Virus record (IMG/VR): IMGVR_UViG_3300025732_000026 | Location: 24,567 to 88,566 of that record | Reading direction: 5' to 3' (one strand) | DNA length: 64,000 nt | Source of the DNA: a virus | Shown: piece by piece, positions 1 to 64,000 of the stretch | How positions within the stretch are numbered: the first letter of the stretch is position 1 | How the letters are laid out: the number at the start of each line of letters is the position of its first letter | Notes under the pieces: generated by a model | The model's database searches: none | What the model saw: only the letters and a program-made list of their open reading frames with translations | Told to the model about the DNA's origin: nothing | Program-made: the position numbers and the translations under genes

Positions 1-558
1 CACTAAACACGTATGTTCATATCCATATTTTTCTAAATTTGTTTGTTTTGCTTTATCTATGTTATTATATTTTTCGTTGCCATATCTATCTAGTTTAGTT
101 TTTTTTATTTTTCCAACAGATTCTTGTGTTTGAAAATAGTATTCTACACCATATTTTTTTAGATTAGATTCTTTTAACTTTTCTTGTAATTTTGAATAAT
201 CATTGTTAGTTTTTATTTTTAAATTTCTTTCATCCGATTGAGTTGAACAGTATTTCGAACAATAGTCATAATATCCATCATTAAATGTATTGAAGTTTAC
301 TGTATTTGATTGGCATGTTTTACAAATAGGAATTGTGGAAAGACCATTGATAATATGATAAATTCTTTCTGAGAATAAACAATCTTTAGATAAATGCTGT
401 GTCGATGCTAATATATCATCATAGATTTCTTTGATATTCTTGTTGATCCACCAAGATTCAAGACACACTCTATTGTTTAATCCTGATCTACCTTTTTTGG
501 TAAAACAGTTTGCTTCGATCCAATCTTTTTTGTTGTTTAAATAAATTTGATATTGCAT
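1..558 (-). CDS. Homing-endonuclease-like protein with KYG repeats (C-terminus cut off by window edge)
   Basis: Open reading frame on the minus strand from an ATG at 558 down to base 1 without a stop (186 codons); the rest lies outside the window. It is the only clear minus-strand gene. The middle carries a zinc-ribbon pattern (CKTC, about 45 residues later YCSKYC). The end holds tandem repeats of the form NLKKYGVEYYFQ, KLDRYGNEKYNN and NLEKYGYEHTC. KYG-type repeats of this sort are common in phage genes annotated as homing endonucleases or intron/intein-associated DNA-binding proteins. The catalytic domain is not visible, so nuclease activity is inference. It is transcribed divergently from the glycosyltransferase at 680. 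Confidence 0.65.
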   Translation of the reverse strand, partial: MQYQIYLNNKKDWIEANCFTKKGRSGLNNRVCLESWWINKNIKEIYDDILASTQHLSKDCLFSERIYHIINGLSTIPICKTCQSNTVNFNTFNDGYYDYCSKYCSTQSDERNLKIKTNNDYSKLQEKLKESNLKKYGVEYYFQTQESVGKIKKTKLDRYGNEKYNNIDKAKQTNLEKYGYEHTCLV

Positions 559-612
559 ATTGATTTTTTATTTTAGATATGATATTATAGTATATTGGGT
601 GTAAAATAGCAA

Positions 613-671
613 GATAAATATTATGATATGTGATAATTCTATATAATGATTTTAGATAATTTTATATAGGA
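613..671 (+). promoter_or_regulatory. Candidate late promoter and 5'UTR hairpin before the glycosyltransferase
   Basis: GATAAATA at 613-620 matches the T4 late consensus TATAAATA at 7 of 8 positions. Downstream an inverted repeat CTATATAA (639-646) / TTATATAG (662-669) forms a stem-loop whose 3' arm runs into AGGA (668-671), 8 bases before the ATG at 680. The same promoter-hairpin-ribosome-site order recurs elsewhere in the window. Confidence 0.45.
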
Positions 672-679
672 TTTTTTTA

Positions 680-1495
680 ATGGAAATAAAAGTTAATATT
701 GATGAATTAAAGAAAAATAAACTTTTTGTGGCGACTCCGATGTTCGGAGGTCAGTGTAATGGTTTGTATATGAAATCATGTCTTGATTTACAGAATTTGA
801 TGAGTAGATATGGTATTGAAACTAAGTTCAGTTTTCTATTTAATGAAAGTTTAATTCAACGTGCCCGTAACTATTTAACAGATGAATTTCTTCGATCTGG
901 TTTTACTCATATGTTATTCATAGATGCTGATATACATTTTAATCCACAAGATATTATCGCATTAATGGCATTGGATAAAGATGTTATCGGAGCGCCATAT
1001 CCTAAAAAATCTATAAACTGGAATAATGTTAAACAAGCAGTATTGAATAATCCAGATATTGATCCTAAAGAATTAGAGAATGTTGTTGGTGAATATGTGT
1101 TTAATGTTGTTAATGGCACACAATCATTTAATGTGACAGAACCATTAGAAGTAATGGAAATTGGTACTGGATTTATGATGATTAAACGACACGTTTTTGA
1201 TAAGCTAAAAGATGCGTTTCCTAAACTGGCATATAAACCAGATCATGTTGGACAAGCAAATTTTGATGGTAGTCGATTTATTCACTCTTATTTTCCTGTA
1301 GAAATTGATACTCCTGATGGAATATTAGGTAATGGCAGTTATAGACTTCTCAGCGAAGATTATTTCTTCAATCAATTGTGGCGAAAAATTGATGGGAAAG
1401 TGTGGCTTTGTCCTTGGGTTAAACTCGGTCACGTGGGAACATACGAATTCAAAGGTAATATGAGTTCTGTCGCAGCACATACTGGCAAATTGTAA
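680..1495 (+). CDS. Glycosyltransferase-like protein (GT-A fold)
   Basis: A 271-residue protein with a GT-A-type nucleotide-sugar binding motif HMLFIDADI (Asp82 and Asp84 as the DxD pair). An N-terminal beta-strand LFVATPMFGG precedes it and RARNYLTDEF lies in the usual place between them. Similar stand-alone proteins are frequent in aquatic T4-like phages, where they may glycosylate DNA, virion or host surface; the acceptor cannot be read here. The start at 680 follows a hairpin and AGGA, and a late-promoter-like box lies at 613. A strong terminator follows, so it is a single-gene unit, probably late. Confidence 0.7.
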   Translation: MEIKVNIDELKKNKLFVATPMFGGQCNGLYMKSCLDLQNLMSRYGIETKFSFLFNESLIQRARNYLTDEFLRSGFTHMLFIDADIHFNPQDIIALMALDKDVIGAPYPKKSINWNNVKQAVLNNPDIDPKELENVVGEYVFNVVNGTQSFNVTEPLEVMEIGTGFMMIKRHVFDKLKDAFPKLAYKPDHVGQANFDGSRFIHSYFPVEIDTPDGILGNGSYRLLSEDYFFNQLWRKIDGKVWLCPWVKLGHVGTYEFKGNMSSVAAHTGKL

Positions 1496-1517
1496 ATCAT
1501 AGAGCATTAAAGCATTC

Positions 1518-1555
1518 AGAGAAAGTGATTATTTTATAATCACTTTCTCTTTTCT
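1518..1555 (+). terminator. Intrinsic terminator
   Basis: Perfect 15-bp stem 1518-1532 / 1536-1550 with a TTT loop, followed by a T-rich tract. It closes the glycosyltransferase transcript. Confidence 0.85.
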
Positions 1556-1628
1556 ATTATAGACATCATTTATTGAATAAAAATCAAACTAATTTTTAGG
1601 CTGTTTTCTTTTATTGGGAAAATCTGAC

Positions 1629-1657
1629 TTGCTATATTCTTCTCATTATGTTAGAAT
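1629..1657 (+). promoter_or_regulatory. Sigma70-type promoter for the replication operon
   Basis: TTGCTA at 1629-1634, a 17-bp spacer and TAGAAT at 1652-1657, between the terminator at 1518 and the first gene of the run at 1690. Confidence 0.55.
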
Positions 1658-1689
1658 GTTTTAAATTATAAACTTAGGTGGAATTTGAT

Positions 1690-1962
1690 ATGAAAGAAAT
1701 AGAATCTTTTGTGATTAAATCTTATGTGCTTGAAGAAAATATATTAACGATTCAAGCACAATTGGAAGGGAATAATAATCCAGTAGATAATCTATATTCT
1801 TATGATTTGAATAAGATTGAATGTTTTACATTCATTTTTAAGAAATATTTTGAAAATTTTGTTGTATTAGAATCCTTCGTTCAGCAACATTTTAAAGGTT
1901 CTCAAGCTAGAGAGATATATAATGCAATTTATGATTATAAGGTAAAAACTGCTAAATGTTAA
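1690..1962 (+). CDS. Hypothetical protein, first gene of the dNMP kinase-gp45 operon
   Basis: A 90-residue protein of unrecognised family, acidic and without membrane segments or known motifs. The ATG at 1690 is chosen over an in-frame GTG at 1678 because AGGTGGA sits about 8 bases upstream of it. The last 7 bases overlap the start of the dNMP kinase, which implies translational coupling. Confidence 0.65.
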   Translation: MKEIESFVIKSYVLEENILTIQAQLEGNNNPVDNLYSYDLNKIECFTFIFKKYFENFVVLESFVQQHFKGSQAREIYNAIYDYKVKTAKC

Positions 1963-2594
1963 TAGGATTAGTTGGATTCGCTGGTTCTGGTAAAAATACT
2001 GTTGCCAATATTCTAAAAGAAGAGTATAATTTCCAACAATCATCATTTGCAACAAAACTCAAAGACATTGTTGCAATTTTATTTAATTGGCCAAGAGATT
2101 TGCTCGAAGGGATTACTGAAGAATCACGAATTTTTAGAGAAACGAAAGATGAGTATTGGAGTAATATTCTTGAAAGAGATGTTACTCCGAGATTTGTATT
2201 ACAATATATCGGCACAAATATATTTAGAGTACATTTTCACTCAGATTTTTGGATTCATTCATTGTTCTCGGAATTGGATTTAACTAAAAATAATGTAATA
2301 TCCGATGTTAGATTTAGAAATGAGATATTAGCAATAAAAGATTATGGTGGTATTATTCTTAGAGTGAAACGCGGCGATGATCCAATTTGGTTTAATAAAT
2401 TATATTCTGCGCCATTAGTGGAAGGTATTCGTGAAGAAATCATGAAGAAATATAATTCACATCAAAGCGAATATGATTGGATATTGCCATGCTATACTGA
2501 AACAATTCATAATGATCGTGGAATAGATGATCTGAGATTATATGTAGAAACATGTATGAATAGAATTGGATTAATTGAAGGAGTTAAATTATGA
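1956..2594 (+). CDS. Deoxynucleoside monophosphate kinase (T4 gp1-like)
   Basis: A 212-residue P-loop kinase. Walker A motif GFAGSGKNT is at residues 7-15, followed by a KL-rich helix and the DVRFRNE segment (around residue 110) typical of T4 gene 1 dNMP kinases. In T4 this enzyme phosphorylates dTMP, dGMP and hydroxymethyl-dCMP to diphosphates for the replisome. Whether this copy handles a modified base is unknown, and no dCMP hydroxymethylase is seen in the window. It overlaps both neighbours and lies in one operon with the clamp genes. Confidence 0.88.
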   Translation: MLIGLVGFAGSGKNTVANILKEEYNFQQSSFATKLKDIVAILFNWPRDLLEGITEESRIFRETKDEYWSNILERDVTPRFVLQYIGTNIFRVHFHSDFWIHSLFSELDLTKNNVISDVRFRNEILAIKDYGGIILRVKRGDDPIWFNKLYSAPLVEGIREEIMKKYNSHQSEYDWILPCYTETIHNDRGIDDLRLYVETCMNRIGLIEGVKL

Positions 2595-3601
2595 GTCAAG
2601 AAAAAGCTTTAGTTTTAAGAACGTGTAAAGCAGACGGAACAAGTTATGGTGACTTTCAGTGGCCAACGGAGATTGGCTCGATTGTCAAATGTCCAGATTG
2701 GAAACCGACGAAAGAATGTGGAAACGGACTTCATGGATTGCTGGATGGTCTTGGTGATCTTTTTCTATTGTCTAGCTCTATTGATGCCATTTGGCAGGTA
2801 GTTGAAGTTGATCGGTCGCAATGTATTGAACTAGGCGGAAAAGTCAAATTTCCTGAGTGTAAATTGGTGTATTCTGGGGATATGCTTGGTGCATTGATGC
2901 TGTTTGTTGACTATAACGTACAGCAATTGAAATCTGATGATGATTGTGCTGGATTAGTATCAACTGAAGATTATAGTCATTTAGCAGCATCTGGATATAA
3001 TAGTCGATTAGCGGCATCTGGATATTATAGCCAATTAGCTGCATCTGGAACAAACAGCCAATTAGCTGCATCTGGAAATAATAGTCAATTAGCTGCATCT
3101 GGAACAAACAGCCAATTAGCTGCATCTGGAAATAATAGCCAATTAGCTGCATCTGGAAATAATAGCCAATTAGCTGCATCGGGGGATTTTAGTAGAATAG
3201 CGGCATCTGGATATTATAGCCAATTAGCTGCATCTGGAACAAACAGCCAATTAGCTGCATCTGGAACAAACAGCCAATTAGCTGCATCTGGAAATAATAG
3301 CCAATTAGCTGCATCTGGAAATAATAGTCAATTAGCCGCATCGGGGGATTTTAGTAGAGTAGTGACATCTGGATATTATTGTCGATTATCTGCATCTGGA
3401 AAAGGATCAATTGTAATGTGTGCAGGAGACGCAAATACAGTTTCAGCAGGGGAAAATGGTACAATTGTGTTATCTAAGTGGAATAATATTGCGAAAAGAC
3501 ATGAAGTACGAGTAGGATATATTGGAGAGAATGGTCTAAAACCTAATGTTGCATATGAATTAGATCAAAATTTTGAATTTGTAGAATTTGTTGGAGTTTA
3601 A
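2591..3601 (+). CDS. DUF7666-like protein with a nonapeptide repeat domain
   Basis: A 336-residue protein in three parts. Residues 1-125 form a conserved phage/bacterial domain (motifs GDFQWP, CGNGLHG, LGGKVKFP) that I recognise as the DUF7666 type. Residues 127-279 are about 17 tandem copies of a nine-residue unit, consensus NNSQLAASG, that should stack as a solenoid. A C-terminal domain of about 57 residues follows. The start overlaps the kinase stop by 4 bases and the clamp gene follows 18 bases later, so it sits inside the replication operon. Function is unknown; the repeats might serve as a spacer or binding solenoid. Confidence 0.75.
   Translation: MSQEKALVLRTCKADGTSYGDFQWPTEIGSIVKCPDWKPTKECGNGLHGLLDGLGDLFLLSSSIDAIWQVVEVDRSQCIELGGKVKFPECKLVYSGDMLGALMLFVDYNVQQLKSDDDCAGLVSTEDYSHLAASGYNSRLAASGYYSQLAASGTNSQLAASGNNSQLAASGTNSQLAASGNNSQLAASGNNSQLAASGDFSRIAASGYYSQLAASGTNSQLAASGTNSQLAASGNNSQLAASGNNSQLAASGDFSRVVTSGYYCRLSASGKGSIVMCAGDANTVSAGENGTIVLSKWNNIAKRHEVRVGYIGENGLKPNVAYELDQNFEFVEFVGV
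2969..3427 (+). repeat. 27-bp in-frame tandem repeat (about 17 units)
   Basis: Seventeen consecutive 27-bp units encode xxSQLAASG. Units 3-9 and 10-15 look like two copies of a higher-order block ending in a DFSR unit, which points to expansion by unequal recombination. The first and last units are the most diverged. Confidence 0.9.
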
Positions 3602-3619
3602 TTTTTAATAGGAAAATGT

Positions 3620-4306
3620 ATGAAATTTAGTAATTTAACAATGCAGTTATTGAAAAATTTTGCGAATATTAATTCAGGAATATATTTCAAAGAAGGAAAC
3701 AAACTTAGAACAATATCTACGCAGCAAGATATTCTAGTAGATGCTGAAATTGATGATGTTATTCCTACTGATTTTGGAGTATATGATCTGAATAATTTTC
3801 TCGCAGTTCTTTCTATTCATAAAGATTCTAGTCCTAATTTGGAATTTGAAAATAATAATATTATTATCTCTAGTGATGATAAACGTAGTAAAATTAGATA
3901 TAGATTTTGTGAACCTACTATGATTGTTAGACCACCAGAAAAAGATATTATCATTAAAGATGCTGAGATGAATTTTTCATTAGCGGAAAATGATTTAGCT
4001 TGGATATTAAAGACAGCAAGTGTTTTGAATTGCCCACAAGTATCATTCAAATCAGATGGCGAAAAATTAACTATTAATGCAGTAAACACAGTTGATAATT
4101 CAGCGCATACAAATTCGTTGGAAATTGGTGATAGTGATGGCAAAGTTTTTAATATTATATTCAAAACCGAGAAGATTCAGAAAGTATTATTGGGTGATTA
4201 TGATGTAATCATTTCATCCAAAGGAATTGCAAAATTTGATAATAAGTCAATCATATTGAAATACTATTTAAGTACGGAATCTGGATCGGAATACAAACAT
4301 GAATAA
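3620..4306 (+). CDS. 45: DNA polymerase sliding clamp (T4 gp45-like)
   Basis: A 228-residue protein with the T4 gp45 pattern: an N-terminal helix MKFSNLTMQLLKNFANIN, then alternating beta-strands and the conserved segment YDLNNFLAVLS near residue 55. T4 gp45 is also 228 residues long. The homotrimeric ring tethers the polymerase and activates late transcription in T4. The gene precedes gp44, gp62 and regA exactly as in T4, and its end overlaps the gp44 start by 8 bases. Confidence 0.93.
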   Translation: MKFSNLTMQLLKNFANINSGIYFKEGNKLRTISTQQDILVDAEIDDVIPTDFGVYDLNNFLAVLSIHKDSSPNLEFENNNIIISSDDKRSKIRYRFCEPTMIVRPPEKDIIIKDAEMNFSLAENDLAWILKTASVLNCPQVSFKSDGEKLTINAVNTVDNSAHTNSLEIGDSDGKVFNIIFKTEKIQKVLLGDYDVIISSKGIAKFDNKSIILKYYLSTESGSEYKHE

Positions 4307-5240
4307 TGAAGAATTTCTATTTTCTCAGAAATATAGACCCAAAACTGTTTCTGAATGTATTCTACCAAAACGATTAAAGGATTTGTTTCAATCATATGTT
4401 AATGATAGGCAAGTTCCGAATCTACTATTATATTCCGGTAGTGGAATGGGCAAAACAACCACCGCAAGAGCGATATGCGAAGAAATAGGATTGGATTATC
4501 TGATAATTAATGGTTCAGATGAGAATGGTGTTGATACTGTAAGAAATAAAATAACTAATTATGCAAGTTCTATGTCATTGAAAGGTGGTAAAAAAGTTAT
4601 TATAATAGATGAGATGGAATACATGTCCTTGAATGCTCAAGCGATTTTGCGACATGCCACTGAAGAGTTTTCTCATAATTGTACTTTTATTTTTACATGT
4701 AATTATCCTTCAAAGATTATTGAACCATTGCATTCAAGATGTGCAGTCATTGATTTTTCTCTTAAAGCAAATGAGAAACCAGAAATGGCAGCACTATTCT
4801 TTGATCGAGTAAAACATATACTTAAAATAGAATCGATTGAGTATGATGCTAAAGTCATAGTGGAAATTATTAAAAAATATTTTCCCGATTATCGTCGAGT
4901 GTTGAATGAGTTGCAGAGATATTCTAAGTTTGGAAAAATCGATACTGGAATATTATCAGATTTAACAGATGAATCCGTTAAGGAATTGATCAAACATATT
5001 GCTAGTAAAGATTTTACGGCAATGCGCAAATGGGTAGGAATACATGGGTTGGATGCGTCTAATATATATCGTCAAATATATGATCAGTTATCCGCCACAA
5101 TGGAAGCTGATAGCGTTCCCGCTGCGGTGATGATTCTGGGTGATTATATGTATAAATCGGCATTTTGCTCAGATCAGGAAATTAATCTTGCGGCATGTTG
5201 TACGGAATTGATGGTAGAGTGTTCTTTCTTGGATAAATGA
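4299..5240 (+). CDS. 44: Clamp loader ATPase large subunit (T4 gp44-like)
   Basis: A 313-residue AAA+ ATPase (T4 gp44 has 319). Walker A GSGMGKTT is at residues 47-54, Walker B IIIDEMEYM near 105, and the SRC arginine-finger motif (LHSRCAVID) near 150. It loads gp45 onto primer-template junctions together with gp62. An 8-base overlap with gp45 and one base before gp62 indicate coupled translation, needed for fixed subunit ratios. Confidence 0.95.
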   Translation: MNNEEFLFSQKYRPKTVSECILPKRLKDLFQSYVNDRQVPNLLLYSGSGMGKTTTARAICEEIGLDYLIINGSDENGVDTVRNKITNYASSMSLKGGKKVIIIDEMEYMSLNAQAILRHATEEFSHNCTFIFTCNYPSKIIEPLHSRCAVIDFSLKANEKPEMAALFFDRVKHILKIESIEYDAKVIVEIIKKYFPDYRRVLNELQRYSKFGKIDTGILSDLTDESVKELIKHIASKDFTAMRKWVGIHGLDASNIYRQIYDQLSATMEADSVPAAVMILGDYMYKSAFCSDQEINLAACCTELMVECSFLDK

Positions 5241-5241
5241 T

Positions 5242-5622
5242 ATGACAGTTTGGGATTTTACAAATGCAATAATGCTTAACAAAAAGCAATTATTGGATAA
5301 TGTTACTGAGAAAGAATTCATTCCATACATAATAAATAAAACATTATCATATCATCGAGATTGTATTTTTTATGCAAATGAGATGAATAGTAGATCATAT
5401 TTAAGTAAAAATATGCAAAATGATTTTTACTTAAATGCAATAAAACCAAGAAAACGACCATTCATAAAATGGTCGAAGCAAATAGATGATGTTGTTGTTG
5501 ATCTCGTGAAAGATTTTTTTGGGTGTTCAGTAAGACAGGCTAGAGAAATATTACCATTGATGGATGATAGTAAAATAGATTTCATAAAACAAAAAATAGA
5601 TAAAGGTGGATTGAATGATTGA
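5242..5622 (+). CDS. 62: Clamp loader small subunit (T4 gp62-like)
   Basis: A 126-residue protein between gp44 and regA, the position of gp62 in T4. It is shorter than T4 gp62 (187 residues). The assignment rests on synteny and on a generally similar helical sequence with KPRKRPFIKW and the REILPLM segment. Non-ATPase subunit of the clamp loader. The final 8 bases overlap regA. Confidence 0.8.
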   Translation: MTVWDFTNAIMLNKKQLLDNVTEKEFIPYIINKTLSYHRDCIFYANEMNSRSYLSKNMQNDFYLNAIKPRKRPFIKWSKQIDDVVVDLVKDFFGCSVRQAREILPLMDDSKIDFIKQKIDKGGLND

Positions 5623-6022
5623 AATGAAAAATATTGGTGTTGAGATAGAATTGCCAGATGATGAGTGTTTTTTGAAGATTCAAGAAACACTGACTCGAAT
5701 TGGAATTCCTACTAAAGATTATAAGCTATTTCAAACTGCACATATTTTACACAAACAAGGCAGATTTTGGATAGTACATTTTAAGGAAATGTTTATTCTT
5801 GATGGTAGGGAATCTAATGTATCGGATGACGATATTGCGCGAAGAAATACTATATCCAAATTGCTTCAAGATTGGGAATTGGTTAAGATTCTCAATTTTA
5901 GATCGATAGAAGGTAATCTTGCTCCAATATCTGATATTAAAATTATCAAACATTCAGAGAAATTTCGATGGGAATTATTGCCGAAATATACTATCGGAAA
6001 AAAACATTTTATTAGAAAATAA
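5615..6022 (+). CDS. regA: RegA translational repressor
   Basis: A 135-residue RegA homologue (T4 RegA 122). Conserved stretches include ETLTRIGIP, the ILHKQGRFWIVHFKEM core and the segment around LLQDWELVKIL. In T4, RegA binds AU-rich ribosome-binding regions of early mRNAs, including clamp and clamp-loader genes and its own. An alternative ATG lies at 5624; the 5615 start is preferred because it overlaps gp62 as usual in this operon. Confidence 0.93.
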   Translation: MIEMKNIGVEIELPDDECFLKIQETLTRIGIPTKDYKLFQTAHILHKQGRFWIVHFKEMFILDGRESNVSDDDIARRNTISKLLQDWELVKILNFRSIEGNLAPISDIKIIKHSEKFRWELLPKYTIGKKHFIRK

Positions 6023-6068
6023 GCTGATTAATTTGAGATTTACTATATGATGATCCTTGGAGATTATC

Positions 6069-6257
6069 ATGGCAGATAAAAAAAGTAGAAATCGGGTAAT
6101 CCAGTTGAGAAATAGAATTACTAATGACGTTGTGTACACTAGAAGTATTGATGACATTGTTATTATTAATGGTGTAAAATTCATTAAAGCATTTAATGAA
6201 TATCAACCACAACGATCATTTTTAATTAATTTAGAAGCATATGCCAGAATCCGTTGA
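6069..6257 (+). CDS. Small hypothetical protein
   Basis: A 62-residue basic protein (MADKKSRNRVIQ at the start). The ATG at 6069 is chosen because GGAG lies 7-10 bases upstream. No family recognised. It lies between regA and dCMP deaminase in the same direction. Confidence 0.6.
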   Translation: MADKKSRNRVIQLRNRITNDVVYTRSIDDIVIINGVKFIKAFNEYQPQRSFLINLEAYARIR

Positions 6258-6276
6258 ATAATATGGAATATGAAAA

Positions 6277-6714
6277 ATGACAGAAAAAGAATTAAAATAT
6301 CATACTTTGTACTTAGATATAGCAGAACGAATCTCTCAAATGAGTCATGCGCGAAGATTGCGAGTTGGAGCATTAATTGAGAAAAACGGTACTATTATTT
6401 CCATGGGATGGAATGGTACACCTAAAGGATTTCACAATAATTGTGAACATGAATATTTTGATGAAATAGGTAATTGTACGTTAGAAACTAAAAATGAAAC
6501 AATTCATGCTGAAATGAATGCCATTGGCAAATTGGCAGAAAATGGAATTTCTGCATCCGGTTCCAATTTGTATTTGACCCATTCCCCATGTCTTGAATGC
6601 TCGAAATTGATACAACGAGCCGGAATCAAAACAGTAATTTACAAGAAAGAGTATCGTAATGATAATGGAATTAGATTTTTAAAAAAATGTGGTGTGGAGA
6701 TTTACAAATTATGA
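6277..6714 (+). CDS. cd: Deoxycytidylate (dCMP) deaminase
   Basis: A 145-residue zinc deaminase. The zinc site is HAEMNA (His77, catalytic Glu79) and SPCLECSK (Cys105, Cys108). The N-terminal part with GWNGTPKGFHNNCEHE matches dCMP rather than cytidine deaminases. It makes dUMP for thymidylate synthesis. The gene ends in an ATGA overlap with the following nucleotidyltransferase. Confidence 0.92.
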   Translation: MTEKELKYHTLYLDIAERISQMSHARRLRVGALIEKNGTIISMGWNGTPKGFHNNCEHEYFDEIGNCTLETKNETIHAEMNAIGKLAENGISASGSNLYLTHSPCLECSKLIQRAGIKTVIYKKEYRNDNGIRFLKKCGVEIYKL

Positions 6715-7151
6715 AACGTATAGGATTCACTTGCTCTACTTTTGATTTACTTCACGCTGGACATATTATGATGTTGCAGGAAGCTAAAGAACATTGTGAT
6801 ATACTGATAGTGGGATTACAGATTGATCCTACTGTTGATAGACCCGAAAAAAATAAACCTATTCAATCTATTGTTGAGAGATTTATTCAATTAAAAGCAA
6901 TAAAATATGTTGATGAGATTGTTCCTTATCATACAGAAAATGATTTACTGGATATTCTAAAAGCATTTCCTATTGATATTAGATTTGTTGGTGATGAATA
7001 CACTATTAAAGATTTTACCGGCAAAACATATTGTAGTGAAAATAATATTGAATTATTTTATAATTCAAGAAAACATAGTTGGTCAACAACTGAATTGCGT
7101 AATAGGATTTATGGAACATCATCTGTTGGCGGTTTAAAATATAAATTATAG
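6711..7151 (+). CDS. Cytidylyltransferase-like nucleotidyltransferase
   Basis: A 146-residue protein of the TagD/NMNAT HxGH superfamily: GFTCSTFDLLHAGHIMML near the N-terminus (HAGH is the nucleotide-binding motif) and a C-terminal SWSTTELRNRI, equivalent to the STTxxxxRI motif of glycerol-3-phosphate cytidylyltransferases. The ATG at 6711 overlaps the dCMP deaminase stop (ATGA); an upstream in-frame start at 6687 is less likely. Likely makes a CDP-activated alcohol or sugar, which would fit the sugar cassette at 17-25 kb, but an NMN adenylyltransferase role cannot be excluded from sequence. Confidence 0.8.
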   Translation: MKRIGFTCSTFDLLHAGHIMMLQEAKEHCDILIVGLQIDPTVDRPEKNKPIQSIVERFIQLKAIKYVDEIVPYHTENDLLDILKAFPIDIRFVGDEYTIKDFTGKTYCSENNIELFYNSRKHSWSTTELRNRIYGTSSVGGLKYKL

Positions 7152-7158
7152 GAGAATA

Positions 7159-7236
7159 ATGAATATAATAGATATTATTTTATTGATACTGGGGTATGTT
7201 TTATACTTGGTATTAGTTTTTAAAATTACAAAGTGA
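7159..7236 (+). CDS. 25-residue membrane peptide
   Basis: Short frame beginning MNIIDIILLILGYVLY, almost wholly hydrophobic, with a charged tail KITK. GGAG lies 5 bases before the ATG, and the frame fills the gap before the next gene exactly. Such single-helix peptides are frequent in T4-like genomes. Function unknown. Confidence 0.5.
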   Translation: MNIIDIILLILGYVLYLVLVFKITK

Positions 7237-7242
7237 GAGAAT

Positions 7243-7671
7243 ATGAACGTTTTTGAAGATCAAGCAAAATTTATGTTAGCAGTTGATAATACTGTTGGTG
7301 AATTTAATCCAAAACAATTTAAGTTGTATTTGAAATTAATAGTTGAAGAATTTATCGAATTATTGGATGATAGTGAGTCGGGTAATAGGATCGATCAATT
7401 AGATGATTTAATTGATTTGTTGGTAGTCACAATCGGAACAATACATTCACTGGGAGTAAATCCAGAAGATGCTTGGAAAGAGGTAATACGATCTAATATG
7501 AGTAAAGTTGATCCTATTACTGGTAAAGTATTGAAACGCGAAGATGGGAAGGTTATTAAGCCAGAAGCATATTCATCTCCATTCTTAAATAATTGTGTGA
7601 TTGGTGATGAATTGAACCAATTCGATTATTCAGATGTAATTGCTGAGTTAAAAACTAAATTAGGAGTATAA
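7243..7671 (+). CDS. MazG-like all-alpha NTP pyrophosphohydrolase
   Basis: A 142-residue protein of the all-alpha NTP-PPase type: EEFIELLDD (helix 1, metal-binding ExxE) and DQLDDLIDLLVVTIG (ExxD-type second motif), followed by NMSKVDPITGK and KREDGKVIKPEAY, a tail typical of phage MazG-like enzymes. It probably hydrolyses (d)NTPs to monophosphates and pyrophosphate for pool balance or signal removal. Grouped with other nucleotide genes upstream of the polymerase. Confidence 0.8.
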   Translation: MNVFEDQAKFMLAVDNTVGEFNPKQFKLYLKLIVEEFIELLDDSESGNRIDQLDDLIDLLVVTIGTIHSLGVNPEDAWKEVIRSNMSKVDPITGKVLKREDGKVIKPEAYSSPFLNNCVIGDELNQFDYSDVIAELKTKLGV

Positions 7672-7673
7672 TC

Positions 7674-7985
7674 ATGTCGATTGCATTATTAACGTTCAAA
7701 GGATTGCAAACGGTTATCGCAACAGTCGATGATAATTTTGTGAGTGAAAATAAGATAAAATTATCTAAATTGTTATTTGTAATGTCACAACCAACTCAGC
7801 AAGGTTCACAATTGGTATTCGTACCATTTTTAGAATTTTCGGAACAGTGGGAAACTGGAATAGAATTTGATCGATCTGAATTTACTGTAATCAGTGATCC
7901 AATTTCTTCTATCACAGAAAAATATCGAGAAATGTTTAGTGAGATTCAAATTGCATCTGCAATGCCTAAATGGAAAGGCAGATAA
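7674..7985 (+). CDS. Conserved hypothetical protein upstream of DNA polymerase
   Basis: A 103-residue beta-rich protein starting MSIALLTFKGLQTVIA, ending in MPKWKGR. It directly abuts the polymerase start codon. Small proteins of this kind occur in T4-like phages, but I do not know a function. Confidence 0.65.
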   Translation: MSIALLTFKGLQTVIATVDDNFVSENKIKLSKLLFVMSQPTQQGSQLVFVPFLEFSEQWETGIEFDRSEFTVISDPISSITEKYREMFSEIQIASAMPKWKGR

Positions 7986-10097
7986 GTGTACTATACAAAT
8001 GTTGCGGTTCTTGGGAATAATATCTGTCTTAGAGGTATAAAGAATGGTAAAAGATTTAACTCTAAGATTCAATATAAACCTAGTTTATATGTCAGATCAG
8101 AAATCGATTCGATATATAAAACTATTCATAGTGAAAATTTAGATAAAATTGAATTTGATAATATTAAATCTACCAGAGAATTTATTAACTCGTATAAAGA
8201 TGTTGAGAATTTTTCAATATATGGAAATCAATCATTTGAGTATGCTTTTATTGCAGATAATTTTAAAAATGAAATTGAATGGAATATAGATGACATATCA
8301 ATTGCAATTGTTGATATTGAAACGTATAGTGCCAATGGATTTCCAGATCCCGAGAAAGCTGAACATCCGATAACAGCTATTACCATACGGTATTTGAAAC
8401 AATATTCAATATCATTCGCATGTGGTGAATATACACCTAAATTCACAAATTCAAAATATATAAATTGTTTAGATGAATATGATTTGTGTGTCAAATTTGT
8501 GAATTATTGGAATAAAAATTGTCCAGATATAATGACAGGTTGGAATATTCAAGGATTTGATATTGCATATTTATTCAATCGAATATCTAAAATATGTGGA
8601 GAAACAGAAGTTCAAAAATTATCTCCTTGGGGTGTTATCAATAAATCTCAAAAATTTTCAAAAACGACCGGTAAAGCATATAGTATATATAAAATATATG
8701 GAATAGCAGTATTAGATTATCTTGATTTATATAAACAATTTTCACCAGTTAAACAAGAATCTTATAAATTGGATGTAATTTGTAATTATGAGTTGGGTAC
8801 TGGTAAATTAAATTATGATGAATATAGTTCCTTGCACCAATTATATGTTCAAAATTTTGAGAAATTTATTGATTATAATATTATTGATTGTGAGTTGATA
8901 GAACACCTAGAAGATAAGCTAAAGCTAATAGAACTTGCTGCGACATTGGCATATGATACTAAATCTCAGTTCGAAGATGTGTTCACACAAACTAGAATGT
9001 GGGATGCAATTATATATAATCATCTACTAGCCAATAATGTGATAATTCCTGCCAAGGAAATTTCAACAAAGGACGTTAAATTTGAGGGGGCATATGTTAA
9101 AGACCCCGTAGTTGGAAAATATAAAAATGTTGTTTCGTTTGATCTTGAGAGTTTATATCCTAGTTTGATTCAGCAATATAATTTGAGTCCCGATACAATT
9201 ATCGAACCGGAAAATTATACACCAGAGATACGAGAAATCGTATCGCGGAATATAACAGTTGATAAATTATTGAATCAGGAAATCGATTTTTCTAAATTAC
9301 AAAATGTCGTAATGGCAGCTAATGGTCATTTTTTTAGAATTGGTAAACAAGGATTTTTACCAGAAATATTGGCAAAAATGGGTGCTGATCGAAAAAAATA
9401 TAAGAGATTGATGCTCGATACCAAGAAAGAATTAGAAAAACACAAAATCAATAATACATTAACTGATGATATTTTAAATGAATTAGAAAGAAAAATTGCC
9501 AGATATAATAATCTTCAATTGGCAAAAAAGGTTCAATCCAATTCGGGTTTTGGCACGCTAGGCAGCGCGTATTTTAGATTTTTTGATACCAGAATCGCAG
9601 AAGCGATAACGTTATCAGGACAATTGGCTGTTAGGTGGGTTGAACAAGAAGTAGATAAACTATTGAATCATTTATTAAAAACGGAAAACGAGAATTATTG
9701 TTTGTATTCTGATACTGATAGTTGTTTTTTGCTTTTAAATCAAGTAGTTAGTAGAGCAAGTATAGATCATTCAGTAGTTGAGAATAGAATAAATTTTCTG
9801 GATAAATTATGTGATACTATTATTCAACCACATATTCAAAAAGCATATGATAAATTGTTTCGATATATTGGTGGATATGAGAATAAAATGTATATGAAAC
9901 GTGAGAAAATATGTTCAGATGTTATTTTTACCGGAAAAAAACATTATATTCTGAGTGTATATGATAATGAGGGTGTTCGATATTCTGAACCTCAGTTGGC
10001 AATAGTTGGATTGGAAATGATTAAAACTTCTACTCCAACTATTATTCGAGATAAATTAAAGAACTTGTTAAAATTTTATTATATGGTACAGAAGTAG
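7986..10097 (+). CDS. 43: DNA polymerase gp43, N-terminal and catalytic part (frame broken)
   Basis: A 703-residue family B polymerase. The N-terminal domain starts YYTNVAVLGNNIC from a GTG at 7986, directly after the previous stop. The exonuclease domain has Exo I VDIETYS, Exo II GWNIQGFDIAYL and later IDYNIIDC. Polymerase motif A is FDLESLYPSLI, motif B KKVQSNSGFGTLG, motif C YSDTDS. The frame ends at 10097 after DKLKNLLKF, while the missing thumb and clamp-binding tail continue in the -1 frame, open from 10055 to 10531. Natural shift, split gene or base-call error are all possible. Confidence 0.93.
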   Translation: MYYTNVAVLGNNICLRGIKNGKRFNSKIQYKPSLYVRSEIDSIYKTIHSENLDKIEFDNIKSTREFINSYKDVENFSIYGNQSFEYAFIADNFKNEIEWNIDDISIAIVDIETYSANGFPDPEKAEHPITAITIRYLKQYSISFACGEYTPKFTNSKYINCLDEYDLCVKFVNYWNKNCPDIMTGWNIQGFDIAYLFNRISKICGETEVQKLSPWGVINKSQKFSKTTGKAYSIYKIYGIAVLDYLDLYKQFSPVKQESYKLDVICNYELGTGKLNYDEYSSLHQLYVQNFEKFIDYNIIDCELIEHLEDKLKLIELAATLAYDTKSQFEDVFTQTRMWDAIIYNHLLANNVIIPAKEISTKDVKFEGAYVKDPVVGKYKNVVSFDLESLYPSLIQQYNLSPDTIIEPENYTPEIREIVSRNITVDKLLNQEIDFSKLQNVVMAANGHFFRIGKQGFLPEILAKMGADRKKYKRLMLDTKKELEKHKINNTLTDDILNELERKIARYNNLQLAKKVQSNSGFGTLGSAYFRFFDTRIAEAITLSGQLAVRWVEQEVDKLLNHLLKTENENYCLYSDTDSCFLLLNQVVSRASIDHSVVENRINFLDKLCDTIIQPHIQKAYDKLFRYIGGYENKMYMKREKICSDVIFTGKKHYILSVYDNEGVRYSEPQLAIVGLEMIKTSTPTIIRDKLKNLLKFYYMVQK

Positions 10098-10141
10098 AAT
10101 TACAAGAAGATATTTTACATTTTGAGAAAAAATTTATAGAA

Positions 10142-10531
10142 ATGACACCGGAAGATATCGCATTTCCTAAAGGAGTGAATGGAATTAAGGAATATACTGA
10201 TAGCATTTCGATCTATAGAAAAGGTACGCCCATTCATGTAAGAGGGAGTTTAATCTTCAATCATCAATTACAAAAATATTCAATTGACAACAAATATCCG
10301 AAAATACAAGATGGCACAAAAATAAAATATATCTATCTAAAAGAGCCAAATGTATTCCATGAAAATGTTATAGCATTTGTTGATAAATTGCCGGATGAAT
10401 TTATGTTACTAGAATATATTGATTATAATTTAATGTTTGATAAAGTATTTCTAGCTCCAATTAAAAATGTAACTGAACATATTGGATGGTCGGTTAGAAA
10501 ACAAAATAGTTTAGTTGGGTTCTTTGGTTGA
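10142..10531 (+). CDS. 43: DNA polymerase gp43, C-terminal part in the -1 frame
   Basis: A 129-residue C-terminal thumb segment of gp43, ending SLVGFFG, equivalent to the SLDFLFG clamp-binding tail of T4 gp43. The frame is open from 10055, and codons 10070-10141 also read as polymerase (KILLYGTEVELQ and onward), so translation probably enters by a -1 shift near 10068-10074 rather than at the weakly preceded ATG 10142. Joined, the product would be about 840 residues. Confidence 0.85.
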   Translation: MTPEDIAFPKGVNGIKEYTDSISIYRKGTPIHVRGSLIFNHQLQKYSIDNKYPKIQDGTKIKYIYLKEPNVFHENVIAFVDKLPDEFMLLEYIDYNLMFDKVFLAPIKNVTEHIGWSVRKQNSLVGFFG

Positions 10532-10556
10532 ATGTTGTTATTGAATTTGTTATAAT
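10528..10556 (+). promoter_or_regulatory. Sigma70-type promoter before uvsX
   Basis: TTGAAT at 10528-10533, a 17-bp spacer and a perfect TATAAT at 10551-10556, 27 bases before the uvsX ATG. Confidence 0.65.
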
Positions 10557-10582
10557 GTACGTTAACATTAAAATGAGAGAAT

Positions 10583-11629
10583 ATGGGACTATTAGATAGA
10601 GTAAAAGTTGCCGGTACAGTTAAGTCGGCGGAAATATTATCGGAATCAACATTTTTTAATGAAAAGGATGTTATTCCAACAGATTTGCCCATTTTAAATG
10701 TGGCATTTTCTGGTAAATTGGATGGCGGATTAGTTCCTGGTTTGACGGTATTCGCAGGTGCATCCAAGACATTTAAAACACTTCTTGGATTATTTTGTAT
10801 TAAAGCTTTTTTGACAAAGTATCCTGACTCAATATGTTTGTTCTATGATTCTGAATTCGGTGTAACTCCTCAGTATTTGAAATCAAATGGAATAGATGCC
10901 AGTAGAGTATTGCATATACCTATTGAAAATATTGAACAGTTGAAATTTGATGTTGTTAAAAGGTTAGAGGCAATAGAAAGAAAAGATAAAGTTATCATTT
11001 TTGTTGATAGTATTGGCGCACTTTCATCTAAAAAGGAAGTGGAAGATGCTATAGATGAAAAATCAGTAGCGGATATGACTAGAGCCAAATCGATTCGTAG
11101 TTTATTTAGAATAATAACTCCACATCTTACTACTAAAGATATTCCTTGTATTGTGATTAATCATGTTTATCAAACGATGGAATTATATGCGAAAACGATT
11201 CTATCGGGTGGTACGTCTATAATGTACTCATCGAATCAAGTATTCATAATCACGAAATCACAAGAGAAAGATGGAACGGATATTGTAGGTTGGAATTTTA
11301 CAATAAATATTGAAAAATCAAGATTTGTTAAGGAAAAATCTAAATTCATGTTTTTGGTGAATTATGATAAAGGTATTCAGCGATATTCTGGATTGTTAGA
11401 ATTGGCAATTGAGGGTAAATTTATACTGAATACTAAGCAAGGTTGGTATAATAAAGTTGATCTAACTACCGGCGAAATCGCGGAAAATGATAAGGGTATT
11501 CGACTAAAAACATTAATGGAAGATGTTGATTTTTGGGAAAATCTCTTAATAAGCGAAAAATTCAAGACATTCGTATCGAGTAAATATCAATTTACTTCGG
11601 AATCAATGATTGATTATATAGCCAAATAA
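10583..11629 (+). CDS. uvsX: UvsX RecA-like recombinase
   Basis: A 348-residue RecA-family strand-exchange protein (T4 UvsX 391). Walker A GASKTFKT is at residues 59-66, the Walker B VIIFVDSIGAL near 140, and the NHVYQTMELYAKTILSGG loop region near 190. It drives recombination-dependent replication and repair. ATG at 10583 follows GAGAGAAT. The helicase gene begins 13 bases downstream, the T4 uvsX-41 order apart from T4's gene 40. Confidence 0.93.
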   Translation: MGLLDRVKVAGTVKSAEILSESTFFNEKDVIPTDLPILNVAFSGKLDGGLVPGLTVFAGASKTFKTLLGLFCIKAFLTKYPDSICLFYDSEFGVTPQYLKSNGIDASRVLHIPIENIEQLKFDVVKRLEAIERKDKVIIFVDSIGALSSKKEVEDAIDEKSVADMTRAKSIRSLFRIITPHLTTKDIPCIVINHVYQTMELYAKTILSGGTSIMYSSNQVFIITKSQEKDGTDIVGWNFTINIEKSRFVKEKSKFMFLVNYDKGIQRYSGLLELAIEGKFILNTKQGWYNKVDLTTGEIAENDKGIRLKTLMEDVDFWENLLISEKFKTFVSSKYQFTSESMIDYIAK

Positions 11630-11641
11630 TAGCATCTATAC

Positions 11642-12985
11642 ATGAGTGATATTGAGAGAAAAATTCTTGAGAATTTATTACATAATGAACTATATGCTAG
11701 AAAAATTATACCTTTTATAGAGTTAGATTATTTTGTTGATTCAATTGATAGAACATTAGCACAAGAAATAGTACAATTTTTTGCTAAATATAATAAGCTA
11801 CCTACGAAAGATATTATTAGCATAGAACTTTCCAATCGAAAGAATTTATCGGATGAACTATTAACTAAATGTAATAAATTATTAAAGTCTTTGGAAGTAG
11901 ATGATTCCAATATTGATTGGTTATTGAAACATACCGAGAAATATTTTAAAGATCGCGCAGTCTATAATGCCATTCTAAAATCACTAACTATTATTAATAA
12001 TGAGGATAAAGTTTTAACGCCAGAGGCGATACCGAAGATACTTCAGGATGCATTGGGAGTATCTTTTGATAAAAATGTCGGACATGATTATTTTATTGAT
12101 GCCGAAGCAAGATATGATTTTTATAACCGTCGCGAAGAAAAAATACCATTTGATATTAATTTATTGAATAAAATTACAGATGGTGGCATGAGCAAAAAGA
12201 GTCTTACTATATTTCTTGCAATGACTGGATTAGGTAAAACTTTAGTGATGTGTCACATGGCGGCATCTGCTATATCACAGGGCAAAAATGTTTTATATAT
12301 TACTTTGGAAATGGCAGAAGAACGAATAGCGCAGAGAATTGATGCAAATTTACTCAATATTGATATTAAAGATTTGGTGGCATTATCCAAGGAATCGTTT
12401 AATAAGAGAATTGATAAATTGCGTGATCGATCCAATGGTAAATTAGTGATAAAGGAATATCCAACATCTAGTGCCCATGCTGGACATTTTAGGGTACTCT
12501 TAGAGGAGTTGAAAACTAAAAAGAATTTTCAACCAGATTTAATAGTAGTTGATTATTTAGGTATTTGTTCTAGTAGTCGAATTAAAATGAGTTCTGGTGC
12601 TAATTCTTATTTAATAGTTAAATCAATAGCAGAAGAATTGCGTGGATTAGCAATGGAATATAATGTTCCTGTCATCTCCGGTGCCCAAACTAATAAATGT
12701 TTGGTATTGAATACGTTAGTTGAGCATATGACTAAAGGAAAAATTCCGATCAAAGATTTGGTGATAGGTGATAAAATACTTGGTACGAATGGATTTGTTG
12801 ATGTCAATCATATTTTTCCAATTGAAGAAAATGAAGTATATGAAATAGTATTAAAATCTGGGAAAAAAATAAAGTGTTCCAAAAAACACATTTTTCCAAC
12901 AATTGATGGTATGAAATCGATAGACAATTTATTGCAGATTGGAGATTATTTATTTGTAAATAATGTTATTTCCCCAACACAGTAA
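11642..12985 (+). CDS. 41: Replicative DNA helicase gp41, N-extein fused to the N-half of a split intein
   Basis: A 447-residue product. Residues 1-352 are the gp41/DnaB helicase: N-terminal helical domain, Walker A AMTGLGKT at 193-200, LEMAEERIAQR, Walker B DLIVVDYLG near 300, then VISGAQTNK. At Cys353 (codon 12698) the sequence changes to intein: CLVLNTLVEH, a Hint-type fold with EIVLKSGKKIKCS and the block-B-like KKHIFPT, and the frame then ends. The other half of intein and helicase is at 14338. Protein trans-splicing is expected to join residues 1-352 to the 107-residue C-extein. Alone this product lacks the C-terminal part of the RecA core. Confidence 0.93.
   Translation: MSDIERKILENLLHNELYARKIIPFIELDYFVDSIDRTLAQEIVQFFAKYNKLPTKDIISIELSNRKNLSDELLTKCNKLLKSLEVDDSNIDWLLKHTEKYFKDRAVYNAILKSLTIINNEDKVLTPEAIPKILQDALGVSFDKNVGHDYFIDAEARYDFYNRREEKIPFDINLLNKITDGGMSKKSLTIFLAMTGLGKTLVMCHMAASAISQGKNVLYITLEMAEERIAQRIDANLLNIDIKDLVALSKESFNKRIDKLRDRSNGKLVIKEYPTSSAHAGHFRVLLEELKTKKNFQPDLIVVDYLGICSSSRIKMSSGANSYLIVKSIAEELRGLAMEYNVPVISGAQTNKCLVLNTLVEHMTKGKIPIKDLVIGDKILGTNGFVDVNHIFPIEENEVYEIVLKSGKKIKCSKKHIFPTIDGMKSIDNLLQIGDYLFVNNVISPTQ
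12698..12985 (+). other. Split intein, N-terminal fragment (95 residues)
   Basis: Begins with the nucleophile Cys (codon 12698-12700) directly after AQTNK of the helicase. It contains EIVLKSGKKIKC and the conserved His in KKHIFPT, and ends without an endonuclease domain. The size and motifs match the N-halves of the gp41-type split inteins known from environmental phage DNA. Confidence 0.92.
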
Positions 12986-12997
12986 AATGTTTGGAAT

Positions 12998-13033
12998 AAT
13001 AAATAACTGTATACCACTAAAAAGGATACAGTT
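12998..13033 (+). promoter_or_regulatory. Late-promoter-like box and hairpin masking the endonuclease start
   Basis: AATAAATA at 12998-13005 matches the T4 late box at 7 of 8 positions. An inverted repeat AACTGTAT (13005-13012) / ATACAGTT (13026-13033) puts the AAAGGA ribosome site partly in the loop and ends directly at the ATG 13034. T4 intron endonuclease genes such as I-TevI are kept silent early by such hairpins and expressed from a late promoter inside them. Confidence 0.5.
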
Positions 13034-14359
13034 ATGGCAAGTTTCGATTATTTTTTAAAGACGATAAAGAAGAATGGTGTTGAGAATATTTCAGATGATG
13101 TGTTGAAGGAATTGCAGCGCATATTTGACGAATTTGGAGCGGTTCCTACGAAAATCATATCTAAACAGATTTTATTAGGGATACCTGATATATATAAAAG
13201 ATTCGTAGAGTGTAGAAATAAATTAAAAAGTAAAGATTCTACCTCATATATTGCATGTATAATGAGATATGGTGAACATCATGGTGAAATAATATATCGT
13301 CAAAGATGTAAAGATTCAGCAATAACACTTGAGAATTTACAAAATAAGTATGGAATACATCAGGGGGAGAAAAAATGGAATGATATGTTGGCAAAAAAAT
13401 CATTTAGCTTGGCTGGATTTATTTTAAGGCATGGCGAAATAGATGGGCCAATAAAATACAAGGACTTTTGGGATAATACTAATTTTTCAACATCTAAAGA
13501 TGCTTTTATTCGTAGACATGGTGAAATAGATGGAATAGAAAGGTATAAGAAGTTTGTTGCAAAACAAGGATTCAACAATACATTATTAGCATATCATGAA
13601 AAATATGGTGTTGATTTAGGAAATATTCTATACAATGAGCGACTTGCTAAGAAAAATGCAAATAGTAAAAAAGTTAAATATGTCACAAAATTGTTAGAAT
13701 CTGGTAAAACTATAAATGAAATTAATGTTTTATTGGATAAAAGATATAATAAAACTTCGCTTAATAGTTTCATCAAAAGATATGGACTGGATATAGGAAC
13801 TGCGAAATATACAGAATTTATTTCTAAACTAAAAAGTAATAATGTTCTATGTATCGAATATTATAGAAAAAGGGGCATTTCGGATACTACTTCGTTTGAA
13901 TTGATATCCGACATTCAAGGAAAGAGAAACTGTAAATCCAATTTCTCAAAAGAATCAATGAAATATTTGTTGCCAATAGTTTTAAAAATTGAAGAAGTCA
14001 CTGAAAATAATTGTTTCTATGGCGAAGATGAATTCTTTATTAGAACAAATAAAGAAGAATTTGATGTGTCTGGTAAAAGAATATTCTTTTACGATTTTGT
14101 TTTTCCTAAATTAAATTTAATATTCGAATATCATGGTGTAAGATTCCATGCGGATGTTGATTATAGTTCAACTCATAGTTTGAATTTAGCGGAATTCAAA
14201 CTCAATTTTGATTCGGATTTGTTTAAGAAATATGTGGCGGAAAATAGAGGTTTTGATGTTAAGATTATTAGAAGTTGGAACTTGAAAGAGGATATGAATG
14301 CTTTATATGATTATTTGCGCGATAGGGGAATAGTATTATGTCAATCACTTTTTGTTTAG
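13034..14359 (+). CDS. Free-standing homing endonuclease between split-intein halves (Vsr/EDxHD-like)
   Basis: A 441-residue protein. Residues about 70-300 hold at least six repeats built around RHGEIDG / KYGVDLG followed by xxY, probably DNA-recognition modules. The C-terminal 130 residues carry a PD-(D/E)xK/Vsr-like core: GEDEFFI, YDFVFPKLNLIFEYHG and later ENRGFDVKIIRSW. This matches the endonuclease family described with fractured genes (I-Bth0305I type). Its last 22 bases overlap the start of the second helicase fragment. It probably cuts intein-less gp41 alleles to spread the locus. Confidence 0.85.
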   Translation: MASFDYFLKTIKKNGVENISDDVLKELQRIFDEFGAVPTKIISKQILLGIPDIYKRFVECRNKLKSKDSTSYIACIMRYGEHHGEIIYRQRCKDSAITLENLQNKYGIHQGEKKWNDMLAKKSFSLAGFILRHGEIDGPIKYKDFWDNTNFSTSKDAFIRRHGEIDGIERYKKFVAKQGFNNTLLAYHEKYGVDLGNILYNERLAKKNANSKKVKYVTKLLESGKTINEINVLLDKRYNKTSLNSFIKRYGLDIGTAKYTEFISKLKSNNVLCIEYYRKRGISDTTSFELISDIQGKRNCKSNFSKESMKYLLPIVLKIEEVTENNCFYGEDEFFIRTNKEEFDVSGKRIFFYDFVFPKLNLIFEYHGVRFHADVDYSSTHSLNLAEFKLNFDSDLFKKYVAENRGFDVKIIRSWNLKEDMNALYDYLRDRGIVLCQSLFV

Positions 14360-14460
14360 ATGAAATCGTAAGTATTAGAAAAATTGGAACTGAGAAAACA
14401 GTTGATATATCAGTTTCGAATGATAATTTATTTTTTGCAAATGATATTTTAACTCATAAT
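14338..14460 (+). other. Split intein, C-terminal fragment (41 residues)
   Basis: Ends THN followed by Ser at 14461, with all expected C-terminal splice residues (His, Asn, +1 Ser). Resembles gp41-8-type intein C-halves as I remember them, notably LFFAN-ILTHN. Confidence 0.92.
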
Positions 14461-14784
14461 AGCGGATATGATAATTCAGATGTTGATTTGTCCAATATGT
14501 CGGAATCTTATGGACTTAATTCAACAGCAGATTTGATTTTAGGTTTGATTCGAACAGAAGAACTTGATAAATTAAATCAAATAATGGTTAAACAATTAAA
14601 GAATCGATATTCCGATCTATCAACTAATAAACGTTTCGTTGTAGGTGTTGATCGATCTAAGATGAGATTATATAACATAGAAGATGTCGGACAGGAAAGA
14701 ATCGCCGATTCGGGAGTAGAATTGAATGATGATAGAAATAAGAAAAGACGATTCAATAAAGATTTTTCTGGATTAAAATTGTAA
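14338..14784 (+). CDS. 41: C-half of split intein fused to the C-extein of helicase gp41
   Basis: A 148-residue product. Residues 1-41 are the intein C-half: EIVSIRKIGTEKTVDI, block F SVSNDNLFFANDILTHN with penultimate His40 and terminal Asn41. Residue 42 is Ser (+1 nucleophile), starting the C-extein SGYDNSDVDLSNMSESYG, the end of the gp41 RecA domain, to DFSGLKL. The spliced helicase would have 352+107=459 residues, close to T4 gp41 (475). The ATG at 14338 lies inside the endonuclease gene, suggesting coupled translation. Confidence 0.93.
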   Translation: MSITFCLDEIVSIRKIGTEKTVDISVSNDNLFFANDILTHNSGYDNSDVDLSNMSESYGLNSTADLILGLIRTEELDKLNQIMVKQLKNRYSDLSTNKRFVVGVDRSKMRLYNIEDVGQERIADSGVELNDDRNKKRRFNKDFSGLKL

Positions 14785-14798
14785 TGAATTTGAATAGC

Positions 14799-14828
14799 TT
14801 GTTATTGTAAATAAGACACCTCTATAAT
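14799..14828 (+). promoter_or_regulatory. Sigma70-type promoter
   Basis: TTGTTA at 14799-14804, an 18-bp spacer and TATAAT at 14823-14828, 15 bases before the gene at 14843. Confidence 0.5.
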
Positions 14829-14842
14829 TTTTAAATTAAAAT

Positions 14843-15112
14843 ATGAAAAAAGATAAAAAAGTATTAGAATTGGTTCCTATTGATAAAAAAATAGAAAATG
14901 AATTCAATAAAATTGCTATTAAATTTCTGGAAGATACTAAAGAACAATTATTAAATGGTGAAATTTCAGAATTAATTATTATCACAAAATTTGATGATTC
15001 GACTGAAATTATTCCAATAACATATTCGCTAACATCAGCAGTTGGTATGCTAGAATTAAGTAAACAAGAATTGATTATCAGTAGATTCATGGATGAGATG
15101 ATCGAAGATTAA
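14843..15112 (+). CDS. Hypothetical protein
   Basis: An 89-residue acidic protein with alternating strands and helices (ELIIITKFDDSTEIIPI). No family recognised. The stop overlaps the next ATG by one base (TAATG). Confidence 0.65.
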   Translation: MKKDKKVLELVPIDKKIENEFNKIAIKFLEDTKEQLLNGEISELIIITKFDDSTEIIPITYSLTSAVGMLELSKQELIISRFMDEMIED

Positions 15113-16176
15113 TGCATCAATATACTTATATTAGTTCAACTATTACAGAACTAATACCAGCACTTTGTTTCAATAATAAATTTCTACCGAAAGATTATAC
15201 TGAAATAGAACCGTTTTTCGAAGAATTGAATTTGAATGAAAAGAAATCAAGAAAGACTTTCGTTTCCGATTATAGTGTATCAGTTGGCAAAAATCTCGTT
15301 TTAAATAAAAATAAACTATCTCCCGAGATTCGTGATTCCAAGTTTCAAAATTGTTATGGTATATTGGAGTATCTATATACTATTAATGATGCAAAACCAA
15401 TAAAGAATTGTGTATGGGGCGCATACGATAAACCATTAAATATTGATAAAAATCATCCAGGTGATATTTTTATAACATTTAACAATGGTGATGTTAGTGG
15501 CATATCAATTAAAGCCGGAACTCAGCATACAATCGAACCTAGATTAAATAGTCGATTGAAATCAACTTTATTGAAACCAGTATGGATGCAAGTGATTCCC
15601 AATTCTTTATATGAAATGAAACAAGAATTATGGACTAAAATTTATAGTAATGTTCCAGAACTATCCAATACCGTAAATGCCGATAATTATATTCAATTTG
15701 ATAGTCGAAATATAATTCGACCGAACAAATCATTAATTGATAGTTTAGTCACATTTCAAGAAAAAAATCCAGTTCATTTTGATGAAATGTATTGGGAATT
15801 ACTTAGAATTTGCAATAGTCGAATGATTGGTTATATAAACAATCATCAAAAAACGTCTTTAAATTGGATAAAAAGTGAATTTAGAATTAATCAATCAAAT
15901 TCTAGTCAAATACCTATCGTATTACTCAAAGCGATTAACAATAAATATACTATATGCAACGATAATTTGGCAAAATGTATTACAGATACGAAAAATGTTA
16001 ATGCGTATTTGAATCCCGAATCAAAACAATCATGGTATATTGATTTGGAAGCAATAGATTATAAACAATCATTAAATATGGTAATACGATCCGATTCTGA
16101 TTTTAGAAGAGAGAAGCCAAAAGGCAAATTGGGTGCATTCATGAATTTAAAATTACAATATAAAGGTTGTAAATGA
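15112..16176 (+). CDS. Conserved phage protein, possible PD-(D/E)xK-type nuclease
   Basis: A 354-residue protein. The centre contains HPGDIFITFNNGD followed by GISIKAGTQHTIEPRLN. The D...S-x-K pattern with a preceding strand resembles the core of restriction-like nucleases and recurs in T4-like aquatic phage proteins of unknown role. It ends in LGAFMNLKLQYKG. The nuclease call is inference from this short motif only. It overlaps both neighbours by 1-4 bases. Confidence 0.6.
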   Translation: MHQYTYISSTITELIPALCFNNKFLPKDYTEIEPFFEELNLNEKKSRKTFVSDYSVSVGKNLVLNKNKLSPEIRDSKFQNCYGILEYLYTINDAKPIKNCVWGAYDKPLNIDKNHPGDIFITFNNGDVSGISIKAGTQHTIEPRLNSRLKSTLLKPVWMQVIPNSLYEMKQELWTKIYSNVPELSNTVNADNYIQFDSRNIIRPNKSLIDSLVTFQEKNPVHFDEMYWELLRICNSRMIGYINNHQKTSLNWIKSEFRINQSNSSQIPIVLLKAINNKYTICNDNLAKCITDTKNVNAYLNPESKQSWYIDLEAIDYKQSLNMVIRSDSDFRREKPKGKLGAFMNLKLQYKGCK

Positions 16177-17081
16177 ATAAAATAGATAATATAATCATTT
16201 CGTTGGACTATTCGAGAATAAATGATGCTATTGAAGATATTGATGATAAAAACATAAGCGATTTATTTAGAACAATACCCAAAAATTTCTTTTCAGTGTT
16301 AGAAAAGAATAAGATATTTCTTTTGTATTTTAAAAAATATGTTAGCGATATCAAGATTCGGGGAACAGATCATTCAAAATATGCTATACATTTTCTCGAT
16401 AATTTTGAAAAATTTTTAAATAAATCTACGATAGGATCAAAACATAGAGATACTAGAATTAGACGAATATCTGAAAAAAATACTATTCTAAGATTTCTAA
16501 AAGTTCATTTTGAATATTTGGTTAAATTGTTTACTTTAATTGACAATGCTATCGAATTTAGATATAATATTAAAGAAAGTCAATCAAATATTTCTAAAGA
16601 TATTTTATCGATTTCTGGTGCAGGACAAGATGGAACTGATACTCTTAGAAAAAAATATCAGAAAGATACGCCGGGTCAATTAAAAGAAGATCAGTGCCAA
16701 TTATATAGTTACGAAGAAATAAAAGATTTGGAAAAATTTGCAGATAGACTATTAAATCAATTTAATGTTGATATTGCGTTTACTAAACATTTTGGTGAGC
16801 GATTGAGCAACGATAGGAACAGACCATGCATAAAATTGGATGAATTGAAATCTTTATTTAAACGTATTAGTGCAACTAGAGCCGAAAAAATAAAAAATCA
16901 TCCTAATGGAGAGTATGTCATTCAGGATTTACAGAAAGATTTGAATTTACCCGTTGTGGTTGAATTTAAAAGAGGTGAATTTGATGTTATAGTAAAAACA
17001 ATAATGAGAAAAAAGAATTTCATGTCAAGTAATCCAAAAATACGAGTGGAATCATTTAAGAGCATAAAGGATAGAATTTGA
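16173..17081 (+). CDS. Conserved phage protein with HFGERL...IMRKKNF C-terminal domain
   Basis: A 302-residue protein. The C-terminal 100 residues (TKHFGERLSNDRN, VIQDLQKDLNLP and TIMRKKNFMSSNPKI) match a domain that recurs in T4-like marine phage proteins, alone or fused to others. To my knowledge it has no assigned function. The N-terminal 180 residues are helical and not recognised. Overlaps neighbours by 4 bases on both sides. Confidence 0.65.
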   Translation: MNKIDNIIISLDYSRINDAIEDIDDKNISDLFRTIPKNFFSVLEKNKIFLLYFKKYVSDIKIRGTDHSKYAIHFLDNFEKFLNKSTIGSKHRDTRIRRISEKNTILRFLKVHFEYLVKLFTLIDNAIEFRYNIKESQSNISKDILSISGAGQDGTDTLRKKYQKDTPGQLKEDQCQLYSYEEIKDLEKFADRLLNQFNVDIAFTKHFGERLSNDRNRPCIKLDELKSLFKRISATRAEKIKNHPNGEYVIQDLQKDLNLPVVVEFKRGEFDVIVKTIMRKKNFMSSNPKIRVESFKSIKDRI

Positions 17082-17755
17082 AAGATTTGATAGTAACCGC
17101 AATTACGGGAATAACATTTGAAAAGATTCTGCCATGGTTAGACGCAATTAAGAAAGTAAAATTTGCTGGAGATATTGCTGTAGTATGTTACAATGCAACA
17201 TTCGATACAGTAAATAAATTAAAAGAAAATGGTATTATAGTATATACATTTAATGAAGATGTTTCCAATGAAAGATATAATTATATTAGAGATTTCAATT
17301 TGGATCGTGAAAAATACATTCATCTGAATACGTTCTTAAAAACTTTAACAGAAAAATATAGATATTTGATACTGTCAAAAATAGATAAATTTGATAGTAT
17401 TGATAAAATTCCATTGACAGTAAAAGGAAATTCCTTTTCGCTGATTGAGAGTGAAAAAACATTTGCACAATCAGATTGGCACAAAAATAATATGATACAA
17501 TCTTTTGGAAATTTCTATTTTGAAAAAATGAAAGATAGAAAAATAATATTAGATGATATTATTGTTGGTGAATTTGATGATATGTTGTATTTATTTGAAA
17601 TGCTCTATTTAATATGTTTAAATTCACCACTGCATCCAGTAGATAGCAATAATGTTAGTTTGGGATCATCAACTATATCTGGATTGAATATACTTTTTCA
17701 ATCAAAAATGTATCGTAGTAATTGTAAATTTATTTCGAATGAATATATTAAATAG
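17078..17755 (+). CDS. Glycosyltransferase-like protein, start of sugar cassette
   Basis: A 225-residue protein from a TTG start at 17078 that overlaps the previous stop, with AAAGGA upstream. The fold pattern (AITGITFEKILPWLDAIKK, DIAVVCYNA) parallels the next gene (IIGFSSNYSWDIIKYWVNSL, DKVLIVGNC), so the two are paralogous. It lacks the clear DxD of its neighbour (RYLILSKIDKF sits at that place), so catalytic competence is uncertain. Confidence 0.55.
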   Translation: MKDLIVTAITGITFEKILPWLDAIKKVKFAGDIAVVCYNATFDTVNKLKENGIIVYTFNEDVSNERYNYIRDFNLDREKYIHLNTFLKTLTEKYRYLILSKIDKFDSIDKIPLTVKGNSFSLIESEKTFAQSDWHKNNMIQSFGNFYFEKMKDRKIILDDIIVGEFDDMLYLFEMLYLICLNSPLHPVDSNNVSLGSSTISGLNILFQSKMYRSNCKFISNEYIK

Positions 17756-17762
17756 AGGTTAC

Positions 17763-18596
17763 ATGGAAGAAAAAGATTGTATTATAGGTTTTAGTAGTAA
17801 TTATTCTTGGGACATAATTAAATATTGGGTTAACTCATTAAATCGATGTGGATTTACAGGTGATAAGGTATTAATTGTAGGAAATTGTTCTTCGGACACA
17901 ATTAAGAAAATTCAAAGTGAGAATATTTTTGTAATTGTTGCTGGCCAATTGAATGAATTTGGTGATGCGATTTTGAACAATAATTTTGCACCTCATGTAG
18001 AAAGATTCTTCTATCTCTATCACCATCTTTCACAAAATTCTTATCGATATGTTATAACAACAGATGTTCGAGATGTTATTTTTCAAAAGAATCCTATCGA
18101 ATATATAGAAAAACTTAATCCTCAAAATTGTATTTTTTCTTCCGAGAGTATTCGTTACCGTGATGAACCATGGGGCAATAATAATCTAAAAGAAACTTTT
18201 GGAGATTATATTCATGGAATATTTAAAGATAGACTTATATATAATGTTGGAATACTTGCGGGTAAATATAATTCAATAATGAATTTGCTTATGGCCATTG
18301 CTGCAAATTCTGTCAATAGACCAATTAAAGTTTGTGATCAAGCTGTTTTCAATTTTCTCAATTGGACATCCAATTCAAATAATATACTATTAGATTCCGA
18401 GGATGGTTGGGCGTGTAATTTAGGAACTACGGCCGATCCCATGAAAATAAATGATTTTAGACCATATTTAATAGAAAATGTGCCTATTCTAAGAGATGAT
18501 ATGGTATGCACAAGTAATGGCAACGAATTCTTTATAGTACATCAATATGATAGAGTGCCAGTTTGGAGAAATGTACTGGAGAAGAAATATGCCTAA
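17763..18596 (+). CDS. Glycosyltransferase
   Basis: A 277-residue GT-A-like protein with a DxD-type motif VITTDVRDVIFQ around residue 100, then an acceptor-side segment NVGILAGKYN and CDQAVFNFL. ATG 17763 is preferred to the in-frame ATG 17739 because GAGG precedes it. Its end overlaps the next start. Confidence 0.7.
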   Translation: MEEKDCIIGFSSNYSWDIIKYWVNSLNRCGFTGDKVLIVGNCSSDTIKKIQSENIFVIVAGQLNEFGDAILNNNFAPHVERFFYLYHHLSQNSYRYVITTDVRDVIFQKNPIEYIEKLNPQNCIFSSESIRYRDEPWGNNNLKETFGDYIHGIFKDRLIYNVGILAGKYNSIMNLLMAIAANSVNRPIKVCDQAVFNFLNWTSNSNNILLDSEDGWACNLGTTADPMKINDFRPYLIENVPILRDDMVCTSNGNEFFIVHQYDRVPVWRNVLEKKYA

Positions 18597-19407
18597 TATT
18601 TCAATTGTAACAGCATTTTATGATATTGGAAGAGGCGATTGGACGCCTAATAAAGGATTTCCACATTATTTACAGCGATCTAAAGATGTTTATCTTGAGA
18701 GATTTTCGCGGTTATTGAAGTTGAAAAATGATATTACGATTTATACATCACCTGATCTTGTTGATGAAATTCAAAGACTATGTGATAATAGCAATGCATC
18801 AAAAACTAATATCATATCTTGGGATATTTTTAATCAATATCGTTTTACTATAGACAAAATAAAAGAAGTTCAGAAATCACATGAATTTCAAACAAGAGTT
18901 CATTCAACGCAGAAATTGAATCCAGAATATTGGAATAGTGATTATGTTCTCGTAACTAATCTAAAAGCTGCGTTTGTGTATGACGCAATAGCTCGTAAAT
19001 TACCGCAGCAAAATACAGTTGCATGGATTGATTTTGGTTACATGCGATCGGATGATAAAATTCCTTCGAGTATGGAATGGAATTATAATTTTGATCCAGA
19101 TAAAATTCATCTTTTCAATTATAAAGATTATGATGATAAGCCAATTGAAGATATTATCTATCAGAATGATGTGTATATTTTAGGCGCAACAATGGTTGCA
19201 GATAAACAGAATTGGTGGAAAATGCATGATTTAATGTTGGTGAATCAAGAAAAACTCTTTAAGAGGAAAATTGTAGATGATGATCAAGGTTTAGAATTGA
19301 TGTGTTACCTAGATGATCCTGATAGTTTTGAATTGCATAGAATACCAGATCATCAATTAGGGTTTGATCCATTTGTTACATTTTCCAATTTTAATGAGAC
19401 TATATGA
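18589..19407 (+). CDS. HtrL/YibB-WlaTC-type glycosyltransferase-like protein
   Basis: A 272-residue protein that begins ISIVTAFYDIGRGDW, with AWIDFGYMR and GATMVADKQNWW later, the signature pattern of the HtrL_YibB/WlaTC family linked to lipopolysaccharide or capsule synthesis. The ATG 18589 overlaps the preceding gene by 8 bases; an upstream in-frame ATG at 18547 would give an unlikely 14-residue extension. Confidence 0.75.
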   Translation: MPNISIVTAFYDIGRGDWTPNKGFPHYLQRSKDVYLERFSRLLKLKNDITIYTSPDLVDEIQRLCDNSNASKTNIISWDIFNQYRFTIDKIKEVQKSHEFQTRVHSTQKLNPEYWNSDYVLVTNLKAAFVYDAIARKLPQQNTVAWIDFGYMRSDDKIPSSMEWNYNFDPDKIHLFNYKDYDDKPIEDIIYQNDVYILGATMVADKQNWWKMHDLMLVNQEKLFKRKIVDDDQGLELMCYLDDPDSFELHRIPDHQLGFDPFVTFSNFNETI

Positions 19408-20783
19408 ATAAACTAATAATATTTGATTTAGATGGGGTTCTAGTAGATTCTAGGGATTTGCATTACTTCGCGTTAAATGATGCTTTGCGATTGATATCAA
19501 ATAAATATCTTATCACTAGGGATGAACATTCTAGTCGATATGATGGATTAAATACATATCGCAAATTAGAATTGCTTACACAAGATAAAGGACTTGATCC
19601 TAAATTTTATAATGAAATATGGCAAAATAAACAATCAGCCACTTTAGAACTAATTAAACAGCTTAAATCTAGTTTGGCTTTACAAGAATTGTTGTCCAAA
19701 ATAAAAAAGAATGGTTATAAGATTGCAGTAGCGTCTAATAGTATTCGAGATACTGTTAAATTCGCACTGTTAAGATTGGGAATATTTGAGTATATTGATT
19801 ACTATGTATCAAATGAAGATGTGAAATATGCTAAACCTTTTCCTGAAATGTACTGGCAATGTATGACAGTATTAGATTGTTTACCTCAGAATACAATAAT
19901 AATAGAAGATAGTCATATTGGAAGAGAAGGTGCTATTAATTCCGGCGCGCGATTATTGGCAGTAGAGAATGCATTAGAAGTAAGCGATAAGAATTTTATT
20001 TTCAAATTAGAAAAATATATGAATACTGTAAATACATCACATAATAGTTTGCCGTGGATAGATGATTCAATGAATGTATTAATTCCAATGGCAGGTGCTG
20101 GATCAAGATTTGCTCAAGCAGGTTATACATTTCCTAAACCTCTAATTGAGGTTCGAGGAAAACCAATGATACAAATGGTTGTCGAAAATCTTAACATTAA
20201 AGCTAATTATATCTTTATTGTACAGAAAGAACATTACGATACATATAATTTAAAATATTTATTGAATCTCATCGCACCTAATTGTAAGATAGTAGAAGTT
20301 GATGGTGTAACTGAAGGCGCAGCTTGTACAACACTTTTGGCTAAACAATTTATTGACAATAATGAACCATTACTGATAGCGAATTCGGATCAGTATATTG
20401 ATTGGAATGCTAACGAAACGATGTATTCTCTAACATCGGATAATATTGATGGTGGAATGCTAACATTTACTGGGAGTCATCCTAAATGGTCATACGCTAG
20501 ATTGGATGAATCGGGATATATAGAAGAAGTTGCCGAGAAGAGAGTTATATCGAATATTGCAAGTGTAGGTGTATATTATTGGAGACATGGGGCTGATTAT
20601 GTGAAATATGCTGAACAAATGATTGATAAAAATATTAGAGTTAATAATGAATTCTATGTTGCACCTGTTATAAACGAGGCAATCGCGGATGGGAAAAAAT
20701 TTAAAATTAAAAATATTTCTGCTATGTGGGGTACAGGTACACCAGAGGATTTGAATTATTTTTTAAATAATCATGGTAAATAG
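19404..20783 (+). CDS. Bifunctional HAD phosphatase - sugar nucleotidyltransferase
   Basis: A 459-residue fusion. Residues 1-205 are a HAD phosphatase: FDLDGVLVDSR (nucleophile Asp8, Asp10), VASNS, the Lys of KYAKPFPEMY and IIEDSHIGREG. Residues about 225-459 are a nucleotidyltransferase: IPMAGAGSRFAQAGYTFPKP, IEVRGKPMI and later LLIANSDQYIDWN. The pair would dephosphorylate a sugar phosphate and activate a sugar with NTP. Central enzyme of the cassette; it feeds the neighbouring glycosyltransferases. The ATG overlaps the previous stop. Confidence 0.88.
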   Translation: MNKLIIFDLDGVLVDSRDLHYFALNDALRLISNKYLITRDEHSSRYDGLNTYRKLELLTQDKGLDPKFYNEIWQNKQSATLELIKQLKSSLALQELLSKIKKNGYKIAVASNSIRDTVKFALLRLGIFEYIDYYVSNEDVKYAKPFPEMYWQCMTVLDCLPQNTIIIEDSHIGREGAINSGARLLAVENALEVSDKNFIFKLEKYMNTVNTSHNSLPWIDDSMNVLIPMAGAGSRFAQAGYTFPKPLIEVRGKPMIQMVVENLNIKANYIFIVQKEHYDTYNLKYLLNLIAPNCKIVEVDGVTEGAACTTLLAKQFIDNNEPLLIANSDQYIDWNANETMYSLTSDNIDGGMLTFTGSHPKWSYARLDESGYIEEVAEKRVISNIASVGVYYWRHGADYVKYAEQMIDKNIRVNNEFYVAPVINEAIADGKKFKIKNISAMWGTGTPEDLNYFLNNHGK

Positions 20784-20786
20784 TAG

Positions 20787-21593
20787 ATGAAAAGATTACT
20801 ATTTTTTATAACACATTCAACGCTGACATTACAACATGCTAGAATGACATTTAAGAGTATTTCTAAACAATCGAATGTTCATCAAAAATTTGATAAATTT
20901 TATCTGTATAATACACATGAGAATGAATTATCCAATGTAGATTTAATTGAGTTATTTGAATATTATGGATTATATAATTTTTTCAATGAATTGTGTATTT
21001 TTGAGTATGATGTAAATACTCCCAAATCGCTTGGCGCCGATATTGACACTATTAAAAAATATTGCGAGTGTAATTATGATGCTAATGATAAAATATTGAT
21101 TTTGAAATCGGATTGTTACTTATCCAAAAATTATTTCAATGATTTATTCGAATTTGACATTGAAAATGAAGATTGCTATTTTACGGCTCCTTTTATTGTA
21201 TCAAAGGCAAGAATACCGGAAAATGAAATAATAAAATATGGTGATAGGGAATCTTTTGTAAAATCAGATGATATAACATTTTTTGTTGAGGATGAGAGGA
21301 ATAGTTCAGATAATGATTTTTTTAATAGGAAAGATATAGATGTCACTGATGAAAGAATAAGATTTATATCGTGTACAGTACAGGGTGATTTCTCATGTCA
21401 CTACATTCCAATAAAATTATTGAAAGATTTGATCATATCATATGATTCGTGGGGTGGCGTTAAATTCTATCGTATTCAACATTTATGCAGATCAACTAAA
21501 AATAGTTTTGTGATTCATCAATATCATGATATAATTTCAGATAATAGATCAAATGATCGTGAAGGGCCTGTTAAAGTTTGGATGAATAGTTAA
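20787..21593 (+). CDS. Glycosyltransferase-like protein
   Basis: A 268-residue protein starting RLLFFITHSTLTLQHARM, with KILILKSDCYLSKNYF near residue 110 (a degenerate DxD position) and a WGGVKFYRIQH segment near the end. Similar organisation to small GT-A transferases; substrate unknown. Lies 3 bases after the HAD-nucleotidyltransferase. Confidence 0.55.
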   Translation: MKRLLFFITHSTLTLQHARMTFKSISKQSNVHQKFDKFYLYNTHENELSNVDLIELFEYYGLYNFFNELCIFEYDVNTPKSLGADIDTIKKYCECNYDANDKILILKSDCYLSKNYFNDLFEFDIENEDCYFTAPFIVSKARIPENEIIKYGDRESFVKSDDITFFVEDERNSSDNDFFNRKDIDVTDERIRFISCTVQGDFSCHYIPIKLLKDLIISYDSWGGVKFYRIQHLCRSTKNSFVIHQYHDIISDNRSNDREGPVKVWMNS

Positions 21594-21602
21594 AAGGATA
21601 AT

Positions 21603-22304
21603 ATGCAACCCACAATTTGTAATCAAGAAAATTCACAAGAAATTTACGATAGTTTCAATGATTTCATCTTTTCAAAAGATCGAAATGTTTTTAATAAACT
21701 AATGCTTCGACATGAGTTATATTCATCTGTTAAACATCTACATGGCGATATTGTAGAATGTGGTGTATTCAAGGGTTCTGGTATAATGACTTGGTGTAAG
21801 TTGTTACAGATGTATGAGCCAAATAGTATTAAAAAAGTCATAGGTTTTGATATGTTTTCAAAAGATTTTGTTGGTGAGCTATCAGATGATATAGAACGTG
21901 ATATGATGTCCCAAGTTTTTACTAGAGATGCTAATCTAAATAATAAAACTATATCATTAAATTCTGTAACTAATAGATTATTAAATGCTAATATTCCAGC
22001 AAAATCGTTTGAATTAATTGAAGGTGATGCGAGTGAAACTACCAGAGAATATACTGAGAATCGACCAGGTTTTCTAATTTCTTTATTGTATTTGGATATG
22101 GATTTATATGAGCCAACATTCAATACACTAAAAAATTTATGGGATTATGTTACTCCGGGCGGTATAGTTGTGTTTGATGAATATGCATATTCAGCATGGT
22201 CAGAAACACAAGCTGTTGATAATTTTTTCTTAGATAAGGAAGTTGAAATATTGAATACGAATTTTGCAGCCCCAACAGCTTATGTGATTAAAGAGAGAGA
22301 ATGA
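21603..22304 (+). CDS. TylF/MycF-family O-methyltransferase
   Basis: A 233-residue SAM-dependent methyltransferase: HGDIVECGVFKGSGIMTW (motif I), VIGFDMFSKDF (motif II), the metal-binding acidic segment LYLDMDLYEPT and GGIVVFDEYAY. The family methylates sugar hydroxyls (macrocin O-methyltransferase type). Probably caps a surface sugar made by this cassette. Its stop overlaps the next start by 4 bases. Confidence 0.85.
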   Translation: MQPTICNQENSQEIYDSFNDFIFSKDRNVFNKLMLRHELYSSVKHLHGDIVECGVFKGSGIMTWCKLLQMYEPNSIKKVIGFDMFSKDFVGELSDDIERDMMSQVFTRDANLNNKTISLNSVTNRLLNANIPAKSFELIEGDASETTREYTENRPGFLISLLYLDMDLYEPTFNTLKNLWDYVTPGGIVVFDEYAYSAWSETQAVDNFFLDKEVEILNTNFAAPTAYVIKERE

Positions 22305-22999
22305 AAACCGCTATAATTTTATCTGGAAATATTAGAACTTGGGATATATGTAAATCGGATTTTGTTGAAAAATTCAAACATCTAAATGCTGACATATATA
22401 TTGATACTTATAGGCTGCGATATGATTATCATCCTGTGATAAAAGAACGAATCCATGATTCAGATGATGTTTTTTTTACTGAGTTGAATGGCATTTATGA
22501 GTTATTTGATGATATTGAGAATACGAAAATCTTCAATATTGAAGATAATTTTTTCATTGACTTAGAACAATATCGAAAAATATTTGATGCTAAGTTTAGG
22601 CATTTGAACATAAATTGTTTCGGCGCGATAAGAAAATTATATAATTTATTGAATCAAGAAATAATGAAGAAATATGATTTAATAATCAAAACTAGAATGG
22701 ATTTAACATATCATGATATTATGAATATTGATTTAGATAATATTAAATCTAATGAATTGATAGTTGATGCTAGTAATGTTTATCCAAATGATTGTTTTTT
22801 AGCGGGATCATTTGATACAATGTATAAGATTTCAAAATTCATGTATGATGAATTTTTTAATCCTGTATTTGAAAATAGTGCCGAAAATGTGCCACATAAT
22901 TTATTATTTAATGCAACGTTACATAATAATATTAAAATAAATTCACACAAAATAATGAAAAGCGTGATACGCAAAGGAAATATTGAAAATTTCTACTGA
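22301..22999 (+). CDS. Glycosyltransferase-like protein, paralogue of the next gene
   Basis: A 232-residue protein beginning KTAIILSGNIRTWDIC, with DLIIKTRMDLTYHD at the place where the next gene has DLVIRMRSDMILHD. The R-M/D pattern is the putative nucleotide-sugar site of this phage/bacterial family. The two adjacent genes are tandem paralogues. Confidence 0.6.
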   Translation: MKTAIILSGNIRTWDICKSDFVEKFKHLNADIYIDTYRLRYDYHPVIKERIHDSDDVFFTELNGIYELFDDIENTKIFNIEDNFFIDLEQYRKIFDAKFRHLNINCFGAIRKLYNLLNQEIMKKYDLIIKTRMDLTYHDIMNIDLDNIKSNELIVDASNVYPNDCFLAGSFDTMYKISKFMYDEFFNPVFENSAENVPHNLLFNATLHNNIKINSHKIMKSVIRKGNIENFY

Positions 23000-23006
23000 T
23001 ACCAAT

Positions 23007-23750
23007 ATGAAAATCGCTGTCGTACTAACTGGTCATATGAGATGTTGGAATGTAGTTTATCCAAATTTCAAAGAAAGAATATTGGATAAATATAGTCCAG
23101 ATATTTTTATTCATACTTGGAAAGATGAGGGTTATTGGACTCCACAAGAGATTAAGACTAAATCGGGCGTTCAAGACAATACTCCAATGATTGATGTCAA
23201 CTTAATTAAAAATTTATTAAATCCAATTGATTTTGTAGTTGAAGATTGGAATGAATATAATGCAATCTTCGATGAATATGCAAAACAATTTCCAAATTTT
23301 GCGCATAAACCTAAAAATATTTTATCAATGTTTTATAAGTTAAATGCTGGCATTTCATTATTAGAAAAATATATCAATATTACTGGAACGCAATATGATT
23401 TAGTTATCAGAATGCGGTCAGATATGATTCTCCATGATGAGCTAGATTTGTCGAAATTTGATAGAAATGTATTTTATACATTAGCACATAGAAATCATAT
23501 GGGTCAGGGAACTGGAGATCAAATTCATATTGGAAATGTATTTGATTCTATAGCATTTGCTAAAATATCATGTTTTATTCCTATGTTATATGCGTCAATT
23601 GGATTATTATGTCCACATGTCATGTCGGTTGCTTGGTTAAAAAATAGATTTAATTGGTCAGAATTTTATATTAATAAATCGTTACAGCATACGCCGAATG
23701 GTGAGTATGTCCTATCAGATGAGTTGAAAGATGTTGATAATCGCGCATAG
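23007..23750 (+). CDS. Glycosyltransferase-like protein, tandem paralogue
   Basis: A 247-residue protein starting MKIAVVLTGHMRCWNVVYPNF, with DIFIHTWKDEGYW and the DLVIRMRSDMI motif. The ATG at 23007 gives the N-terminus expected from its paralogue. A TTG at 22983, which has a better ribosome site (AAAGGA 22973-22978), would add 8 residues. Overlaps the following gene by 20 bases. Confidence 0.65.
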   Translation: MKIAVVLTGHMRCWNVVYPNFKERILDKYSPDIFIHTWKDEGYWTPQEIKTKSGVQDNTPMIDVNLIKNLLNPIDFVVEDWNEYNAIFDEYAKQFPNFAHKPKNILSMFYKLNAGISLLEKYINITGTQYDLVIRMRSDMILHDELDLSKFDRNVFYTLAHRNHMGQGTGDQIHIGNVFDSIAFAKISCFIPMLYASIGLLCPHVMSVAWLKNRFNWSEFYINKSLQHTPNGEYVLSDELKDVDNRA

Positions 23751-24213
23751 AGGTAATTTATCTGGAAGTAATCCAATATCTGAAAATCAACCAGAATATA
23801 TAGATGATGCATTGAGAAATGGGTTTGACGCTGAAATTGATCTGAGAATAGTAAATGATGAGTTATTTTTGGGGCATGATTCTCCAGATCATAAAATAGA
23901 TTTTGACTGGTTATTGAATCGCAGAAATTTTCTTTGGATTCATTGTAAAAATGCTGAGGCATTAGTCTTTCTCAATAATAATACATCGGCAAATTTGAAT
24001 TATTTTTGGCATAATACTGATGATTATACACTAACAAGTCTAGGTTATATATGGGCATTTCCTGAATTACCAAATATTGGTAAATATTGTATATCAGTAA
24101 TGCCCAAGATAATAGATACTCCTAAATTATACAAATCATATTCTTTTGGTGTTTGTACAGATTATGCAATTGCTACTAGAGAGTTATTACTAGCAAATAA
24201 GGAATGTTTCTAA
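23731..24213 (+). CDS. Glycerophosphodiester phosphodiesterase-like protein
   Basis: A 160-residue protein with the GDPD-type N-terminus LIIAHRGNLSG, ENQPEYIDDALRNGFDAEIDLR and LGHDSPD. These give His and Glu/Asp residues at the metal site of the TIM-barrel family. It is much shorter than full GDPDs (about 240 residues) and lacks the far C-terminal motifs, so it is a minimal variant seen in sugar clusters. Substrate unknown. Confidence 0.7.
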   Translation: MLIIAHRGNLSGSNPISENQPEYIDDALRNGFDAEIDLRIVNDELFLGHDSPDHKIDFDWLLNRRNFLWIHCKNAEALVFLNNNTSANLNYFWHNTDDYTLTSLGYIWAFPELPNIGKYCISVMPKIIDTPKLYKSYSFGVCTDYAIATRELLLANKECF

Positions 24214-24214
24214 T

Positions 24215-25117
24215 ATGAAAATTTTAGTAACAGGTGGTGGTGGATTTATAGGATCAAATCTTGTAGATTGTTTGATTGCTAAAAATTATGATGTAGTAGT
24301 AGTTGATAATCTATCCTCAGCTTATGTATCAAAATCTAATTTTAATTCTGATGCTAAGTATGTTTTTTGTGATATCGCTGATTACAAATCAACGAGAAAA
24401 TTATATGACGGTGTTAGTTATGTCTATCATCTAGCAGCAGAGTCAAGAATTCAACCATCAATCAATAATCCCTTATTAGCAGTTAAAACGAATACTATGG
24501 GCACTGCCACTGTATTACAATGTGCTAGAGAAGCAAATGTTGAGCGAGTTGTATATTCTTCTACATCCGCTGTTTATGGATTAAAAAATAAACTTCCATC
24601 TAATGAAAATATGATAGATGATTGTTTAAATCCTTATTCAGTATCGAAATTATCGGGTGAGAAATTGTGTCAAATGTACTCAAGACTTTTTGGAGTAGAC
24701 ACTGTAATATTTCGATATTTTAATGTGTATGGTAATAGGGAACCTATTAGCGGCCAATATGCATCGGTTATTGGTATTTTTTTAAATCAATTGAAGAAGG
24801 GAATGTCTTTAACGATTGTTGGTGATGGCAAACAACGTAGAGATTTTGTTAACGTTAATGATATAGTTCATGCTAATATTCTAGCAATGGATTCTAAAAT
24901 AAAATCGTTTGGTGAAATATATAATGTTGGAACTGGTGTAAATTATTCGGTGAAAGAGTTGGCAGATATGATTTCAACTAATCAGATTCATGTCGAATCG
25001 AGACCGGGTGAAGCAACCGAAACACTAGCAGATACTACTAAACTAGAACGTGTATTTAATTGGAAACCAACTATTCAATTGACTGACTATATTGATAGTA
25101 CAAAGGAATTGACATGA
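24215..25117 (+). CDS. NAD-dependent sugar epimerase/dehydratase (SDR)
   Basis: A 300-residue extended SDR: GGGGFIGSN (NAD-binding GxxGxxG, residues 7-15), LAAESRIQPS, SSTSAVYG (catalytic Ser/Thr), YSVSK (Tyr-Lys pair) and FRYFNVYGNRE. Most like UDP-glucose 4-epimerases. It would interconvert nucleotide sugars for the cassette. The end overlaps the FkbM-like methyltransferase by 4 bases. Confidence 0.9.
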   Translation: MKILVTGGGGFIGSNLVDCLIAKNYDVVVVDNLSSAYVSKSNFNSDAKYVFCDIADYKSTRKLYDGVSYVYHLAAESRIQPSINNPLLAVKTNTMGTATVLQCAREANVERVVYSSTSAVYGLKNKLPSNENMIDDCLNPYSVSKLSGEKLCQMYSRLFGVDTVIFRYFNVYGNREPISGQYASVIGIFLNQLKKGMSLTIVGDGKQRRDFVNVNDIVHANILAMDSKIKSFGEIYNVGTGVNYSVKELADMISTNQIHVESRPGEATETLADTTKLERVFNWKPTIQLTDYIDSTKELT

Positions 25118-25668
25118 ATGATATTAAGATATTTTTAGATTTTGGTACAGATGATGGAAAGGAACTTCTAAAATATATTGATAAGTTCAATATGTATACT
25201 GGATGGAAAATACTAGGATTTGAGTTTGATCCTGTTAAATTTGAACGACTTAAAAAAGAAGTAGTACCGGAACATAGTAATTTAGATGTTTATGATTTTA
25301 TTGCCACCGATAAAATCATAAAGTTTGATTTATCAGATAAGAATGAATCTGATTGGACACCTTGGAGCAATAATGTTGCATTAGAAAAATATCGAAATAT
25401 TGGTAGAGTTAAATGTTTCGATGTTAGAATGTTCTTGCGAGAATTTTTTTTCAAAAGTGATCATATTGTAGTACGAATGAACATTGCTGGTGCTGAATAT
25501 CAGCTATTAGAACATCTAATTCAACATGATATTATAGATTATATAGACGAATTATATATTAGTTTTCATTCTAAGAATTTTGATAATAAACAAGATATTC
25601 TTAGGAGAGAGAGCAAGATTCTTGATACCTTAATACAAAAGAATGTTAAATATCATGTAATTGATTAG
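25114..25668 (+). CDS. FkbM-like methyltransferase
   Basis: A 184-residue protein with FLDFGTDDGKEL (SAM motif I), ILGFEFDPVKFERLK (motif II) and VRMNIAGAEYQLLEHL, the last matching the KxDIEGxE block of FkbM methyltransferases, with Asp replaced by Asn. Last gene of the sugar cassette; likely methylates a sugar, with catalytic competence uncertain because of the substituted residue. Confidence 0.75.
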   Translation: MNDIKIFLDFGTDDGKELLKYIDKFNMYTGWKILGFEFDPVKFERLKKEVVPEHSNLDVYDFIATDKIIKFDLSDKNESDWTPWSNNVALEKYRNIGRVKCFDVRMFLREFFFKSDHIVVRMNIAGAEYQLLEHLIQHDIIDYIDELYISFHSKNFDNKQDILRRESKILDTLIQKNVKYHVID

Positions 25669-25676
25669 TGCGAAAA

Positions 25677-25736
25677 CATATAACATAAATAGAATATCGA
25701 CAATACTATAGATGTTGTATTCTATTTCTATGTTAT
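25677..25736 (+). promoter_or_regulatory. Late-promoter-like box within a long hairpin
   Basis: CATAAATAG at 25684-25692 resembles the late box. It lies in the left arm of an imperfect inverted repeat: ATAACATA-AATAGAAT pairs with ATTCTATTTCTATGTTAT at 25719-25736 with a 2-base bulge, ending next to the ATG 25737. It separates the sugar cassette from the late genes. Confidence 0.5.
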
Positions 25737-27086
25737 ATGGAAAAATTTAATACTTTCTGCAATAAAAAATATACAAATCTTAGCGAAGAATTTGAGAAAT
25801 TTTTAGTTGAGGGCGTATATGATAAAGCAATATTCAAAGCTGTTTTTCTACAGGGTCCTCCTGGGTCAGGCAAAGATTATGTTTTAGATAAAGCATTATC
25901 TGGCCATGGTTTAACCGAAATTAATTCCGATAAAGCGTTTGAATATCTTTTAGATAAAGAAGGACTATCTCAGAAGATGCCGGAATCTGAAAAAGAAAAA
26001 CGTGGGTTTATTCGACTGAAAGCTAAGAATACAACTGATCTCCAACATCATCTAGCACTTCATGGCAGAAATGGACTTATCATAAATGGAACTGGTGACA
26101 CACTAGAAAAAATAAAAACAATAAAAGATATCCTTGAAAAGCGAGGATATGAAACAATGATGCTATCAGTAAATGTTTCGGATGATATTTCTAAACAGCG
26201 AAATATCGAAAGAGGTGAAAGAGGTGGTAGAACTATTCCTGAAAATATTAGACGCGAAAAATTTGACAATATTCAAAAATCTAAGCCGGAGATTAAAAAG
26301 CTATTTGGCGATAATTATATGGAATATGACAATTCCGTTGATTTTAGATTCGAGGCACCAGAAATAGTTGATAAGAAAAAAGATGAGTTGATGACTATTT
26401 TCAAAAAAACTAAAAAATTTGTAGAAGCGCCTCTTAGGACACCGGAATCTGAAAAATGGATTTCCAAAGAATTAACTAAGAAAAATACTTTGCCCATAAA
26501 AACAAATCAATCAAATAATAATACAGATGCTAAACGACTTGGATTAGATTATTATGGCTTTGGTAGATATGGTAAAAATCATAAAGTTACGCACAAAGAA
26601 ATGAATGGAAAATTAATACCTGTTCAAATATCGGAAAATAAAGTGGAATATCACAAAGATAGAGATAATAAAATAAAAAAATATAAAGTTAGGCGATTCG
26701 CCGCCAAAGATGCTCATCAAATGGATGGTGAAGTTGTGGTTGTTGATGGTAAAGAATATGTGATCAAAAAGAAAAAAATTAAAGAATCATTTGCATCTGA
26801 TACTGATGCAAATGATATATTTTTGTCGAGTGATGAAATAGAAGTGATCGATTATATGAATATCAATGAAAACATTAATGCACTATTTGAATCAATTGAT
26901 TTGGGGATAGAACCTGGTATGGCATTGAATTCTTATGCTAAAGAGAAAATCAATAAAAATGGTAAAATCACCGTGACAGAACTAACTGGTGATGAATCAA
27001 CAGCGACAATTTCTTCCAAAAAAGAAGATGAATTAAGGAAAACTGGAATAGCATTATCTAGTTTTAGGGCTAAAAATATTATTTGA
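25737..27086 (+). CDS. P-loop kinase-like protein, probably late
   Basis: A 449-residue protein. Residues 35-230 are a zeta-toxin/polynucleotide-kinase-type P-loop domain: FLQGPPGSGKDYVL (Walker A), INSDKAFEYL, LIINGTGDTLEKIK and SKQRNIERGERGGRTIP (lid-like arginines). The rest is charged and low in structure, with a region around YYGFGRYGKNHKVTHK. Similar kinase domains occur with virion genes of T4-like aquatic phages, but the substrate is unknown. No Shine-Dalgarno is visible before the ATG because the hairpin occupies that place. Confidence 0.6.
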   Translation: MEKFNTFCNKKYTNLSEEFEKFLVEGVYDKAIFKAVFLQGPPGSGKDYVLDKALSGHGLTEINSDKAFEYLLDKEGLSQKMPESEKEKRGFIRLKAKNTTDLQHHLALHGRNGLIINGTGDTLEKIKTIKDILEKRGYETMMLSVNVSDDISKQRNIERGERGGRTIPENIRREKFDNIQKSKPEIKKLFGDNYMEYDNSVDFRFEAPEIVDKKKDELMTIFKKTKKFVEAPLRTPESEKWISKELTKKNTLPIKTNQSNNNTDAKRLGLDYYGFGRYGKNHKVTHKEMNGKLIPVQISENKVEYHKDRDNKIKKYKVRRFAAKDAHQMDGEVVVVDGKEYVIKKKKIKESFASDTDANDIFLSSDEIEVIDYMNINENINALFESIDLGIEPGMALNSYAKEKINKNGKITVTELTGDESTATISSKKEDELRKTGIALSSFRAKNII

Positions 27087-27134
27087 TTTTATAGATCATT
27101 AATAAAAATTTTCAATAATTAAATAGGAAATAAA

Positions 27135-29291
27135 ATGTTTAACGATAAAATTACATTGAATGTTGCAGAAGCTATAGCAAAAGTGTTGAATAAAAATCTC
27201 GATGTATCTGAGGGATTAATTGATGATTTGAAAGATAATAAAAAAATCCGGCAAGAAACCGATTGGTATCATGATAAAAATGATCGGCAAGAAAAGAAAA
27301 AGTCGGAACCCAACATAAAAACATTTACGGGTAAATATGGAAAATCTAATTATAAATCAGTGAGTGAGAATCTATCAGACATAGATGAACAAAAAGATGT
27401 GAAACATGAAATTCAAGTTAATAGAATTCATGAAGATTTTGAACAGGAAGACGTGACATACGAAGAAATGAACGAGGGTTGGGGTGCCAGAGAACAGCAG
27501 CAACGCCGAGATGCTCAAAATAAAGCATGGGACGAATTGTTAGACAAACATAAGGAACATCCTAAAAATACTGAAAAATTGAAAAATTTGAGATTGAAAA
27601 ATTGGAGCGCACCAGCCGCCGAAAAAATGTTGAGGGAAGATTCTGAACAATTAGATGAATTATCTAAGAAGACTCTAGGCAATTATGTAAAAACTGCCGG
27701 TGCAGATTTGATGGTTACTTCACAAGATACCGGCTGGGGATATAAAAAAGGAGAAACTGAAAAAAATTTAAAGCGAATGATGAACAGATATAAGGGCATA
27801 AAACAAGCGGCCGATAAACTAACTAAAGAAGAATTTGAACAATTAGATGAAGTTGTTAGTGTGTCAACAATTGCAGACAATTTAATAAAACGTGCGTTAG
27901 GAAAATCTAATATTAAGAGAAATTCTGATCATACTTCATCTGTAAATAAAGGTGATTTTATTGTGCATGATAGAGGTGCAGTCGTTGCAAAATTAGAAAA
28001 GGGTACATGGGAAAAACACGTACCTAATGAACATAAATCAACATTTAATATTAAAGAAGATTTGGGGCAATTAGATGAAGTTGCGGATAAAGTTTATGAT
28101 CCTATTACTAAAAAAAATATTAAAAGAAAACCTATAAAAATTAAAATGGGTGGTGGTTATAGGAAAACGGTGGATGGAGTTGTGGTTGATTCATCTGATA
28201 AAAAAGAGATAGGAAAGAAATTTTCTGAAAGCTTGTCAATTTTTTCCGAAAAAGGATTAAAAGGTTTATTTGAGTCAATATATAGTGTTTCGGATGAGAC
28301 TGTAGAAATTATAAATGAAACATCTGAATTTGTTGGTATTCCACAATCAATTAATACTATCAGAAAAACTAAAGAACATCTAAAAGTCAATACAAATTTA
28401 CCAAAATCTATTCGAAAAGAATTGGAACAAAAAATAGAAGATCATAGAAAACATTTGGAAAAATCTGGATTTGATTTTAAAGAAGATTTTGATAATATTG
28501 ATTGGGAAACATTACTGGAAGAACCTGATAGCGATGAATTTGCACAAGAAGTAAAAAAAGCTGTTAGAAAGAATAAAGGTGAATTGAGAAATGATGAGAA
28601 CATCGCTAAAGGTGAGGTTCTTGCTGTTAAAAATGAAGAAGTTGAATATATTGATGAAATGAAAAAATTAAATAAAGTAAATCATGTTTATTCTGATGTA
28701 AATGCTGAAAAATTTGCAGATGAATATGTTAAGGGGCATTCTGGTGATTATCGTGAAGGAGGTCCAACAAAACAAGATTCGGAACATAGTGAAAATTTTC
28801 ACACAAATTATACAACAAAACATGTCAAATCTGGATTTGCTGGTGGTGGGAAAAAGATATTTACTCATAATAAAACGGGCGAAAAATTTGAGGTTGAGAT
28901 TGAACCTAATGGAAAAACTTTTTATGGAAATGATCATAGAGTTCGCAAATTAAATGAAGAAGTTGAAAAATATCCTTTTGTTGCAGTTCATGTCAAAAAG
29001 GGCACGCATCAAACCCATGGAAGCACGTCTTATGAAGCTGCACAAAATGCAGCAAAACATTGGAAATTAAAAAGCACCGCTGGCATTGATGTTTATCGCG
29101 CAGATAAAAAACATGTTGCCGAAAATGTTGAAGATTTAGATGAAGCACATATGACAGATACCGAAATGGAAAAAAGAGAAGAAATAGTTAAAGGAATGAA
29201 AAAGAATCTATCATCTTTTAAAGATCGATATGGTAATCGCGCAAAAGATGTTATTTACGCTACCGCAACAAAAAAAGCAATGGCGGATTAA
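27135..29291 (+). CDS. Large repeat-containing phage protein (EQLDE motifs), probably virion-associated
   Basis: A 718-residue, highly charged protein. The motif EQLDELSKK, EQLDEVVS, GQLDEVAD or DLDEAHMT recurs at intervals of 80-300 residues, each after an acidic stretch. The C-terminus TDTEMEKREEIVKGMKKN...FKDRYGNRAKDVIYATATK and the segment KKTLGNYVKTAGADL are common in long proteins of aquatic T4-like phages, usually near head or late genes. Repeated LDE motifs could be protease or docking sites, but this is conjecture. GAAATAAA precedes the ATG. Confidence 0.65.
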   Translation: MFNDKITLNVAEAIAKVLNKNLDVSEGLIDDLKDNKKIRQETDWYHDKNDRQEKKKSEPNIKTFTGKYGKSNYKSVSENLSDIDEQKDVKHEIQVNRIHEDFEQEDVTYEEMNEGWGAREQQQRRDAQNKAWDELLDKHKEHPKNTEKLKNLRLKNWSAPAAEKMLREDSEQLDELSKKTLGNYVKTAGADLMVTSQDTGWGYKKGETEKNLKRMMNRYKGIKQAADKLTKEEFEQLDEVVSVSTIADNLIKRALGKSNIKRNSDHTSSVNKGDFIVHDRGAVVAKLEKGTWEKHVPNEHKSTFNIKEDLGQLDEVADKVYDPITKKNIKRKPIKIKMGGGYRKTVDGVVVDSSDKKEIGKKFSESLSIFSEKGLKGLFESIYSVSDETVEIINETSEFVGIPQSINTIRKTKEHLKVNTNLPKSIRKELEQKIEDHRKHLEKSGFDFKEDFDNIDWETLLEEPDSDEFAQEVKKAVRKNKGELRNDENIAKGEVLAVKNEEVEYIDEMKKLNKVNHVYSDVNAEKFADEYVKGHSGDYREGGPTKQDSEHSENFHTNYTTKHVKSGFAGGGKKIFTHNKTGEKFEVEIEPNGKTFYGNDHRVRKLNEEVEKYPFVAVHVKKGTHQTHGSTSYEAAQNAAKHWKLKSTAGIDVYRADKKHVAENVEDLDEAHMTDTEMEKREEIVKGMKKNLSSFKDRYGNRAKDVIYATATKKAMAD

Positions 29292-29292
29292 T

Positions 29293-29466
29293 ATGAAAAA
29301 ACTCTTTGAATTATTTGACGATTCTAAAAATAATGATAAACCTAGAAATCGTAAAAAACAAATAATTAAGGATGCAGTAAAGGATTCGATTAAAAATAAA
29401 TTATCTGGTAAAAAAGATGTATTTGATCCTGAACCTGATTTGAATTCTAGTGAAGTAGTTAAATAA
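29293..29466 (+). CDS. Small basic hypothetical protein
   Basis: A 57-residue, lysine-rich protein (KKLFELFDDSKNNDK, then RKKQIIKDAVKDSIKNK). ATG 29293 follows the previous stop by 1 base. No family recognised. Late region. Confidence 0.6.
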   Translation: MKKLFELFDDSKNNDKPRNRKKQIIKDAVKDSIKNKLSGKKDVFDPEPDLNSSEVVK

Positions 29467-29473
29467 CGAATTT

Positions 29474-29500
29474 CATAAATACTAAAATAAATATTAGGAG
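29474..29500 (+). promoter_or_regulatory. Late promoter before the virion protein gene
   Basis: CATAAATACT at 29474-29483, identical over 10 bases with the element at 41504. A short inverted repeat CTAA (29482-29485) / TTAG (29494-29497) leads directly into GGAG (29497-29500), 7 bases before the ATG 29508. Confidence 0.6.
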
Positions 29501-29507
29501 AAGAATA

Positions 29508-30314
29508 ATGGCTTTATGGTCGAATACGGACGCAAATACGAGTATACCAAAATTTGCGCCATCATTAGTTAAGTTGTCTAATTCACAAGCAAATAATGAT
29601 TTGTTGTATGCTAATACGACACAAGATGCATTTATTGCTGGACAAATAGTTGGAGTTTTTGGGGTATCACCTGGTGAGAAGGCTGGTGTAGGTAATGTGT
29701 CGGCTGTAGCAGTAACAACGGCAGGAGATTCTGCCTATGGAAAACCAACAGTTACGATTACAGGCGCGAATACTACTCAAGCAACAGTAACGTCTAATCT
29801 AAAATTGGTATCTGCTAGTATTCATGCAGCGGGTTCAGGATACGCCAATGGCAATACTTTTCAAGTACATGCTGGTACTAATACCACTACCGCTGTATTG
29901 ACTGTAACTAATGTCGGTGCTATAGGTAATATTACGGGTATTTCCGTTACAACGGCTGGTAAATATTCCACCATTACGACTTCGAACATCAATACATTAA
30001 CTGTTAATACTGCATCTGGTACAGGATTTAGTGCAAATTTACGATTTGGTTTTGAATCTATTACAGTATCAGCAGCAGGTGCTGGATATAATGTATCAAC
30101 TGTTGGTGCAGTTGCAAGCGGTAATGGTATATTAAATACCGCGTTCACTGTTACATTGACTGGTCAAGAAGGTACCGATAAGGGCGCATTAGCTGGTTGG
30201 AATTTGCGAACAGAGGGTACTGGTAATCGTGCCGGTCGCGTCCGTTACGAGTGTTTGGTTGCTATGGGATCAATGACAGGCGATGCCGCAGACGATACGC
30301 AATTAGCTGAATAA
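29508..30314 (+). CDS. Virion structural protein (T4-like aquatic phage type)
   Basis: A 268-residue, Gly/Ala/Thr/Ser-rich protein beginning MALWSNTDANTSIPKF and ending GWNLRTEGTGNRAGRVRYE and MTGDAADDTQLAE. These two ends match a family of virion proteins in T4-like cyanophages and pelagiphages. Between them lie three repeats of about 65 residues around VTTAGDSAYG, VSTASIH-type AAGSGYANG and AAGAGYNVS, an insertion with decoration-like beta repeats. Late promoter upstream. Codon use is richer in G+C than in the neighbours, fitting a highly expressed gene. Confidence 0.8.
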   Translation: MALWSNTDANTSIPKFAPSLVKLSNSQANNDLLYANTTQDAFIAGQIVGVFGVSPGEKAGVGNVSAVAVTTAGDSAYGKPTVTITGANTTQATVTSNLKLVSASIHAAGSGYANGNTFQVHAGTNTTTAVLTVTNVGAIGNITGISVTTAGKYSTITTSNINTLTVNTASGTGFSANLRFGFESITVSAAGAGYNVSTVGAVASGNGILNTAFTVTLTGQEGTDKGALAGWNLRTEGTGNRAGRVRYECLVAMGSMTGDAADDTQLAE

Positions 30315-30712
30315 TGGATTCAAATAATACAATAGAGTGTTCACTGGAATTTATCAATTCGGTAAATTCCAGATTACTTGCTGAATTAGATGCATTAATA
30401 TTATCTCCTGAAGCGGGCATACAGAAAATTCGAAAAGTGTTGTATCAATTTGGATTAGATATGCCAGCACTATATGATGCGTCAAGAGATGGTGATGAGG
30501 TATTATTTGATATTTCGGATTATTTTAATGATGAGTCGAAAATTCAAATCTATCTTTATTTCATATATTATCAAACTGAAGATGGTAATTATGAATTTCA
30601 TTCTGAATTAGTGTGTCCCGATAAGTTAGAAGAGTTTTTGGATGATGTTGATTTTGATGTTGATTTTGATGATGATTTTGATGATGAACCATCCAAATCA
30701 GACTCAGTATAA
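30314..30712 (+). CDS. Acidic hypothetical protein
   Basis: A 132-residue protein with an aspartate-rich tail (about 15 Asp in DDVDFDVDFDDDFDDE). Start overlaps the previous stop by one base. No family recognised; co-transcribed with the virion protein. Confidence 0.65.
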   Translation: MDSNNTIECSLEFINSVNSRLLAELDALILSPEAGIQKIRKVLYQFGLDMPALYDASRDGDEVLFDISDYFNDESKIQIYLYFIYYQTEDGNYEFHSELVCPDKLEEFLDDVDFDVDFDDDFDDEPSKSDSV

Positions 30713-30716
30713 TTGA

Positions 30717-31118
30717 ATGCAATTTGAAAATCTAACAAAAAATAATATAAAATTATATTCAATAAAAGCATATGATAATCCGAATATGCTTTTATCTGAA
30801 TATATGGCAGACTATAAAAGATTCAATTATGTGAAACGACTATTTAACAAATATATAAAAACTAATGTGATACATGAAAGATTGATATTAAATCATATTA
30901 TTATTATATATAATGTTTTTGGCATAGAACATGCAACTAGAATGCTCTTTTATTTTTTACCAGATACGCAATATCCTGTATTGAAAACATATTTATATTT
31001 TCTGAATTTAATGCCAGAAATTGTATATGGTATAAATAATTTAAATATCAATTTAAGTCATATAGAAATAGATAATAATGTATTGTCGATTTTAAATAAC
31101 ATTTATGAAAAAAATTAG
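30717..31118 (+). CDS. Conserved T4-like phage protein (DUF7207-like)
   Basis: A 133-residue protein, FENLTKNNIKLYSIKAYDNP, RLILNHIIIIYNVFGIEHA and LNLMPEIVYGI. I recognise this as a family widespread in T4-like aquatic phages without known function. It overlaps the next small gene by 14 bases. Confidence 0.75.
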   Translation: MQFENLTKNNIKLYSIKAYDNPNMLLSEYMADYKRFNYVKRLFNKYIKTNVIHERLILNHIIIIYNVFGIEHATRMLFYFLPDTQYPVLKTYLYFLNLMPEIVYGINNLNINLSHIEIDNNVLSILNNIYEKN

Positions 31119-31260
31119 AGAAGATGTTCCCGCAAATACGATTGGTGCTGGAAATATTGCCGGTGCGGGTGTTGGTCAGAATGGAGAACCTGGTATCAAT
31201 AAGAAAAGAAAAATTCAACCATTTCTATCCTTTGTTCGACGCAAATTACCAACATCATGA
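31105..31260 (+). CDS. Small conserved Gly-rich phage protein
   Basis: A 51-residue protein with APANxxGAGxIAGxGVGxNGEPG-like core (here PANTIGAGNIAGAGVGQNGE) followed by a basic tail with FVRRK. Small proteins with this core occur widely in T4-like aquatic phages beside late genes. The stop overlaps the lysozyme start (ATGA). Confidence 0.7.
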   Translation: MKKIREDVPANTIGAGNIAGAGVGQNGEPGINKKRKIQPFLSFVRRKLPTS

Positions 31261-31733
31261 GAATAAGTGAACGAGGTTTAAAATTATTATCTGATTGGGA
31301 GGGTCTAAGAAATGAAGTATATCTTGATGTTGCAAAATTTCCTACTATCGGAATAGGACATTTACTGACAAAGGATGAACTTTCATCTAATAAAATACTG
31401 ATTGATGGGATCAATGTTGATTATTCTTTTGGATTAACAAATATACAAATTGAACGTCTATTAGTTAAAGACCTGATGAAAATCGAGGAAAAGATTAATA
31501 AACTCATCACGGTTGATATTAGTCAGAATCAATATGATGCTATTGTGATATTCGTGTTTAATATAGGAATTGGTGCATTTGAGAGATCAACTTTTCTCAA
31601 ATTACTAAATAATAAAAAATTCGATCAATTGCCGAATCAATTTAGACGTTGGAATAAATCGGGTGGTCAAATAATTAGCGGTCTAATACATCGCCGCGAA
31701 AACGAGATAAAGCTTTTCGAGGGTTTGCTTTGA
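31257..31733 (+). CDS. T4-type lysozyme (GH24 endolysin)
   Basis: A 158-residue muramidase (T4 gpE 164). The catalytic triad Glu15-Asp24-Thr30 appears in DWEGLRNEVYLDVAKFPTIG with the same spacing as T4 Glu11-Asp20-Thr26, followed by GIGHLLTKDE. The C-lobe shows FNIGIGAFERSTFLKLLN and RRWNKSGG. It cuts the glycan strand of peptidoglycan at lysis. No signal peptide, so it needs a holin; a holin-like gene is at 41542. Confidence 0.93.
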   Translation: MRISERGLKLLSDWEGLRNEVYLDVAKFPTIGIGHLLTKDELSSNKILIDGINVDYSFGLTNIQIERLLVKDLMKIEEKINKLITVDISQNQYDAIVIFVFNIGIGAFERSTFLKLLNNKKFDQLPNQFRRWNKSGGQIISGLIHRRENEIKLFEGLL

Positions 31734-31778
31734 TACAACAAAAAATAAAAAACAATAGCAATAAGGGACAGAATATCT

Positions 31779-32228
31779 ATGGAAAGCTCTTCAAAGGACA
31801 TTCATGATGTAGATTTAAAACTAAATTCATTATCAAAAGATGTTGAACAAATAGATAGGTTGTGTTTAAAAGTAACAGAATCAATTGAAAAACTTCAAGA
31901 AGTGAATTCAACATTGACCAAAATATTGGTTCTACATGAAGAAAAACATGAGCAACGACAAAAAAATGAGGATCAATTTAGAATTGAACTTAAAGAACTT
32001 AATGTTAAAATAAATAATATATATAAAGATGTGATAGAAAAAATTGATGCCATGGATAAAGAAAATTTGAAGAGAATTAATGGTGAGAGTTTAGCGAAAA
32101 TCAATAAAGAGAATTTACCTATTATAGAATTGTCTAAAATACATTGGATGATGTTGGGTGGCGCATTAACATTAGGTTGGTTATTGAGCAATGTGAACTT
32201 AGAAGGATTGGCGCCATTGTTTAAATAA
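31779..32228 (+). CDS. Coiled-coil protein with C-terminal membrane anchor
   Basis: A 149-residue protein: a long coiled coil (residues about 5-115, with HEEKHEQRQKNEDQ) then one transmembrane helix WMMLGGALTLGWLLSNV near the end. Related proteins lie near lysis genes in T4-like aquatic phages. A role in lysis is possible by position only. Confidence 0.65.
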   Translation: MESSSKDIHDVDLKLNSLSKDVEQIDRLCLKVTESIEKLQEVNSTLTKILVLHEEKHEQRQKNEDQFRIELKELNVKINNIYKDVIEKIDAMDKENLKRINGESLAKINKENLPIIELSKIHWMMLGGALTLGWLLSNVNLEGLAPLFK

Positions 32229-32231
32229 TAG

Positions 32232-32260
32232 TTGATTTGTGATTAAAATTAGCGTATACT
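32232..32260 (+). promoter_or_regulatory. Sigma70-type promoter before primase
   Basis: TTGATT at 32232-32237, 17-bp spacer, TATACT at 32255-32260, 30 bases before the primase ATG. Confidence 0.55.
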
Positions 32261-32289
32261 GCATTGTTGAATAAATTACGGATCAATAG

Positions 32290-33312
32290 ATGTCAGTTTA
32301 CATTGATGCAAAATATGTAAATTTAATTTCATATAATCTTAGAAATTTTAAGCGAAAAAACGAGCAATTATATCAAGCATCTTGTCCGTTTTGCGGTGAT
32401 TCTAAGAAGGATAAAACAAAAGCTAGATTATTTATTTTTAAAAATAAGAATAGCCTTTTTGTGAAATGTTTTAACTGTGGTAAAAGTACAACCTTTGCAA
32501 ATCTTTTAAAGTATATTTCTCCAATTTTATATTCTGAGTATGTACTAGAAACATACTCAGATAATCAATCATTGAATCCTTTGAGAACTTCTAGTATAAT
32601 GGAAAAAATGCGATTTGATAATGTATCCAAACAGAAATCATTCAACAATGCGGAATGGTGTGATAAATTGCCTGAAAATCATGTTTGTGTTCAATATCTA
32701 CAATCCAGAAAAATCCCAATAGCAGCATATTCGAAACTATTGTATACTGCTAATTTTAAGGAATTAGCAGATGAGATATATATTGATCATGGCAAAACGT
32801 TGGAGTGTGATTCCAGATTAGTTATACCAATGTACGATAAATATCATGTATTATATGGTATTGCTGGCAGAGCATTATATGATTGTTCGGATAGAATGAG
32901 ATATATAACGTTGCGTACAAATGATTCGGAAGATAAACTTGTATATGGCGTGGATCAGATAGATTCCACAAAAGATATTAGAGTAGTTGAGGGTCAGTTA
33001 GATTCCTTATTTATTGATAATTGTATCGCGGTTTGTTGTGCAGAATTAAATATTGCCGAAGAATTATTTCCAAAAGAGAAATTGATATTGATTCCAGATA
33101 ATGAACCAAGAGCGCCGATTCAGGTTAAAAAGATTAAAGGATTTATTAAAAAAGGATTTAATGTTGTATTATTTCCAGAATATATATCGCAGAAAGATGT
33201 GAATTTGATGATCATGAATGGCGTAAATGATTTGGAAAATATAATTGTGAATAATACATTCCAAGGAATTCGCGCAGAATTGGAATTTGCTAAGTGGAGT
33301 AAATGTGTATGA
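32290..33312 (+). CDS. 61: DNA primase (T4 gp61-like)
   Basis: A 340-residue primase (T4 gp61 342). Zinc ribbon CPFCGDSKKDK...CFNCG at residues about 34-65; the TOPRIM core starts at IRVVEGQLDSLFI with LIPDNEPRAP later. It makes RNA primers in complex with gp41, encoded at 11.6-14.8 kb. Confidence 0.92.
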   Translation: MSVYIDAKYVNLISYNLRNFKRKNEQLYQASCPFCGDSKKDKTKARLFIFKNKNSLFVKCFNCGKSTTFANLLKYISPILYSEYVLETYSDNQSLNPLRTSSIMEKMRFDNVSKQKSFNNAEWCDKLPENHVCVQYLQSRKIPIAAYSKLLYTANFKELADEIYIDHGKTLECDSRLVIPMYDKYHVLYGIAGRALYDCSDRMRYITLRTNDSEDKLVYGVDQIDSTKDIRVVEGQLDSLFIDNCIAVCCAELNIAEELFPKEKLILIPDNEPRAPIQVKKIKGFIKKGFNVVLFPEYISQKDVNLMIMNGVNDLENIIVNNTFQGIRAELEFAKWSKCV

Positions 33313-33386
33313 TAACACCAAATGCCTATAAGCGAGATGTTGAACAGATTGGAAACGAATTTAAGTAACTAACATATATAAATTAA

Positions 33387-35783
33387 ATGACGATAAAAAC
33401 GATAATCAAAAGAAATGGCAATATCGAGGAATTTATTCCTTCAAAATTAAACAAATGGGGTCAATGGGCAGCAAACAATCTAACAGATAGAGTAGATTGG
33501 TCCGAGATCATTTTAGAAACTGTTAAAAATTTAGATGATTCTGTAACTTCTAAGAAACTTCAACAAACATTAATCAAAACTTGTATTCATAGAAAAGATT
33601 GGGCACATAATTTAATGGCGGGTAGATTATATGTTGCATTATCCAGAAAGGATATGTTTGGTAATAATATACCATCTGTCAAAGAAATGTTTGAAAAAAT
33701 GCTAAAATTAGGATTAATGATAGAATTCAATTATACAGATGAAGATTATGTTGTAATTGAATCAATCATAGATCATTCCAAAGATTTTAATTTGACGCAT
33801 TTTCAATTGAAGCATATTGAATCTAAATATGTTCTACAGAATAGATCAACTAGAAAAAAATATGAGACACCGCAGTTTACTTATATGCGAATGGCATGTG
33901 CCTTAGCACATGATGAACATCCAGAAAAACGATTGGAAATGATTCGAGATTGGTATAATCATTTTTCGGAAGGTAGAATAAGTCCACCGACTCCAAATTA
34001 TGTAAATTTGGGAACACCTCATAGAGGATTTGCATCTTGCTGTTTGTATTCGGTTGGAGATTCTGCTAAATCGCTTGCAGTAGGCGATCATATCGCCTAC
34101 ACAATGACATACATGTCTAGTGGTATTGGTGGAATATTGCATACGAGATCAGTTGGAGATTCTGTTAAAAACGGTGCAATCGAACATCAAGGCAAACTTC
34201 CATATTTTAATTCCCTTGCAGGTGCAGTAAAAGCTAATTTACAAGGCGGTAGAGGCGGTGCTTGTACTAGCCACTATTCTAGTTATGATCCAGAAGCATT
34301 GACTATTTCACAGTTGCAGAATCCAAGATCAACTGAAGATAGACGAAACAGAGATATACATTTTTCAATGCTATGTAATCGATTATTTGCTAAAAAAGTA
34401 GCGGCAAATGAAGATATTTTTACATTCAATTGTTATACTGCACCTGATTTATATGATGCTTTTTTCTCAGGCGATTCGAATGAATTTGAGAGAATATATG
34501 CAATATATGAGAGCAATCCTAAATTCAAGAAAAATTATGTAAATGCTCGAAAATTTATAATAAATGCTACTCAACAGAGTTATGAAGTGGGCACTCATTA
34601 TTTCGCTTTTATTGATGAGATTAATAGAAATACGCCTTTCAAAGAAAAAATTTATAGTTCAAATTTGTGTCAGGAAATTCTATTACCAACTTATCCATAT
34701 GAGAATATAGTTGATTTATATAGAGAAGTTGATAATGGTATATTTGAATATATGGACCATAACGATAATATTATAAAATTAAATTATAGTGATTGGGTCA
34801 CAGATTCTAATGGAAAATTTACATTTGCGGGTAATCTATCAAATGATCCAAAGGTAAAAAAGGTTCTCAAATCTATACCATCATCTGAAATCGCACTATG
34901 TACCTTAGCAAGTATAGCGGAATGTAATATAAAAAATGACGATGAATATCGATCCGTTGCTTATTATGCGTTGAAGATGATAGATAAATGCATCAATATG
35001 GCAAATTATGAATTGCCGCATATTGGATATACTGCAAAGAAGCGCATGAATGCTGCCGTAGGATTAATTGGAATCGCATATACGCTGGCTAAAAATAATT
35101 TAAAATATGATAGCGATGATGGACGCAAAAAGATCCATGAAATATCAGAACGTCATATGTATTTTCTGATTGAACAGAGTTTAAAGATTGCTAAGGAAAG
35201 AGGTACCGCTGAGTGGATCAATAAAACTAAATGGCCAGACGGCTGGCTACCTATTGATACATATAAGAAAAATATAGATTCATTTGCTAATTTTGAATTG
35301 AAATATGATTGGGAAAAATTGAGACAGGATATTATTGAAACTGGGGGAATTGGACATTCATCTTTAGTTGCACATATGCCAACTGAGGCATCATCCAAGG
35401 CAATTGGATTGCCTAATGGTGTATATCCTATACGAGAATTGGCCATGAAAAAATCAGATGCCAGTAATATTATTGATTGGTGCGCCAAAGATTCCGATAT
35501 TTTAATAGATAAATATCAATCTGCATGGAAAATTTCATCTAAAGACATGATAAAAGTATATGCTATTATTCAGAAATTTACCGATCATGCTGGCAGTTGG
35601 GATTTATATAAGGATAGATCAGAATCAATTGATTTATCATCATCGGAAATGATAGAGGAATTTTTAGATATGGTTAAATTTGGAATTAAGACTCGATATT
35701 ATCAGAATTCATTAACGTCAGACGCCGATGTTAATACACAAAATAAAAAAACGGTTTGTGCGTCAGGTGCATGTGATGTATAA
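33387..35783 (+). CDS. nrdA: Ribonucleotide reductase class Ia alpha subunit
   Basis: A 798-residue NrdA. N-terminal ATP-cone-like region (IIKRNGNIEEFIPSK), FASCCLYSVGDS with the first active-site Cys, SSGIGGILHTRSVG, and NLCQEILLPT (Asn-Cys-x-Glu active site). The C-terminus CASGACDV provides the CxxxC redox pair re-reduced by thioredoxin/glutaredoxin. Makes dNDPs with NrdB from the next gene, 13 bases downstream. Confidence 0.95.
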   Translation: MTIKTIIKRNGNIEEFIPSKLNKWGQWAANNLTDRVDWSEIILETVKNLDDSVTSKKLQQTLIKTCIHRKDWAHNLMAGRLYVALSRKDMFGNNIPSVKEMFEKMLKLGLMIEFNYTDEDYVVIESIIDHSKDFNLTHFQLKHIESKYVLQNRSTRKKYETPQFTYMRMACALAHDEHPEKRLEMIRDWYNHFSEGRISPPTPNYVNLGTPHRGFASCCLYSVGDSAKSLAVGDHIAYTMTYMSSGIGGILHTRSVGDSVKNGAIEHQGKLPYFNSLAGAVKANLQGGRGGACTSHYSSYDPEALTISQLQNPRSTEDRRNRDIHFSMLCNRLFAKKVAANEDIFTFNCYTAPDLYDAFFSGDSNEFERIYAIYESNPKFKKNYVNARKFIINATQQSYEVGTHYFAFIDEINRNTPFKEKIYSSNLCQEILLPTYPYENIVDLYREVDNGIFEYMDHNDNIIKLNYSDWVTDSNGKFTFAGNLSNDPKVKKVLKSIPSSEIALCTLASIAECNIKNDDEYRSVAYYALKMIDKCINMANYELPHIGYTAKKRMNAAVGLIGIAYTLAKNNLKYDSDDGRKKIHEISERHMYFLIEQSLKIAKERGTAEWINKTKWPDGWLPIDTYKKNIDSFANFELKYDWEKLRQDIIETGGIGHSSLVAHMPTEASSKAIGLPNGVYPIRELAMKKSDASNIIDWCAKDSDILIDKYQSAWKISSKDMIKVYAIIQKFTDHAGSWDLYKDRSESIDLSSSEMIEEFLDMVKFGIKTRYYQNSLTSDADVNTQNKKTVCASGACDV

Positions 35784-35796
35784 GGATATAAAATAA

Positions 35797-36897
35797 ATGT
35801 TACTAAACGATAAAATATTTAATTTAGAGAAAAAAGATTATGTAATCCCATCCTTGTTTCTAGGTGAATCCATGGGATTTTTGGATTCAATCAATAAGCA
35901 TTACCCAAATTTATTTGATCTATATAAGAAGATGAAATCCCAGGATTGGGATGAGAATGAATTCAATTTTACATCGTGCAATGTAGAATTTAAAACATGT
36001 CCAAAAAATATATATGATATGATGCTATTGACGTTGGCTTGGAAATGGGAAGCGGATTCAATCGCTTCAAGGAGCGTATTTGCTATTACGGCGCCATTCA
36101 TTAGTTCAAATGAATTGAATTGTTTATGGCAGCGAATATCTGAAAATGAATGTTTACATGCATTAACATATTCGGAGATTGTTAGAAATTCTTTTGATAA
36201 TTCCGCTGAGATATTGGATTATTTATCCACACTAAATAATGTTTTTGATAGATCATATATAGTAACGGAGATATTTGCATATACATTTGATATTGGACAT
36301 AAATTATCGCTTGGATTAATTCCAAAAGATCAGACAGCATACGATGCAATTTTTATGTTTGTTGTTACGTTATATTGTCTTGAGAGAATACAATTCATGG
36401 CCAGTTTTGCCGTGACATTTGCAATAGCAGATTCTGGTATATTTGTGCCTATCGGCAAAGCAGTACAGAAAATATGTAAGGATGAATTTGATATTCATGT
36501 TAAAGCATGTAAAACTATTTTAAACTATGAATTGGTGACTGAACGTGGCTTGATGACTTTTAATCGAATGAAACCTAAAATATCTGAATTATTAACATCA
36601 ATAATAGAATCCGAGTTTAAATGGATTAATTACTTGTTCTCAGATGGTAGAGAATTGGTAGGAATGGATGCAGAATTATTGAAAAAGTGGGTATTATTTA
36701 ATGCAGCAGATGTTTATAATTTTTTTGGAATACAATCTAGTATTGAGTTGCCTAATAAAAATCCATTGGGATTTATTGAAGAATGGATTAATATAGATAA
36801 GATTCAAGGATCGCCACAGGAAGAGAAAACAGCGGCATATTTGGTAGGTGCTATAATTAATGATGATGAAGGTAAAATATATTCAACAGAATTTTAA
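35797..36897 (+). CDS. nrdB: Ribonucleotide reductase class Ia beta subunit
   Basis: A 366-residue NrdB. Di-iron ligands are visible in WKWEADS, ENECLHALTYSEI (Glu, His and the radical Tyr region), YCLERIQFM and KDEFDIHVKA. It generates the tyrosyl radical for NrdA. Unlike T4 nrdB it carries no intron. Confidence 0.93.
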   Translation: MLLNDKIFNLEKKDYVIPSLFLGESMGFLDSINKHYPNLFDLYKKMKSQDWDENEFNFTSCNVEFKTCPKNIYDMMLLTLAWKWEADSIASRSVFAITAPFISSNELNCLWQRISENECLHALTYSEIVRNSFDNSAEILDYLSTLNNVFDRSYIVTEIFAYTFDIGHKLSLGLIPKDQTAYDAIFMFVVTLYCLERIQFMASFAVTFAIADSGIFVPIGKAVQKICKDEFDIHVKACKTILNYELVTERGLMTFNRMKPKISELLTSIIESEFKWINYLFSDGRELVGMDAELLKKWVLFNAADVYNFFGIQSSIELPNKNPLGFIEEWINIDKIQGSPQEEKTAAYLVGAIINDDEGKIYSTEF

Positions 36898-36916
36898 TCA
36901 CATATAGAGGAATTTT

Positions 36917-37162
36917 ATGATAGATTTGGAAGATATTGATTTTGAAACATTTTCAAATTGGCATCCAGCAGTACAAATAGTTGCAATAATTGTTTCATTT
37001 TTAGTATTAGCACCGTTGCTATTTGGAATATTTGCTTCGATTTCAATGATAATTTTTTTTGGAACTATTTGTGTTGGTATTGGTTTATTTTGTTTTACGA
37101 TATTAGAAATAGTTGATAGATATAAATTGAAAAAAGATATTGACAATTTAACTAAATTATAA
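36917..37162 (+). CDS. Small membrane protein
   Basis: An 81-residue protein with two adjacent transmembrane helices (about residues 18-40 and 42-68) and an acidic N-terminus. GAGGAATT precedes the ATG. Function unknown; last gene before the tRNA. Confidence 0.65.
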   Translation: MIDLEDIDFETFSNWHPAVQIVAIIVSFLVLAPLLFGIFASISMIIFFGTICVGIGLFCFTILEIVDRYKLKKDIDNLTKL

Positions 37163-37180
37163 TAGAATTCTATTATCAAT

Positions 37181-37270
37181 TCCGCCCGGACTGGCTAGGT
37201 GAAAGTCTCTGACTGTTAATCAGAAGGCGCAAGAAATTGCGGCGAGGTTCGAATCCTCGGAGCGGAGCCA
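37181..37270 (+). tRNA. tRNA-Asn (GTT) with an extended variable arm
   Basis: Acceptor stem 37181-37187 / 37260-37266 (one C-A mismatch), discriminator G and encoded CCA at 37268-37270. The D-arm stem is 3-4 bp, the anticodon stem TCTGA/TCAGA has the loop CTGTTAA giving anticodon GTT, and the T arm is CGAGG-TTCGAAT-CCTCG. TCC...GGAGCCA and the loop match bacterial tRNA-Asn identity. The variable region (37225-37242, 18 nt) folds into CGCAA-GAAA-TTGCG, which normally marks class II tRNAs (Leu, Ser, Tyr). Confidence 0.85.
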
Positions 37271-37560
37271 AGTTTAACATATTATGGAGGTAGGATTAGA
37301 GGCGTCCATCCTTTAAAGAGTAGTGATATGCGCGTGTAATCTGGGGATAGTTTACTCATATGAACCCCCTGAATGTCGAGTTTGACAAACTGGAATTATG
37401 AGCGAGAATATCTAAAGGCGAAGAAGTACACAACAGTCGGTTTGTAATGTGATACAGAAGTCAAGGTATTAGAAAAAAGATTGCCTGGGCGAACGAACAA
37501 AAATGTCCAATAGCTTTTGGCGTAACAGCACACATAATATGTTTTTATTTTAGGAAATTT
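37271..37560 (+). ncRNA. Probable structured RNA downstream of tRNA-Asn
   Basis: A 290-base stretch without a convincing gene and visibly richer in G+C than its surroundings. Possible helices: AGGAT/ATCCT (37292-37296/37308-37312), GGGG/CCCC with inner GTTT/GAAC (37343-37368), ACAAACTG/CGGTTTGT (37385-37392/37438-37445), ATAC/GTAT (37452-37468) and GCC-TGGGC/GTCCA-GGC (37483-37521). I cannot match it to tmRNA, RNase P, 6S RNA or a group I intron core. It is directly joined to the tRNA and may be cut from the same transcript. Confidence 0.5.
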
Positions 37561-37935
37561 ATGAAAAAACTATTTGTTTTTGGAAGTAATTTACGTGGCG
37601 TTCATGGTGCAGGTGCAGCCAGATTTGCATTTGACAATCATAATGCTAAATGGGGATGTGGTATAGGTAGAACGGGCGATTGTTATGCTATTCCTACAAA
37701 AGATGATAATATCAAAACATTGCCATTAAATGTGATAAAAAATTATGTTGATGAATTTGTTCTTTATGCCAAAGAACATCCTGAGCTAATGTTCGAAGTT
37801 ACTAAAATAGGTTGTGGATTAGCTGGATATAAAAATAAAGATATAGCTCCTATGTTTCTTGATGCCCCGGAAAATTGTTTATTAGATGATGAATGGGTTA
37901 AAATAATAGATGAGTTAAAAATTAATGGAAATTAA
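37561..37935 (+). CDS. A1S_2505-type phage protein
   Basis: A 124-residue protein starting KLFVFGSNLRGVHGAGAARFA, with GRTGDCYAIPTKDDN, TLPLNVIKNYV and KIGCGLAGYKNKDIAPMF. The Gly-rich loops suggest a macro-domain-like nucleotide-binding fold. I recognise it as the family of phage non-structural proteins named after A1S_2505. A role in ADP-ribose or nucleotide processing is speculation. Its end overlaps the next gene by 11 bases. Confidence 0.8.
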   Translation: MKKLFVFGSNLRGVHGAGAARFAFDNHNAKWGCGIGRTGDCYAIPTKDDNIKTLPLNVIKNYVDEFVLYAKEHPELMFEVTKIGCGLAGYKNKDIAPMFLDAPENCLLDDEWVKIIDELKINGN

Positions 37936-38449
37936 CGCCAAGGAATTAACTTGCGATTGGATAAAGACCTTCGCTGCAAGTGAAAATTTAGATTTGTATC
38001 ATATGACATTAGTATATGATTTTTTCCAAAACGGAAATTTCCATGCTGACAACATAAATGCATTCTTTGCAACATTTTATATGCGAAGATTTTTACCATT
38101 TTTATTATCAACTAAAAATTATCATACAAATTTTCAACGAACTCGCCAACCAACAACATTCGCATTTGTATGTGATCACTTAAACAAAAACTCCGAAAAA
38201 GATCATATTTACAGTGGAAAGTTGTTTAATCATGCTATCGTATGTGTTCCAAATGCAATTAAGGATAAGACATGCGCACTTCTGGGTGTAGATACATTAA
38301 CAAAAGAATTTTCAATTCCAAAAATATATAATATTAAGTATTCTACTTTCAAAAAATGTGATGATGTCGCAATTGAAATTGCAACTAGAAGTATTTTCAA
38401 ATACCCAAATTATCAAATTTTTTCACCCAAAGTAAAATTTAAAAAATGA
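37925..38449 (+). CDS. Hypothetical protein
   Basis: A 174-residue basic protein (MEINAKELTCDWIKTF at the start, C-terminal KVKFKK), without signal or membrane helix. FNHAIVCVPNAI near residue 100 might be a His-containing active-site strand. Family not recognised. Confidence 0.6.
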   Translation: MEINAKELTCDWIKTFAASENLDLYHMTLVYDFFQNGNFHADNINAFFATFYMRRFLPFLLSTKNYHTNFQRTRQPTTFAFVCDHLNKNSEKDHIYSGKLFNHAIVCVPNAIKDKTCALLGVDTLTKEFSIPKIYNIKYSTFKKCDDVAIEIATRSIFKYPNYQIFSPKVKFKK

Positions 38450-38478
38450 AATTGGAGAAATTATGGGCAAAATAATTT

Positions 38479-38507
38479 TTGACAGTAATAAATTTTTGAT
38501 ATACAAT
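38479..38507 (+). promoter_or_regulatory. Sigma70-type promoter for the Prs/NadV-like operon
   Basis: TTGACA at 38479-38484, 17-bp spacer with TAATAAAT, TACAAT at 38502-38507. First gene downstream starts at 38543. Confidence 0.65.
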
Positions 38508-38542
38508 GAACTTATATTGATTAATAAATGTGAGAGAATGAA

Positions 38543-38650
38543 ATGAAAAATTTAATTGAGAATAAAGTATTGATAGTGATTTTCTTGATATCAGTATTCT
38601 GTTTTGTTGCAGTTCTCGTACAGCAACTTAATAATTATTTCGGAGATTAA
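38543..38650 (+). CDS. 35-residue membrane peptide
   Basis: MKNLIENK followed by one transmembrane helix (VLIVIFLISVFCFVAVLV) and a short tail. GAGAGAATGAA precedes the ATG. First gene after the promoter at 38479. Confidence 0.55.
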   Translation: MKNLIENKVLIVIFLISVFCFVAVLVQQLNNYFGD

Positions 38651-38652
38651 AA

Positions 38653-38871
38653 ATGTTTATTATGTTTAGTACAATTGTTGTATGTGTTTCAATATTGATA
38701 ATGCTTATCATCACTCAAGAAAACATATCATTACCTAAAAGTTTAGAACTATTAATTTTAATTTTAATGTTTTCTTCAATTATTGTGATCGAATCCGGGT
38801 TTGAGTATTTGTTAGATTATGATTCCCTACAACTGGAATTTAAAGAATACAAATTGGCACAAACTAAATGA
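38653..38871 (+). CDS. Small membrane protein
   Basis: A 72-residue protein with two transmembrane helices and an acidic/basic cytoplasmic tail ending KLAQTK. ATGA overlap with the PRPP-synthetase-like gene. Function unknown. Confidence 0.6.
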   Translation: MFIMFSTIVVCVSILIMLIITQENISLPKSLELLILILMFSSIIVIESGFEYLLDYDSLQLEFKEYKLAQTK

Positions 38872-39734
38872 AAATAAATGGTAAAGAATTGGAAAAATCT
38901 TTTATTTTTCCAGCGGGTGAAGTACAAATAAAATTACCTAAATTCCACATTAATGGTAAAGAAAATAAAATAGTAGTGGAAACAGTTATCGATTCATCTG
39001 ATAAAATTATGGAATTGCTTCTAGTCAAAGAAGCGTTAGATAATTATTATTCTTGTTATTATACTAAATTGATTCTACATTATTTACCATATGCTAGACA
39101 AGATAGACGTTGTGCAGATGATGAATCATTTGCTGGTAAAGTTGCAATTGAATTGATTGATAATCTATGTTTTTCTGAAATTGAAATAGCAGATATACAT
39201 AATGTGAATTTACTGAATCATTTTATTCGAACTAAAGTTAAACATATTTCGGTATTGGATATCATAACAAAAAATAGTGATATTCTTCAATATGTTAATA
39301 CTATAATTGCGCCCGATAAGGGCGCATTGGATAAAGTAAAGGAAATAGCTGACACATATAAAAAAGATTTTCTATTCGCAACCAAAAAACGAGATGTAAA
39401 TACTGGTAAAATTACTGATTTATGTTTTGAATTCGATGATGATGTGTTATATCAGAAAATTCTTAACAAGAATATATTGATTATAGATGATATTGTGGAT
39501 GCGGGTGGAACATTTATTGGATTGGCAAAAATAATCAACCATTATCTACCAAAATCGCTATCATTATATGTTACGCATGGCATTTTTAGCAAAGGACTCG
39601 AATCACTCTTTCAATCAAAAATTGATCGGATATATACTACACGATCATTTTTTAATTGGGATAGAATTTATAATAAATGCCCCCAAGATATGATTTATAA
39701 AAAAGAGCAAAAATTAAATATTATTGATATTTAG
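38868..39734 (+). CDS. Ribose-phosphate pyrophosphokinase-like enzyme (Prs family)
   Basis: A 288-residue PRPP-synthetase family protein: LPYARQDRRCADDESFAGK (ATP/Mg region, residues about 78-98), ADIHN, APDKGALDK, KKRDVNTGKI (catalytic flexible loop) and the PRPP-binding LIIDDIVDAGGTF. Slightly shorter than bacterial Prs (about 315). It lies directly upstream of a nicotinamide phosphoribosyltransferase-like gene. In phage NAD+ reconstitution pathway 1, a Prs-like Adps makes ADP-ribose pyrophosphate instead of PRPP; the sequence alone cannot decide which. Confidence 0.9.
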   Translation: MKINGKELEKSFIFPAGEVQIKLPKFHINGKENKIVVETVIDSSDKIMELLLVKEALDNYYSCYYTKLILHYLPYARQDRRCADDESFAGKVAIELIDNLCFSEIEIADIHNVNLLNHFIRTKVKHISVLDIITKNSDILQYVNTIIAPDKGALDKVKEIADTYKKDFLFATKKRDVNTGKITDLCFEFDDDVLYQKILNKNILIIDDIVDAGGTFIGLAKIINHYLPKSLSLYVTHGIFSKGLESLFQSKIDRIYTTRSFFNWDRIYNKCPQDMIYKKEQKLNIIDI

Positions 39735-39742
39735 AGGATATT

Positions 39743-41497
39743 ATGAGAAATAGCGCAATTAATCAAATTGATTTTTATAAAACAGGACATATTCAGCAAT
39801 ATCCCACAAACACAGAATATGTATATTCCAATTTTACTGCAAGATCAAATAACAAATCAAATATTGAAAATTCTAAAGGCGTAGTTTTTATTGGATTACA
39901 GTTATTCATTAAAGACTATCTAATAGATGAATGGAATAATACTTTTTTCGAAATGGATAAATCATTTGTTGTTGATAAGTATCAGCGACAAATATCTAAT
40001 GCATTAGGATACACTGTAGATGTTTCTCATATTGCTGATTTACATGATCTAGGTTATTTACCTATACATATTAAGGCATTACCAGAAGGTTCATTTGTAC
40101 CATATAAAATACCATTATTAACTATAGTTAATACATTACCGGAATTTTATTGGTTGCCAAATTATCTTGAAAGTGTTATATCAAATGAACTTTGGCCAAT
40201 GACTACATCCGCAACAACATATTTTGAGTATTTAAAAACATTTCATTTATATGCTGATTTGACGGGCGCTGATAAAAATTTTATTCCATTTCAAGCACAT
40301 GATTTCTCTTTTCGCGGAATGTTTGGTAGAGATGCCGCGGCAAAATCAGCATTTGCTGCAATAGCATGTGGTTCAATGGGTACAGATTCTTTACCAGGAA
40401 TTGATATTGCAGAAACATACTATAACGCAACTGAGGAATTTATTGCGGGATCGGTAAATGCGACTGAACATAGTGTTATGTCTAGTAATATAGAACTATT
40501 AATTGATGATATTACCGATAGAAGTCAAGCTGAATTTGATACATTTAAACGATTGATAGTTGATGTCTATCCGACAGGAAATATAAGTATCGTTTCAGAT
40601 ACATTTGATTTTTGGAATGTTGTATCAAATATTTTGCCTGGGTTGAAGAGTATCATTATGGAACGTGATGGTAAGGTTATTATTAGACCTGATAGTGGTG
40701 ATCCAGTAGATATTCTATGTGGTAAATGGAATCATATGTTTCATGATTTTGATACGAACGGATGTATTTTGAATAACATTGAAGAGTGTTTGCGTAAAAT
40801 GCAAAATATGATGCTATCATGGAATACGACATGTGATCCTAAAGATATACAAGATATATTCGCATATTTCAAATTTAAAAATAAATATTACAAAGTTGAT
40901 ATGTTGTGTGAATGGAAGATATTAGCTGCGAATGAGGATAGAAAATCTGATATTGCTCGCTTGGATAATTTTAAATTAACTCATAGAGCGATTACACCAA
41001 CACCTCAACAATTGGGATTGATAGAATCATTATGGAATATATTTGGCGGAAAAGTGAATGATAAAGGATTTAAAACTCTCGATTCACATATTGGCGCAAT
41101 ATATGGCGATTCTATAACATTAGATCGGCAAAAACAGATATTACATGGATTGAAACTTAAGGGATTTGCATCAGATAATGTTGTATTGGGCGTTGGGTCA
41201 TTTTCATACCAATATATCACGAGAGATACACATGGATTTGCAATGAAAGCAACGTCTATTGTGGTCGATGGTAAAAGATATGATATATTTAAGGATCCTA
41301 AAACAGATTCTGGAACTAAAAAATCAGCTAGAGGATTATTGATGGTATCGCATATTAATGGTAAATATGAATTGAAGGATCAATGCACTGAAAGAGAGGA
41401 AAAGCATGGTTGTCTTGAAACAGTATATTTGGATGGCTGTATCTCTAAAGAGTATACATTGAAAGATATACGAGATAGGGTTAAATTATATTTATAA
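39743..41497 (+). CDS. Nicotinamide phosphoribosyltransferase-like enzyme (NadV/NAMPT family)
   Basis: A 584-residue NAMPT-family protein, longer than human NAMPT (491). Conserved parts: INQIDFYKTGHIQQYP with NFTARSN, EGSFVPYKIPLLTI, HDFSFRGMFGRDAAAKS, ACGSMGTDSLPGID, the PRPP-site IIRPDSGDPVDI and GVGSFSYQYITRDT. It joins nicotinamide to an activated ribose. Next to the Prs-like gene it forms a complete salvage or, if the pair uses ADP-ribose pyrophosphate, an NAD+ reconstitution module. GAGGA precedes the ATG. Confidence 0.92.
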   Translation: MRNSAINQIDFYKTGHIQQYPTNTEYVYSNFTARSNNKSNIENSKGVVFIGLQLFIKDYLIDEWNNTFFEMDKSFVVDKYQRQISNALGYTVDVSHIADLHDLGYLPIHIKALPEGSFVPYKIPLLTIVNTLPEFYWLPNYLESVISNELWPMTTSATTYFEYLKTFHLYADLTGADKNFIPFQAHDFSFRGMFGRDAAAKSAFAAIACGSMGTDSLPGIDIAETYYNATEEFIAGSVNATEHSVMSSNIELLIDDITDRSQAEFDTFKRLIVDVYPTGNISIVSDTFDFWNVVSNILPGLKSIIMERDGKVIIRPDSGDPVDILCGKWNHMFHDFDTNGCILNNIEECLRKMQNMMLSWNTTCDPKDIQDIFAYFKFKNKYYKVDMLCEWKILAANEDRKSDIARLDNFKLTHRAITPTPQQLGLIESLWNIFGGKVNDKGFKTLDSHIGAIYGDSITLDRQKQILHGLKLKGFASDNVVLGVGSFSYQYITRDTHGFAMKATSIVVDGKRYDIFKDPKTDSGTKKSARGLLMVSHINGKYELKDQCTEREEKHGCLETVYLDGCISKEYTLKDIRDRVKLYL

Positions 41498-41503
41498 GAA
41501 TAG

Positions 41504-41536
41504 CATAAATACTTCTATGATAAATAATCATAGGAG
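41504..41536 (+). promoter_or_regulatory. Late promoter and hairpin before the holin-like gene
   Basis: CATAAATACT at 41504-41513. Hairpin CTATGAT (41515-41521) - AAATA - ATCATAG (41527-41533) runs directly into GGAG (41533-41536), 6 bases before the ATG 41542. Confidence 0.6.
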
Positions 41537-41541
41537 AAAAA

Positions 41542-41841
41542 ATGTTCAACAAAATCCGAGCCGTAATCAGCTTACCCGAAGTTTTTCAACAAGGAAAAAT
41601 GTTAACGGATGCCGCAGCATGGAAACGAGGAAATATCGCAGTATCAATGGTAACAGGTTTTCTGGCAAGTATTGTCGCAATTGCCAAATTATTTGGATAT
41701 GAACTTCCGCTCACCGACGATCAAATTGTTACTATTGGTGGTGCTATTTTCGCGGTTACAGGGATGTTCCTTCATCCAACTCTCGAAGTCGCAACTACCG
41801 AAAAGTTGGGTGTGGCTCCAAAAAAACGAAGTAACAATTGA
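41542..41841 (+). CDS. Holin-like membrane protein
   Basis: A 99-residue protein. Two hydrophobic segments (about residues 33-52, VSMVTGFLASIVAIAKLFG, and 62-80, IVTIGGAIFAVTGMFL) with LPLTDDQ between them, then a basic tail KKRSNN. This two-helix plan with TDDQI is usual in phage holins of the lambda S/T7-like size class. It would release the lysozyme from 31257. Late promoter directly upstream fits timing. Family assignment is from pattern only. Confidence 0.6.
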   Translation: MFNKIRAVISLPEVFQQGKMLTDAAAWKRGNIAVSMVTGFLASIVAIAKLFGYELPLTDDQIVTIGGAIFAVTGMFLHPTLEVATTEKLGVAPKKRSNN

Positions 41842-41974
41842 TATTAGACCAACCGTTATGCCATCCGCTCAAATAGATGGCATTTATATAAAAGATAGTA
41901 CACCATTATTAGGTGGTAGTAGATTTTCCAATCTAAATGGTTTAGGATTAGAAGTAGAAATTAAATATAAATAG
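41672..41974 (+). CDS. Out-of-frame lipoprotein-like ORF overlapping the holin-like gene
   Basis: A frame that begins inside the holin-like gene (ATGs at 41672 and 41699) and continues 133 bases past its stop, filling the gap to 41985. From the second ATG it reads as a hydrophobic helix ending in LFSRLQGC, a lipobox-like site, then VTIDIRPTVMPSAQIDG and LGGSRFSNLNGLG. Small outer-membrane spanin subunits are often such embedded or overlapping lipoproteins. The ribosome site is weak and the lipobox Gly-Cys is preceded by Gln, so confidence is limited. Confidence 0.4.
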   Translation: MSQLPNYLDMNFRSPTIKLLLLVVLFSRLQGCSFIQLSKSQLPKSWVWLQKNEVTIDIRPTVMPSAQIDGIYIKDSTPLLGGSRFSNLNGLGLEVEIKYK

Positions 41975-41984
41975 GAGAAATAAA

Positions 41985-42245
41985 ATGACTTTTTTAGAAA
42001 AAGTGAAGATGGTATTAGGATTACTTCCAGTAATTATTGATACAATCAAGGCGATTGAAAATGCGATTCCAGTTGAAGGTAAAGGTAAGGATAAATTAGA
42101 ATTGGTTAAAAATGTACTACAAACAACCTTCGAAACGTCAAATCAGAGTTTAGAATTGTTTCAAGATGTATGGCCAACTTTACAATCAGTTATTAGCGCC
42201 GTTGTAGCAACATTCAATACTCTTGGTATTTTCAAGAATAAATAA
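41985..42245 (+). CDS. Small phage protein near lysis genes
   Basis: An 86-residue protein: hydrophobic N-terminal helix VLGLLPVIIDTIKAIENAIP, a KGKDKLELVKNVLQ segment and an amphipathic C-terminus. Similar short proteins accompany holins/endolysins in other phages, without known role. GGAGAAAT precedes the ATG; a terminator follows. Confidence 0.6.
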   Translation: MTFLEKVKMVLGLLPVIIDTIKAIENAIPVEGKGKDKLELVKNVLQTTFETSNQSLELFQDVWPTLQSVISAVVATFNTLGIFKNK

Positions 42246-42267
42246 TAACAATATTATTTAATTAATT

Positions 42268-42295
42268 AAATGCCAGTTTAATACTGGCATTTTTG
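42268..42295 (+). terminator. Intrinsic terminator
   Basis: Stem AAATGCCAGT (42268-42277) / ACTGGCATTT (42283-42292), loop TTAAT, then TTTTG. Ends the late holin-like transcript. Confidence 0.85.
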
Positions 42296-42301
42296 TATAT
42301 T

Positions 42302-42928
42302 TTGAAGAAATATAAATGCGTTGTTTGTGATGAGGATGCTAGAAAGAATAGAAAATTTTGTTCTACTAAGTGCATGGTGAAATATAATCATGAGCTATTG
42401 AATCCTACAAAATCAGCAATTCCTAATACCATCTGTCCAAGATGTGGGAAGGAACACAATAAACCTAAATATTGTAAAAATTGTCATGAAGAACTTGCGC
42501 GAGAAGCACATATTGCGAATGTGACTTATCGGCAACCTAGTAATTGTTTACAATGTGGTAAACTATTTAAAACACAGTTCAAACATCAAAAATTCTGTTG
42601 CCTTGAATGTGCTTATATTCATAGACAGACAATTCCTAGAATTGCTAAAATATGTCCAACATGTAAAAAAGAATACTATTCAAAACATGATCATTGTTCA
42701 GTTAGATGTCGAGCAAATAATCCAAAACATAACTATAAATTTCAGCGTGGTTCATTAGCATATAAGCAGAGTCCGGAAGGAATAGCCAGTTATAAATTAA
42801 AAAGAAAAAATTTAATTAGCTTGAATAAAAAAGAACATTATGTTATACCAAAACAAGAGGATTTTCTTATAGATATTCCTGTTGAACCAGATTTATCTGA
42901 ATATGAAGATTATCCAACAGATTTCTAA
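42302..42928 (+). CDS. Protein with four tandem zinc-binding Cys clusters
   Basis: A frame of about 208 residues containing four treble-clef-like clusters: CVVC...FCSTKC, CPRC...YCKNC, CLQC...FCCLEC and CPTC...HCSVRC, then a charged tail. No ATG lies before the first cluster; a TTG at 42302 (or 42293, next to the terminator) is the likely start, and no clear ribosome site is visible. Multi-zinc proteins of this sort in phages are often nucleic-acid-binding or endonuclease-associated. Function unknown. Confidence 0.55.
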   Translation: MKKYKCVVCDEDARKNRKFCSTKCMVKYNHELLNPTKSAIPNTICPRCGKEHNKPKYCKNCHEELAREAHIANVTYRQPSNCLQCGKLFKTQFKHQKFCCLECAYIHRQTIPRIAKICPTCKKEYYSKHDHCSVRCRANNPKHNYKFQRGSLAYKQSPEGIASYKLKRKNLISLNKKEHYVIPKQEDFLIDIPVEPDLSEYEDYPTDF

Positions 42929-42935
42929 AAAATGA

Positions 42936-42963
42936 TTGACAAAATTTCTTAAAGTAGTATAAT
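42936..42963 (+). promoter_or_regulatory. Sigma70-type promoter
   Basis: TTGACA at 42936-42941, 16-bp spacer, TATAAT at 42958-42963; 33 bases before the ATG at 42996. Confidence 0.7.
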
Positions 42964-42995
42964 TGTTATTACATTTTAATTTATGAGTATTATAT

Positions 42996-43175
42996 ATGAA
43001 AACATTTTTAGAACATTTAAAACCGAAAGATGGGGAAATCGACCATGTTTCGCTAATGAAACATCATAAAAAAGCTGCGATTGAAGCGTTACGAAAGAAT
43101 GATCATGATGCAGCCGCCTATCATTCTAAAGAATTCAATAAACATGAAGAAGCATTGAAAAATGCCACATATTGA
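42996..43175 (+). CDS. Small His/Lys-rich hypothetical protein
   Basis: A 59-residue helical protein, MKTFLEHLKPKDGEIDH then KHHKKAAIEALRKND. Overlaps the next gene by 14 bases. The MKTFLEHL start recalls short phage peptides fused to or near virion proteins. Function unknown. Confidence 0.6.
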   Translation: MKTFLEHLKPKDGEIDHVSLMKHHKKAAIEALRKNDHDAAAYHSKEFNKHEEALKNATY

Positions 43176-43620
43176 ATCTCGAAAAGCTTTTTGGTTTGAT
43201 GAAAAAACCATAGAGAGTGTAGAGAAAAAATATGGAGTCAAGTATATTGGATATTGGTGTGTTGAAGGCGCAAATGTACAATGGGCATCTAATCCAGTGG
43301 ATGTATTCTATCAACCCAATCCTAATACTGAATTAGGACATTCGAATTATTTTGGTATTTTTTCGTGGATGGGGGAGTGGCGTATTTGCAATGCTGATTC
43401 AGCATTTTCTGTACCAATAACTGGTATTTTAGAAAATGGTGTAGTATATGTATCCAGGTATCGACATGATAGTGTTTGCACTCCTAATGGAAATTGTATT
43501 GACGGTGGCAGGGATTATGTTAACATAAACAAAAATGCATCGCCGATAGAATTAGTTAATGTTAGAGTTGTTGATGGTGAATTTATTTTTGAAAAGAGGA
43601 TTGAAGAAAATGACAAATAA
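43162..43620 (+). CDS. Hypothetical protein
   Basis: A 152-residue protein rich in Trp and Tyr (GYWCVEGANVQWASNPVD, FSWMGEWRICNAD), probably all-beta. No family recognised. Overlaps both neighbours. Confidence 0.6.
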   Translation: MPHIESRKAFWFDEKTIESVEKKYGVKYIGYWCVEGANVQWASNPVDVFYQPNPNTELGHSNYFGIFSWMGEWRICNADSAFSVPITGILENGVVYVSRYRHDSVCTPNGNCIDGGRDYVNINKNASPIELVNVRVVDGEFIFEKRIEENDK

Positions 43621-43918
43621 TGCAAATTTACAAAAAATGATTGCAAAGATTCGTTTTACAATAAATGACTTGGAAACAGATGGTCGCCAATTACGTGCAT
43701 TATTGATATATAACTATCGAAAAGCGAATCCTATTACAGCCGACGGTCAATATTCATTTCACTTATATAATGCATATTGTGATCAATATCGAAAAAATCG
43801 AAATGATCTTGCAACCTATGTTGATTTGATGAAAAATCTGAAACAACAATTAAGAGAATCGAATTCTCGTTATTCTATTACGATTGATGTGCCGGAATTT
43901 CTTAAGAAGCAGGCATAA
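43610..43918 (+). CDS. Hypothetical protein
   Basis: A 102-residue helical, basic protein (MTNNANLQKMIAKIRF). The ATG 43610 follows GAAGAAA and overlaps the previous gene by 11 bases. No family recognised. Directly upstream of DNA ligase. Confidence 0.6.
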   Translation: MTNNANLQKMIAKIRFTINDLETDGRQLRALLIYNYRKANPITADGQYSFHLYNAYCDQYRKNRNDLATYVDLMKNLKQQLRESNSRYSITIDVPEFLKKQA

Positions 43919-43919
43919 T

Positions 43920-45230
43920 ATGAAGAATTACTATAATATTATTCTTTTGTTGAAATCTAGTGCATCAAGATTGCAAAAAGAGAAAATTCTAACTGAAAAT
44001 TCCGATGATGAAATTTTCAGAAAAATTTTTCAGTTAACATATAATCCATATATTAATTTTTATATTAAGAAAATTCCAGAACATTTCACTCATGCCGCAG
44101 CATTGACGTTAAATGAAACGTTACCAATGTTGGATAAATTGATTGATAGAACATTTACTGGAAATCATGGTATCAAATATCTGAAAAATATTTTAGAATT
44201 GTCATCATCGGATGACGGTAAAATTATCGAATTAATTATTAAAAAAGATTTAGATTGTGGTGTTAGTGTTGCAACTATCAACAAAATATGGCCGAAATTG
44301 ATTCCAGAATTCAAAATAATGAAATGCCATGATTCAATTGAACATATTAAATTTCCAGCAATTGCGCAACCTAAGATTGATTCTAGTCGGTGTGTAATTG
44401 AATGTTTAAATGCTGATACTGGAGATTTTATTGCGTATAGTTCATCTGGTCGAGAAATTGATATTGGTGACAAGTTTAAGAGTTCAGTTCAACTATTAAT
44501 GCGAACTGGTGAGAAATTTGATGGTGAATTAATATGTTATGAAAATTCGTCATTGACAGCCAAACCATTGGATAGAAAAACATCTAATGGCATTATATCA
44601 AAAGCAATTAAAAGAACTATTGCCGATTATGAACAAGATATTTTGAGATTTATTGTTTGGGATATAGTTGATGAAACTTCTAGTATACCATATTTGCAAC
44701 GTTTGGGTAGTTTAGCTGGTAGATTTTTTGCGGAAGGTATTCCACATAAAATATCATTGATTAATTATAAAACTGTTGATACAATTGATGATGCATATCA
44801 ATATTTTGATGAAATTGTACAACAAGGTGGTGAAGGAATTATTGTCAAAAATTATGATAATTTATGGGAAGGTAGACGAGTAAAATCCCAAGGAAAATTA
44901 AAAGAGGAATATGAATGTGAACTTAGAATCATTGAATTAGTAGACCATAAAAAGAAGGTTGGACAAATAGGAGCATTTGTTTGTCAAACCGAATGTGGTA
45001 AAGGAATGTTTCAAGTAGGTTCAGGATTAACAGATGAAATTAGATCGATGTTGCCATCACAACTAATCGATAAAATTATTACTGTTAGATTTAATCAATT
45101 AATACATAATAAGTCAGATGAATCAACAAATTTATATTTACCTAGATTTGTAGAATTCCGGCACGATAAATTGGAAGCCGACACTTTACAGCGAATTAGT
45201 GATATTTACATGTCTAAGGAAAGAAAATGA
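43920..45230 (+). CDS. 30: ATP-dependent DNA ligase (T4 gp30-like)
   Basis: A 436-residue ligase (T4 gp30 487). Adenylation motif I is QPKIDSSRC with Lys152, motif III around DGELICYE, motif IV EGIIVKNY and motif V RVKSQGKLKE, then the OB-fold with VGQIGAFVCQT. ATG 43920 directly follows the preceding stop. Motif I has Ser where nearly all DNA ligases have Gly (KxDG). Seals Okazaki fragments and repair nicks. Confidence 0.92.
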   Translation: MKNYYNIILLLKSSASRLQKEKILTENSDDEIFRKIFQLTYNPYINFYIKKIPEHFTHAAALTLNETLPMLDKLIDRTFTGNHGIKYLKNILELSSSDDGKIIELIIKKDLDCGVSVATINKIWPKLIPEFKIMKCHDSIEHIKFPAIAQPKIDSSRCVIECLNADTGDFIAYSSSGREIDIGDKFKSSVQLLMRTGEKFDGELICYENSSLTAKPLDRKTSNGIISKAIKRTIADYEQDILRFIVWDIVDETSSIPYLQRLGSLAGRFFAEGIPHKISLINYKTVDTIDDAYQYFDEIVQQGGEGIIVKNYDNLWEGRRVKSQGKLKEEYECELRIIELVDHKKKVGQIGAFVCQTECGKGMFQVGSGLTDEIRSMLPSQLIDKIITVRFNQLIHNKSDESTNLYLPRFVEFRHDKLEADTLQRISDIYMSKERK

Positions 45231-45285
45231 TGTATTTATTATTATATTCGAATATATTTTTAGTATTTTATTTTATGGCGACTAT

Positions 45286-45615
45286 ATGATTAAATTTGTA
45301 TTAATGATTATTTTACTGTATTCTGTTAATGTGAATGCAGAAATTGTTGATTCAAGATATTGCGGTGAACCTAAGAGAACAGTATCGGGTAAAATTAAAC
45401 GTGATTCTAAAATAATTCGAGAATTTAAGAAATTGTATCCAATTCCATCTGAATTATCCCATATTGAATGGGAAATAGATCATATTATCCCATTAGATCG
45501 AGGTGGGTGCCACAATGTAATGAATCTGCAATATCTTCCTAAAGAAATTAAATCATCTACTAATCCACTAGCAAAAGATCGCTGGGAAAGAAAGCTGTAT
45601 CCTAAAAATTATTGA
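45286..45615 (+). CDS. HNH endonuclease with signal peptide
   Basis: A 109-residue protein. Residues 1-18 form a Sec-type signal peptide (MIKFVLMIILLYSVNVNA, cleavage after NA). The mature part carries the HNH motif EIDHIIPLDRGGCHNVMNLQ, then a KDRWER segment. ATG 45286 is chosen because it opens the signal peptide; the frame extends further upstream without a ribosome site. It is likely a periplasmic nuclease, which might destroy incoming DNA of other phages or salvage DNA. Confidence 0.8.
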   Translation: MIKFVLMIILLYSVNVNAEIVDSRYCGEPKRTVSGKIKRDSKIIREFKKLYPIPSELSHIEWEIDHIIPLDRGGCHNVMNLQYLPKEIKSSTNPLAKDRWERKLYPKNY

Positions 45616-45630
45616 GACTAAATTGGAGAA

Positions 45631-46113
45631 ATGAAAATGGAAAGATTCGATGTCACTGGTGAAATAACTAAAAATGATAATGGATATTTCATCAAATATT
45701 CTGATTTTTTAAACTATCAGAAAATTTTATTGAATAAAATTCAAGAAATGGAAGATGCATTGGCAAAATCAAATATTCATATAGATAATTTATCAGTTCA
45801 AGATGCTAAAAATATTGAAAAAGAACTCGCAAATTTCCTATACACATCTGATCCAATGGGTACCAATTGTGTTGAAAATGGTTTATTAGATGAGTACGAT
45901 ATTGACGCTAAATTGATTCTAATGAATATTCGAACTTTTATTAATGGAATGTTTCCTTTTGATAAAACATTAATTAAAGACGGTATCAAATGGGCAGTTA
46001 CAAAAGTATTTGATGACAATTATTCGCCATTGAAATTAGACAAATCCCGAGCAAGTGATATTGTTAAATTTTTACAATTGAAAATAGGAGATTTTATTCA
46101 TGAGAAACACTAA
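45631..46113 (+). CDS. Hypothetical protein
   Basis: A 160-residue protein, with a possible short coiled coil near residues 30-60 and motif TDPMGTNCVENGL-like segment (TSDPMGTNCVENGLLDEYD) near residue 75 that recurs in small phage proteins. TTGGAGAA precedes the ATG. Family not recognised. Overlaps the next gene by 14 bases. Confidence 0.6.
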   Translation: MKMERFDVTGEITKNDNGYFIKYSDFLNYQKILLNKIQEMEDALAKSNIHIDNLSVQDAKNIEKELANFLYTSDPMGTNCVENGLLDEYDIDAKLILMNIRTFINGMFPFDKTLIKDGIKWAVTKVFDDNYSPLKLDKSRASDIVKFLQLKIGDFIHEKH

Positions 46114-46669
46114 TGAAATTTTAGCTCATTGGTATGAACAATTAACTAAAATTTATAAATTTGCACATCGAAAAAATTTATTAATTAATTTGCGATCTTT
46201 AATTAAAGATATGGAACAGAATGCTATTGTCAAAACTTCTTGGAATAATTCAGATGTTGATATTGCAAGATTGGATTTAATAAATCATCAATTGGCAGTA
46301 GGATTCGTTAAAATTGATGCGGAATATGTTCCGCTTTTTCCAGATGATATTGTTTATGTTGATAAAAAGAAATATGCTATAACTGAGTCCAACATGTTTG
46401 ATGATACTATTTGTCGTGCTAGAGAATGTGATACTAATGCAATAACATATCTTGCATTTGAAGACATGTTATTAAATCCAACTGTTGAGTATGTGGAGAT
46501 AGATGGTATTACAATAATTAAACCTAGACGTATTGATGCATCACAAATCGTCGTAAATTATAACAATATTAATACGCGAATATATATGTATGATAGAGTG
46601 TGGTATGAATTTGATAGTGTAGACGATAAAAAACATGCAATTTCATATATTGAAAAAATTTTCAAATAA
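46100..46669 (+). CDS. Hypothetical protein
   Basis: A 189-residue protein, helical N-terminus then beta-rich C-terminus (YVEIDGITIIKPRR). No family recognised. Last gene before the promoter at 46673. Confidence 0.6.
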   Translation: MRNTNEILAHWYEQLTKIYKFAHRKNLLINLRSLIKDMEQNAIVKTSWNNSDVDIARLDLINHQLAVGFVKIDAEYVPLFPDDIVYVDKKKYAITESNMFDDTICRARECDTNAITYLAFEDMLLNPTVEYVEIDGITIIKPRRIDASQIVVNYNNINTRIYMYDRVWYEFDSVDDKKHAISYIEKIFK

Positions 46670-46672
46670 TTG

Positions 46673-46700
46673 TTGACTTTAAGAAAAAAATCTGTATAAT
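46673..46700 (+). promoter_or_regulatory. Sigma70-type promoter with spacer motif
   Basis: TTGACT at 46673-46678, 16-bp spacer beginning TTAAGAAA, TATAAT at 46695-46700. Confidence 0.7.
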
Positions 46701-46746
46701 TGACTTTGTTGTTTAATTTTATTAATTTTTGAGGGGGTATTATAAC

Positions 46747-47709
46747 ATGGCAGCAGAAATCGATCTGAGTAACGGCACTCCAGCAATGGCTTTTATCGGC
46801 AATCGTAAAGATATATGGCATGGTTTAGGACAGGAATTGCAGATTAATTCGCCAATTGAAGTATGGATTAAAGAAGCTGGATTTGATTGGGATATTATTG
46901 AATCAGATGTGAAATTTCAGAATGAAGGTGAAGAATTACTTTTCACTGGTAAAAAGGTGTTATCAAGATCAGATAATAAAATTCCATTGGCAATTGTAAG
47001 TGATGCTTACAAAACAGTTCAACCTAAACAAGTATTGGAATTTTTTCGAGATATTGTATCAGATTCTGGTATGCATCTATCAACCGCTGGTTGCTTGTTT
47101 GATGGAAAGAAATTTTGGGCACTGGCAAACACTGGTAATTCATTGGTTCTTAATACTGGCGATAAAATAGATGGACATCTGTTACTATCATCTTCTTGTG
47201 ATGGCACTAATGCGACTACCGCTAGTTTCGTCTCAACTAGAGTTGTATGCAACAATACGCTAAACGTGGCATTGAATGAAGATATTGGCAAACATCGAGT
47301 TAAAGTTACACATCGTCAAGTTTTTGATGCAACTAAAATCAAACAAAAACTTGGATTAATTGATGATGCATGGGATAAATTCAAGGATAATATTATATCA
47401 CTTACGAATTTTAAAGTTTCAGATAGTGATGCTCATAAATTTATCTCAGATATTATTAAACAAGAATTTACTCCAACACATGCTGAGGTATTAGAAATTA
47501 ATCGTGTGTATTCCCTGTATGCTGGTGCAGGAAAGGGATCCGATGCATGTCGTAATACAGCATTTGGTATCTTAAATGCCTTTACGGAGAAAGTAGATCA
47601 TTATAGTAACGGACATTCAAATTCTTCCAAATTTTGGAATGCTGCGTATGGTTCTGGTGCTAAAATGAAAGATAATGCCTTTACCCAATTATTGCAATTG
47701 GCGGCATAA
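46747..47709 (+). CDS. DUF932-family phage/plasmid protein
   Basis: A 320-residue protein with NGTPAMAFIGNRKDIWHGLG at the start, KVLSRSDNKIPLAIVSDAYKTVQP, FDGKKFWALANTG and CDGTNATTASFVSTRVVCNNTL, the pattern of DUF932 (phage/plasmid-related) proteins. GAGGGGG 9 bases upstream decides the ATG 46747. The family is common on mobile elements and its function is not established. It has its own promoter and terminator and codon use suggesting strong expression. Confidence 0.88.
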   Translation: MAAEIDLSNGTPAMAFIGNRKDIWHGLGQELQINSPIEVWIKEAGFDWDIIESDVKFQNEGEELLFTGKKVLSRSDNKIPLAIVSDAYKTVQPKQVLEFFRDIVSDSGMHLSTAGCLFDGKKFWALANTGNSLVLNTGDKIDGHLLLSSSCDGTNATTASFVSTRVVCNNTLNVALNEDIGKHRVKVTHRQVFDATKIKQKLGLIDDAWDKFKDNIISLTNFKVSDSDAHKFISDIIKQEFTPTHAEVLEINRVYSLYAGAGKGSDACRNTAFGILNAFTEKVDHYSNGHSNSSKFWNAAYGSGAKMKDNAFTQLLQLAA

Positions 47710-47711
47710 AA

Positions 47712-47760
47712 GTTTCATCAAATTGATGAAAAATGGGTGTTAATCACACCCATTAGTTTA
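47712..47760 (+). terminator. Double-hairpin terminator-like element
   Basis: Two adjacent inverted repeats: TTTCATCA..TTGATGAAA (47713-47731) and AATGGGTGT (47732-47740) / ACACCCATT (47746-47754), then T-rich sequence. Probably ends the DUF932 transcript. Confidence 0.65.
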
Positions 47761-47782
47761 GTTTAATTTTTAGGAGAATGTT

Positions 47783-48649
47783 ATGCGAAATCTCGCGCAA
47801 TTTTTTGTAGTAATGATGATGTTGATTTGTTTGGATGCATTTGCATCTAATCACAATAACGGCAATGGCAATGGCAATGGTAATAATAATGGTCCTCATT
47901 CATCTAGTGTTGTTGATGTTGATACCAGTGTTATCAATTCTATTTCTAATCGTACTAATGTCGACATTGGTAATACCAACACTTTAACAAATACTCTAGG
48001 TATTTCTGATTCTGGTAATAGCACTAATACCTTGGGACAGTCTATTAATGATTCTGGTAATAGCACTAATACCAATTTTTTGGGTCAGGGTATTTCTGAT
48101 TCTGGCAATGCTAACGCCCACCAAAATCAAACGCAGTCCCAAACTCAGCAACAAGATCAGTCGCAGAGTATGAATGATTCTGGTAATAGCAATGCTACTC
48201 AGTCACAATCCGCATCTAATGCAGGTAATGCTCAAAGTGTTAATATGCATACGCCCAAACAGCATTACAATACACCATCAGCAATGTTGTTTGTGCCACC
48301 ACCAACAGCGACTTGTCAGAATGTGATTGGTGCCGCTGGTATGGGACCAGGAATGGGGTTAAGTATCAGTGGCTCATACACCAATGAGAATTGCGAAATT
48401 CTTGAACTGGCCAAGGCATTGGCTTCAATCGGTCAAGTTAAAGCAAGCTATGAGGTTATGTGCGCAACTAAACACGGCAATTTGACTCAGTTCTGTCGAA
48501 AACTGAATGCTCAAAATGTTGATAAACTCAAGGAAGATGAAAAGGTTGATGTTAAAGGCGCAGTTGCACAAGTTGCAATTCAACAGCCACGAGCAGAAGC
48601 AGGTGCAGTTTTTAATGCCAATCATCCTAATCCTTGGCTGACACATTAA
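47783..48649 (+). CDS. Secreted low-complexity (Asn/Gly/Gln/Ser-rich) protein
   Basis: A 288-residue protein. Residues 1-22 are a signal peptide (MRNLAQFFVVMMMLICLDAFA). Residues 23-155 are low complexity with repeats of (I)xDSGNSTNTLGQ and SQSQ/NQTQ. The C-terminal domain of about 120 residues has CQNVIGAAGMGPGMGLSISG, CEILELAKALASIG and VMCATKHGNLTQFC, with conserved Cys. Phage proteins with this plan, Gln/Asn repeats then a Gly-rich and Cys-containing domain, exist in other tailed phages, role unknown. GGAGAATGTT precedes the ATG and a strong terminator follows. Confidence 0.75.
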   Translation: MRNLAQFFVVMMMLICLDAFASNHNNGNGNGNGNNNGPHSSSVVDVDTSVINSISNRTNVDIGNTNTLTNTLGISDSGNSTNTLGQSINDSGNSTNTNFLGQGISDSGNANAHQNQTQSQTQQQDQSQSMNDSGNSNATQSQSASNAGNAQSVNMHTPKQHYNTPSAMLFVPPPTATCQNVIGAAGMGPGMGLSISGSYTNENCEILELAKALASIGQVKASYEVMCATKHGNLTQFCRKLNAQNVDKLKEDEKVDVKGAVAQVAIQQPRAEAGAVFNANHPNPWLTH

Positions 48650-48659
48650 TATTTGATTC

Positions 48660-48690
48660 GAAGATTGGTTGATTTCAACCAATCTTCTTT
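48660..48690 (+). terminator. Intrinsic terminator
   Basis: Near-perfect palindrome with 13-bp arms GAAGATTGGTTGA (48660-48672) / TCAACCAATCTTC (48675-48687), then TTT. Confidence 0.85.
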
Positions 48691-48702
48691 AAGGACTATA
48701 AT

Positions 48703-48906
48703 ATGACAATAGCATATATTCCACCAGATTCACAAAAAGCAATAGAACTTTTTCCAAACAATGCAAGATATCGAAAAAAATGGCTAGAGAATTATCGGTA
48801 TCTTAAAAATGCAAATAAATTAGCATTAGATACCGGTGGTTGGATTATTGATGGTGGAGAATTTCTGCCAGAATTTAAGTTTAGTTTTTTTAATGGAGTT
48901 AAATAA
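48703..48906 (+). CDS. Small hypothetical protein
   Basis: A 67-residue protein, MTIAYIPPDSQKAIELFPNN, basic middle, TGGWIIDGG near the end. AAGGACTATA precedes the ATG. No family recognised. Confidence 0.55.
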   Translation: MTIAYIPPDSQKAIELFPNNARYRKKWLENYRYLKNANKLALDTGGWIIDGGEFLPEFKFSFFNGVK

Positions 48907-48907
48907 T

Positions 48908-49198
48908 ATGTTAATTGAAAATAAATTTGCTGGAAATGCAGTTGAAACTAAACAGTCAAGAATTTTTGAATTATTAAACGAAACGGACAAAGAATTTTCA
49001 TCCGTATTTGATTTATTGGAGACTCTACACTCAAAAATGCGACCGATTTTGACGGATAATGGGAGTCACTCATTGCCGGTAAAAGAGCAAGCAATTCCAC
49101 AACGAAGTGAAATTGCCAATATAATTGCTACAAATAATGATAAAATAAAGGACATTAAATCTCGCCTAATCTTTTTATTAGATAATATTGAGTTATAA
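48908..49198 (+). CDS. Small hypothetical protein
   Basis: A 96-residue helical protein (ELLNETDKEFSSVFDLLETL). ATG 48908 is 2 bases after the previous stop. Similar small proteins with RSEIANIIATNNDKI-like ends occur in phages. Function unknown. Confidence 0.55.
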   Translation: MLIENKFAGNAVETKQSRIFELLNETDKEFSSVFDLLETLHSKMRPILTDNGSHSLPVKEQAIPQRSEIANIIATNNDKIKDIKSRLIFLLDNIEL

Positions 49199-49200
49199 TT

Positions 49201-49449
49201 ATGTCAAATTACGAACTAGAATTGGATTTGTCCAACTTTCTAATTGAACATCTATCCCTTCCAATTAATACTAAACTCTATAGAGATTCCAAACTATCCG
49301 ATTGTGGTTTGGATTCACTCGATATGGTTGATATGATTTTCTTAGTAGAAGATCGATATGATGTTGTATTGGAAAATACACACAATATCTATACTTTTGG
49401 AAATTTACTTGATATAATAGATTCCAAATTAAACATACATCAATTATGA
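49201..49449 (+). CDS. Acyl carrier protein-like
   Basis: An 82-residue acidic four-helix protein with the phosphopantetheine attachment site CGLDSLDMVDMIFLVEDRY; Ser39 of DSL is the modified residue. Length and spacing match bacterial ACPs (about 78). A partner acyltransferase or synthase is not seen here, so it may act with host enzymes, perhaps altering lipid or lipid A acylation. ATG directly follows the previous stop. Confidence 0.85.
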   Translation: MSNYELELDLSNFLIEHLSLPINTKLYRDSKLSDCGLDSLDMVDMIFLVEDRYDVVLENTHNIYTFGNLLDIIDSKLNIHQL

Positions 49450-49501
49450 TTTATATAATAACACCTTTAATCAACATTAAATAATATTTTGAGTCTATAT
49501 A

Positions 49502-49615
49502 ATGAAAGAAAATATTGCATTAATTATACTTTTTATGTTAAAATTTGTATCATGTTTATTGGTAACAGCGGTAATTTTACAAGCTGTTAAAGAAATATTA
49601 TTAACGTGGCATTGA
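49502..49615 (+). CDS. 37-residue membrane peptide
   Basis: One long hydrophobic helix (IALIILFMLKFVSCLLVTAVIL) in a 37-residue frame. No clear ribosome site (TATATA precedes the ATG), so it is tentative. Confidence 0.4.
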   Translation: MKENIALIILFMLKFVSCLLVTAVILQAVKEILLTWH

Positions 49616-49623
49616 TTTAAATT

Positions 49624-49696
49624 GATATTCTAAGTTTAATGGTAAAACTGACAGCACAAGTCATGCCAATATGGGTTCAAATTCGATTGAATATTA
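49624..49696 (+). tRNA. Degenerate tRNA-like sequence
   Basis: A 73-base stretch with a 7-bp acceptor-like stem GATATTC / GAATATT (49624-49630 / 49689-49695), a D arm AGTT..AACT with TAATGG loop almost identical to that of the tRNA at 50952, and a T-loop-like GGGTTCAAAT. The anticodon arm TGAC-AGCACAA-GTCA lacks U33, and the T stem has a mismatch. Probably a decayed or highly derived tRNA; if read, the anticodon would be CAC. Confidence 0.35.
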
Positions 49697-49714
49697 AATA
49701 GGTAGGAATATATT

Positions 49715-50947
49715 ATGTCTACACAAAATTATGAATTTATTGAAGGTTCCGCTGTTAATATTAAAGCATGGACCAAGAACTTGCCAATCGAATCAATGGC
49801 TATTGATCAATTAAAAAATATTGCTTCACTTCCATTTATTCATAGTCATGTCGCAGTAATGCCAGATGTTCATGCCGGAAAGGGTGCAACTGTTGGATCA
49901 GTAATTCCAACAAACAAAGCAATCATTCCGGCAGCGGTTGGTGTAGATATTGGATGTGGTATGATTGCCGTTAAAACTTCACTAACAGCAAATGATTTGC
50001 CGGATAATTTACTGAACATTAGATTGTCCATCGAATCCAGTGTACCACATGGTAGAACTAATAATGGTGGCGTAGGAGATAGAGGAGCATGGGGCGATGT
50101 TCCAGATGATATTCAATTTATTGCTATGATGTCATTACACGAAGATTTATGTGAACTCGTGCATAAACACGATGGATTAAATTCCGCATCCAAACGCTAT
50201 CAAAATCATTTAGGAACATTGGGAACAGGAAATCATTTCATCGAAATATGCTTAGATGAATCTGATAATGTTTGGATCATGTTACATTCCGGCTCGCGCG
50301 GTATTGGAAATAGAATAGGATCATATTTTATTGAAAAAGCTAAATCGGAAATGGAAAAATGGTATATACATCTTCCTGATTCTGATTTGGCATATCTGCC
50401 AGAAGGTTCTGAGTATTTTGATGATTATATTACAGCATTGGATTGGGCACAGCGATATGCAAAATTAAATCGTGAGATAATGATGAAAAATGTTATTACC
50501 GCGATGAAATCTTGTATTCCAAAATCGTTTGATACTGATATTATGGCAATTAATTGTCATCATAACTACGTCTCAAAGGAACGTCATTTTGGTAAAAATG
50601 TTTATGTTACCCGTAAAGGTGCAGTATCAGCACAAAAAGATCAATATGGAATTATTCCAGGATCAATGGGAGCAAAATCATTTATTGTAAGAGGTTTGGG
50701 TAATCGTGAATCATTTTGTTCATGTTCTCATGGAGCTGGTCGTAGAATGTCACGAACAGAGGCGCGAAATACATTCACATTAGATGATCATATTCATGCT
50801 ACTGAAGGTGTTGAATGTCGCAAAGATATTGATGTGATTGATGAAACGCCATTAGCGTATAAGGATATTGATATTGTTATGGCAGCACAATCTGATTTGG
50901 TTGAAATAGTACATACATTAAAACAAGTATTGTGCGTAAAAGGTTAA
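49715..50947 (+). CDS. rtcB: RtcB-type RNA-splicing ligase
   Basis: A 410-residue RtcB homologue. Metal/GTP site motifs: VAVMPDVHAGKGATVG, GVDIGCGM (Asp-x-Gly-Cys-Gly), LGTLGTGNHFIE, HSGSRGIGN, AINCHHNYV and the guanylylated-His loop CSCSHGAGRRMSR. It joins 2',3'-cyclic phosphate (or 3'-phosphate) and 5'-OH RNA ends with GTP. Flanked by a tRNA-like sequence and a tRNA gene, suggesting repair of tRNAs cut by host nucleases. Confidence 0.94.
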   Translation: MSTQNYEFIEGSAVNIKAWTKNLPIESMAIDQLKNIASLPFIHSHVAVMPDVHAGKGATVGSVIPTNKAIIPAAVGVDIGCGMIAVKTSLTANDLPDNLLNIRLSIESSVPHGRTNNGGVGDRGAWGDVPDDIQFIAMMSLHEDLCELVHKHDGLNSASKRYQNHLGTLGTGNHFIEICLDESDNVWIMLHSGSRGIGNRIGSYFIEKAKSEMEKWYIHLPDSDLAYLPEGSEYFDDYITALDWAQRYAKLNREIMMKNVITAMKSCIPKSFDTDIMAINCHHNYVSKERHFGKNVYVTRKGAVSAQKDQYGIIPGSMGAKSFIVRGLGNRESFCSCSHGAGRRMSRTEARNTFTLDDHIHATEGVECRKDIDVIDETPLAYKDIDIVMAAQSDLVEIVHTLKQVLCVKG

Positions 50948-50951
50948 TTAG

Positions 50952-51022
50952 AGGTATGTAACTTAATGGTAAAGTGTAGAATTCATGATTCAAGAAAGAT
51001 GGTTCGATTCCATCCATACCTA
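50952..51022 (+). tRNA. tRNA with CAT anticodon (Met-type)
   Basis: Acceptor AGGTATG (50952-50958) / CATACCT (51015-51021), discriminator A, CCA not encoded. D arm ACTT-AATGGTA-AAGT, anticodon stem TAGAA/TTCAA (one A-A mismatch) with loop TTCATGA (anticodon CAT), variable GAAA, T arm GATGG-TTCGATT-CCATC. CAT could be elongator Met, or Ile if modified by lysidine. The start is 5 bases after the rtcB stop. Confidence 0.85.
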
Positions 51023-51043
51023 ATATTATATTGAAGTTATATT

Positions 51044-51778
51044 ATGAAAATCATATCTAAATTTGAAGATTATTACGATTATGTTGGTAAAATTAACGAT
51101 ACCGACGATAGAGTAATTTATGATCGTAGAGCAATTGCGCAAACCGATGTTAATATAAAAGGTTCAATAAAACGAACTTATTTAGAAAATATAACACGCG
51201 ATTTGAAATTGAATTATAAATTATATGAGTATGCATTAAAGTATTTGATCGTATTTGATAAAATGTATATGATTGTCAATACAATACCTAAGAAATGTGA
51301 TCCAATCAAAAGGTATAATTTAAAAAATGACTATAAATTACTATCAAGAAAAAATGAAGAACATCTTCCTCTAATTGACAGTATTGAAAAAGTCAATAAT
51401 AGATATAGATGGCATGCAAATGTATTATTTTATGATATCGAAGAACATTTTTGTAGGCAAGACCCATTATTAATTAGTGCTTGTAGAGAAGTCAAACATC
51501 CAATTTTCGTGATTACTTCTATTGAGCATAAAACAACAACTTGGAGAGATGAGAATATCACTACGGCTTTAAAAATCGATGAGAATATTCCAGTATTGAA
51601 AGATTTGGGATTTTCATCTATTATGAAACCTGAAATTTTATACCAAGAAATCGAATATTTTATCTCAAATACAATTAGAGAAAATCCTGATATTAAACCA
51701 CCAGTTGAAATATCCGATAGACATAAAATTCCGCAACATGGATTTGATTTGAAACAATCATTTAGGCATGGAAAATAA
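51044..51778 (+). CDS. Conserved phage protein (MKIISKFxDYYD family)
   Basis: A 244-residue protein with the N-terminus MKIISKFEDYYDYVG seen in many large phages, then ILFYDIEEHF-type strand (VLFYDIEEHFCRQDP) and a C-terminal AWFI-like basic part. It has two Cys near residue 140-150. No function is known to me. Confidence 0.75.
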   Translation: MKIISKFEDYYDYVGKINDTDDRVIYDRRAIAQTDVNIKGSIKRTYLENITRDLKLNYKLYEYALKYLIVFDKMYMIVNTIPKKCDPIKRYNLKNDYKLLSRKNEEHLPLIDSIEKVNNRYRWHANVLFYDIEEHFCRQDPLLISACREVKHPIFVITSIEHKTTTWRDENITTALKIDENIPVLKDLGFSSIMKPEILYQEIEYFISNTIRENPDIKPPVEISDRHKIPQHGFDLKQSFRHGK

Positions 51779-51797
51779 CGCGAATAAAAAAAAACTA

Positions 51798-51826
51798 TTT
51801 ACAGTAAGAAATTTTTACTGTATAAT
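51798..51826 (+). promoter_or_regulatory. Sigma70-type promoter with spacer motif
   Basis: TTTACA at 51798-51803, spacer GTAAGAAATTTTTACTG (17 bp), TATAAT at 51821-51826. Confidence 0.75.
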
Positions 51827-51885
51827 TGCTCTTGTAATGTCAATAATATGTAATTTTAAAATATTATTAATTCGGAGAAAATGAA

Positions 51886-52170
51886 ATGTCACAAAAACCT
51901 GATAGTGTTGTTGAATTGAGTGATACGCTTACTTTATGCGAATTCAAGTCGGGTGGTGATCGCGGATTTTGGTTATACGATGAAACCAGAGGCATGAATT
52001 TGGCAATGAAAGCCACAACTGAGAGAGAGGCATTTGTGGAGACTCTAACATATTATCAAGAAAGATTGGCCCGAATAGAAAGTGCTTATTTTGAGTTAAA
52101 AAAACGAGTCGATGACTTTGTTATCAACGTGCGCGAAAAAGATGATGATGATGATGATGATTGTTTTTAA
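51886..52170 (+). CDS. Hypothetical acidic protein
   Basis: A 94-residue protein, beta-rich N-terminus (LCEFKSGGDRGFWLYD), helical middle, C-terminal poly-Asp run (7 Asp). CGGAGAAA precedes the ATG. First gene after the promoter at 51798. No family recognised. Confidence 0.65.
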   Translation: MSQKPDSVVELSDTLTLCEFKSGGDRGFWLYDETRGMNLAMKATTEREAFVETLTYYQERLARIESAYFELKKRVDDFVINVREKDDDDDDDCF

Positions 52171-52185
52171 TATTTTGGAGATATA

Positions 52186-53052
52186 ATGGATATCAAATAT
52201 ACAAAAGATGGTAAAAAAGTAGTTGTGGTGGGCAAACTTAACGCAACCCAGAGTATTGTACAGGAAATCTTCGTTAGCGCAGATGGTACAGAATTACCCG
52301 CAGGTGATAATTTTGTCGCATCAAATTTGTTGTCAGAACCAATTAAATCATGGCAAGAAAATCGCCTAGCGACTTTGCAAACTAAGTATGATGAAGATCG
52401 CAAATTGTTTGAAAGTAATATCACACAGCAAAGAAAAAAATATGATCAAGATCGTCAAAAATTACAAGAAAAAACAAAGCAATTGGATTTTATCTATAAA
52501 AATATAGATAAAGAACCTTTTACAACATTGTTCAATTTTATAGAAGATAAAATAACACATTTTGTATGTATAAACTATAATGAAACGGTAATAAAATCAT
52601 ATGATGATGTCATGTTTTATGTATCACAACATGATTCGGGTGGAATAAAGTTATTAACATTGTATGGTACTGGCTGGACCCCCGGTGATTCTCGAACAAA
52701 AACACCTCTTGGATTTACATGGAAGATATCTCAATATGATGATGGATCTGGCAATCGATATGAGTTACTACCAGCAACATCATATGAAAATGCAATTCAA
52801 CTGGGGATAGATTATATATTAACTAAACATAAAAATGAGAAACGTATCACTGAAATGATGCTAAAATTTCAGCATAAGTATTGTCTAAAAATATTTTCAG
52901 ATGAGGAATTAATTGAATATTATGAAAAAGTATTGAATAATATTCAATCATTTAATCTTAAAAATATCGAGAAACTTCATTCCGCTGTACAAGATAGCGA
53001 AAGTGAAATCAAACAAATAAAAGATATACTAAAACAATTGAATAAAAAATAA
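52186..53052 (+). CDS. Coiled-coil hypothetical protein
   Basis: A 288-residue protein: beta-rich N-terminus (residues 1-50), coiled coil (about 55-105, QTKYDEDRKLFESNITQQRK), a globular middle with YGTGWTPGDSRT and a C-terminal coiled coil. GGAGATATA precedes the ATG. No family recognised. Confidence 0.65.
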   Translation: MDIKYTKDGKKVVVVGKLNATQSIVQEIFVSADGTELPAGDNFVASNLLSEPIKSWQENRLATLQTKYDEDRKLFESNITQQRKKYDQDRQKLQEKTKQLDFIYKNIDKEPFTTLFNFIEDKITHFVCINYNETVIKSYDDVMFYVSQHDSGGIKLLTLYGTGWTPGDSRTKTPLGFTWKISQYDDGSGNRYELLPATSYENAIQLGIDYILTKHKNEKRITEMMLKFQHKYCLKIFSDEELIEYYEKVLNNIQSFNLKNIEKLHSAVQDSESEIKQIKDILKQLNKK

Positions 53053-53069
53053 TGTAAAGTGAGGTTGTA

Positions 53070-53393
53070 GTGAATGATACAAAAAGTGAAGAAATTTTAT
53101 ACCGAATATCTTGGAAAATAACAAGGGAATATAGAAATAGTTTAGATGATGAATTCGATTTTGTTAACATCGATGAGAATAGTTATAGAACGCTATTTGA
53201 TTCTGTTGCTGAAGCATTTCAATATTTCTATACATTACATGGAATAAGTAATTATTTAAGATATCAACACGGTCCGGAAGATCATTTCTTTATCACATTT
53301 TATGATAATGATCCTGTTGATGATGTTGACTGTGCAAATAGAGTTGTATATTATGAAATATATGTTAAATCATATTTATTAAAAGAACTTTAA
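53070..53393 (+). CDS. Hypothetical protein
   Basis: A 107-residue acidic protein from a GTG start at 53070 with GAGG 5 bases upstream. YFYTLHGISNYLRYQHGPEDH is the most distinct segment. Family not recognised. Confidence 0.55.
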   Translation: MNDTKSEEILYRISWKITREYRNSLDDEFDFVNIDENSYRTLFDSVAEAFQYFYTLHGISNYLRYQHGPEDHFFITFYDNDPVDDVDCANRVVYYEIYVKSYLLKEL

Positions 53394-53490
53394 TCGTAAA
53401 TTTGGAGATTTAAATGTATAAAGTGTTATTTGCTGAAGGTAATTTTAGCGCAAACAAGCATTGATATTGCAGTTATGAAATGGAAATAAA

Positions 53491-53625
53491 ATGAAAAATT
53501 TTATCATATTATGTTTAATTGGATATATTTTAGTGATAAGTTATCACGATAATCCATCCAATATACTTGATCCTATTAATAAATTATTTTCTACTATTAC
53601 ATTATTGCTATTACAGTCAAAATAG
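53491..53625 (+). CDS. 44-residue membrane peptide
   Basis: MKNFIILCLIGYILVISYH gives one transmembrane helix, then a polar loop and a second hydrophobic stretch. GGAAATAAA precedes the ATG. Function unknown. Confidence 0.45.
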   Translation: MKNFIILCLIGYILVISYHDNPSNILDPINKLFSTITLLLLQSK

Positions 53626-53769
53626 TATATGTTATTTTCTTAATGTTTAATTTTATGAAAATCACACAAAGTAGTTGATTTAATTATATTTTCTAAAATT
53701 TCCTTAATTTAATTAACATTTATTTTTTGTAGACATACTCAGCTATTCCTTATGATAAATTATATTAAT

Positions 53770-53884
53770 CTTTTCAATAACTCTTTGATTATTAATATGA
53801 TATTGAAAAGTTGATACAAAATGTTAGTCGTTGATTTTAAAGACAAAAACGACTTTTAGTGAAATAGAATTTTCTTTTTGTATC
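53770..53884 (+). repeat. Nested inverted repeats in a 330-base gene-free stretch
   Basis: From 53626 to 53957 no gene is visible. It contains CTTTTCAAT (53770-53778) / ATTGAAAAG (53802-53810), then GATACAAAA (53813-53821) / TTTTGTATC (53876-53884) enclosing AGTCGTT (53826-53832) / AACGACT (53848-53854). The structure ends 14 bases before a promoter. It could act as terminator, mRNA leader structure or replication signal. Confidence 0.6.
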
Positions 53885-53898
53885 CTGTTTTAAAATGC

Positions 53899-53926
53899 TT
53901 TACAAAAAGAAATAATTCTGTATAAT
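53899..53926 (+). promoter_or_regulatory. Sigma70-type promoter with spacer motif
   Basis: TTTACA at 53899-53904, spacer AAAAGAAATAATTCTG (16 bp), TATAAT at 53921-53926. Confidence 0.72.
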
Positions 53927-53957
53927 TGATGAGAGGATATTCTATGTGGAGTTTATT

Positions 53958-54365
53958 ATGAGTATTAGTTCAAGAACAGCAATAGAACTTGCAACCGCAA
54001 CAACTGAAAAAAACAGTAAATTATCAACAATTTTTCGAGAAGCGAAAAATATATTTGATGCCAACAAGTCAAATACATGTGATGTATTTCCTCTATTAAA
54101 TCAAGATATAAATTATCAGCAAATTATTGATGATTTAAATTTAAATATGAGAGAATGTGATATAGTGTATCTGACGCACTTTTATCATGCAGCATATACA
54201 ACTATTAATATTTCACACCATGCAATGAAAGAAGTTATATCGGATATTGATAAAAAAAGAGTTATTGAGGTTGATGCTTGTATACAACGGCTTGGATTAG
54301 ATAGAAATCTATTATTATGCGATGAGCTAAAAGATAACATTGAACAAGTATTAAGAGATTTATAA
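53958..54365 (+). CDS. Hypothetical protein, paralogue of the 60161 gene
   Basis: A 135-residue helical protein. ATG 53958 has GGAG 6 bases upstream. The second half (LNLNMRECDIVYLTHFY, LDRNLLLCDELKDNIEQVL) aligns with the protein at 60161 (LQLTPRELSILYIRDNF, LDLNLILIDDLKDKINTII). Unknown function. Confidence 0.65.
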   Translation: MSISSRTAIELATATTEKNSKLSTIFREAKNIFDANKSNTCDVFPLLNQDINYQQIIDDLNLNMRECDIVYLTHFYHAAYTTINISHHAMKEVISDIDKKRVIEVDACIQRLGLDRNLLLCDELKDNIEQVLRDL

Positions 54366-54712
54366 TGAAGTCAATTGACTATTATTATCTAATATCGGAA
54401 TTAAGATCATACGATGATCTTGAAGCGAACTGGGATGGCGAAAATGCAGATAAACCGAAAAAAACAAGTTTAAATCTTTGTGTTAATTATTTAACTAAAC
54501 ACAAAGATATTTTAATAGATATGCCTGATTCAATGCTACATGCAGATGGTACAGTTAGTTTATTTTGGAACTCGATTGATGGTTATTATAAAGAAATACA
54601 TTTTCTTGATGATTCTAATATACCAGCAATTCTTTTAGATAAGATTAATAGAATTAAATATACTATAACATTTGATTCGAATTTTAATATAGTGAAATAT
54701 TCCCAACATTAG
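54365..54712 (+). CDS. Hypothetical protein with WDGE motif
   Basis: A 115-residue protein, LRSYDDLEANWDGENADKP then a C-terminal HADGTVSLFWNS. The W-D-G-E-x-A and D-G-x-x-x-x-W motifs appear in small bacterial and phage proteins of unknown role. Start overlaps the previous stop by one base. Confidence 0.65.
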   Translation: MKSIDYYYLISELRSYDDLEANWDGENADKPKKTSLNLCVNYLTKHKDILIDMPDSMLHADGTVSLFWNSIDGYYKEIHFLDDSNIPAILLDKINRIKYTITFDSNFNIVKYSQH

Positions 54713-54732
54713 AAATGGAGAAAATTTAACAA

Positions 54733-54939
54733 ATGACAACAGTTAAAGAATTTAAAGAATATTTGAATACGTTACCAGATGACACCATAGTAGAGTGTCT
54801 TAAAATTATAGATGACGGTGAATCCTATGATTACAGGTACATGAGATTAGATATTCTTGAATGCTGCGATTTCATTGCAAAAAATGAAAATTTTAAAAAC
54901 AGCAATAATTTCTTACAAATTGGAAAGGAACCGTGGTAA
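54733..54939 (+). CDS. Small hypothetical protein
   Basis: A 68-residue acidic protein starting MTTVKEFKEYLNTLPDDTIVE, a start common in small phage proteins (xxxLPDDxxVE). GGAG lies 11-14 bases before the ATG. Precedes the RNA ligase. Confidence 0.65.
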   Translation: MTTVKEFKEYLNTLPDDTIVECLKIIDDGESYDYRYMRLDILECCDFIAKNENFKNSNNFLQIGKEPW

Positions 54940-54941
54940 TT

Positions 54942-56099
54942 ATGAGAAAATTAGTGACATTGAGAAAAATAACAAAAATTATTCCACACACTAATGCCGA
55001 CAATCTTGAACTGGCAATCATAGATGGCTGGCAAGTTGTTGTTAAAAAAAATGAATTTAAACAAAATGATTTAGTTGTATATTTTGAGATTGATTCTTTA
55101 TTGCCTATTACTGAAGAATTTGAATTTCTTCGAAAATCATCATATATCAAAAAAGATTGGCTTAAATCATCTTTTCCAAATGGCGAAGCATTTCGATTGC
55201 GAACGATTAAACTTAGAAAAGAATTATCACAGGGATTAATTATTCCTATTTCAGATAAACTAAGCGTTGTTATTAATAATGGAAGTGTTAACACAGATGA
55301 CGATTTATCTGATTTTTTTGGTGTTAAGAAATATGATCCGCCATTAAATATTAGTAATGGCACTAGAAGTTTAGTTCAATGCAAATTTCCAGAATTAATT
55401 CCAAAGACTGATCAAGAAAGAATTCAAAATATAACTTATGATGAGTTATTATCAAGTTTTAATTTAGCGGAAACATTTGAAGTCACTCAAAAATATAATG
55501 GGTCGTCAATTACCATATATCAAACCAAAAACAAATTATCCAATTTTGATAAATTCAAATTACGATTATATAATTTTTTTGGATTAAAAAATAAAACTTA
55601 TGAATTGGAATATTATTTTGGAGTATGTTCTCGAAATCTCGAATTGAAATTATCAGATAAAAATTCAAAATTTGTTCAGACTGCACTTAATGAAAAATAT
55701 GATGAAGTTTTAAAATTTATATGCGAAATGACTGGATGGGATCTGGCAATACAGGGAGAATTGATTGGAGAAAGCATTCAGGGAAATTGGCATGGAATAT
55801 CTGGAAACACTATTATGATATTTGACATTTATAATATATCAACTGGTAGATATTTGGATCCAAGTCATAGAAAAGATATGTTATATCTAATTAATTCTAA
55901 ATTTCCTCATATTAAACATGTGGATGTTCTGAATAGCGAATATAAATTAACTGGTATTGATCGTCAACAATTCTTAGATTTAGCAGAATATAAACTAGAT
56001 AATGGGAATGAAAATGAAGGAGTTGTCTTTAAATCAAATCTTAGACAATTTTCATTTAAAGCAATATCTAATTCATTTTTATTGAAGGGCGGTGAGTAA
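54942..56099 (+). CDS. RNA ligase (DraRnl/Rnl5-like, DRB0094 family)
   Basis: A 385-residue ligase. The N-terminal OB-fold module (residues 1-105: LVTLRKITKIIPHTNADNLE, DGWQVVVKKNEFK, LVVYFEIDSLLP) precedes the adenylation domain with motif I QKYNGSS (Lys184), YYFGVCSRNLEL (motif III region), IQGELIGESIQGN and EGVVFKSN (motif IV). This is the layout of the Deinococcus-type 3'-OH/5'-P RNA ligases. ATG 54942 is preferred to GTG 54933. Together with RtcB the phage can seal both classes of RNA break. Confidence 0.88.
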   Translation: MRKLVTLRKITKIIPHTNADNLELAIIDGWQVVVKKNEFKQNDLVVYFEIDSLLPITEEFEFLRKSSYIKKDWLKSSFPNGEAFRLRTIKLRKELSQGLIIPISDKLSVVINNGSVNTDDDLSDFFGVKKYDPPLNISNGTRSLVQCKFPELIPKTDQERIQNITYDELLSSFNLAETFEVTQKYNGSSITIYQTKNKLSNFDKFKLRLYNFFGLKNKTYELEYYFGVCSRNLELKLSDKNSKFVQTALNEKYDEVLKFICEMTGWDLAIQGELIGESIQGNWHGISGNTIMIFDIYNISTGRYLDPSHRKDMLYLINSKFPHIKHVDVLNSEYKLTGIDRQQFLDLAEYKLDNGNENEGVVFKSNLRQFSFKAISNSFLLKGGE

Positions 56100-56453
56100 A
56101 TGCCGCTTAGTTTCATTGAAAAAAATAAATACAATTTTGTTATATTTAAAGATGATGATTATATTGGAACAATTGAAAATAGTATACATGGTGTTACAAT
56201 TGATTTAATTGATACAGAACATACCCTGGATGATATGACAAGAATTGTTAATAAAATGCGAATTATATCTGAAACATATTTTGTTGAATTGTTATCTGAG
56301 AAATTAATACAGTATAATTATACTGTATTTTATGATTATATATCTGAAAGTTTTAATATATTGTATGGAAAAGATTGGATCTTTGAAGCATTTTCAATCG
56401 AATCTTTGTTAAAATATATCAGAGAAGAATTGGTGGATTTAGAAAATTCTTGA
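56100..56453 (+). CDS. Hypothetical protein, paralogue of the 60671 gene
   Basis: A 117-residue protein. MTRIVNKMRIISETYFVELL and the YIREEL end align with MLMIANKMAYLAQTCWLEAL and YIINEL at 60671. ATG directly follows the ligase stop. The promoter at 56450 overlaps its stop codon. Confidence 0.62.
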   Translation: MPLSFIEKNKYNFVIFKDDDYIGTIENSIHGVTIDLIDTEHTLDDMTRIVNKMRIISETYFVELLSEKLIQYNYTVFYDYISESFNILYGKDWIFEAFSIESLLKYIREELVDLENS

Positions 56454-56478
56454 CAGTAAGAAATTTTTGTTATATAAT
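56450..56478 (+). promoter_or_regulatory. Sigma70-type promoter with spacer motif
   Basis: TTGACA at 56450-56455, spacer GTAAGAAATTTTTGTTA (17 bp), TATAAT at 56473-56478. Confidence 0.8.
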
Positions 56479-56521
56479 GTATTCGTAGTGAAGATTAATT
56501 AATTTGATAGGAAATAACATA

Positions 56522-56992
56522 ATGGACTTATTTAATTATATGCAAGACGGAGCATGTCCGGCTGCAAGGGCGGTGTTAGCATATTTGCAAAGAGAATCAA
56601 CTAACATTGAGGATTCTTGGAATAAAGAATATCATTGTTATGATGCAAGATTTGAAATTGGCAGATGGGAAAATTGTCGGGAACAAGGATACATTGTATC
56701 ACTTAAAAATAAAGATCACTCTCAGCAATTAAATATTGCATTCTTTGAACATAGAAATTCGAACGACATCTGTTGTATTAAATGGCTGCAATATTCAATA
56801 AATTCTTTATCGATTGATACCATGGACACGAAGGGCGAAGTATATAATACTAAATGGGATGTATCCAAATCATTCAATTATGATGGAATAATTGAATGCG
56901 CCAATTGGATTGCAGGTGAATTTAGGCAATTTTGGAACACCACTAAAAAAGATTATGTTGTGGCTAATTCAATTCTAACAAACGAAGTCTAA
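56522..56992 (+). CDS. Hypothetical protein
   Basis: A 156-residue protein rich in Trp (7) and Cys (6), starting MDLFNYMQDGACPAARAVLA. ATG 56522 follows ATAGGAA. A fold with a CYDARFEIGRWENC-like beta-hairpin is likely; family not recognised. Has its own promoter. Confidence 0.62.
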   Translation: MDLFNYMQDGACPAARAVLAYLQRESTNIEDSWNKEYHCYDARFEIGRWENCREQGYIVSLKNKDHSQQLNIAFFEHRNSNDICCIKWLQYSINSLSIDTMDTKGEVYNTKWDVSKSFNYDGIIECANWIAGEFRQFWNTTKKDYVVANSILTNEV

Positions 56993-57058
56993 TGATTAAT
57001 TGCATCAGATCATTTTTCGAAATCAATTACTATTATAGAATAATAGTGGAGATTAATT

Positions 57059-57184
57059 ATGAGGGATAACATGCGACAAAATGGATTTACTTTGATAGAA
57101 TGGATAATGGTGGTTGCTACCATTTTGATAATACTTGCATTATTTATTCCAGCAATCATAAATAATGCAGACTTTTTTCAATAG
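57059..57184 (+). CDS. Minimal type IV prepilin-like peptide (41 residues)
   Basis: MRDNMRQNGFTLIEWIMVVA and on: a short basic leader ending in Gly9, then Phe10-Thr-Leu-Ile-Glu14, the prepilin-peptidase site with the conserved Glu at +5, then a 20-residue hydrophobic helix and a short polar tail. It lacks the whole globular pilin domain. GGAG lies 7 bases upstream of ATG 57059, after the hairpin CTATTAT-AGA-ATAATAG (57030-57046); a second ATG is at 57071. It might be processed by host PilD-type peptidase and enter or jam the pilus machinery. This is inference. Confidence 0.65.
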   Translation: MRDNMRQNGFTLIEWIMVVATILIILALFIPAIINNADFFQ

Positions 57185-57238
57185 AATTGGCGTGTTGAAA
57201 ATGAATATGAAGAAAAATATTGATGGATTTAAAAATTC

Positions 57239-57266
57239 TTGACATTAGGAAATAATTCTGTATAAT
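57239..57266 (+). promoter_or_regulatory. Sigma70-type promoter with spacer motif
   Basis: TTGACA at 57239-57244, spacer TTAGGAAATAATTCTG (16 bp), TATAAT at 57261-57266. Confidence 0.8.
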
Positions 57267-57316
57267 TGTAACTGTGGTAAATAATTTTGATTAATTAATT
57301 GATAGGGAGTTATATC

Positions 57317-57724
57317 ATGGCAACTAACGCATCAATCGCAGTAGTTGATTTAGAAGGACAAGTTCACAGCATCAATCTTCATTGGGATGGATATATTGAG
57401 TTCGCGGGAAAAATTCTAAAAGAACATTACAATAATCTTGATGCTGCACTAAAATTGGTGTCTAAAGGCAATTTAAGTGTATTGGGTAAATATATAGAAC
57501 CATCTCCCGACTATCCTCATAATTTTGAATCAAGTCAAGCTGATGTTTGTTTGTATTATGGTAGAGATCGTGGAGAAGATAATACCGATTGTATTGTTGA
57601 TTCTAATATTACAGAATACATTGACTTAGGTTGCGATTATGATTATAACTATCTATTCGTAGACGGTGAATGGAAGGTATCTGAATATGATCTTTGCAAT
57701 TTTAAATCATATAATATTGAATAA
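57317..57724 (+). CDS. Conserved phage protein (HWDGY family)
   Basis: A 135-residue protein: SIAVVDLEGQVHSINLHWDGY, LKEHYNNLDAALKLVSKGNLSVLG, then acidic middle and YLFVDGEWKVSE. Widespread in phages of many types, function unknown. ATG 57317 follows AGGGAG. Own promoter, and codon use fits good expression. Confidence 0.82.
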   Translation: MATNASIAVVDLEGQVHSINLHWDGYIEFAGKILKEHYNNLDAALKLVSKGNLSVLGKYIEPSPDYPHNFESSQADVCLYYGRDRGEDNTDCIVDSNITEYIDLGCDYDYNYLFVDGEWKVSEYDLCNFKSYNIE

Positions 57725-57864
57725 TGAAAATATTTAAAATATTGAAACAGCTTCTATGTATTCATCGATATGGTTATCCAGTGTATATTGGACATCACGA
57801 TAGAATACATAGTGAAGAAACATGTGTTAAATGTGGATATATAAAGGTGACTTATGTTAAGTGA
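57724..57864 (+). CDS. Small protein with a CxxC end
   Basis: A 46-residue basic protein ending EETCVKCGYIKVTYVK, one half of a zinc ribbon (with HHDRIH upstream, possibly CHH-C type). Overlaps its neighbours by 1 and 11 bases. Confidence 0.55.
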   Translation: MKIFKILKQLLCIHRYGYPVYIGHHDRIHSEETCVKCGYIKVTYVK

Positions 57865-58228
57865 ACATATAGTAATACCAAATAAATTATGGACAGGGAT
57901 TTATCAAACTGGTAGTAGTGTAATATGTGATCCACCAGTGTTAGATACAGATATAGATTATATCATTTGTACTCCTAGTTTTTCCGCATTTGATAAATTT
58001 GTTGTAGATGCTGGATTTAGATATACAAGTAACGATGAAGAAGGATACGTTCTACAGAACAATGGATTCTTCTGTTATAGGCGAGATAATCTCAACTTGA
58101 TCGTAACAGAAAGTAATGATTGGTATTTAAAATGGGTAGCAGCGACTAAACTTGCCAAGAAACTAAATCTTTTACAGAAGAAGGATAGAATTATATTGTT
58201 TCAGTATATATTGTATGGTGTAATATAA
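57854..58228 (+). CDS. Nucleotidyltransferase-like phage protein
   Basis: A 124-residue protein with GSSVICDPPVLDTDIDYII near residue 20, matching the G-S..(D)xD pattern of nucleotidyltransferase-fold phage proteins, and ESNDWYLKWVAATKLAKKLN later. Probably a minimal NTase fold; the substrate is unknown. Confidence 0.68.
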   Translation: MLSEHIVIPNKLWTGIYQTGSSVICDPPVLDTDIDYIICTPSFSAFDKFVVDAGFRYTSNDEEGYVLQNNGFFCYRRDNLNLIVTESNDWYLKWVAATKLAKKLNLLQKKDRIILFQYILYGVI

Positions 58229-58241
58229 TGGAGTTAGAATC

Positions 58242-58514
58242 ATGAGTGGTGGCCATTTCGATTATAAACAATATGCAATAGAAGATATTATAGAATCCAT
58301 TGAATCAATAATTCAAAATAACACAAATCTATCAAACGATTTTGAAAATCGCTTTTCAGAAAAAACTATTCAAGAATTTAAAAATGCTATAAAATACCTA
58401 ACTCTTGCGAAAATCTATTCTCACCGAATAGATTGGCTAATATCGGGAGATGACGGTGAAGAAACTTTCCATGAACGATTAAATGAAGAATTGAGGAATA
58501 ATGATGTTGGATAA
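58242..58514 (+). CDS. Conserved MSGGHFDY protein
   Basis: A 90-residue helical protein starting MSGGHFDYKQYAIEDIIE, a start shared by small proteins of many phages and bacteria. Ends LISGDDGEETFHERL. Function unknown. Overlaps the next gene by 14 bases. Confidence 0.75.
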   Translation: MSGGHFDYKQYAIEDIIESIESIIQNNTNLSNDFENRFSEKTIQEFKNAIKYLTLAKIYSHRIDWLISGDDGEETFHERLNEELRNNDVG

Positions 58515-58692
58515 AAAAACTTTTGACGCATTCCTAGCAAGGGAGAAAGTCCTTAAAGAAGAATTACAAAGTATCAGTCAAGTAATAGAAGAATTGAGAA
58601 AATTATGTGAGCATGATTGGCACGAAGGAGTTTCTGGCCATAATGATACTATGCACACTTGTAAAATATGTTCTAAAATAGAATTTTTTTAA
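58501..58692 (+). CDS. Small coiled-coil/zinc-ribbon protein
   Basis: A 63-residue protein: helical (residues 5-35) then HDWHEGVSGHNDTMHTCKICSK, with His/Cys residues that could bind zinc. GAGGA upstream; ATG 58501 or 58504. Confidence 0.6.
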   Translation: MMLDKKTFDAFLAREKVLKEELQSISQVIEELRKLCEHDWHEGVSGHNDTMHTCKICSKIEFF

Positions 58693-58693
58693 A

Positions 58694-58915
58694 ATGAATA
58701 AAACATACCTATATCTTAATCTATACTGTAATACCGAATCAATCGCCAACATAGATGAATTGGTATCAAAGATTCAATATCTAATTGAAACATTTCATAC
58801 AGGTATAAAGTTAGAGATCGAATCTTCCACATCATATGATATTCTTCACATCAATGAAGATTTTACCTCAGAAAATATCAAAGAAATGTTGATGCATTCA
58901 TTAAATAATTCTTGA
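58694..58915 (+). CDS. Small hypothetical protein
   Basis: A 73-residue acidic protein, MNKTYLYLNLYCNTESIAN. The stop codon is inside the -35 element of the promoter at 58912. Confidence 0.55.
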   Translation: MNKTYLYLNLYCNTESIANIDELVSKIQYLIETFHTGIKLEIESSTSYDILHINEDFTSENIKEMLMHSLNNS

Positions 58916-58940
58916 CAGTAAGAAATTTTTAATATATAAT
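58912..58940 (+). promoter_or_regulatory. Sigma70-type promoter with spacer motif
   Basis: TTGACA at 58912-58917, spacer GTAAGAAATTTTTAATA (17 bp), TATAAT at 58935-58940. Same flanks as the promoter at 63108, and both drive paralogous genes. Confidence 0.8.
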
Positions 58941-58978
58941 GATTTCATAGTGAAGATTAATTGATAAGGGGTTGCATC

Positions 58979-59185
58979 ATGAGAAATATTGTAGAATTAG
59001 TAGAAATTTTAAAAAATAAAGTAAATACTGGTTGCATACCGCAGCGAGTAATTGATTATGCCAAAAATTTCCCCGAAACAAAGGGGTATGAAACGTATGA
59101 CCGGGTTCTAATTTTATATGTTGCCGAAGGCGTTATTTTATATACATATGGTAGAGTGGATTACTATTTGAAGCCAACTGTGTGA
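58979..59185 (+). CDS. Small hypothetical protein, paralogue of the 63177 gene
   Basis: A 68-residue protein beginning MRNIVELVEILKNKVNTG and containing ILYVAEGVILYTYGRVDYYL, matched by MYVAEGVIIYSYGSIEYYL in the 63177 gene. ATG 58979 follows AAGGGG. Function unknown. Confidence 0.65.
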   Translation: MRNIVELVEILKNKVNTGCIPQRVIDYAKNFPETKGYETYDRVLILYVAEGVILYTYGRVDYYLKPTV

Positions 59186-59210
59186 AGATTAATTGATACG
59201 GAGATAAATC

Positions 59211-59567
59211 ATGATCGCGGTAAAAATATTTAAAGATTTAGAATTTATATTTTCAATTAAAACCACACCAGAACAACGTCAAGATTATATAAATGAAATT
59301 AAAGAAGCAATAAAATCATCCGATTCTATTGTCAAAATTGATAACTCAATATTTCGAATCATTAACGAAAAAAATATTAGAGAAATATATCAGAAAGAAA
59401 AAGAATTAGAATTAAAATTAAATTTAGATATACCATCGTGGGTTGAGATTGATTGGACAAAAACTGTCCAAAATTGTTTAAATGATGAAGGATATGAACG
59501 CCATTTTAACGGCGGCAAGTATACCTCATTGTGGTCAAATGGGTATTATATTTTTAGAATTAATTGA
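59211..59567 (+). CDS. Hypothetical protein
   Basis: A 118-residue protein, charged helices then DWTKTVQNCLNDEGYERHFNG and a Trp/Tyr-rich end. CGGAG lies 8 bases upstream. Family not recognised. Confidence 0.6.
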   Translation: MIAVKIFKDLEFIFSIKTTPEQRQDYINEIKEAIKSSDSIVKIDNSIFRIINEKNIREIYQKEKELELKLNLDIPSWVEIDWTKTVQNCLNDEGYERHFNGGKYTSLWSNGYYIFRIN

Positions 59568-59579
59568 GAGAAAACTAAA

Positions 59580-59846
59580 ATGAAATACCAATATGTAAAT
59601 GCTAATATCAAATCAATCGAAGAAGCTATACTCCGATTAGTTGCAGGTGAAGTATTCTACTGGCTTGGTGGAAAAATATATTTTAATCCTAAAGAAGTAA
59701 AATCAAAATTAGAAATACCAAATCCTAAAATCAAAGGGTTTTCTCCATTTAGACTTGCATTGTTTGATGAAGAATCAGCATCCGAGAATTTGAATTATCT
59801 ATGGCAGTATTTTGATGTGTGGACTATTAGAGTTGAAGATATATAA
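59580..59846 (+). CDS. Hypothetical protein, paralogue of the 61257 gene
   Basis: An 88-residue protein. MKYQYVNANIKSIEEAILRL and GEVFYWLGGKIYF match MVYKYVNAGLKSKAEAIKRM and GEVFYFGKDKIFY of the 61257 gene; the C-terminus WTIRVED matches WTIQVEC there. This copy lacks the last 50 residues of its partner. Confidence 0.62.
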   Translation: MKYQYVNANIKSIEEAILRLVAGEVFYWLGGKIYFNPKEVKSKLEIPNPKIKGFSPFRLALFDEESASENLNYLWQYFDVWTIRVEDI

Positions 59847-59979
59847 TCAAATTAATGTTAGATGTTTATTCGATGAAAGATTTGAATATTTGATTATATA
59901 AATTATTGTTAATGAAGAAAAAGAAAATATATTGCGATATTATATGATTGATTTTATATGAGTTGAATTAAAATAAGGG

Positions 59980-60133
59980 TTTTCTTAAAGGATGGAATCG
60001 ATTTTCTTAAAGGATGGAATCGATTTTCTTAAAGGATGGATTCAGTTTTCTTAAAGGATGGAATCGATTTTCTTAAAGGATGGATTCAGTTTTCTTAAAG
60101 GATGAATCTAGTTTTCTTAAAGGACGGATTCCA
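59980..60133 (+). repeat. Seven tandem 22-bp repeats
   Basis: Seven direct copies of TTTTCTTAAAGGATGGAATCGA at 59980, 60002, 60024, 60046, 60068, 60090 and 60112, with variants A (GGAATCGA; copies 1, 2, 4) and B (GGATTCAG; 3, 5), and diverged copies 6 and 7. The gap 59847-60160 has no gene. Spacers are absent, so it is not CRISPR. Each unit contains AAAGGA-TG. Iteron-like binding site array is the main possibility. Confidence 0.92.
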
Positions 60134-60160
60134 TAATGTTTTTAATTGATATTATATTAT

Positions 60161-60514
60161 ATGACTATTGATAGAAATCAATCTGATATATTACAATTTG
60201 CTAAGGAATTATTCATTGAGAATAATACTAATGCATTCCCATTCACATATAAAGATATTAATTTTATAAAAGTGATAGAGGAACTACAATTAACTCCCAG
60301 AGAATTATCGATTCTTTATATTAGGGATAATTTCGCAGTGGCATATAATATTATTAATTGGAATATGCAAGTATTACATAATGAATTATCTGAGACTGAA
60401 AAACAATTAATATCAAATGTTATATATCATATGAATGAGCTAGAATTGGATCTAAATCTGATATTAATAGATGACTTAAAAGACAAGATTAATACTATTA
60501 TAGAGAAAATATGA
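60161..60514 (+). CDS. Hypothetical protein, paralogue of the 53958 gene
   Basis: A 117-residue helical protein (MTIDRNQSDILQFAKELF). ATG 60161 is chosen by the paralogue alignment; no good ribosome site is visible. Lies 27 bases after the tandem repeat. Ends in ATGA overlap with the next gene. Confidence 0.6.
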   Translation: MTIDRNQSDILQFAKELFIENNTNAFPFTYKDINFIKVIEELQLTPRELSILYIRDNFAVAYNIINWNMQVLHNELSETEKQLISNVIYHMNELELDLNLILIDDLKDKINTIIEKI

Positions 60515-60678
60515 AATTTATTAAAATTAATGATAGGTATATTGCGATAGAAAGAAATGGTGTATCCTGTGGACATTTCGCGTATAATACTAAGAGAAAA
60601 AAATGGATGTATAGTGGATTATATTTGAATGAATTGGAACAGATTATTGATTATTTTCGAGGATTAACTAATGAATAA
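60511..60678 (+). CDS. Small hypothetical protein
   Basis: A 55-residue basic protein: FIKINDRYIAIERNGVSCGH, then KRKKWMYSGLYLNELEQII. Overlaps both neighbours, coupled by ATGA at its start. Confidence 0.6.
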   Translation: MKFIKINDRYIAIERNGVSCGHFAYNTKRKKWMYSGLYLNELEQIIDYFRGLTNE

Positions 60679-61051
60679 TGATATAGAAATTAGAAAAATA
60701 AATGAATATCGATTTAATATTAGTAGATCAGATTATGATTTGGCAACTATTAATGTGTGTATTGATGGTATATATTTTAACGTTATTAACAAATCAAGTG
60801 GTAATTTGTCAGTGACAGATATGTTAATGATAGCAAATAAAATGGCATATTTAGCTCAAACATGTTGGCTAGAAGCATTAACTGAAAAACTGAAACCGTA
60901 TGATTATTTTGTTGAATATGATCCAGTATTTGAACAATATAACATTATACACTATCATGATATAATAGTATTCGAAACATCTAATCCCACTAAAATTGTT
61001 GATTATATCATTAACGAATTGAAAATAAATTTGAATAAAATCAATATTTAA
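60671..61051 (+). CDS. Hypothetical protein, paralogue of the 56100 gene
   Basis: A 126-residue protein sharing the NKMxxxxxTxxxELLxEKL pattern with the 56100 protein. Possibly a small alpha/beta fold. Function unknown. Confidence 0.6.
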   Translation: MNNDIEIRKINEYRFNISRSDYDLATINVCIDGIYFNVINKSSGNLSVTDMLMIANKMAYLAQTCWLEALTEKLKPYDYFVEYDPVFEQYNIIHYHDIIVFETSNPTKIVDYIINELKINLNKINI

Positions 61052-61076
61052 AATCATTGACATGGAAAACTATTAA

Positions 61077-61241
61077 ATGATAGAATATTTACTTATAGGT
61101 ATATTGATATTATATATTCTCAAAGAGAACGGCTTTTCGACTACATGTAAACCTCTTACACAAATTGCAATATGGCCAATAATGTTAGTTACATATATTA
61201 TTCAACAATTTGATAGAATAGTTTCTAACAAAAAGAGATAA
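61077..61241 (+). CDS. Small membrane protein
   Basis: A 54-residue protein with an N-terminal transmembrane helix (YLLIGILILYIL), a polar loop with KENGFSTTCKP, and a second helix, then a basic end NKKR. No strong ribosome site. Confidence 0.5.
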   Translation: MIEYLLIGILILYILKENGFSTTCKPLTQIAIWPIMLVTYIIQQFDRIVSNKKR

Positions 61242-61256
61242 TTTAAAGGAAATATT

Positions 61257-61667
61257 ATGGTATACAAATATGTTAATGCTGGATTGAAGTCAAAAGCTGA
61301 AGCAATTAAACGGATGATGGATGGTGAAGTGTTTTACTTTGGGAAAGATAAAATATTTTATAGTGAAGATCAACAGTATACATCACCATTTATAATCCTT
61401 GGAGACAAGGAAGCGCGGCTGGGACCTTCATGGAGTAAATATAGAGAATGGACTATACAAGTCGAATGTTCTTGGTATGATAATTTAAGTGGGGGTATAT
61501 TGTGTTGGGTGAGTAATGATGAAAATGATGAAAATGGATGGATGGAAAAAATAGTCACGGGATACGATGAAGGTTTTATATATCCATTTAATACTCGTTT
61601 AAATAGATGGAAATATGCTCGACCAATGACTAAAGAGGAAATAACTAAGTATACTATAAAGGAATAA
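61257..61667 (+). CDS. Hypothetical protein, longer paralogue of the 59580 gene
   Basis: A 136-residue Trp/Tyr-rich protein. The first 75 residues align with the 59580 protein; the rest (YDNLSGGILCWVSND, PFNTRLNRWKYARPM) is extra and resembles a C-terminal module common in small phage proteins. AAAGGAAATATT precedes the ATG. Confidence 0.65.
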   Translation: MVYKYVNAGLKSKAEAIKRMMDGEVFYFGKDKIFYSEDQQYTSPFIILGDKEARLGPSWSKYREWTIQVECSWYDNLSGGILCWVSNDENDENGWMEKIVTGYDEGFIYPFNTRLNRWKYARPMTKEEITKYTIKE

Positions 61668-61698
61668 TTATTCTATTAAGTTGTAAGGAGATTAAATA

Positions 61699-61890
61699 AT
61701 GAAATTTGATGACTACTCTAATCATCCTCAACGCGATTTGAAATTGAGATTAAAATATAAAGTTTTAAAAAGAGAAGTCGATGAAATGGTTGAATGGAAT
61801 TTCGGATACTCTCCAAGTAATGATTCATATTTTGATGATAAATTGGATCACCTAGGATTTTTAGCAAAAATACTCAAAATAGATAGGTAA
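61699..61890 (+). CDS. Small hypothetical protein
   Basis: A 63-residue charged helical protein (LKLRLKYKVLKREVDEMVE). AAGGAG lies 8 bases before the ATG. Function unknown. Confidence 0.6.
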   Translation: MKFDDYSNHPQRDLKLRLKYKVLKREVDEMVEWNFGYSPSNDSYFDDKLDHLGFLAKILKIDR

Positions 61891-61894
61891 GTAT

Positions 61895-62206
61895 ATGATT
61901 AGACTAGATGCTATCAGATTAGAACGAATTATAATATCTCTGGCTATTATAGCAGCATTCATTTATTATGATTTGATCTATCTATGGTTCACTATTGCAT
62001 CAATTTATCTAACAGTTTATATTATCTCATGTCTTGAATATGGATATGAGATAGATCAGATTACGAAAGATTGTATATGGTGGCAAAGATTTATTATAAA
62101 CCTAATAGGAATTCCAATGATGTTAGCGTGTTTCGCATTATTGCCTTATTGGGGATTAATATTAATGATAGAATGTATCAATAAAAATGGAAACAAATAC
62201 AACTGA
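61895..62206 (+). CDS. Membrane protein
   Basis: A 103-residue protein with three predicted transmembrane helices (about residues 12-28, 30-47 and 68-95). Starts 4 bases after the previous stop. Function unknown; phage membrane proteins of this kind often alter the host envelope. Confidence 0.62.
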   Translation: MIRLDAIRLERIIISLAIIAAFIYYDLIYLWFTIASIYLTVYIISCLEYGYEIDQITKDCIWWQRFIINLIGIPMMLACFALLPYWGLILMIECINKNGNKYN

Positions 62207-62213
62207 GGATTAT

Positions 62214-62591
62214 ATGATGAGAATATTTAGCGGTGCATGTTGTGTATGTAATACCGGTATTTCGACTGGTGAATTGGATTGGAATGGAAATGAATTATAC
62301 ACTGGAGATATAGTTCAGATATGGCATGGGGACTATTTAGATACTGATCAAGAGCAATGGCTGCCAGAAAATGGATTAACTGTCATAGTAGCGAATCAGT
62401 ATACAACTACCATTATTAATCACCAAGTTGTGCATAAATTAATTGATGAAAATCCTATTCCATATACAATGGGAATAAAAAATATTGGAATACAAGGTGA
62501 TGATTGGAAGGTAGTACGAGTAAAGAGTCATAAAGATGTGGTTAATGGAGAACATTGGCCAGAATTTGGATTTAATTTTAAAGAAGAATAA
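62214..62591 (+). CDS. YopX-like/conserved phage protein
   Basis: A 125-residue beta-rich protein: MMRIFSGACCVCN, then GNELYTGDIVQIWHGDYL with the V/I-G-D-I-V pattern of YopX-type phage proteins, and GDDWKVVRVKSHKD. GAGGA decides the ATG 62214 over 62187. Assignment to a YopX-like fold is tentative. Confidence 0.6.
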   Translation: MMRIFSGACCVCNTGISTGELDWNGNELYTGDIVQIWHGDYLDTDQEQWLPENGLTVIVANQYTTTIINHQVVHKLIDENPIPYTMGIKNIGIQGDDWKVVRVKSHKDVVNGEHWPEFGFNFKEE

Positions 62592-62594
62592 TAT

Positions 62595-63104
62595 ATGAAT
62601 ATAAATTATAAGTCTCTATTAGTTTTAATAATATCAATGTTGCTAATGGGATGCGCAACTGTAATGAATCAGCATGTTGCAGAATCCCTTACTATTAGAA
62701 GTGATCCAAGTCAAGCTAATGTTATCATTGAAGATGAAACTGGAGTCAAGATATATGAAGGAACTACACCGACATTTGTGCATTTAGTAAAGAAGAAAGG
62801 TTATTTTAGTGGTAAAAAATATTCAGTAAGAATTCGAAAAGAAGGATATGAGGATAAATTAGTTATTGTTGATACCACAATTAACAAATGGTATATAGGT
62901 AATATTGTTATTGGTGGTGTAATAGGATTTCTCGTGATCGATCCAATTACAGGTGCTATGTGGTCGTTAAGTACAAATGATGTTAATGTCACCTTTGATG
63001 AACCTAAAAGACCGCTATTATTAAATCCTGATGATATTATAATAGTCACGCTCCAAGATATTCCATTAGATTTACATCATAAATTAATACCTATTGTGAA
63101 ATAA
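62595..63104 (+). CDS. Lipoprotein with PEGA-like domain
   Basis: A 169-residue protein. Signal peptide with lipobox LLMGC (Cys20), then SLTIRSDPSQANVIIEDETG with KIYEGTTP, resembling PEGA-type beta domains, a KKYSVRIRKEGYED strand and a hydrophobic hairpin (IVIGGVIGFLVIDPITGAMW) near residue 115. Likely anchored in the host outer or inner membrane. Phage lipoproteins can block receptors (superinfection exclusion); this role is inference. Confidence 0.78.
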   Translation: MNINYKSLLVLIISMLLMGCATVMNQHVAESLTIRSDPSQANVIIEDETGVKIYEGTTPTFVHLVKKKGYFSGKKYSVRIRKEGYEDKLVIVDTTINKWYIGNIVIGGVIGFLVIDPITGAMWSLSTNDVNVTFDEPKRPLLLNPDDIIIVTLQDIPLDLHHKLIPIVK

Positions 63105-63107
63105 TTC

Positions 63108-63136
63108 TTGACAGTAAGAAATAATTAGTATAGAAT
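63108..63136 (+). promoter_or_regulatory. Sigma70-type promoter with spacer motif
   Basis: TTGACA at 63108-63113, spacer GTAAGAAATAATTAGTA (17 bp), TAGAAT at 63131-63136. Confidence 0.75.
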
Positions 63137-63176
63137 GATTCCATAGTGATTAATAAATGTGAGAGGTAGATAGATC

Positions 63177-63383
63177 ATGAGAAATATTAAAGAAATAGTC
63201 AGTTTCATAAGAGAAAAACTCGCGCAGGGATACACTTATGACTTCTTGTGTGATTTCGCACAAAAAATGCCCGAACGGAAGGGATTTGTTATTACCGATG
63301 ATGCAATTTTAATGTACGTCGCTGAGGGTGTTATAATATACTCATACGGCAGTATTGAGTATTACCTGAACGCAGATGATTAA
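63177..63383 (+). CDS. Small hypothetical protein, paralogue of the 58979 gene
   Basis: A 68-residue protein (MRNIKEIVSFIREKLAQG), same length and pattern as the 58979 protein and with the same type of promoter about 40-65 bases upstream. GAGAGGTAG precedes the ATG. Confidence 0.65.
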   Translation: MRNIKEIVSFIREKLAQGYTYDFLCDFAQKMPERKGFVITDDAILMYVAEGVIIYSYGSIEYYLNADD

Positions 63384-63385
63384 TT

Positions 63386-63568
63386 ATGCTAGAATATTTG
63401 AAAATTTTTGTTATTACGGTACTTGTTTTTGGTCTTATATTTTTCTATATTTGTATTTTTAAATTCCTAATATTAGAATTGATTGATTCTATTAAAAAAC
63501 GAGAATTGGGAGAAGCATTTGCTTGTATTTTTATAATGTGTGTTTTCCTCATACCTTTTATTTTATAA
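63386..63568 (+). CDS. Small membrane protein
   Basis: A 60-residue protein with two hydrophobic helices separated by ELIDSIKKRELGEA. Starts 2 bases after the previous stop. Function unknown. Confidence 0.55.
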   Translation: MLEYLKIFVITVLVFGLIFFYICIFKFLILELIDSIKKRELGEAFACIFIMCVFLIPFIL

Positions 63569-63621
63569 ATTTCACATAATATTTAATAAACTATTGATCG
63601 ATATTTGATATGGATTTAAAC

Positions 63622-64000
63622 ATGATAAAGAATGATTCTAAAAAATATAATACTATTGCATATGAGGAAGACACCGATAAAATACTGGTGATTAAATGTG
63701 AATCGGATAATTTTGATGAAGGTATATTATTTGATCAATATGAATATTCATCCATTGTCCCACAACTACTTAAACTTGGAGATTTAAATTATCTAGGAGC
63801 ATATATTCCAAGAAAGAGTAAAGACTTTGATGAGTCGCACGATGTTTGTATACCATTAGAAGGTGGTGAGTGTCATCGATTATTTACTGCGATGGAGTAT
63901 GAAAATTATATAAAATCTGGTAATTTTCATCACAATTATCTATTAGTTTATAGAAAATACTCATGGAAATGGTATCGATCAAAAGGTAAATCAGTATACT
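63622..64000 (+). CDS. Hypothetical protein, cut off by the window end
   Basis: Frame open from ATG 63622 to the window edge (126 codons, no stop): starts MIKNDSKKYNTIAYEEDTD, later YIPRKSKDFDESHD and a basic, aromatic stretch YRKYSWKWYRSKGK. An ATG at 63609 is in another frame. No family recognised. Confidence 0.6.
   Translation, partial: MIKNDSKKYNTIAYEEDTDKILVIKCESDNFDEGILFDQYEYSSIVPQLLKLGDLNYLGAYIPRKSKDFDESHDVCIPLEGGECHRLFTAMEYENYIKSGNFHHNYLLVYRKYSWKWYRSKGKSVY

Follow-up and report, generated by a model that had tools for sequence, protein, structure and literature searches.

The 64,000-nucleotide stretch of DNA analyzed here (hereafter, the window) is part of an 88,566-base record that represents a fragment of a T4-like myovirus with a G+C content of 30%. 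The gp23 encoded in this record shares approximately 60% identity with its counterparts in Prochlorococcus phage P-TIM40, Pelagibacter phage HTVC008M and Methylophilales phage Melnitz-3, and the presence of this T4-like protein bears out the phage origin assumed in an earlier note on this DNA. In the accessory region, after the gene for an RNA ligase (388 aa; RNA_ligase Pfam match) and amid small uncharacterized genes, of which those adjoining it have no significant Pfam match, lies a tightly packed 41-codon frame (57059-57184, plus strand) that translates as MRDNMRQNGFTLIEWIMVVATILIILALFIPAIINNADFFQ. The features of the locus are the following.

56450-56478, plus strand: consensus sigma70-type promoter of the upstream unit, TTGACA-17-TATAAT (perfect boxes; presumed active)
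57029-57047, plus strand: hairpin ACTATTATAGAATAATAGT, immediately upstream of the ribosome site (8-bp perfect core; z = -1.95)
57044-57058, plus strand: leader element TAGTGGAGATTAATT, repeated letter for letter in front of the genes at 56522 and 58979 (promoter/leader units aligned)
57048-57051, plus strand: Shine-Dalgarno sequence GGAG, 7 nt ahead of the ATG at 57059
57059-57184, plus strand: headless prepilin gene, 41 aa (translation; N_methyl and TIGR02532 matches above the cut-offs; AF2 model)
57071-57184, plus strand: putative alternative start, giving a 5-residue leader, MRQNG/FTLIE, that resembles those of other phage pilin peptides (GAGGG 5 nt upstream)
57239-57266, plus strand: next consensus promoter, TTGACA-16-TATAAT, 54 nt past the peptide stop, which bounds the unit (perfect boxes)

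The frame and its translation, with Gly9 followed by Phe10-Thr-Leu-Ile-Glu14, are exactly as the earlier note had read them, and the claim that the phage encodes a headless prepilin is well supported. The peptide (MRDNMRQN-G/FTLIE-WIMVVATILIILALFIPAIINNADFFQ, where the slash marks the predicted cleavage site) consists of a pilin N-terminus and almost nothing beyond it: the leader MRDNMRQNG is followed by the mature part FTLIEWIMVVATILIILALFIPAIINNADFFQ, which terminates after mature residue 32. In mature numbering, with Phe10 as residue 1, the peptide contains a type III (prepilin) signal with Gly-1, Phe+1 and Glu+5, followed by a hydrophobic alpha1-N helix with a kink at Pro22; the Glu and the Pro occupy the same positions in ordinary type IV pilins. 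The Pfam N_methyl model (PF07963) matches residues 5-28 at 28.0 bits (E-value 1.5e-6), where the curated cut-off is 21.2 bits, and the NCBIfam model TIGR02532 (prepilin-type cleavage/methylation domain) yields 19.7 bits, against a cut-off of 16.3. The single-sequence AF2 model is a single broken helix (residues 2-28 and 30-40; pLDDT 87). The closest solved pilins by sequence include the geopilin entries 9egp, 7tgg and 2m7g; a chloride pumping rhodopsin that also appeared among the solved-structure matches was judged to reflect chance similarity of hydrophobic helices. Only ten residues follow Pro22, and there is no globular C-terminal head. Because the head is one of the defining features of a pilin, we do not class the peptide as one; we place it instead, as a headless pilin-like peptide, among the variants of the small pilin-like proteins of phages. 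The PHROG models of such families are matched in their N-terminal part and none over its whole length (families 3433, 10597, 11263 and 13280; the model positions covered are 2-30 of 72, 17-50 of 127, 1-23 of 67 and 3-24 of 59).

The good ribosome sites reported earlier are indeed present, and there are two of them, GGAG ahead of the first ATG and GAGGG (57061-57065) located 5 nt ahead of the internal ATG at 57071. The upstream hairpin is also real, with a perfect 8-bp core that ends just 5' of the GGAG, but it is modest (z = -1.95), and the window contains many hairpins. The 15-base leader, TAGTGRAGATTAATT, occurs exactly in three places: in front of the peptide gene and of the genes at 56522 and 58979. 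The window contains five perfect TTGACA/TATAAT promoters, compared to 0.4 expected, those at 56450 and 57239 among them, and the promoter/leader units can be aligned with one another. The peptide gene lacks a good -35 box of its own; the promoter at 56450 may serve this gene as well, or the gene may be transcribed from a weak promoter. Repeated promoter-leader units (TTGACA/TATAAT, TAGTGAAGATTAATT, TTGATAGGG...ATG) precede small genes at window positions 56450, 57239 and 58912, and also at 59180-59213; the ribosome-site part of the unit has 5 matches, compared to 0.3 expected.

Several other features of the window deserve mention in their own right. A gp41-type helicase gene (11642-14784) is apparently interrupted by a split intein, with the N-terminal half and Int-N at 11642-12985, a free-standing endonuclease-like ORF at 13034-14359, and Int-C (ending in HN) with the C-extein at 14338-14784. 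At 7986-10531, a DNA polymerase frame stops early, at 10097, and is followed by a frame resembling the polymerase C-terminus (10142-10531), which points to a split gene or a frameshift. A 336-aa protein (2591-3601) contains tandem 9-residue repeats of the NNSQLAASG type.

The search for homologues in other phages with a conserved G/FTLIE motif, as proposed in the earlier note, had a mixed outcome: headless counterparts exist, but we found no close relatives spanning the peptide locus and no close sequence relative of the peptide itself, and the conservation is partly circular. Specifically, the searches used a GFTLIE-like motif, so that its invariance in the alignment is not independent evidence of selection. 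Comparison of the 41-aa peptide with phage sequences using tblastn gave no match even at an E-value of 10, probably due to low-complexity filtering. The degenerate pattern GFTLIEWIM had no match in IMG/VR, and the matches to GFTLIEW in the same database were unrelated frames, with no true relative; in bacterial genomes, the GFTLIEW(IM) pattern detected three stretches, namely, an ordinary pilin-like frame, a short frame from a Legionella MAG, and a third stretch in which no frame matched. Scans with the RNA ligase and RNR found no relatives; the RtcB scan did, yet an N_methyl match was present in 0 of the 32 records. Among 50 gp23-related IMG/VR records, five are longer than 140 kb, and one of the five contains a pilin-like gene, that is, the presence of such genes is sporadic. 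Record G013, with a gp23 80% identical to that of the phage studied here, encodes an 82-aa pilin-like protein, MKIKGFTLIEVMIVICILGVLAAITLPVMFG..., with a small Cys-bounded tail. Its gene lies between the DNA-ligase and RNA-ligase genes, and the window peptide gene just past the RNA ligase, so that the two regions correspond loosely. When this longer protein was used as the probe instead of the 41-aa peptide, 171 phage records were matched at a permissive limit, many pilin-like proteins included.

Headless versions of 27-31 aa are encoded between nrdB and nrdD in the Aeromonas phages PX29, phiAS5, AsFcp_4 and Ah1, and are mostly unannotated; PX29p038 (31 aa as annotated) is labeled 'similar to N-terminal part of fimbrial protein (pilin)', and the phiAS5 peptide is MKGFTLIELIVVIAVLGIVAAILPKIF. 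Two unannotated genes of 27-28 aa at this locus map to about 1504-1587 of our phiAS5 segment (L110) and about 1207-1293 of the AsFcp_4 segment (L117). Two further headless forms, each of 44 aa, are gp119 of Delftia phage PhiW-14 and a frame, MDIHPVQKKKGFTLIELIIVVAILGILALGAIVAGVILFMFILS, located behind a perfect AGGAGG in a 152-kb virus contig (IMG/VR 3300005915_001138, L142). The window peptide belongs with these phage products of about 27-44 aa that comprise the signal and the pilin helix only. A comparison of synonymous and non-synonymous changes at the single syntenic Aeromonas locus demonstrates that the headless peptides there evolve under purifying selection. Between phiAS5 and the other Aeromonas phages, synonymous sites are near saturation, with dN of 0.19-0.27 and omega of 0.05-0.13; PX29 compared to AsFcp_4 or Ah1 gives dN/dS of about 0.5; and AsFcp_4 and Ah1 differ at two sites, both non-synonymous, so that this pair is uninformative on selection. 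Given the tiny size of the genes, these estimates, about 0.05-0.5 for the informative pairs, are rough.

The DNA of the Aeromonas peptide is 84% identical, over 60 nt, to a longer gene of KVP40-like Vibrio phages, and therefore the headless and tailed forms are linked. Pilin-like proteins recovered with the 82-aa probe include KVP40.0030 (66 aa, beside td), a 59-aa protein of PAK_P3, the 'PilE-like' protein of Acibel004, a protein of cyanophage S-CAM7, and a longer protein of cyanophage ACG-2014f that is annotated as 'pilin'. In PHROGs, most of the small phage pilin-like proteins are labeled 'unknown function', and phrog_3433 is labeled 'pilin' in the moron and host takeover category. Among the sampled viral contigs, we also observed a pilin-like family of about 65-95 aa with a Cys-bounded mini-head, roughly NGMTE-RC(I)(DE)GYKF(VI)...RQ(VI)(ML)DEFGKGV(RK)C; this family, or a looser form of it, is present in about 16 of the 119 contigs (L104, at 1327-1575 on the minus strand; L127, L135, L145, L171, L188, L190, L195, L219, L231, L239 and others), and no Pfam or PHROG model matches the mini-head by itself. 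In bacteria, no pilin frame shorter than 67 aa was found among the best 150 N_methyl matches listed from 56 gammaproteobacterial genomes; among these matches, bacterial pilins are not built headless. The earlier statement that pilus-inhibiting phage proteins of this design were not known calls for qualification, considering the headless pilins of 27-44 aa in other phages; no papers on their function, or on phage pilins in general, were found in the part of the literature that was searched.

Our best guess, which follows the idea of the earlier note and which we hold tentatively, at somewhat less than an even chance, is that the window gene is a true accessory gene of this T4-like phage and that its headless product is a processed decoy that poisons the assembly of type IV filaments. 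In light of established pilin biology, the peptide, with its intact type III signal, its Glu5 and the whole assembly helix, should be able to enter the membrane, be processed and reach the assembly platform, but it lacks the head that a filament subunit requires thereafter. A dominant-negative decoy for a type IV filament system is the most economical reading, and we infer the expression, processing, target and benefit of the peptide as follows. The peptide would be produced during infection and would enter the inner membrane by virtue of its type III signal; the host prepilin peptidase (PilD-type) would cut it after Gly9 and methylate the mature Phe1. The 32-residue helix with Glu5 would then compete with the true pilins or pseudopilins at the assembly platform (PilC/GspF-type) or, alternatively, the headless peptide would block filament growth for want of a head. 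Either saturation of the prepilin peptidase or jamming of type IV pili appears plausible. In the infected cell, type IV pili, the competence pilus or type II secretion might be shut down, and the most useful benefit would be the exclusion of competing pilus-dependent phages. The pilin signature including Glu5 and Pro22, the tight packing of the gene, its two ribosome sites and its shared leader, the headless versions in other phages, the selection in Aeromonas phages, the minimum of 67 aa among the bacterial matches listed and the 82-aa gene of G013 all speak for a decoy, and PfsE offers a functional precedent, as a phage peptide of this size that is able to abolish pili via PilC. Against this reading, a pure decoy could do without the small heads that many phage pilin-like proteins carry; a pilin-like gene is found in only one of the five relatives with contigs over 140 kb; the conservation of GFTLIE is partly circular; the aromatic cluster of PfsE is absent from the peptide; and T4-like phages in general are not pilus-dependent.

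Among the alternatives, the main one, which we consider unlikely rather than remote, is a small peptide of the inner membrane that serves a different purpose, such as lysis timing, membrane exclusion or anchoring of a partner, that would use the type III signal for insertion only, so that the pilus machine is not the target. Small phage membrane peptides are common, Aeromonas phage Aes508 has a 75-aa pilin-like gene two genes away from rI, and the diversity of the small tails on other phage pilin-like proteins suggests that the N-terminus could be a generic anchor. However, a generic anchor has no need for Gly-1, Phe1, Glu5 or Pro22, yet all four recur across phages of several genera, and in the forms of 27-31 aa there is no tail to carry out a function. 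It is less probable still that the peptide is a minor or altered subunit of a host pilus or pseudopilus, perhaps with a separately encoded head, such that the filament is changed and not blocked. Geobacter PilA-N provides a natural example of a short pilin, the geopilins are among the closest solved pilins by sequence as noted above, and ACG-2014f encodes its longer 'pilin'; nevertheless, no separate head-like partner was recognized among the neighboring small genes, and the mini-head motif C-x2-G-Y...G-x-C occurs neither in the window nor elsewhere in the record.

That the gene is what decay has left of a captured pilin gene, with no function, also seems improbable, even if the lack of a head and the sporadic distribution are what would be expected of such a remnant. 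Downstream of the stop, there is no trace of a head in the mere 54 nt that precede the next promoter (an IDGF-like reading in this region was rejected as a head remnant, being part of the repeated promoter-upstream sequence), the ribosome sites and the shared leader are intact, and the Aeromonas counterparts are under purifying selection, which for the window copy itself is not measurable. By far the least credible explanation is a chance frame with a pilin-like look: the gene is short and short frames abound in phage genomes, but in a six-frame search of the entire record this peptide is the sole N_methyl match (E-value 4.1e-7), the same search over 82 other virus records produced one match altogether, and both Glu5 and Pro22 are in register. 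Matches this scarce make chance very unlikely.

A broader proposal, which we regard as possible but doubtful, is that unrelated phages have repeatedly evolved or captured headless pilins as minimal dominant-negative prepilins that poison type IV filaments via the host prepilin peptidase and platform. If so, these peptides would represent a widespread, unrecognized class of phage host-takeover peptides. Phages also disable type IV pili by means of Aqs1, Tip and PfsE, proteins of unrelated design. The attack of a headless pilin would follow the route by which the subunit itself enters, such that, in principle, any type IV filament could be affected. The counterparts in Aeromonas phages and other cultured phages, several of which are unannotated, mean that the idea can be tested in laboratory strains.

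The peptides most similar in architecture are those of the PX29p038 type in T4-like Aeromonas phages, which also consist of a type III signal and pilin helix followed by a stop but differ in genomic location, in having Leu6 instead of Trp6, and in a leader of 2-4 residues. PhiW-14 gp119 and the L142 frame likewise are headless, are about 40 aa long and come from large phages, but these belong to other lineages and the genes have other neighbors; the PhiW-14 protein also has a short charged tail. The proteins of phrog_10597 (PAK_P3, 59 aa), phrog_13280 (KVP40.0030, 66 aa), phrog_11263 and phrog_3433 ('pilin', moron) resemble the window peptide over the N-terminal 25-35 residues, whereas their tails or small heads continue past this region. 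Domain 1 of the Geobacter geopilin (PilA-N; PDB 7tgg, 9egp, 2m7g) is naturally short and mostly N-terminal helix; in contrast to the window peptide, it is cellular, longer (a 61-residue mature chain in 2m7g) and a filament subunit. PfsE of the filamentous phage Pf4 is a 30-aa peptide that binds PilC, abolishes piliation and carries a YXWGW aromatic cluster, YAWGW (PMC8764522). Although PfsE is not pilin-like and its YAWGW cluster is absent from the window peptide, both are phage inner-membrane peptides of about 30 residues and, if the decoy hypothesis is right, both would target the same platform protein.
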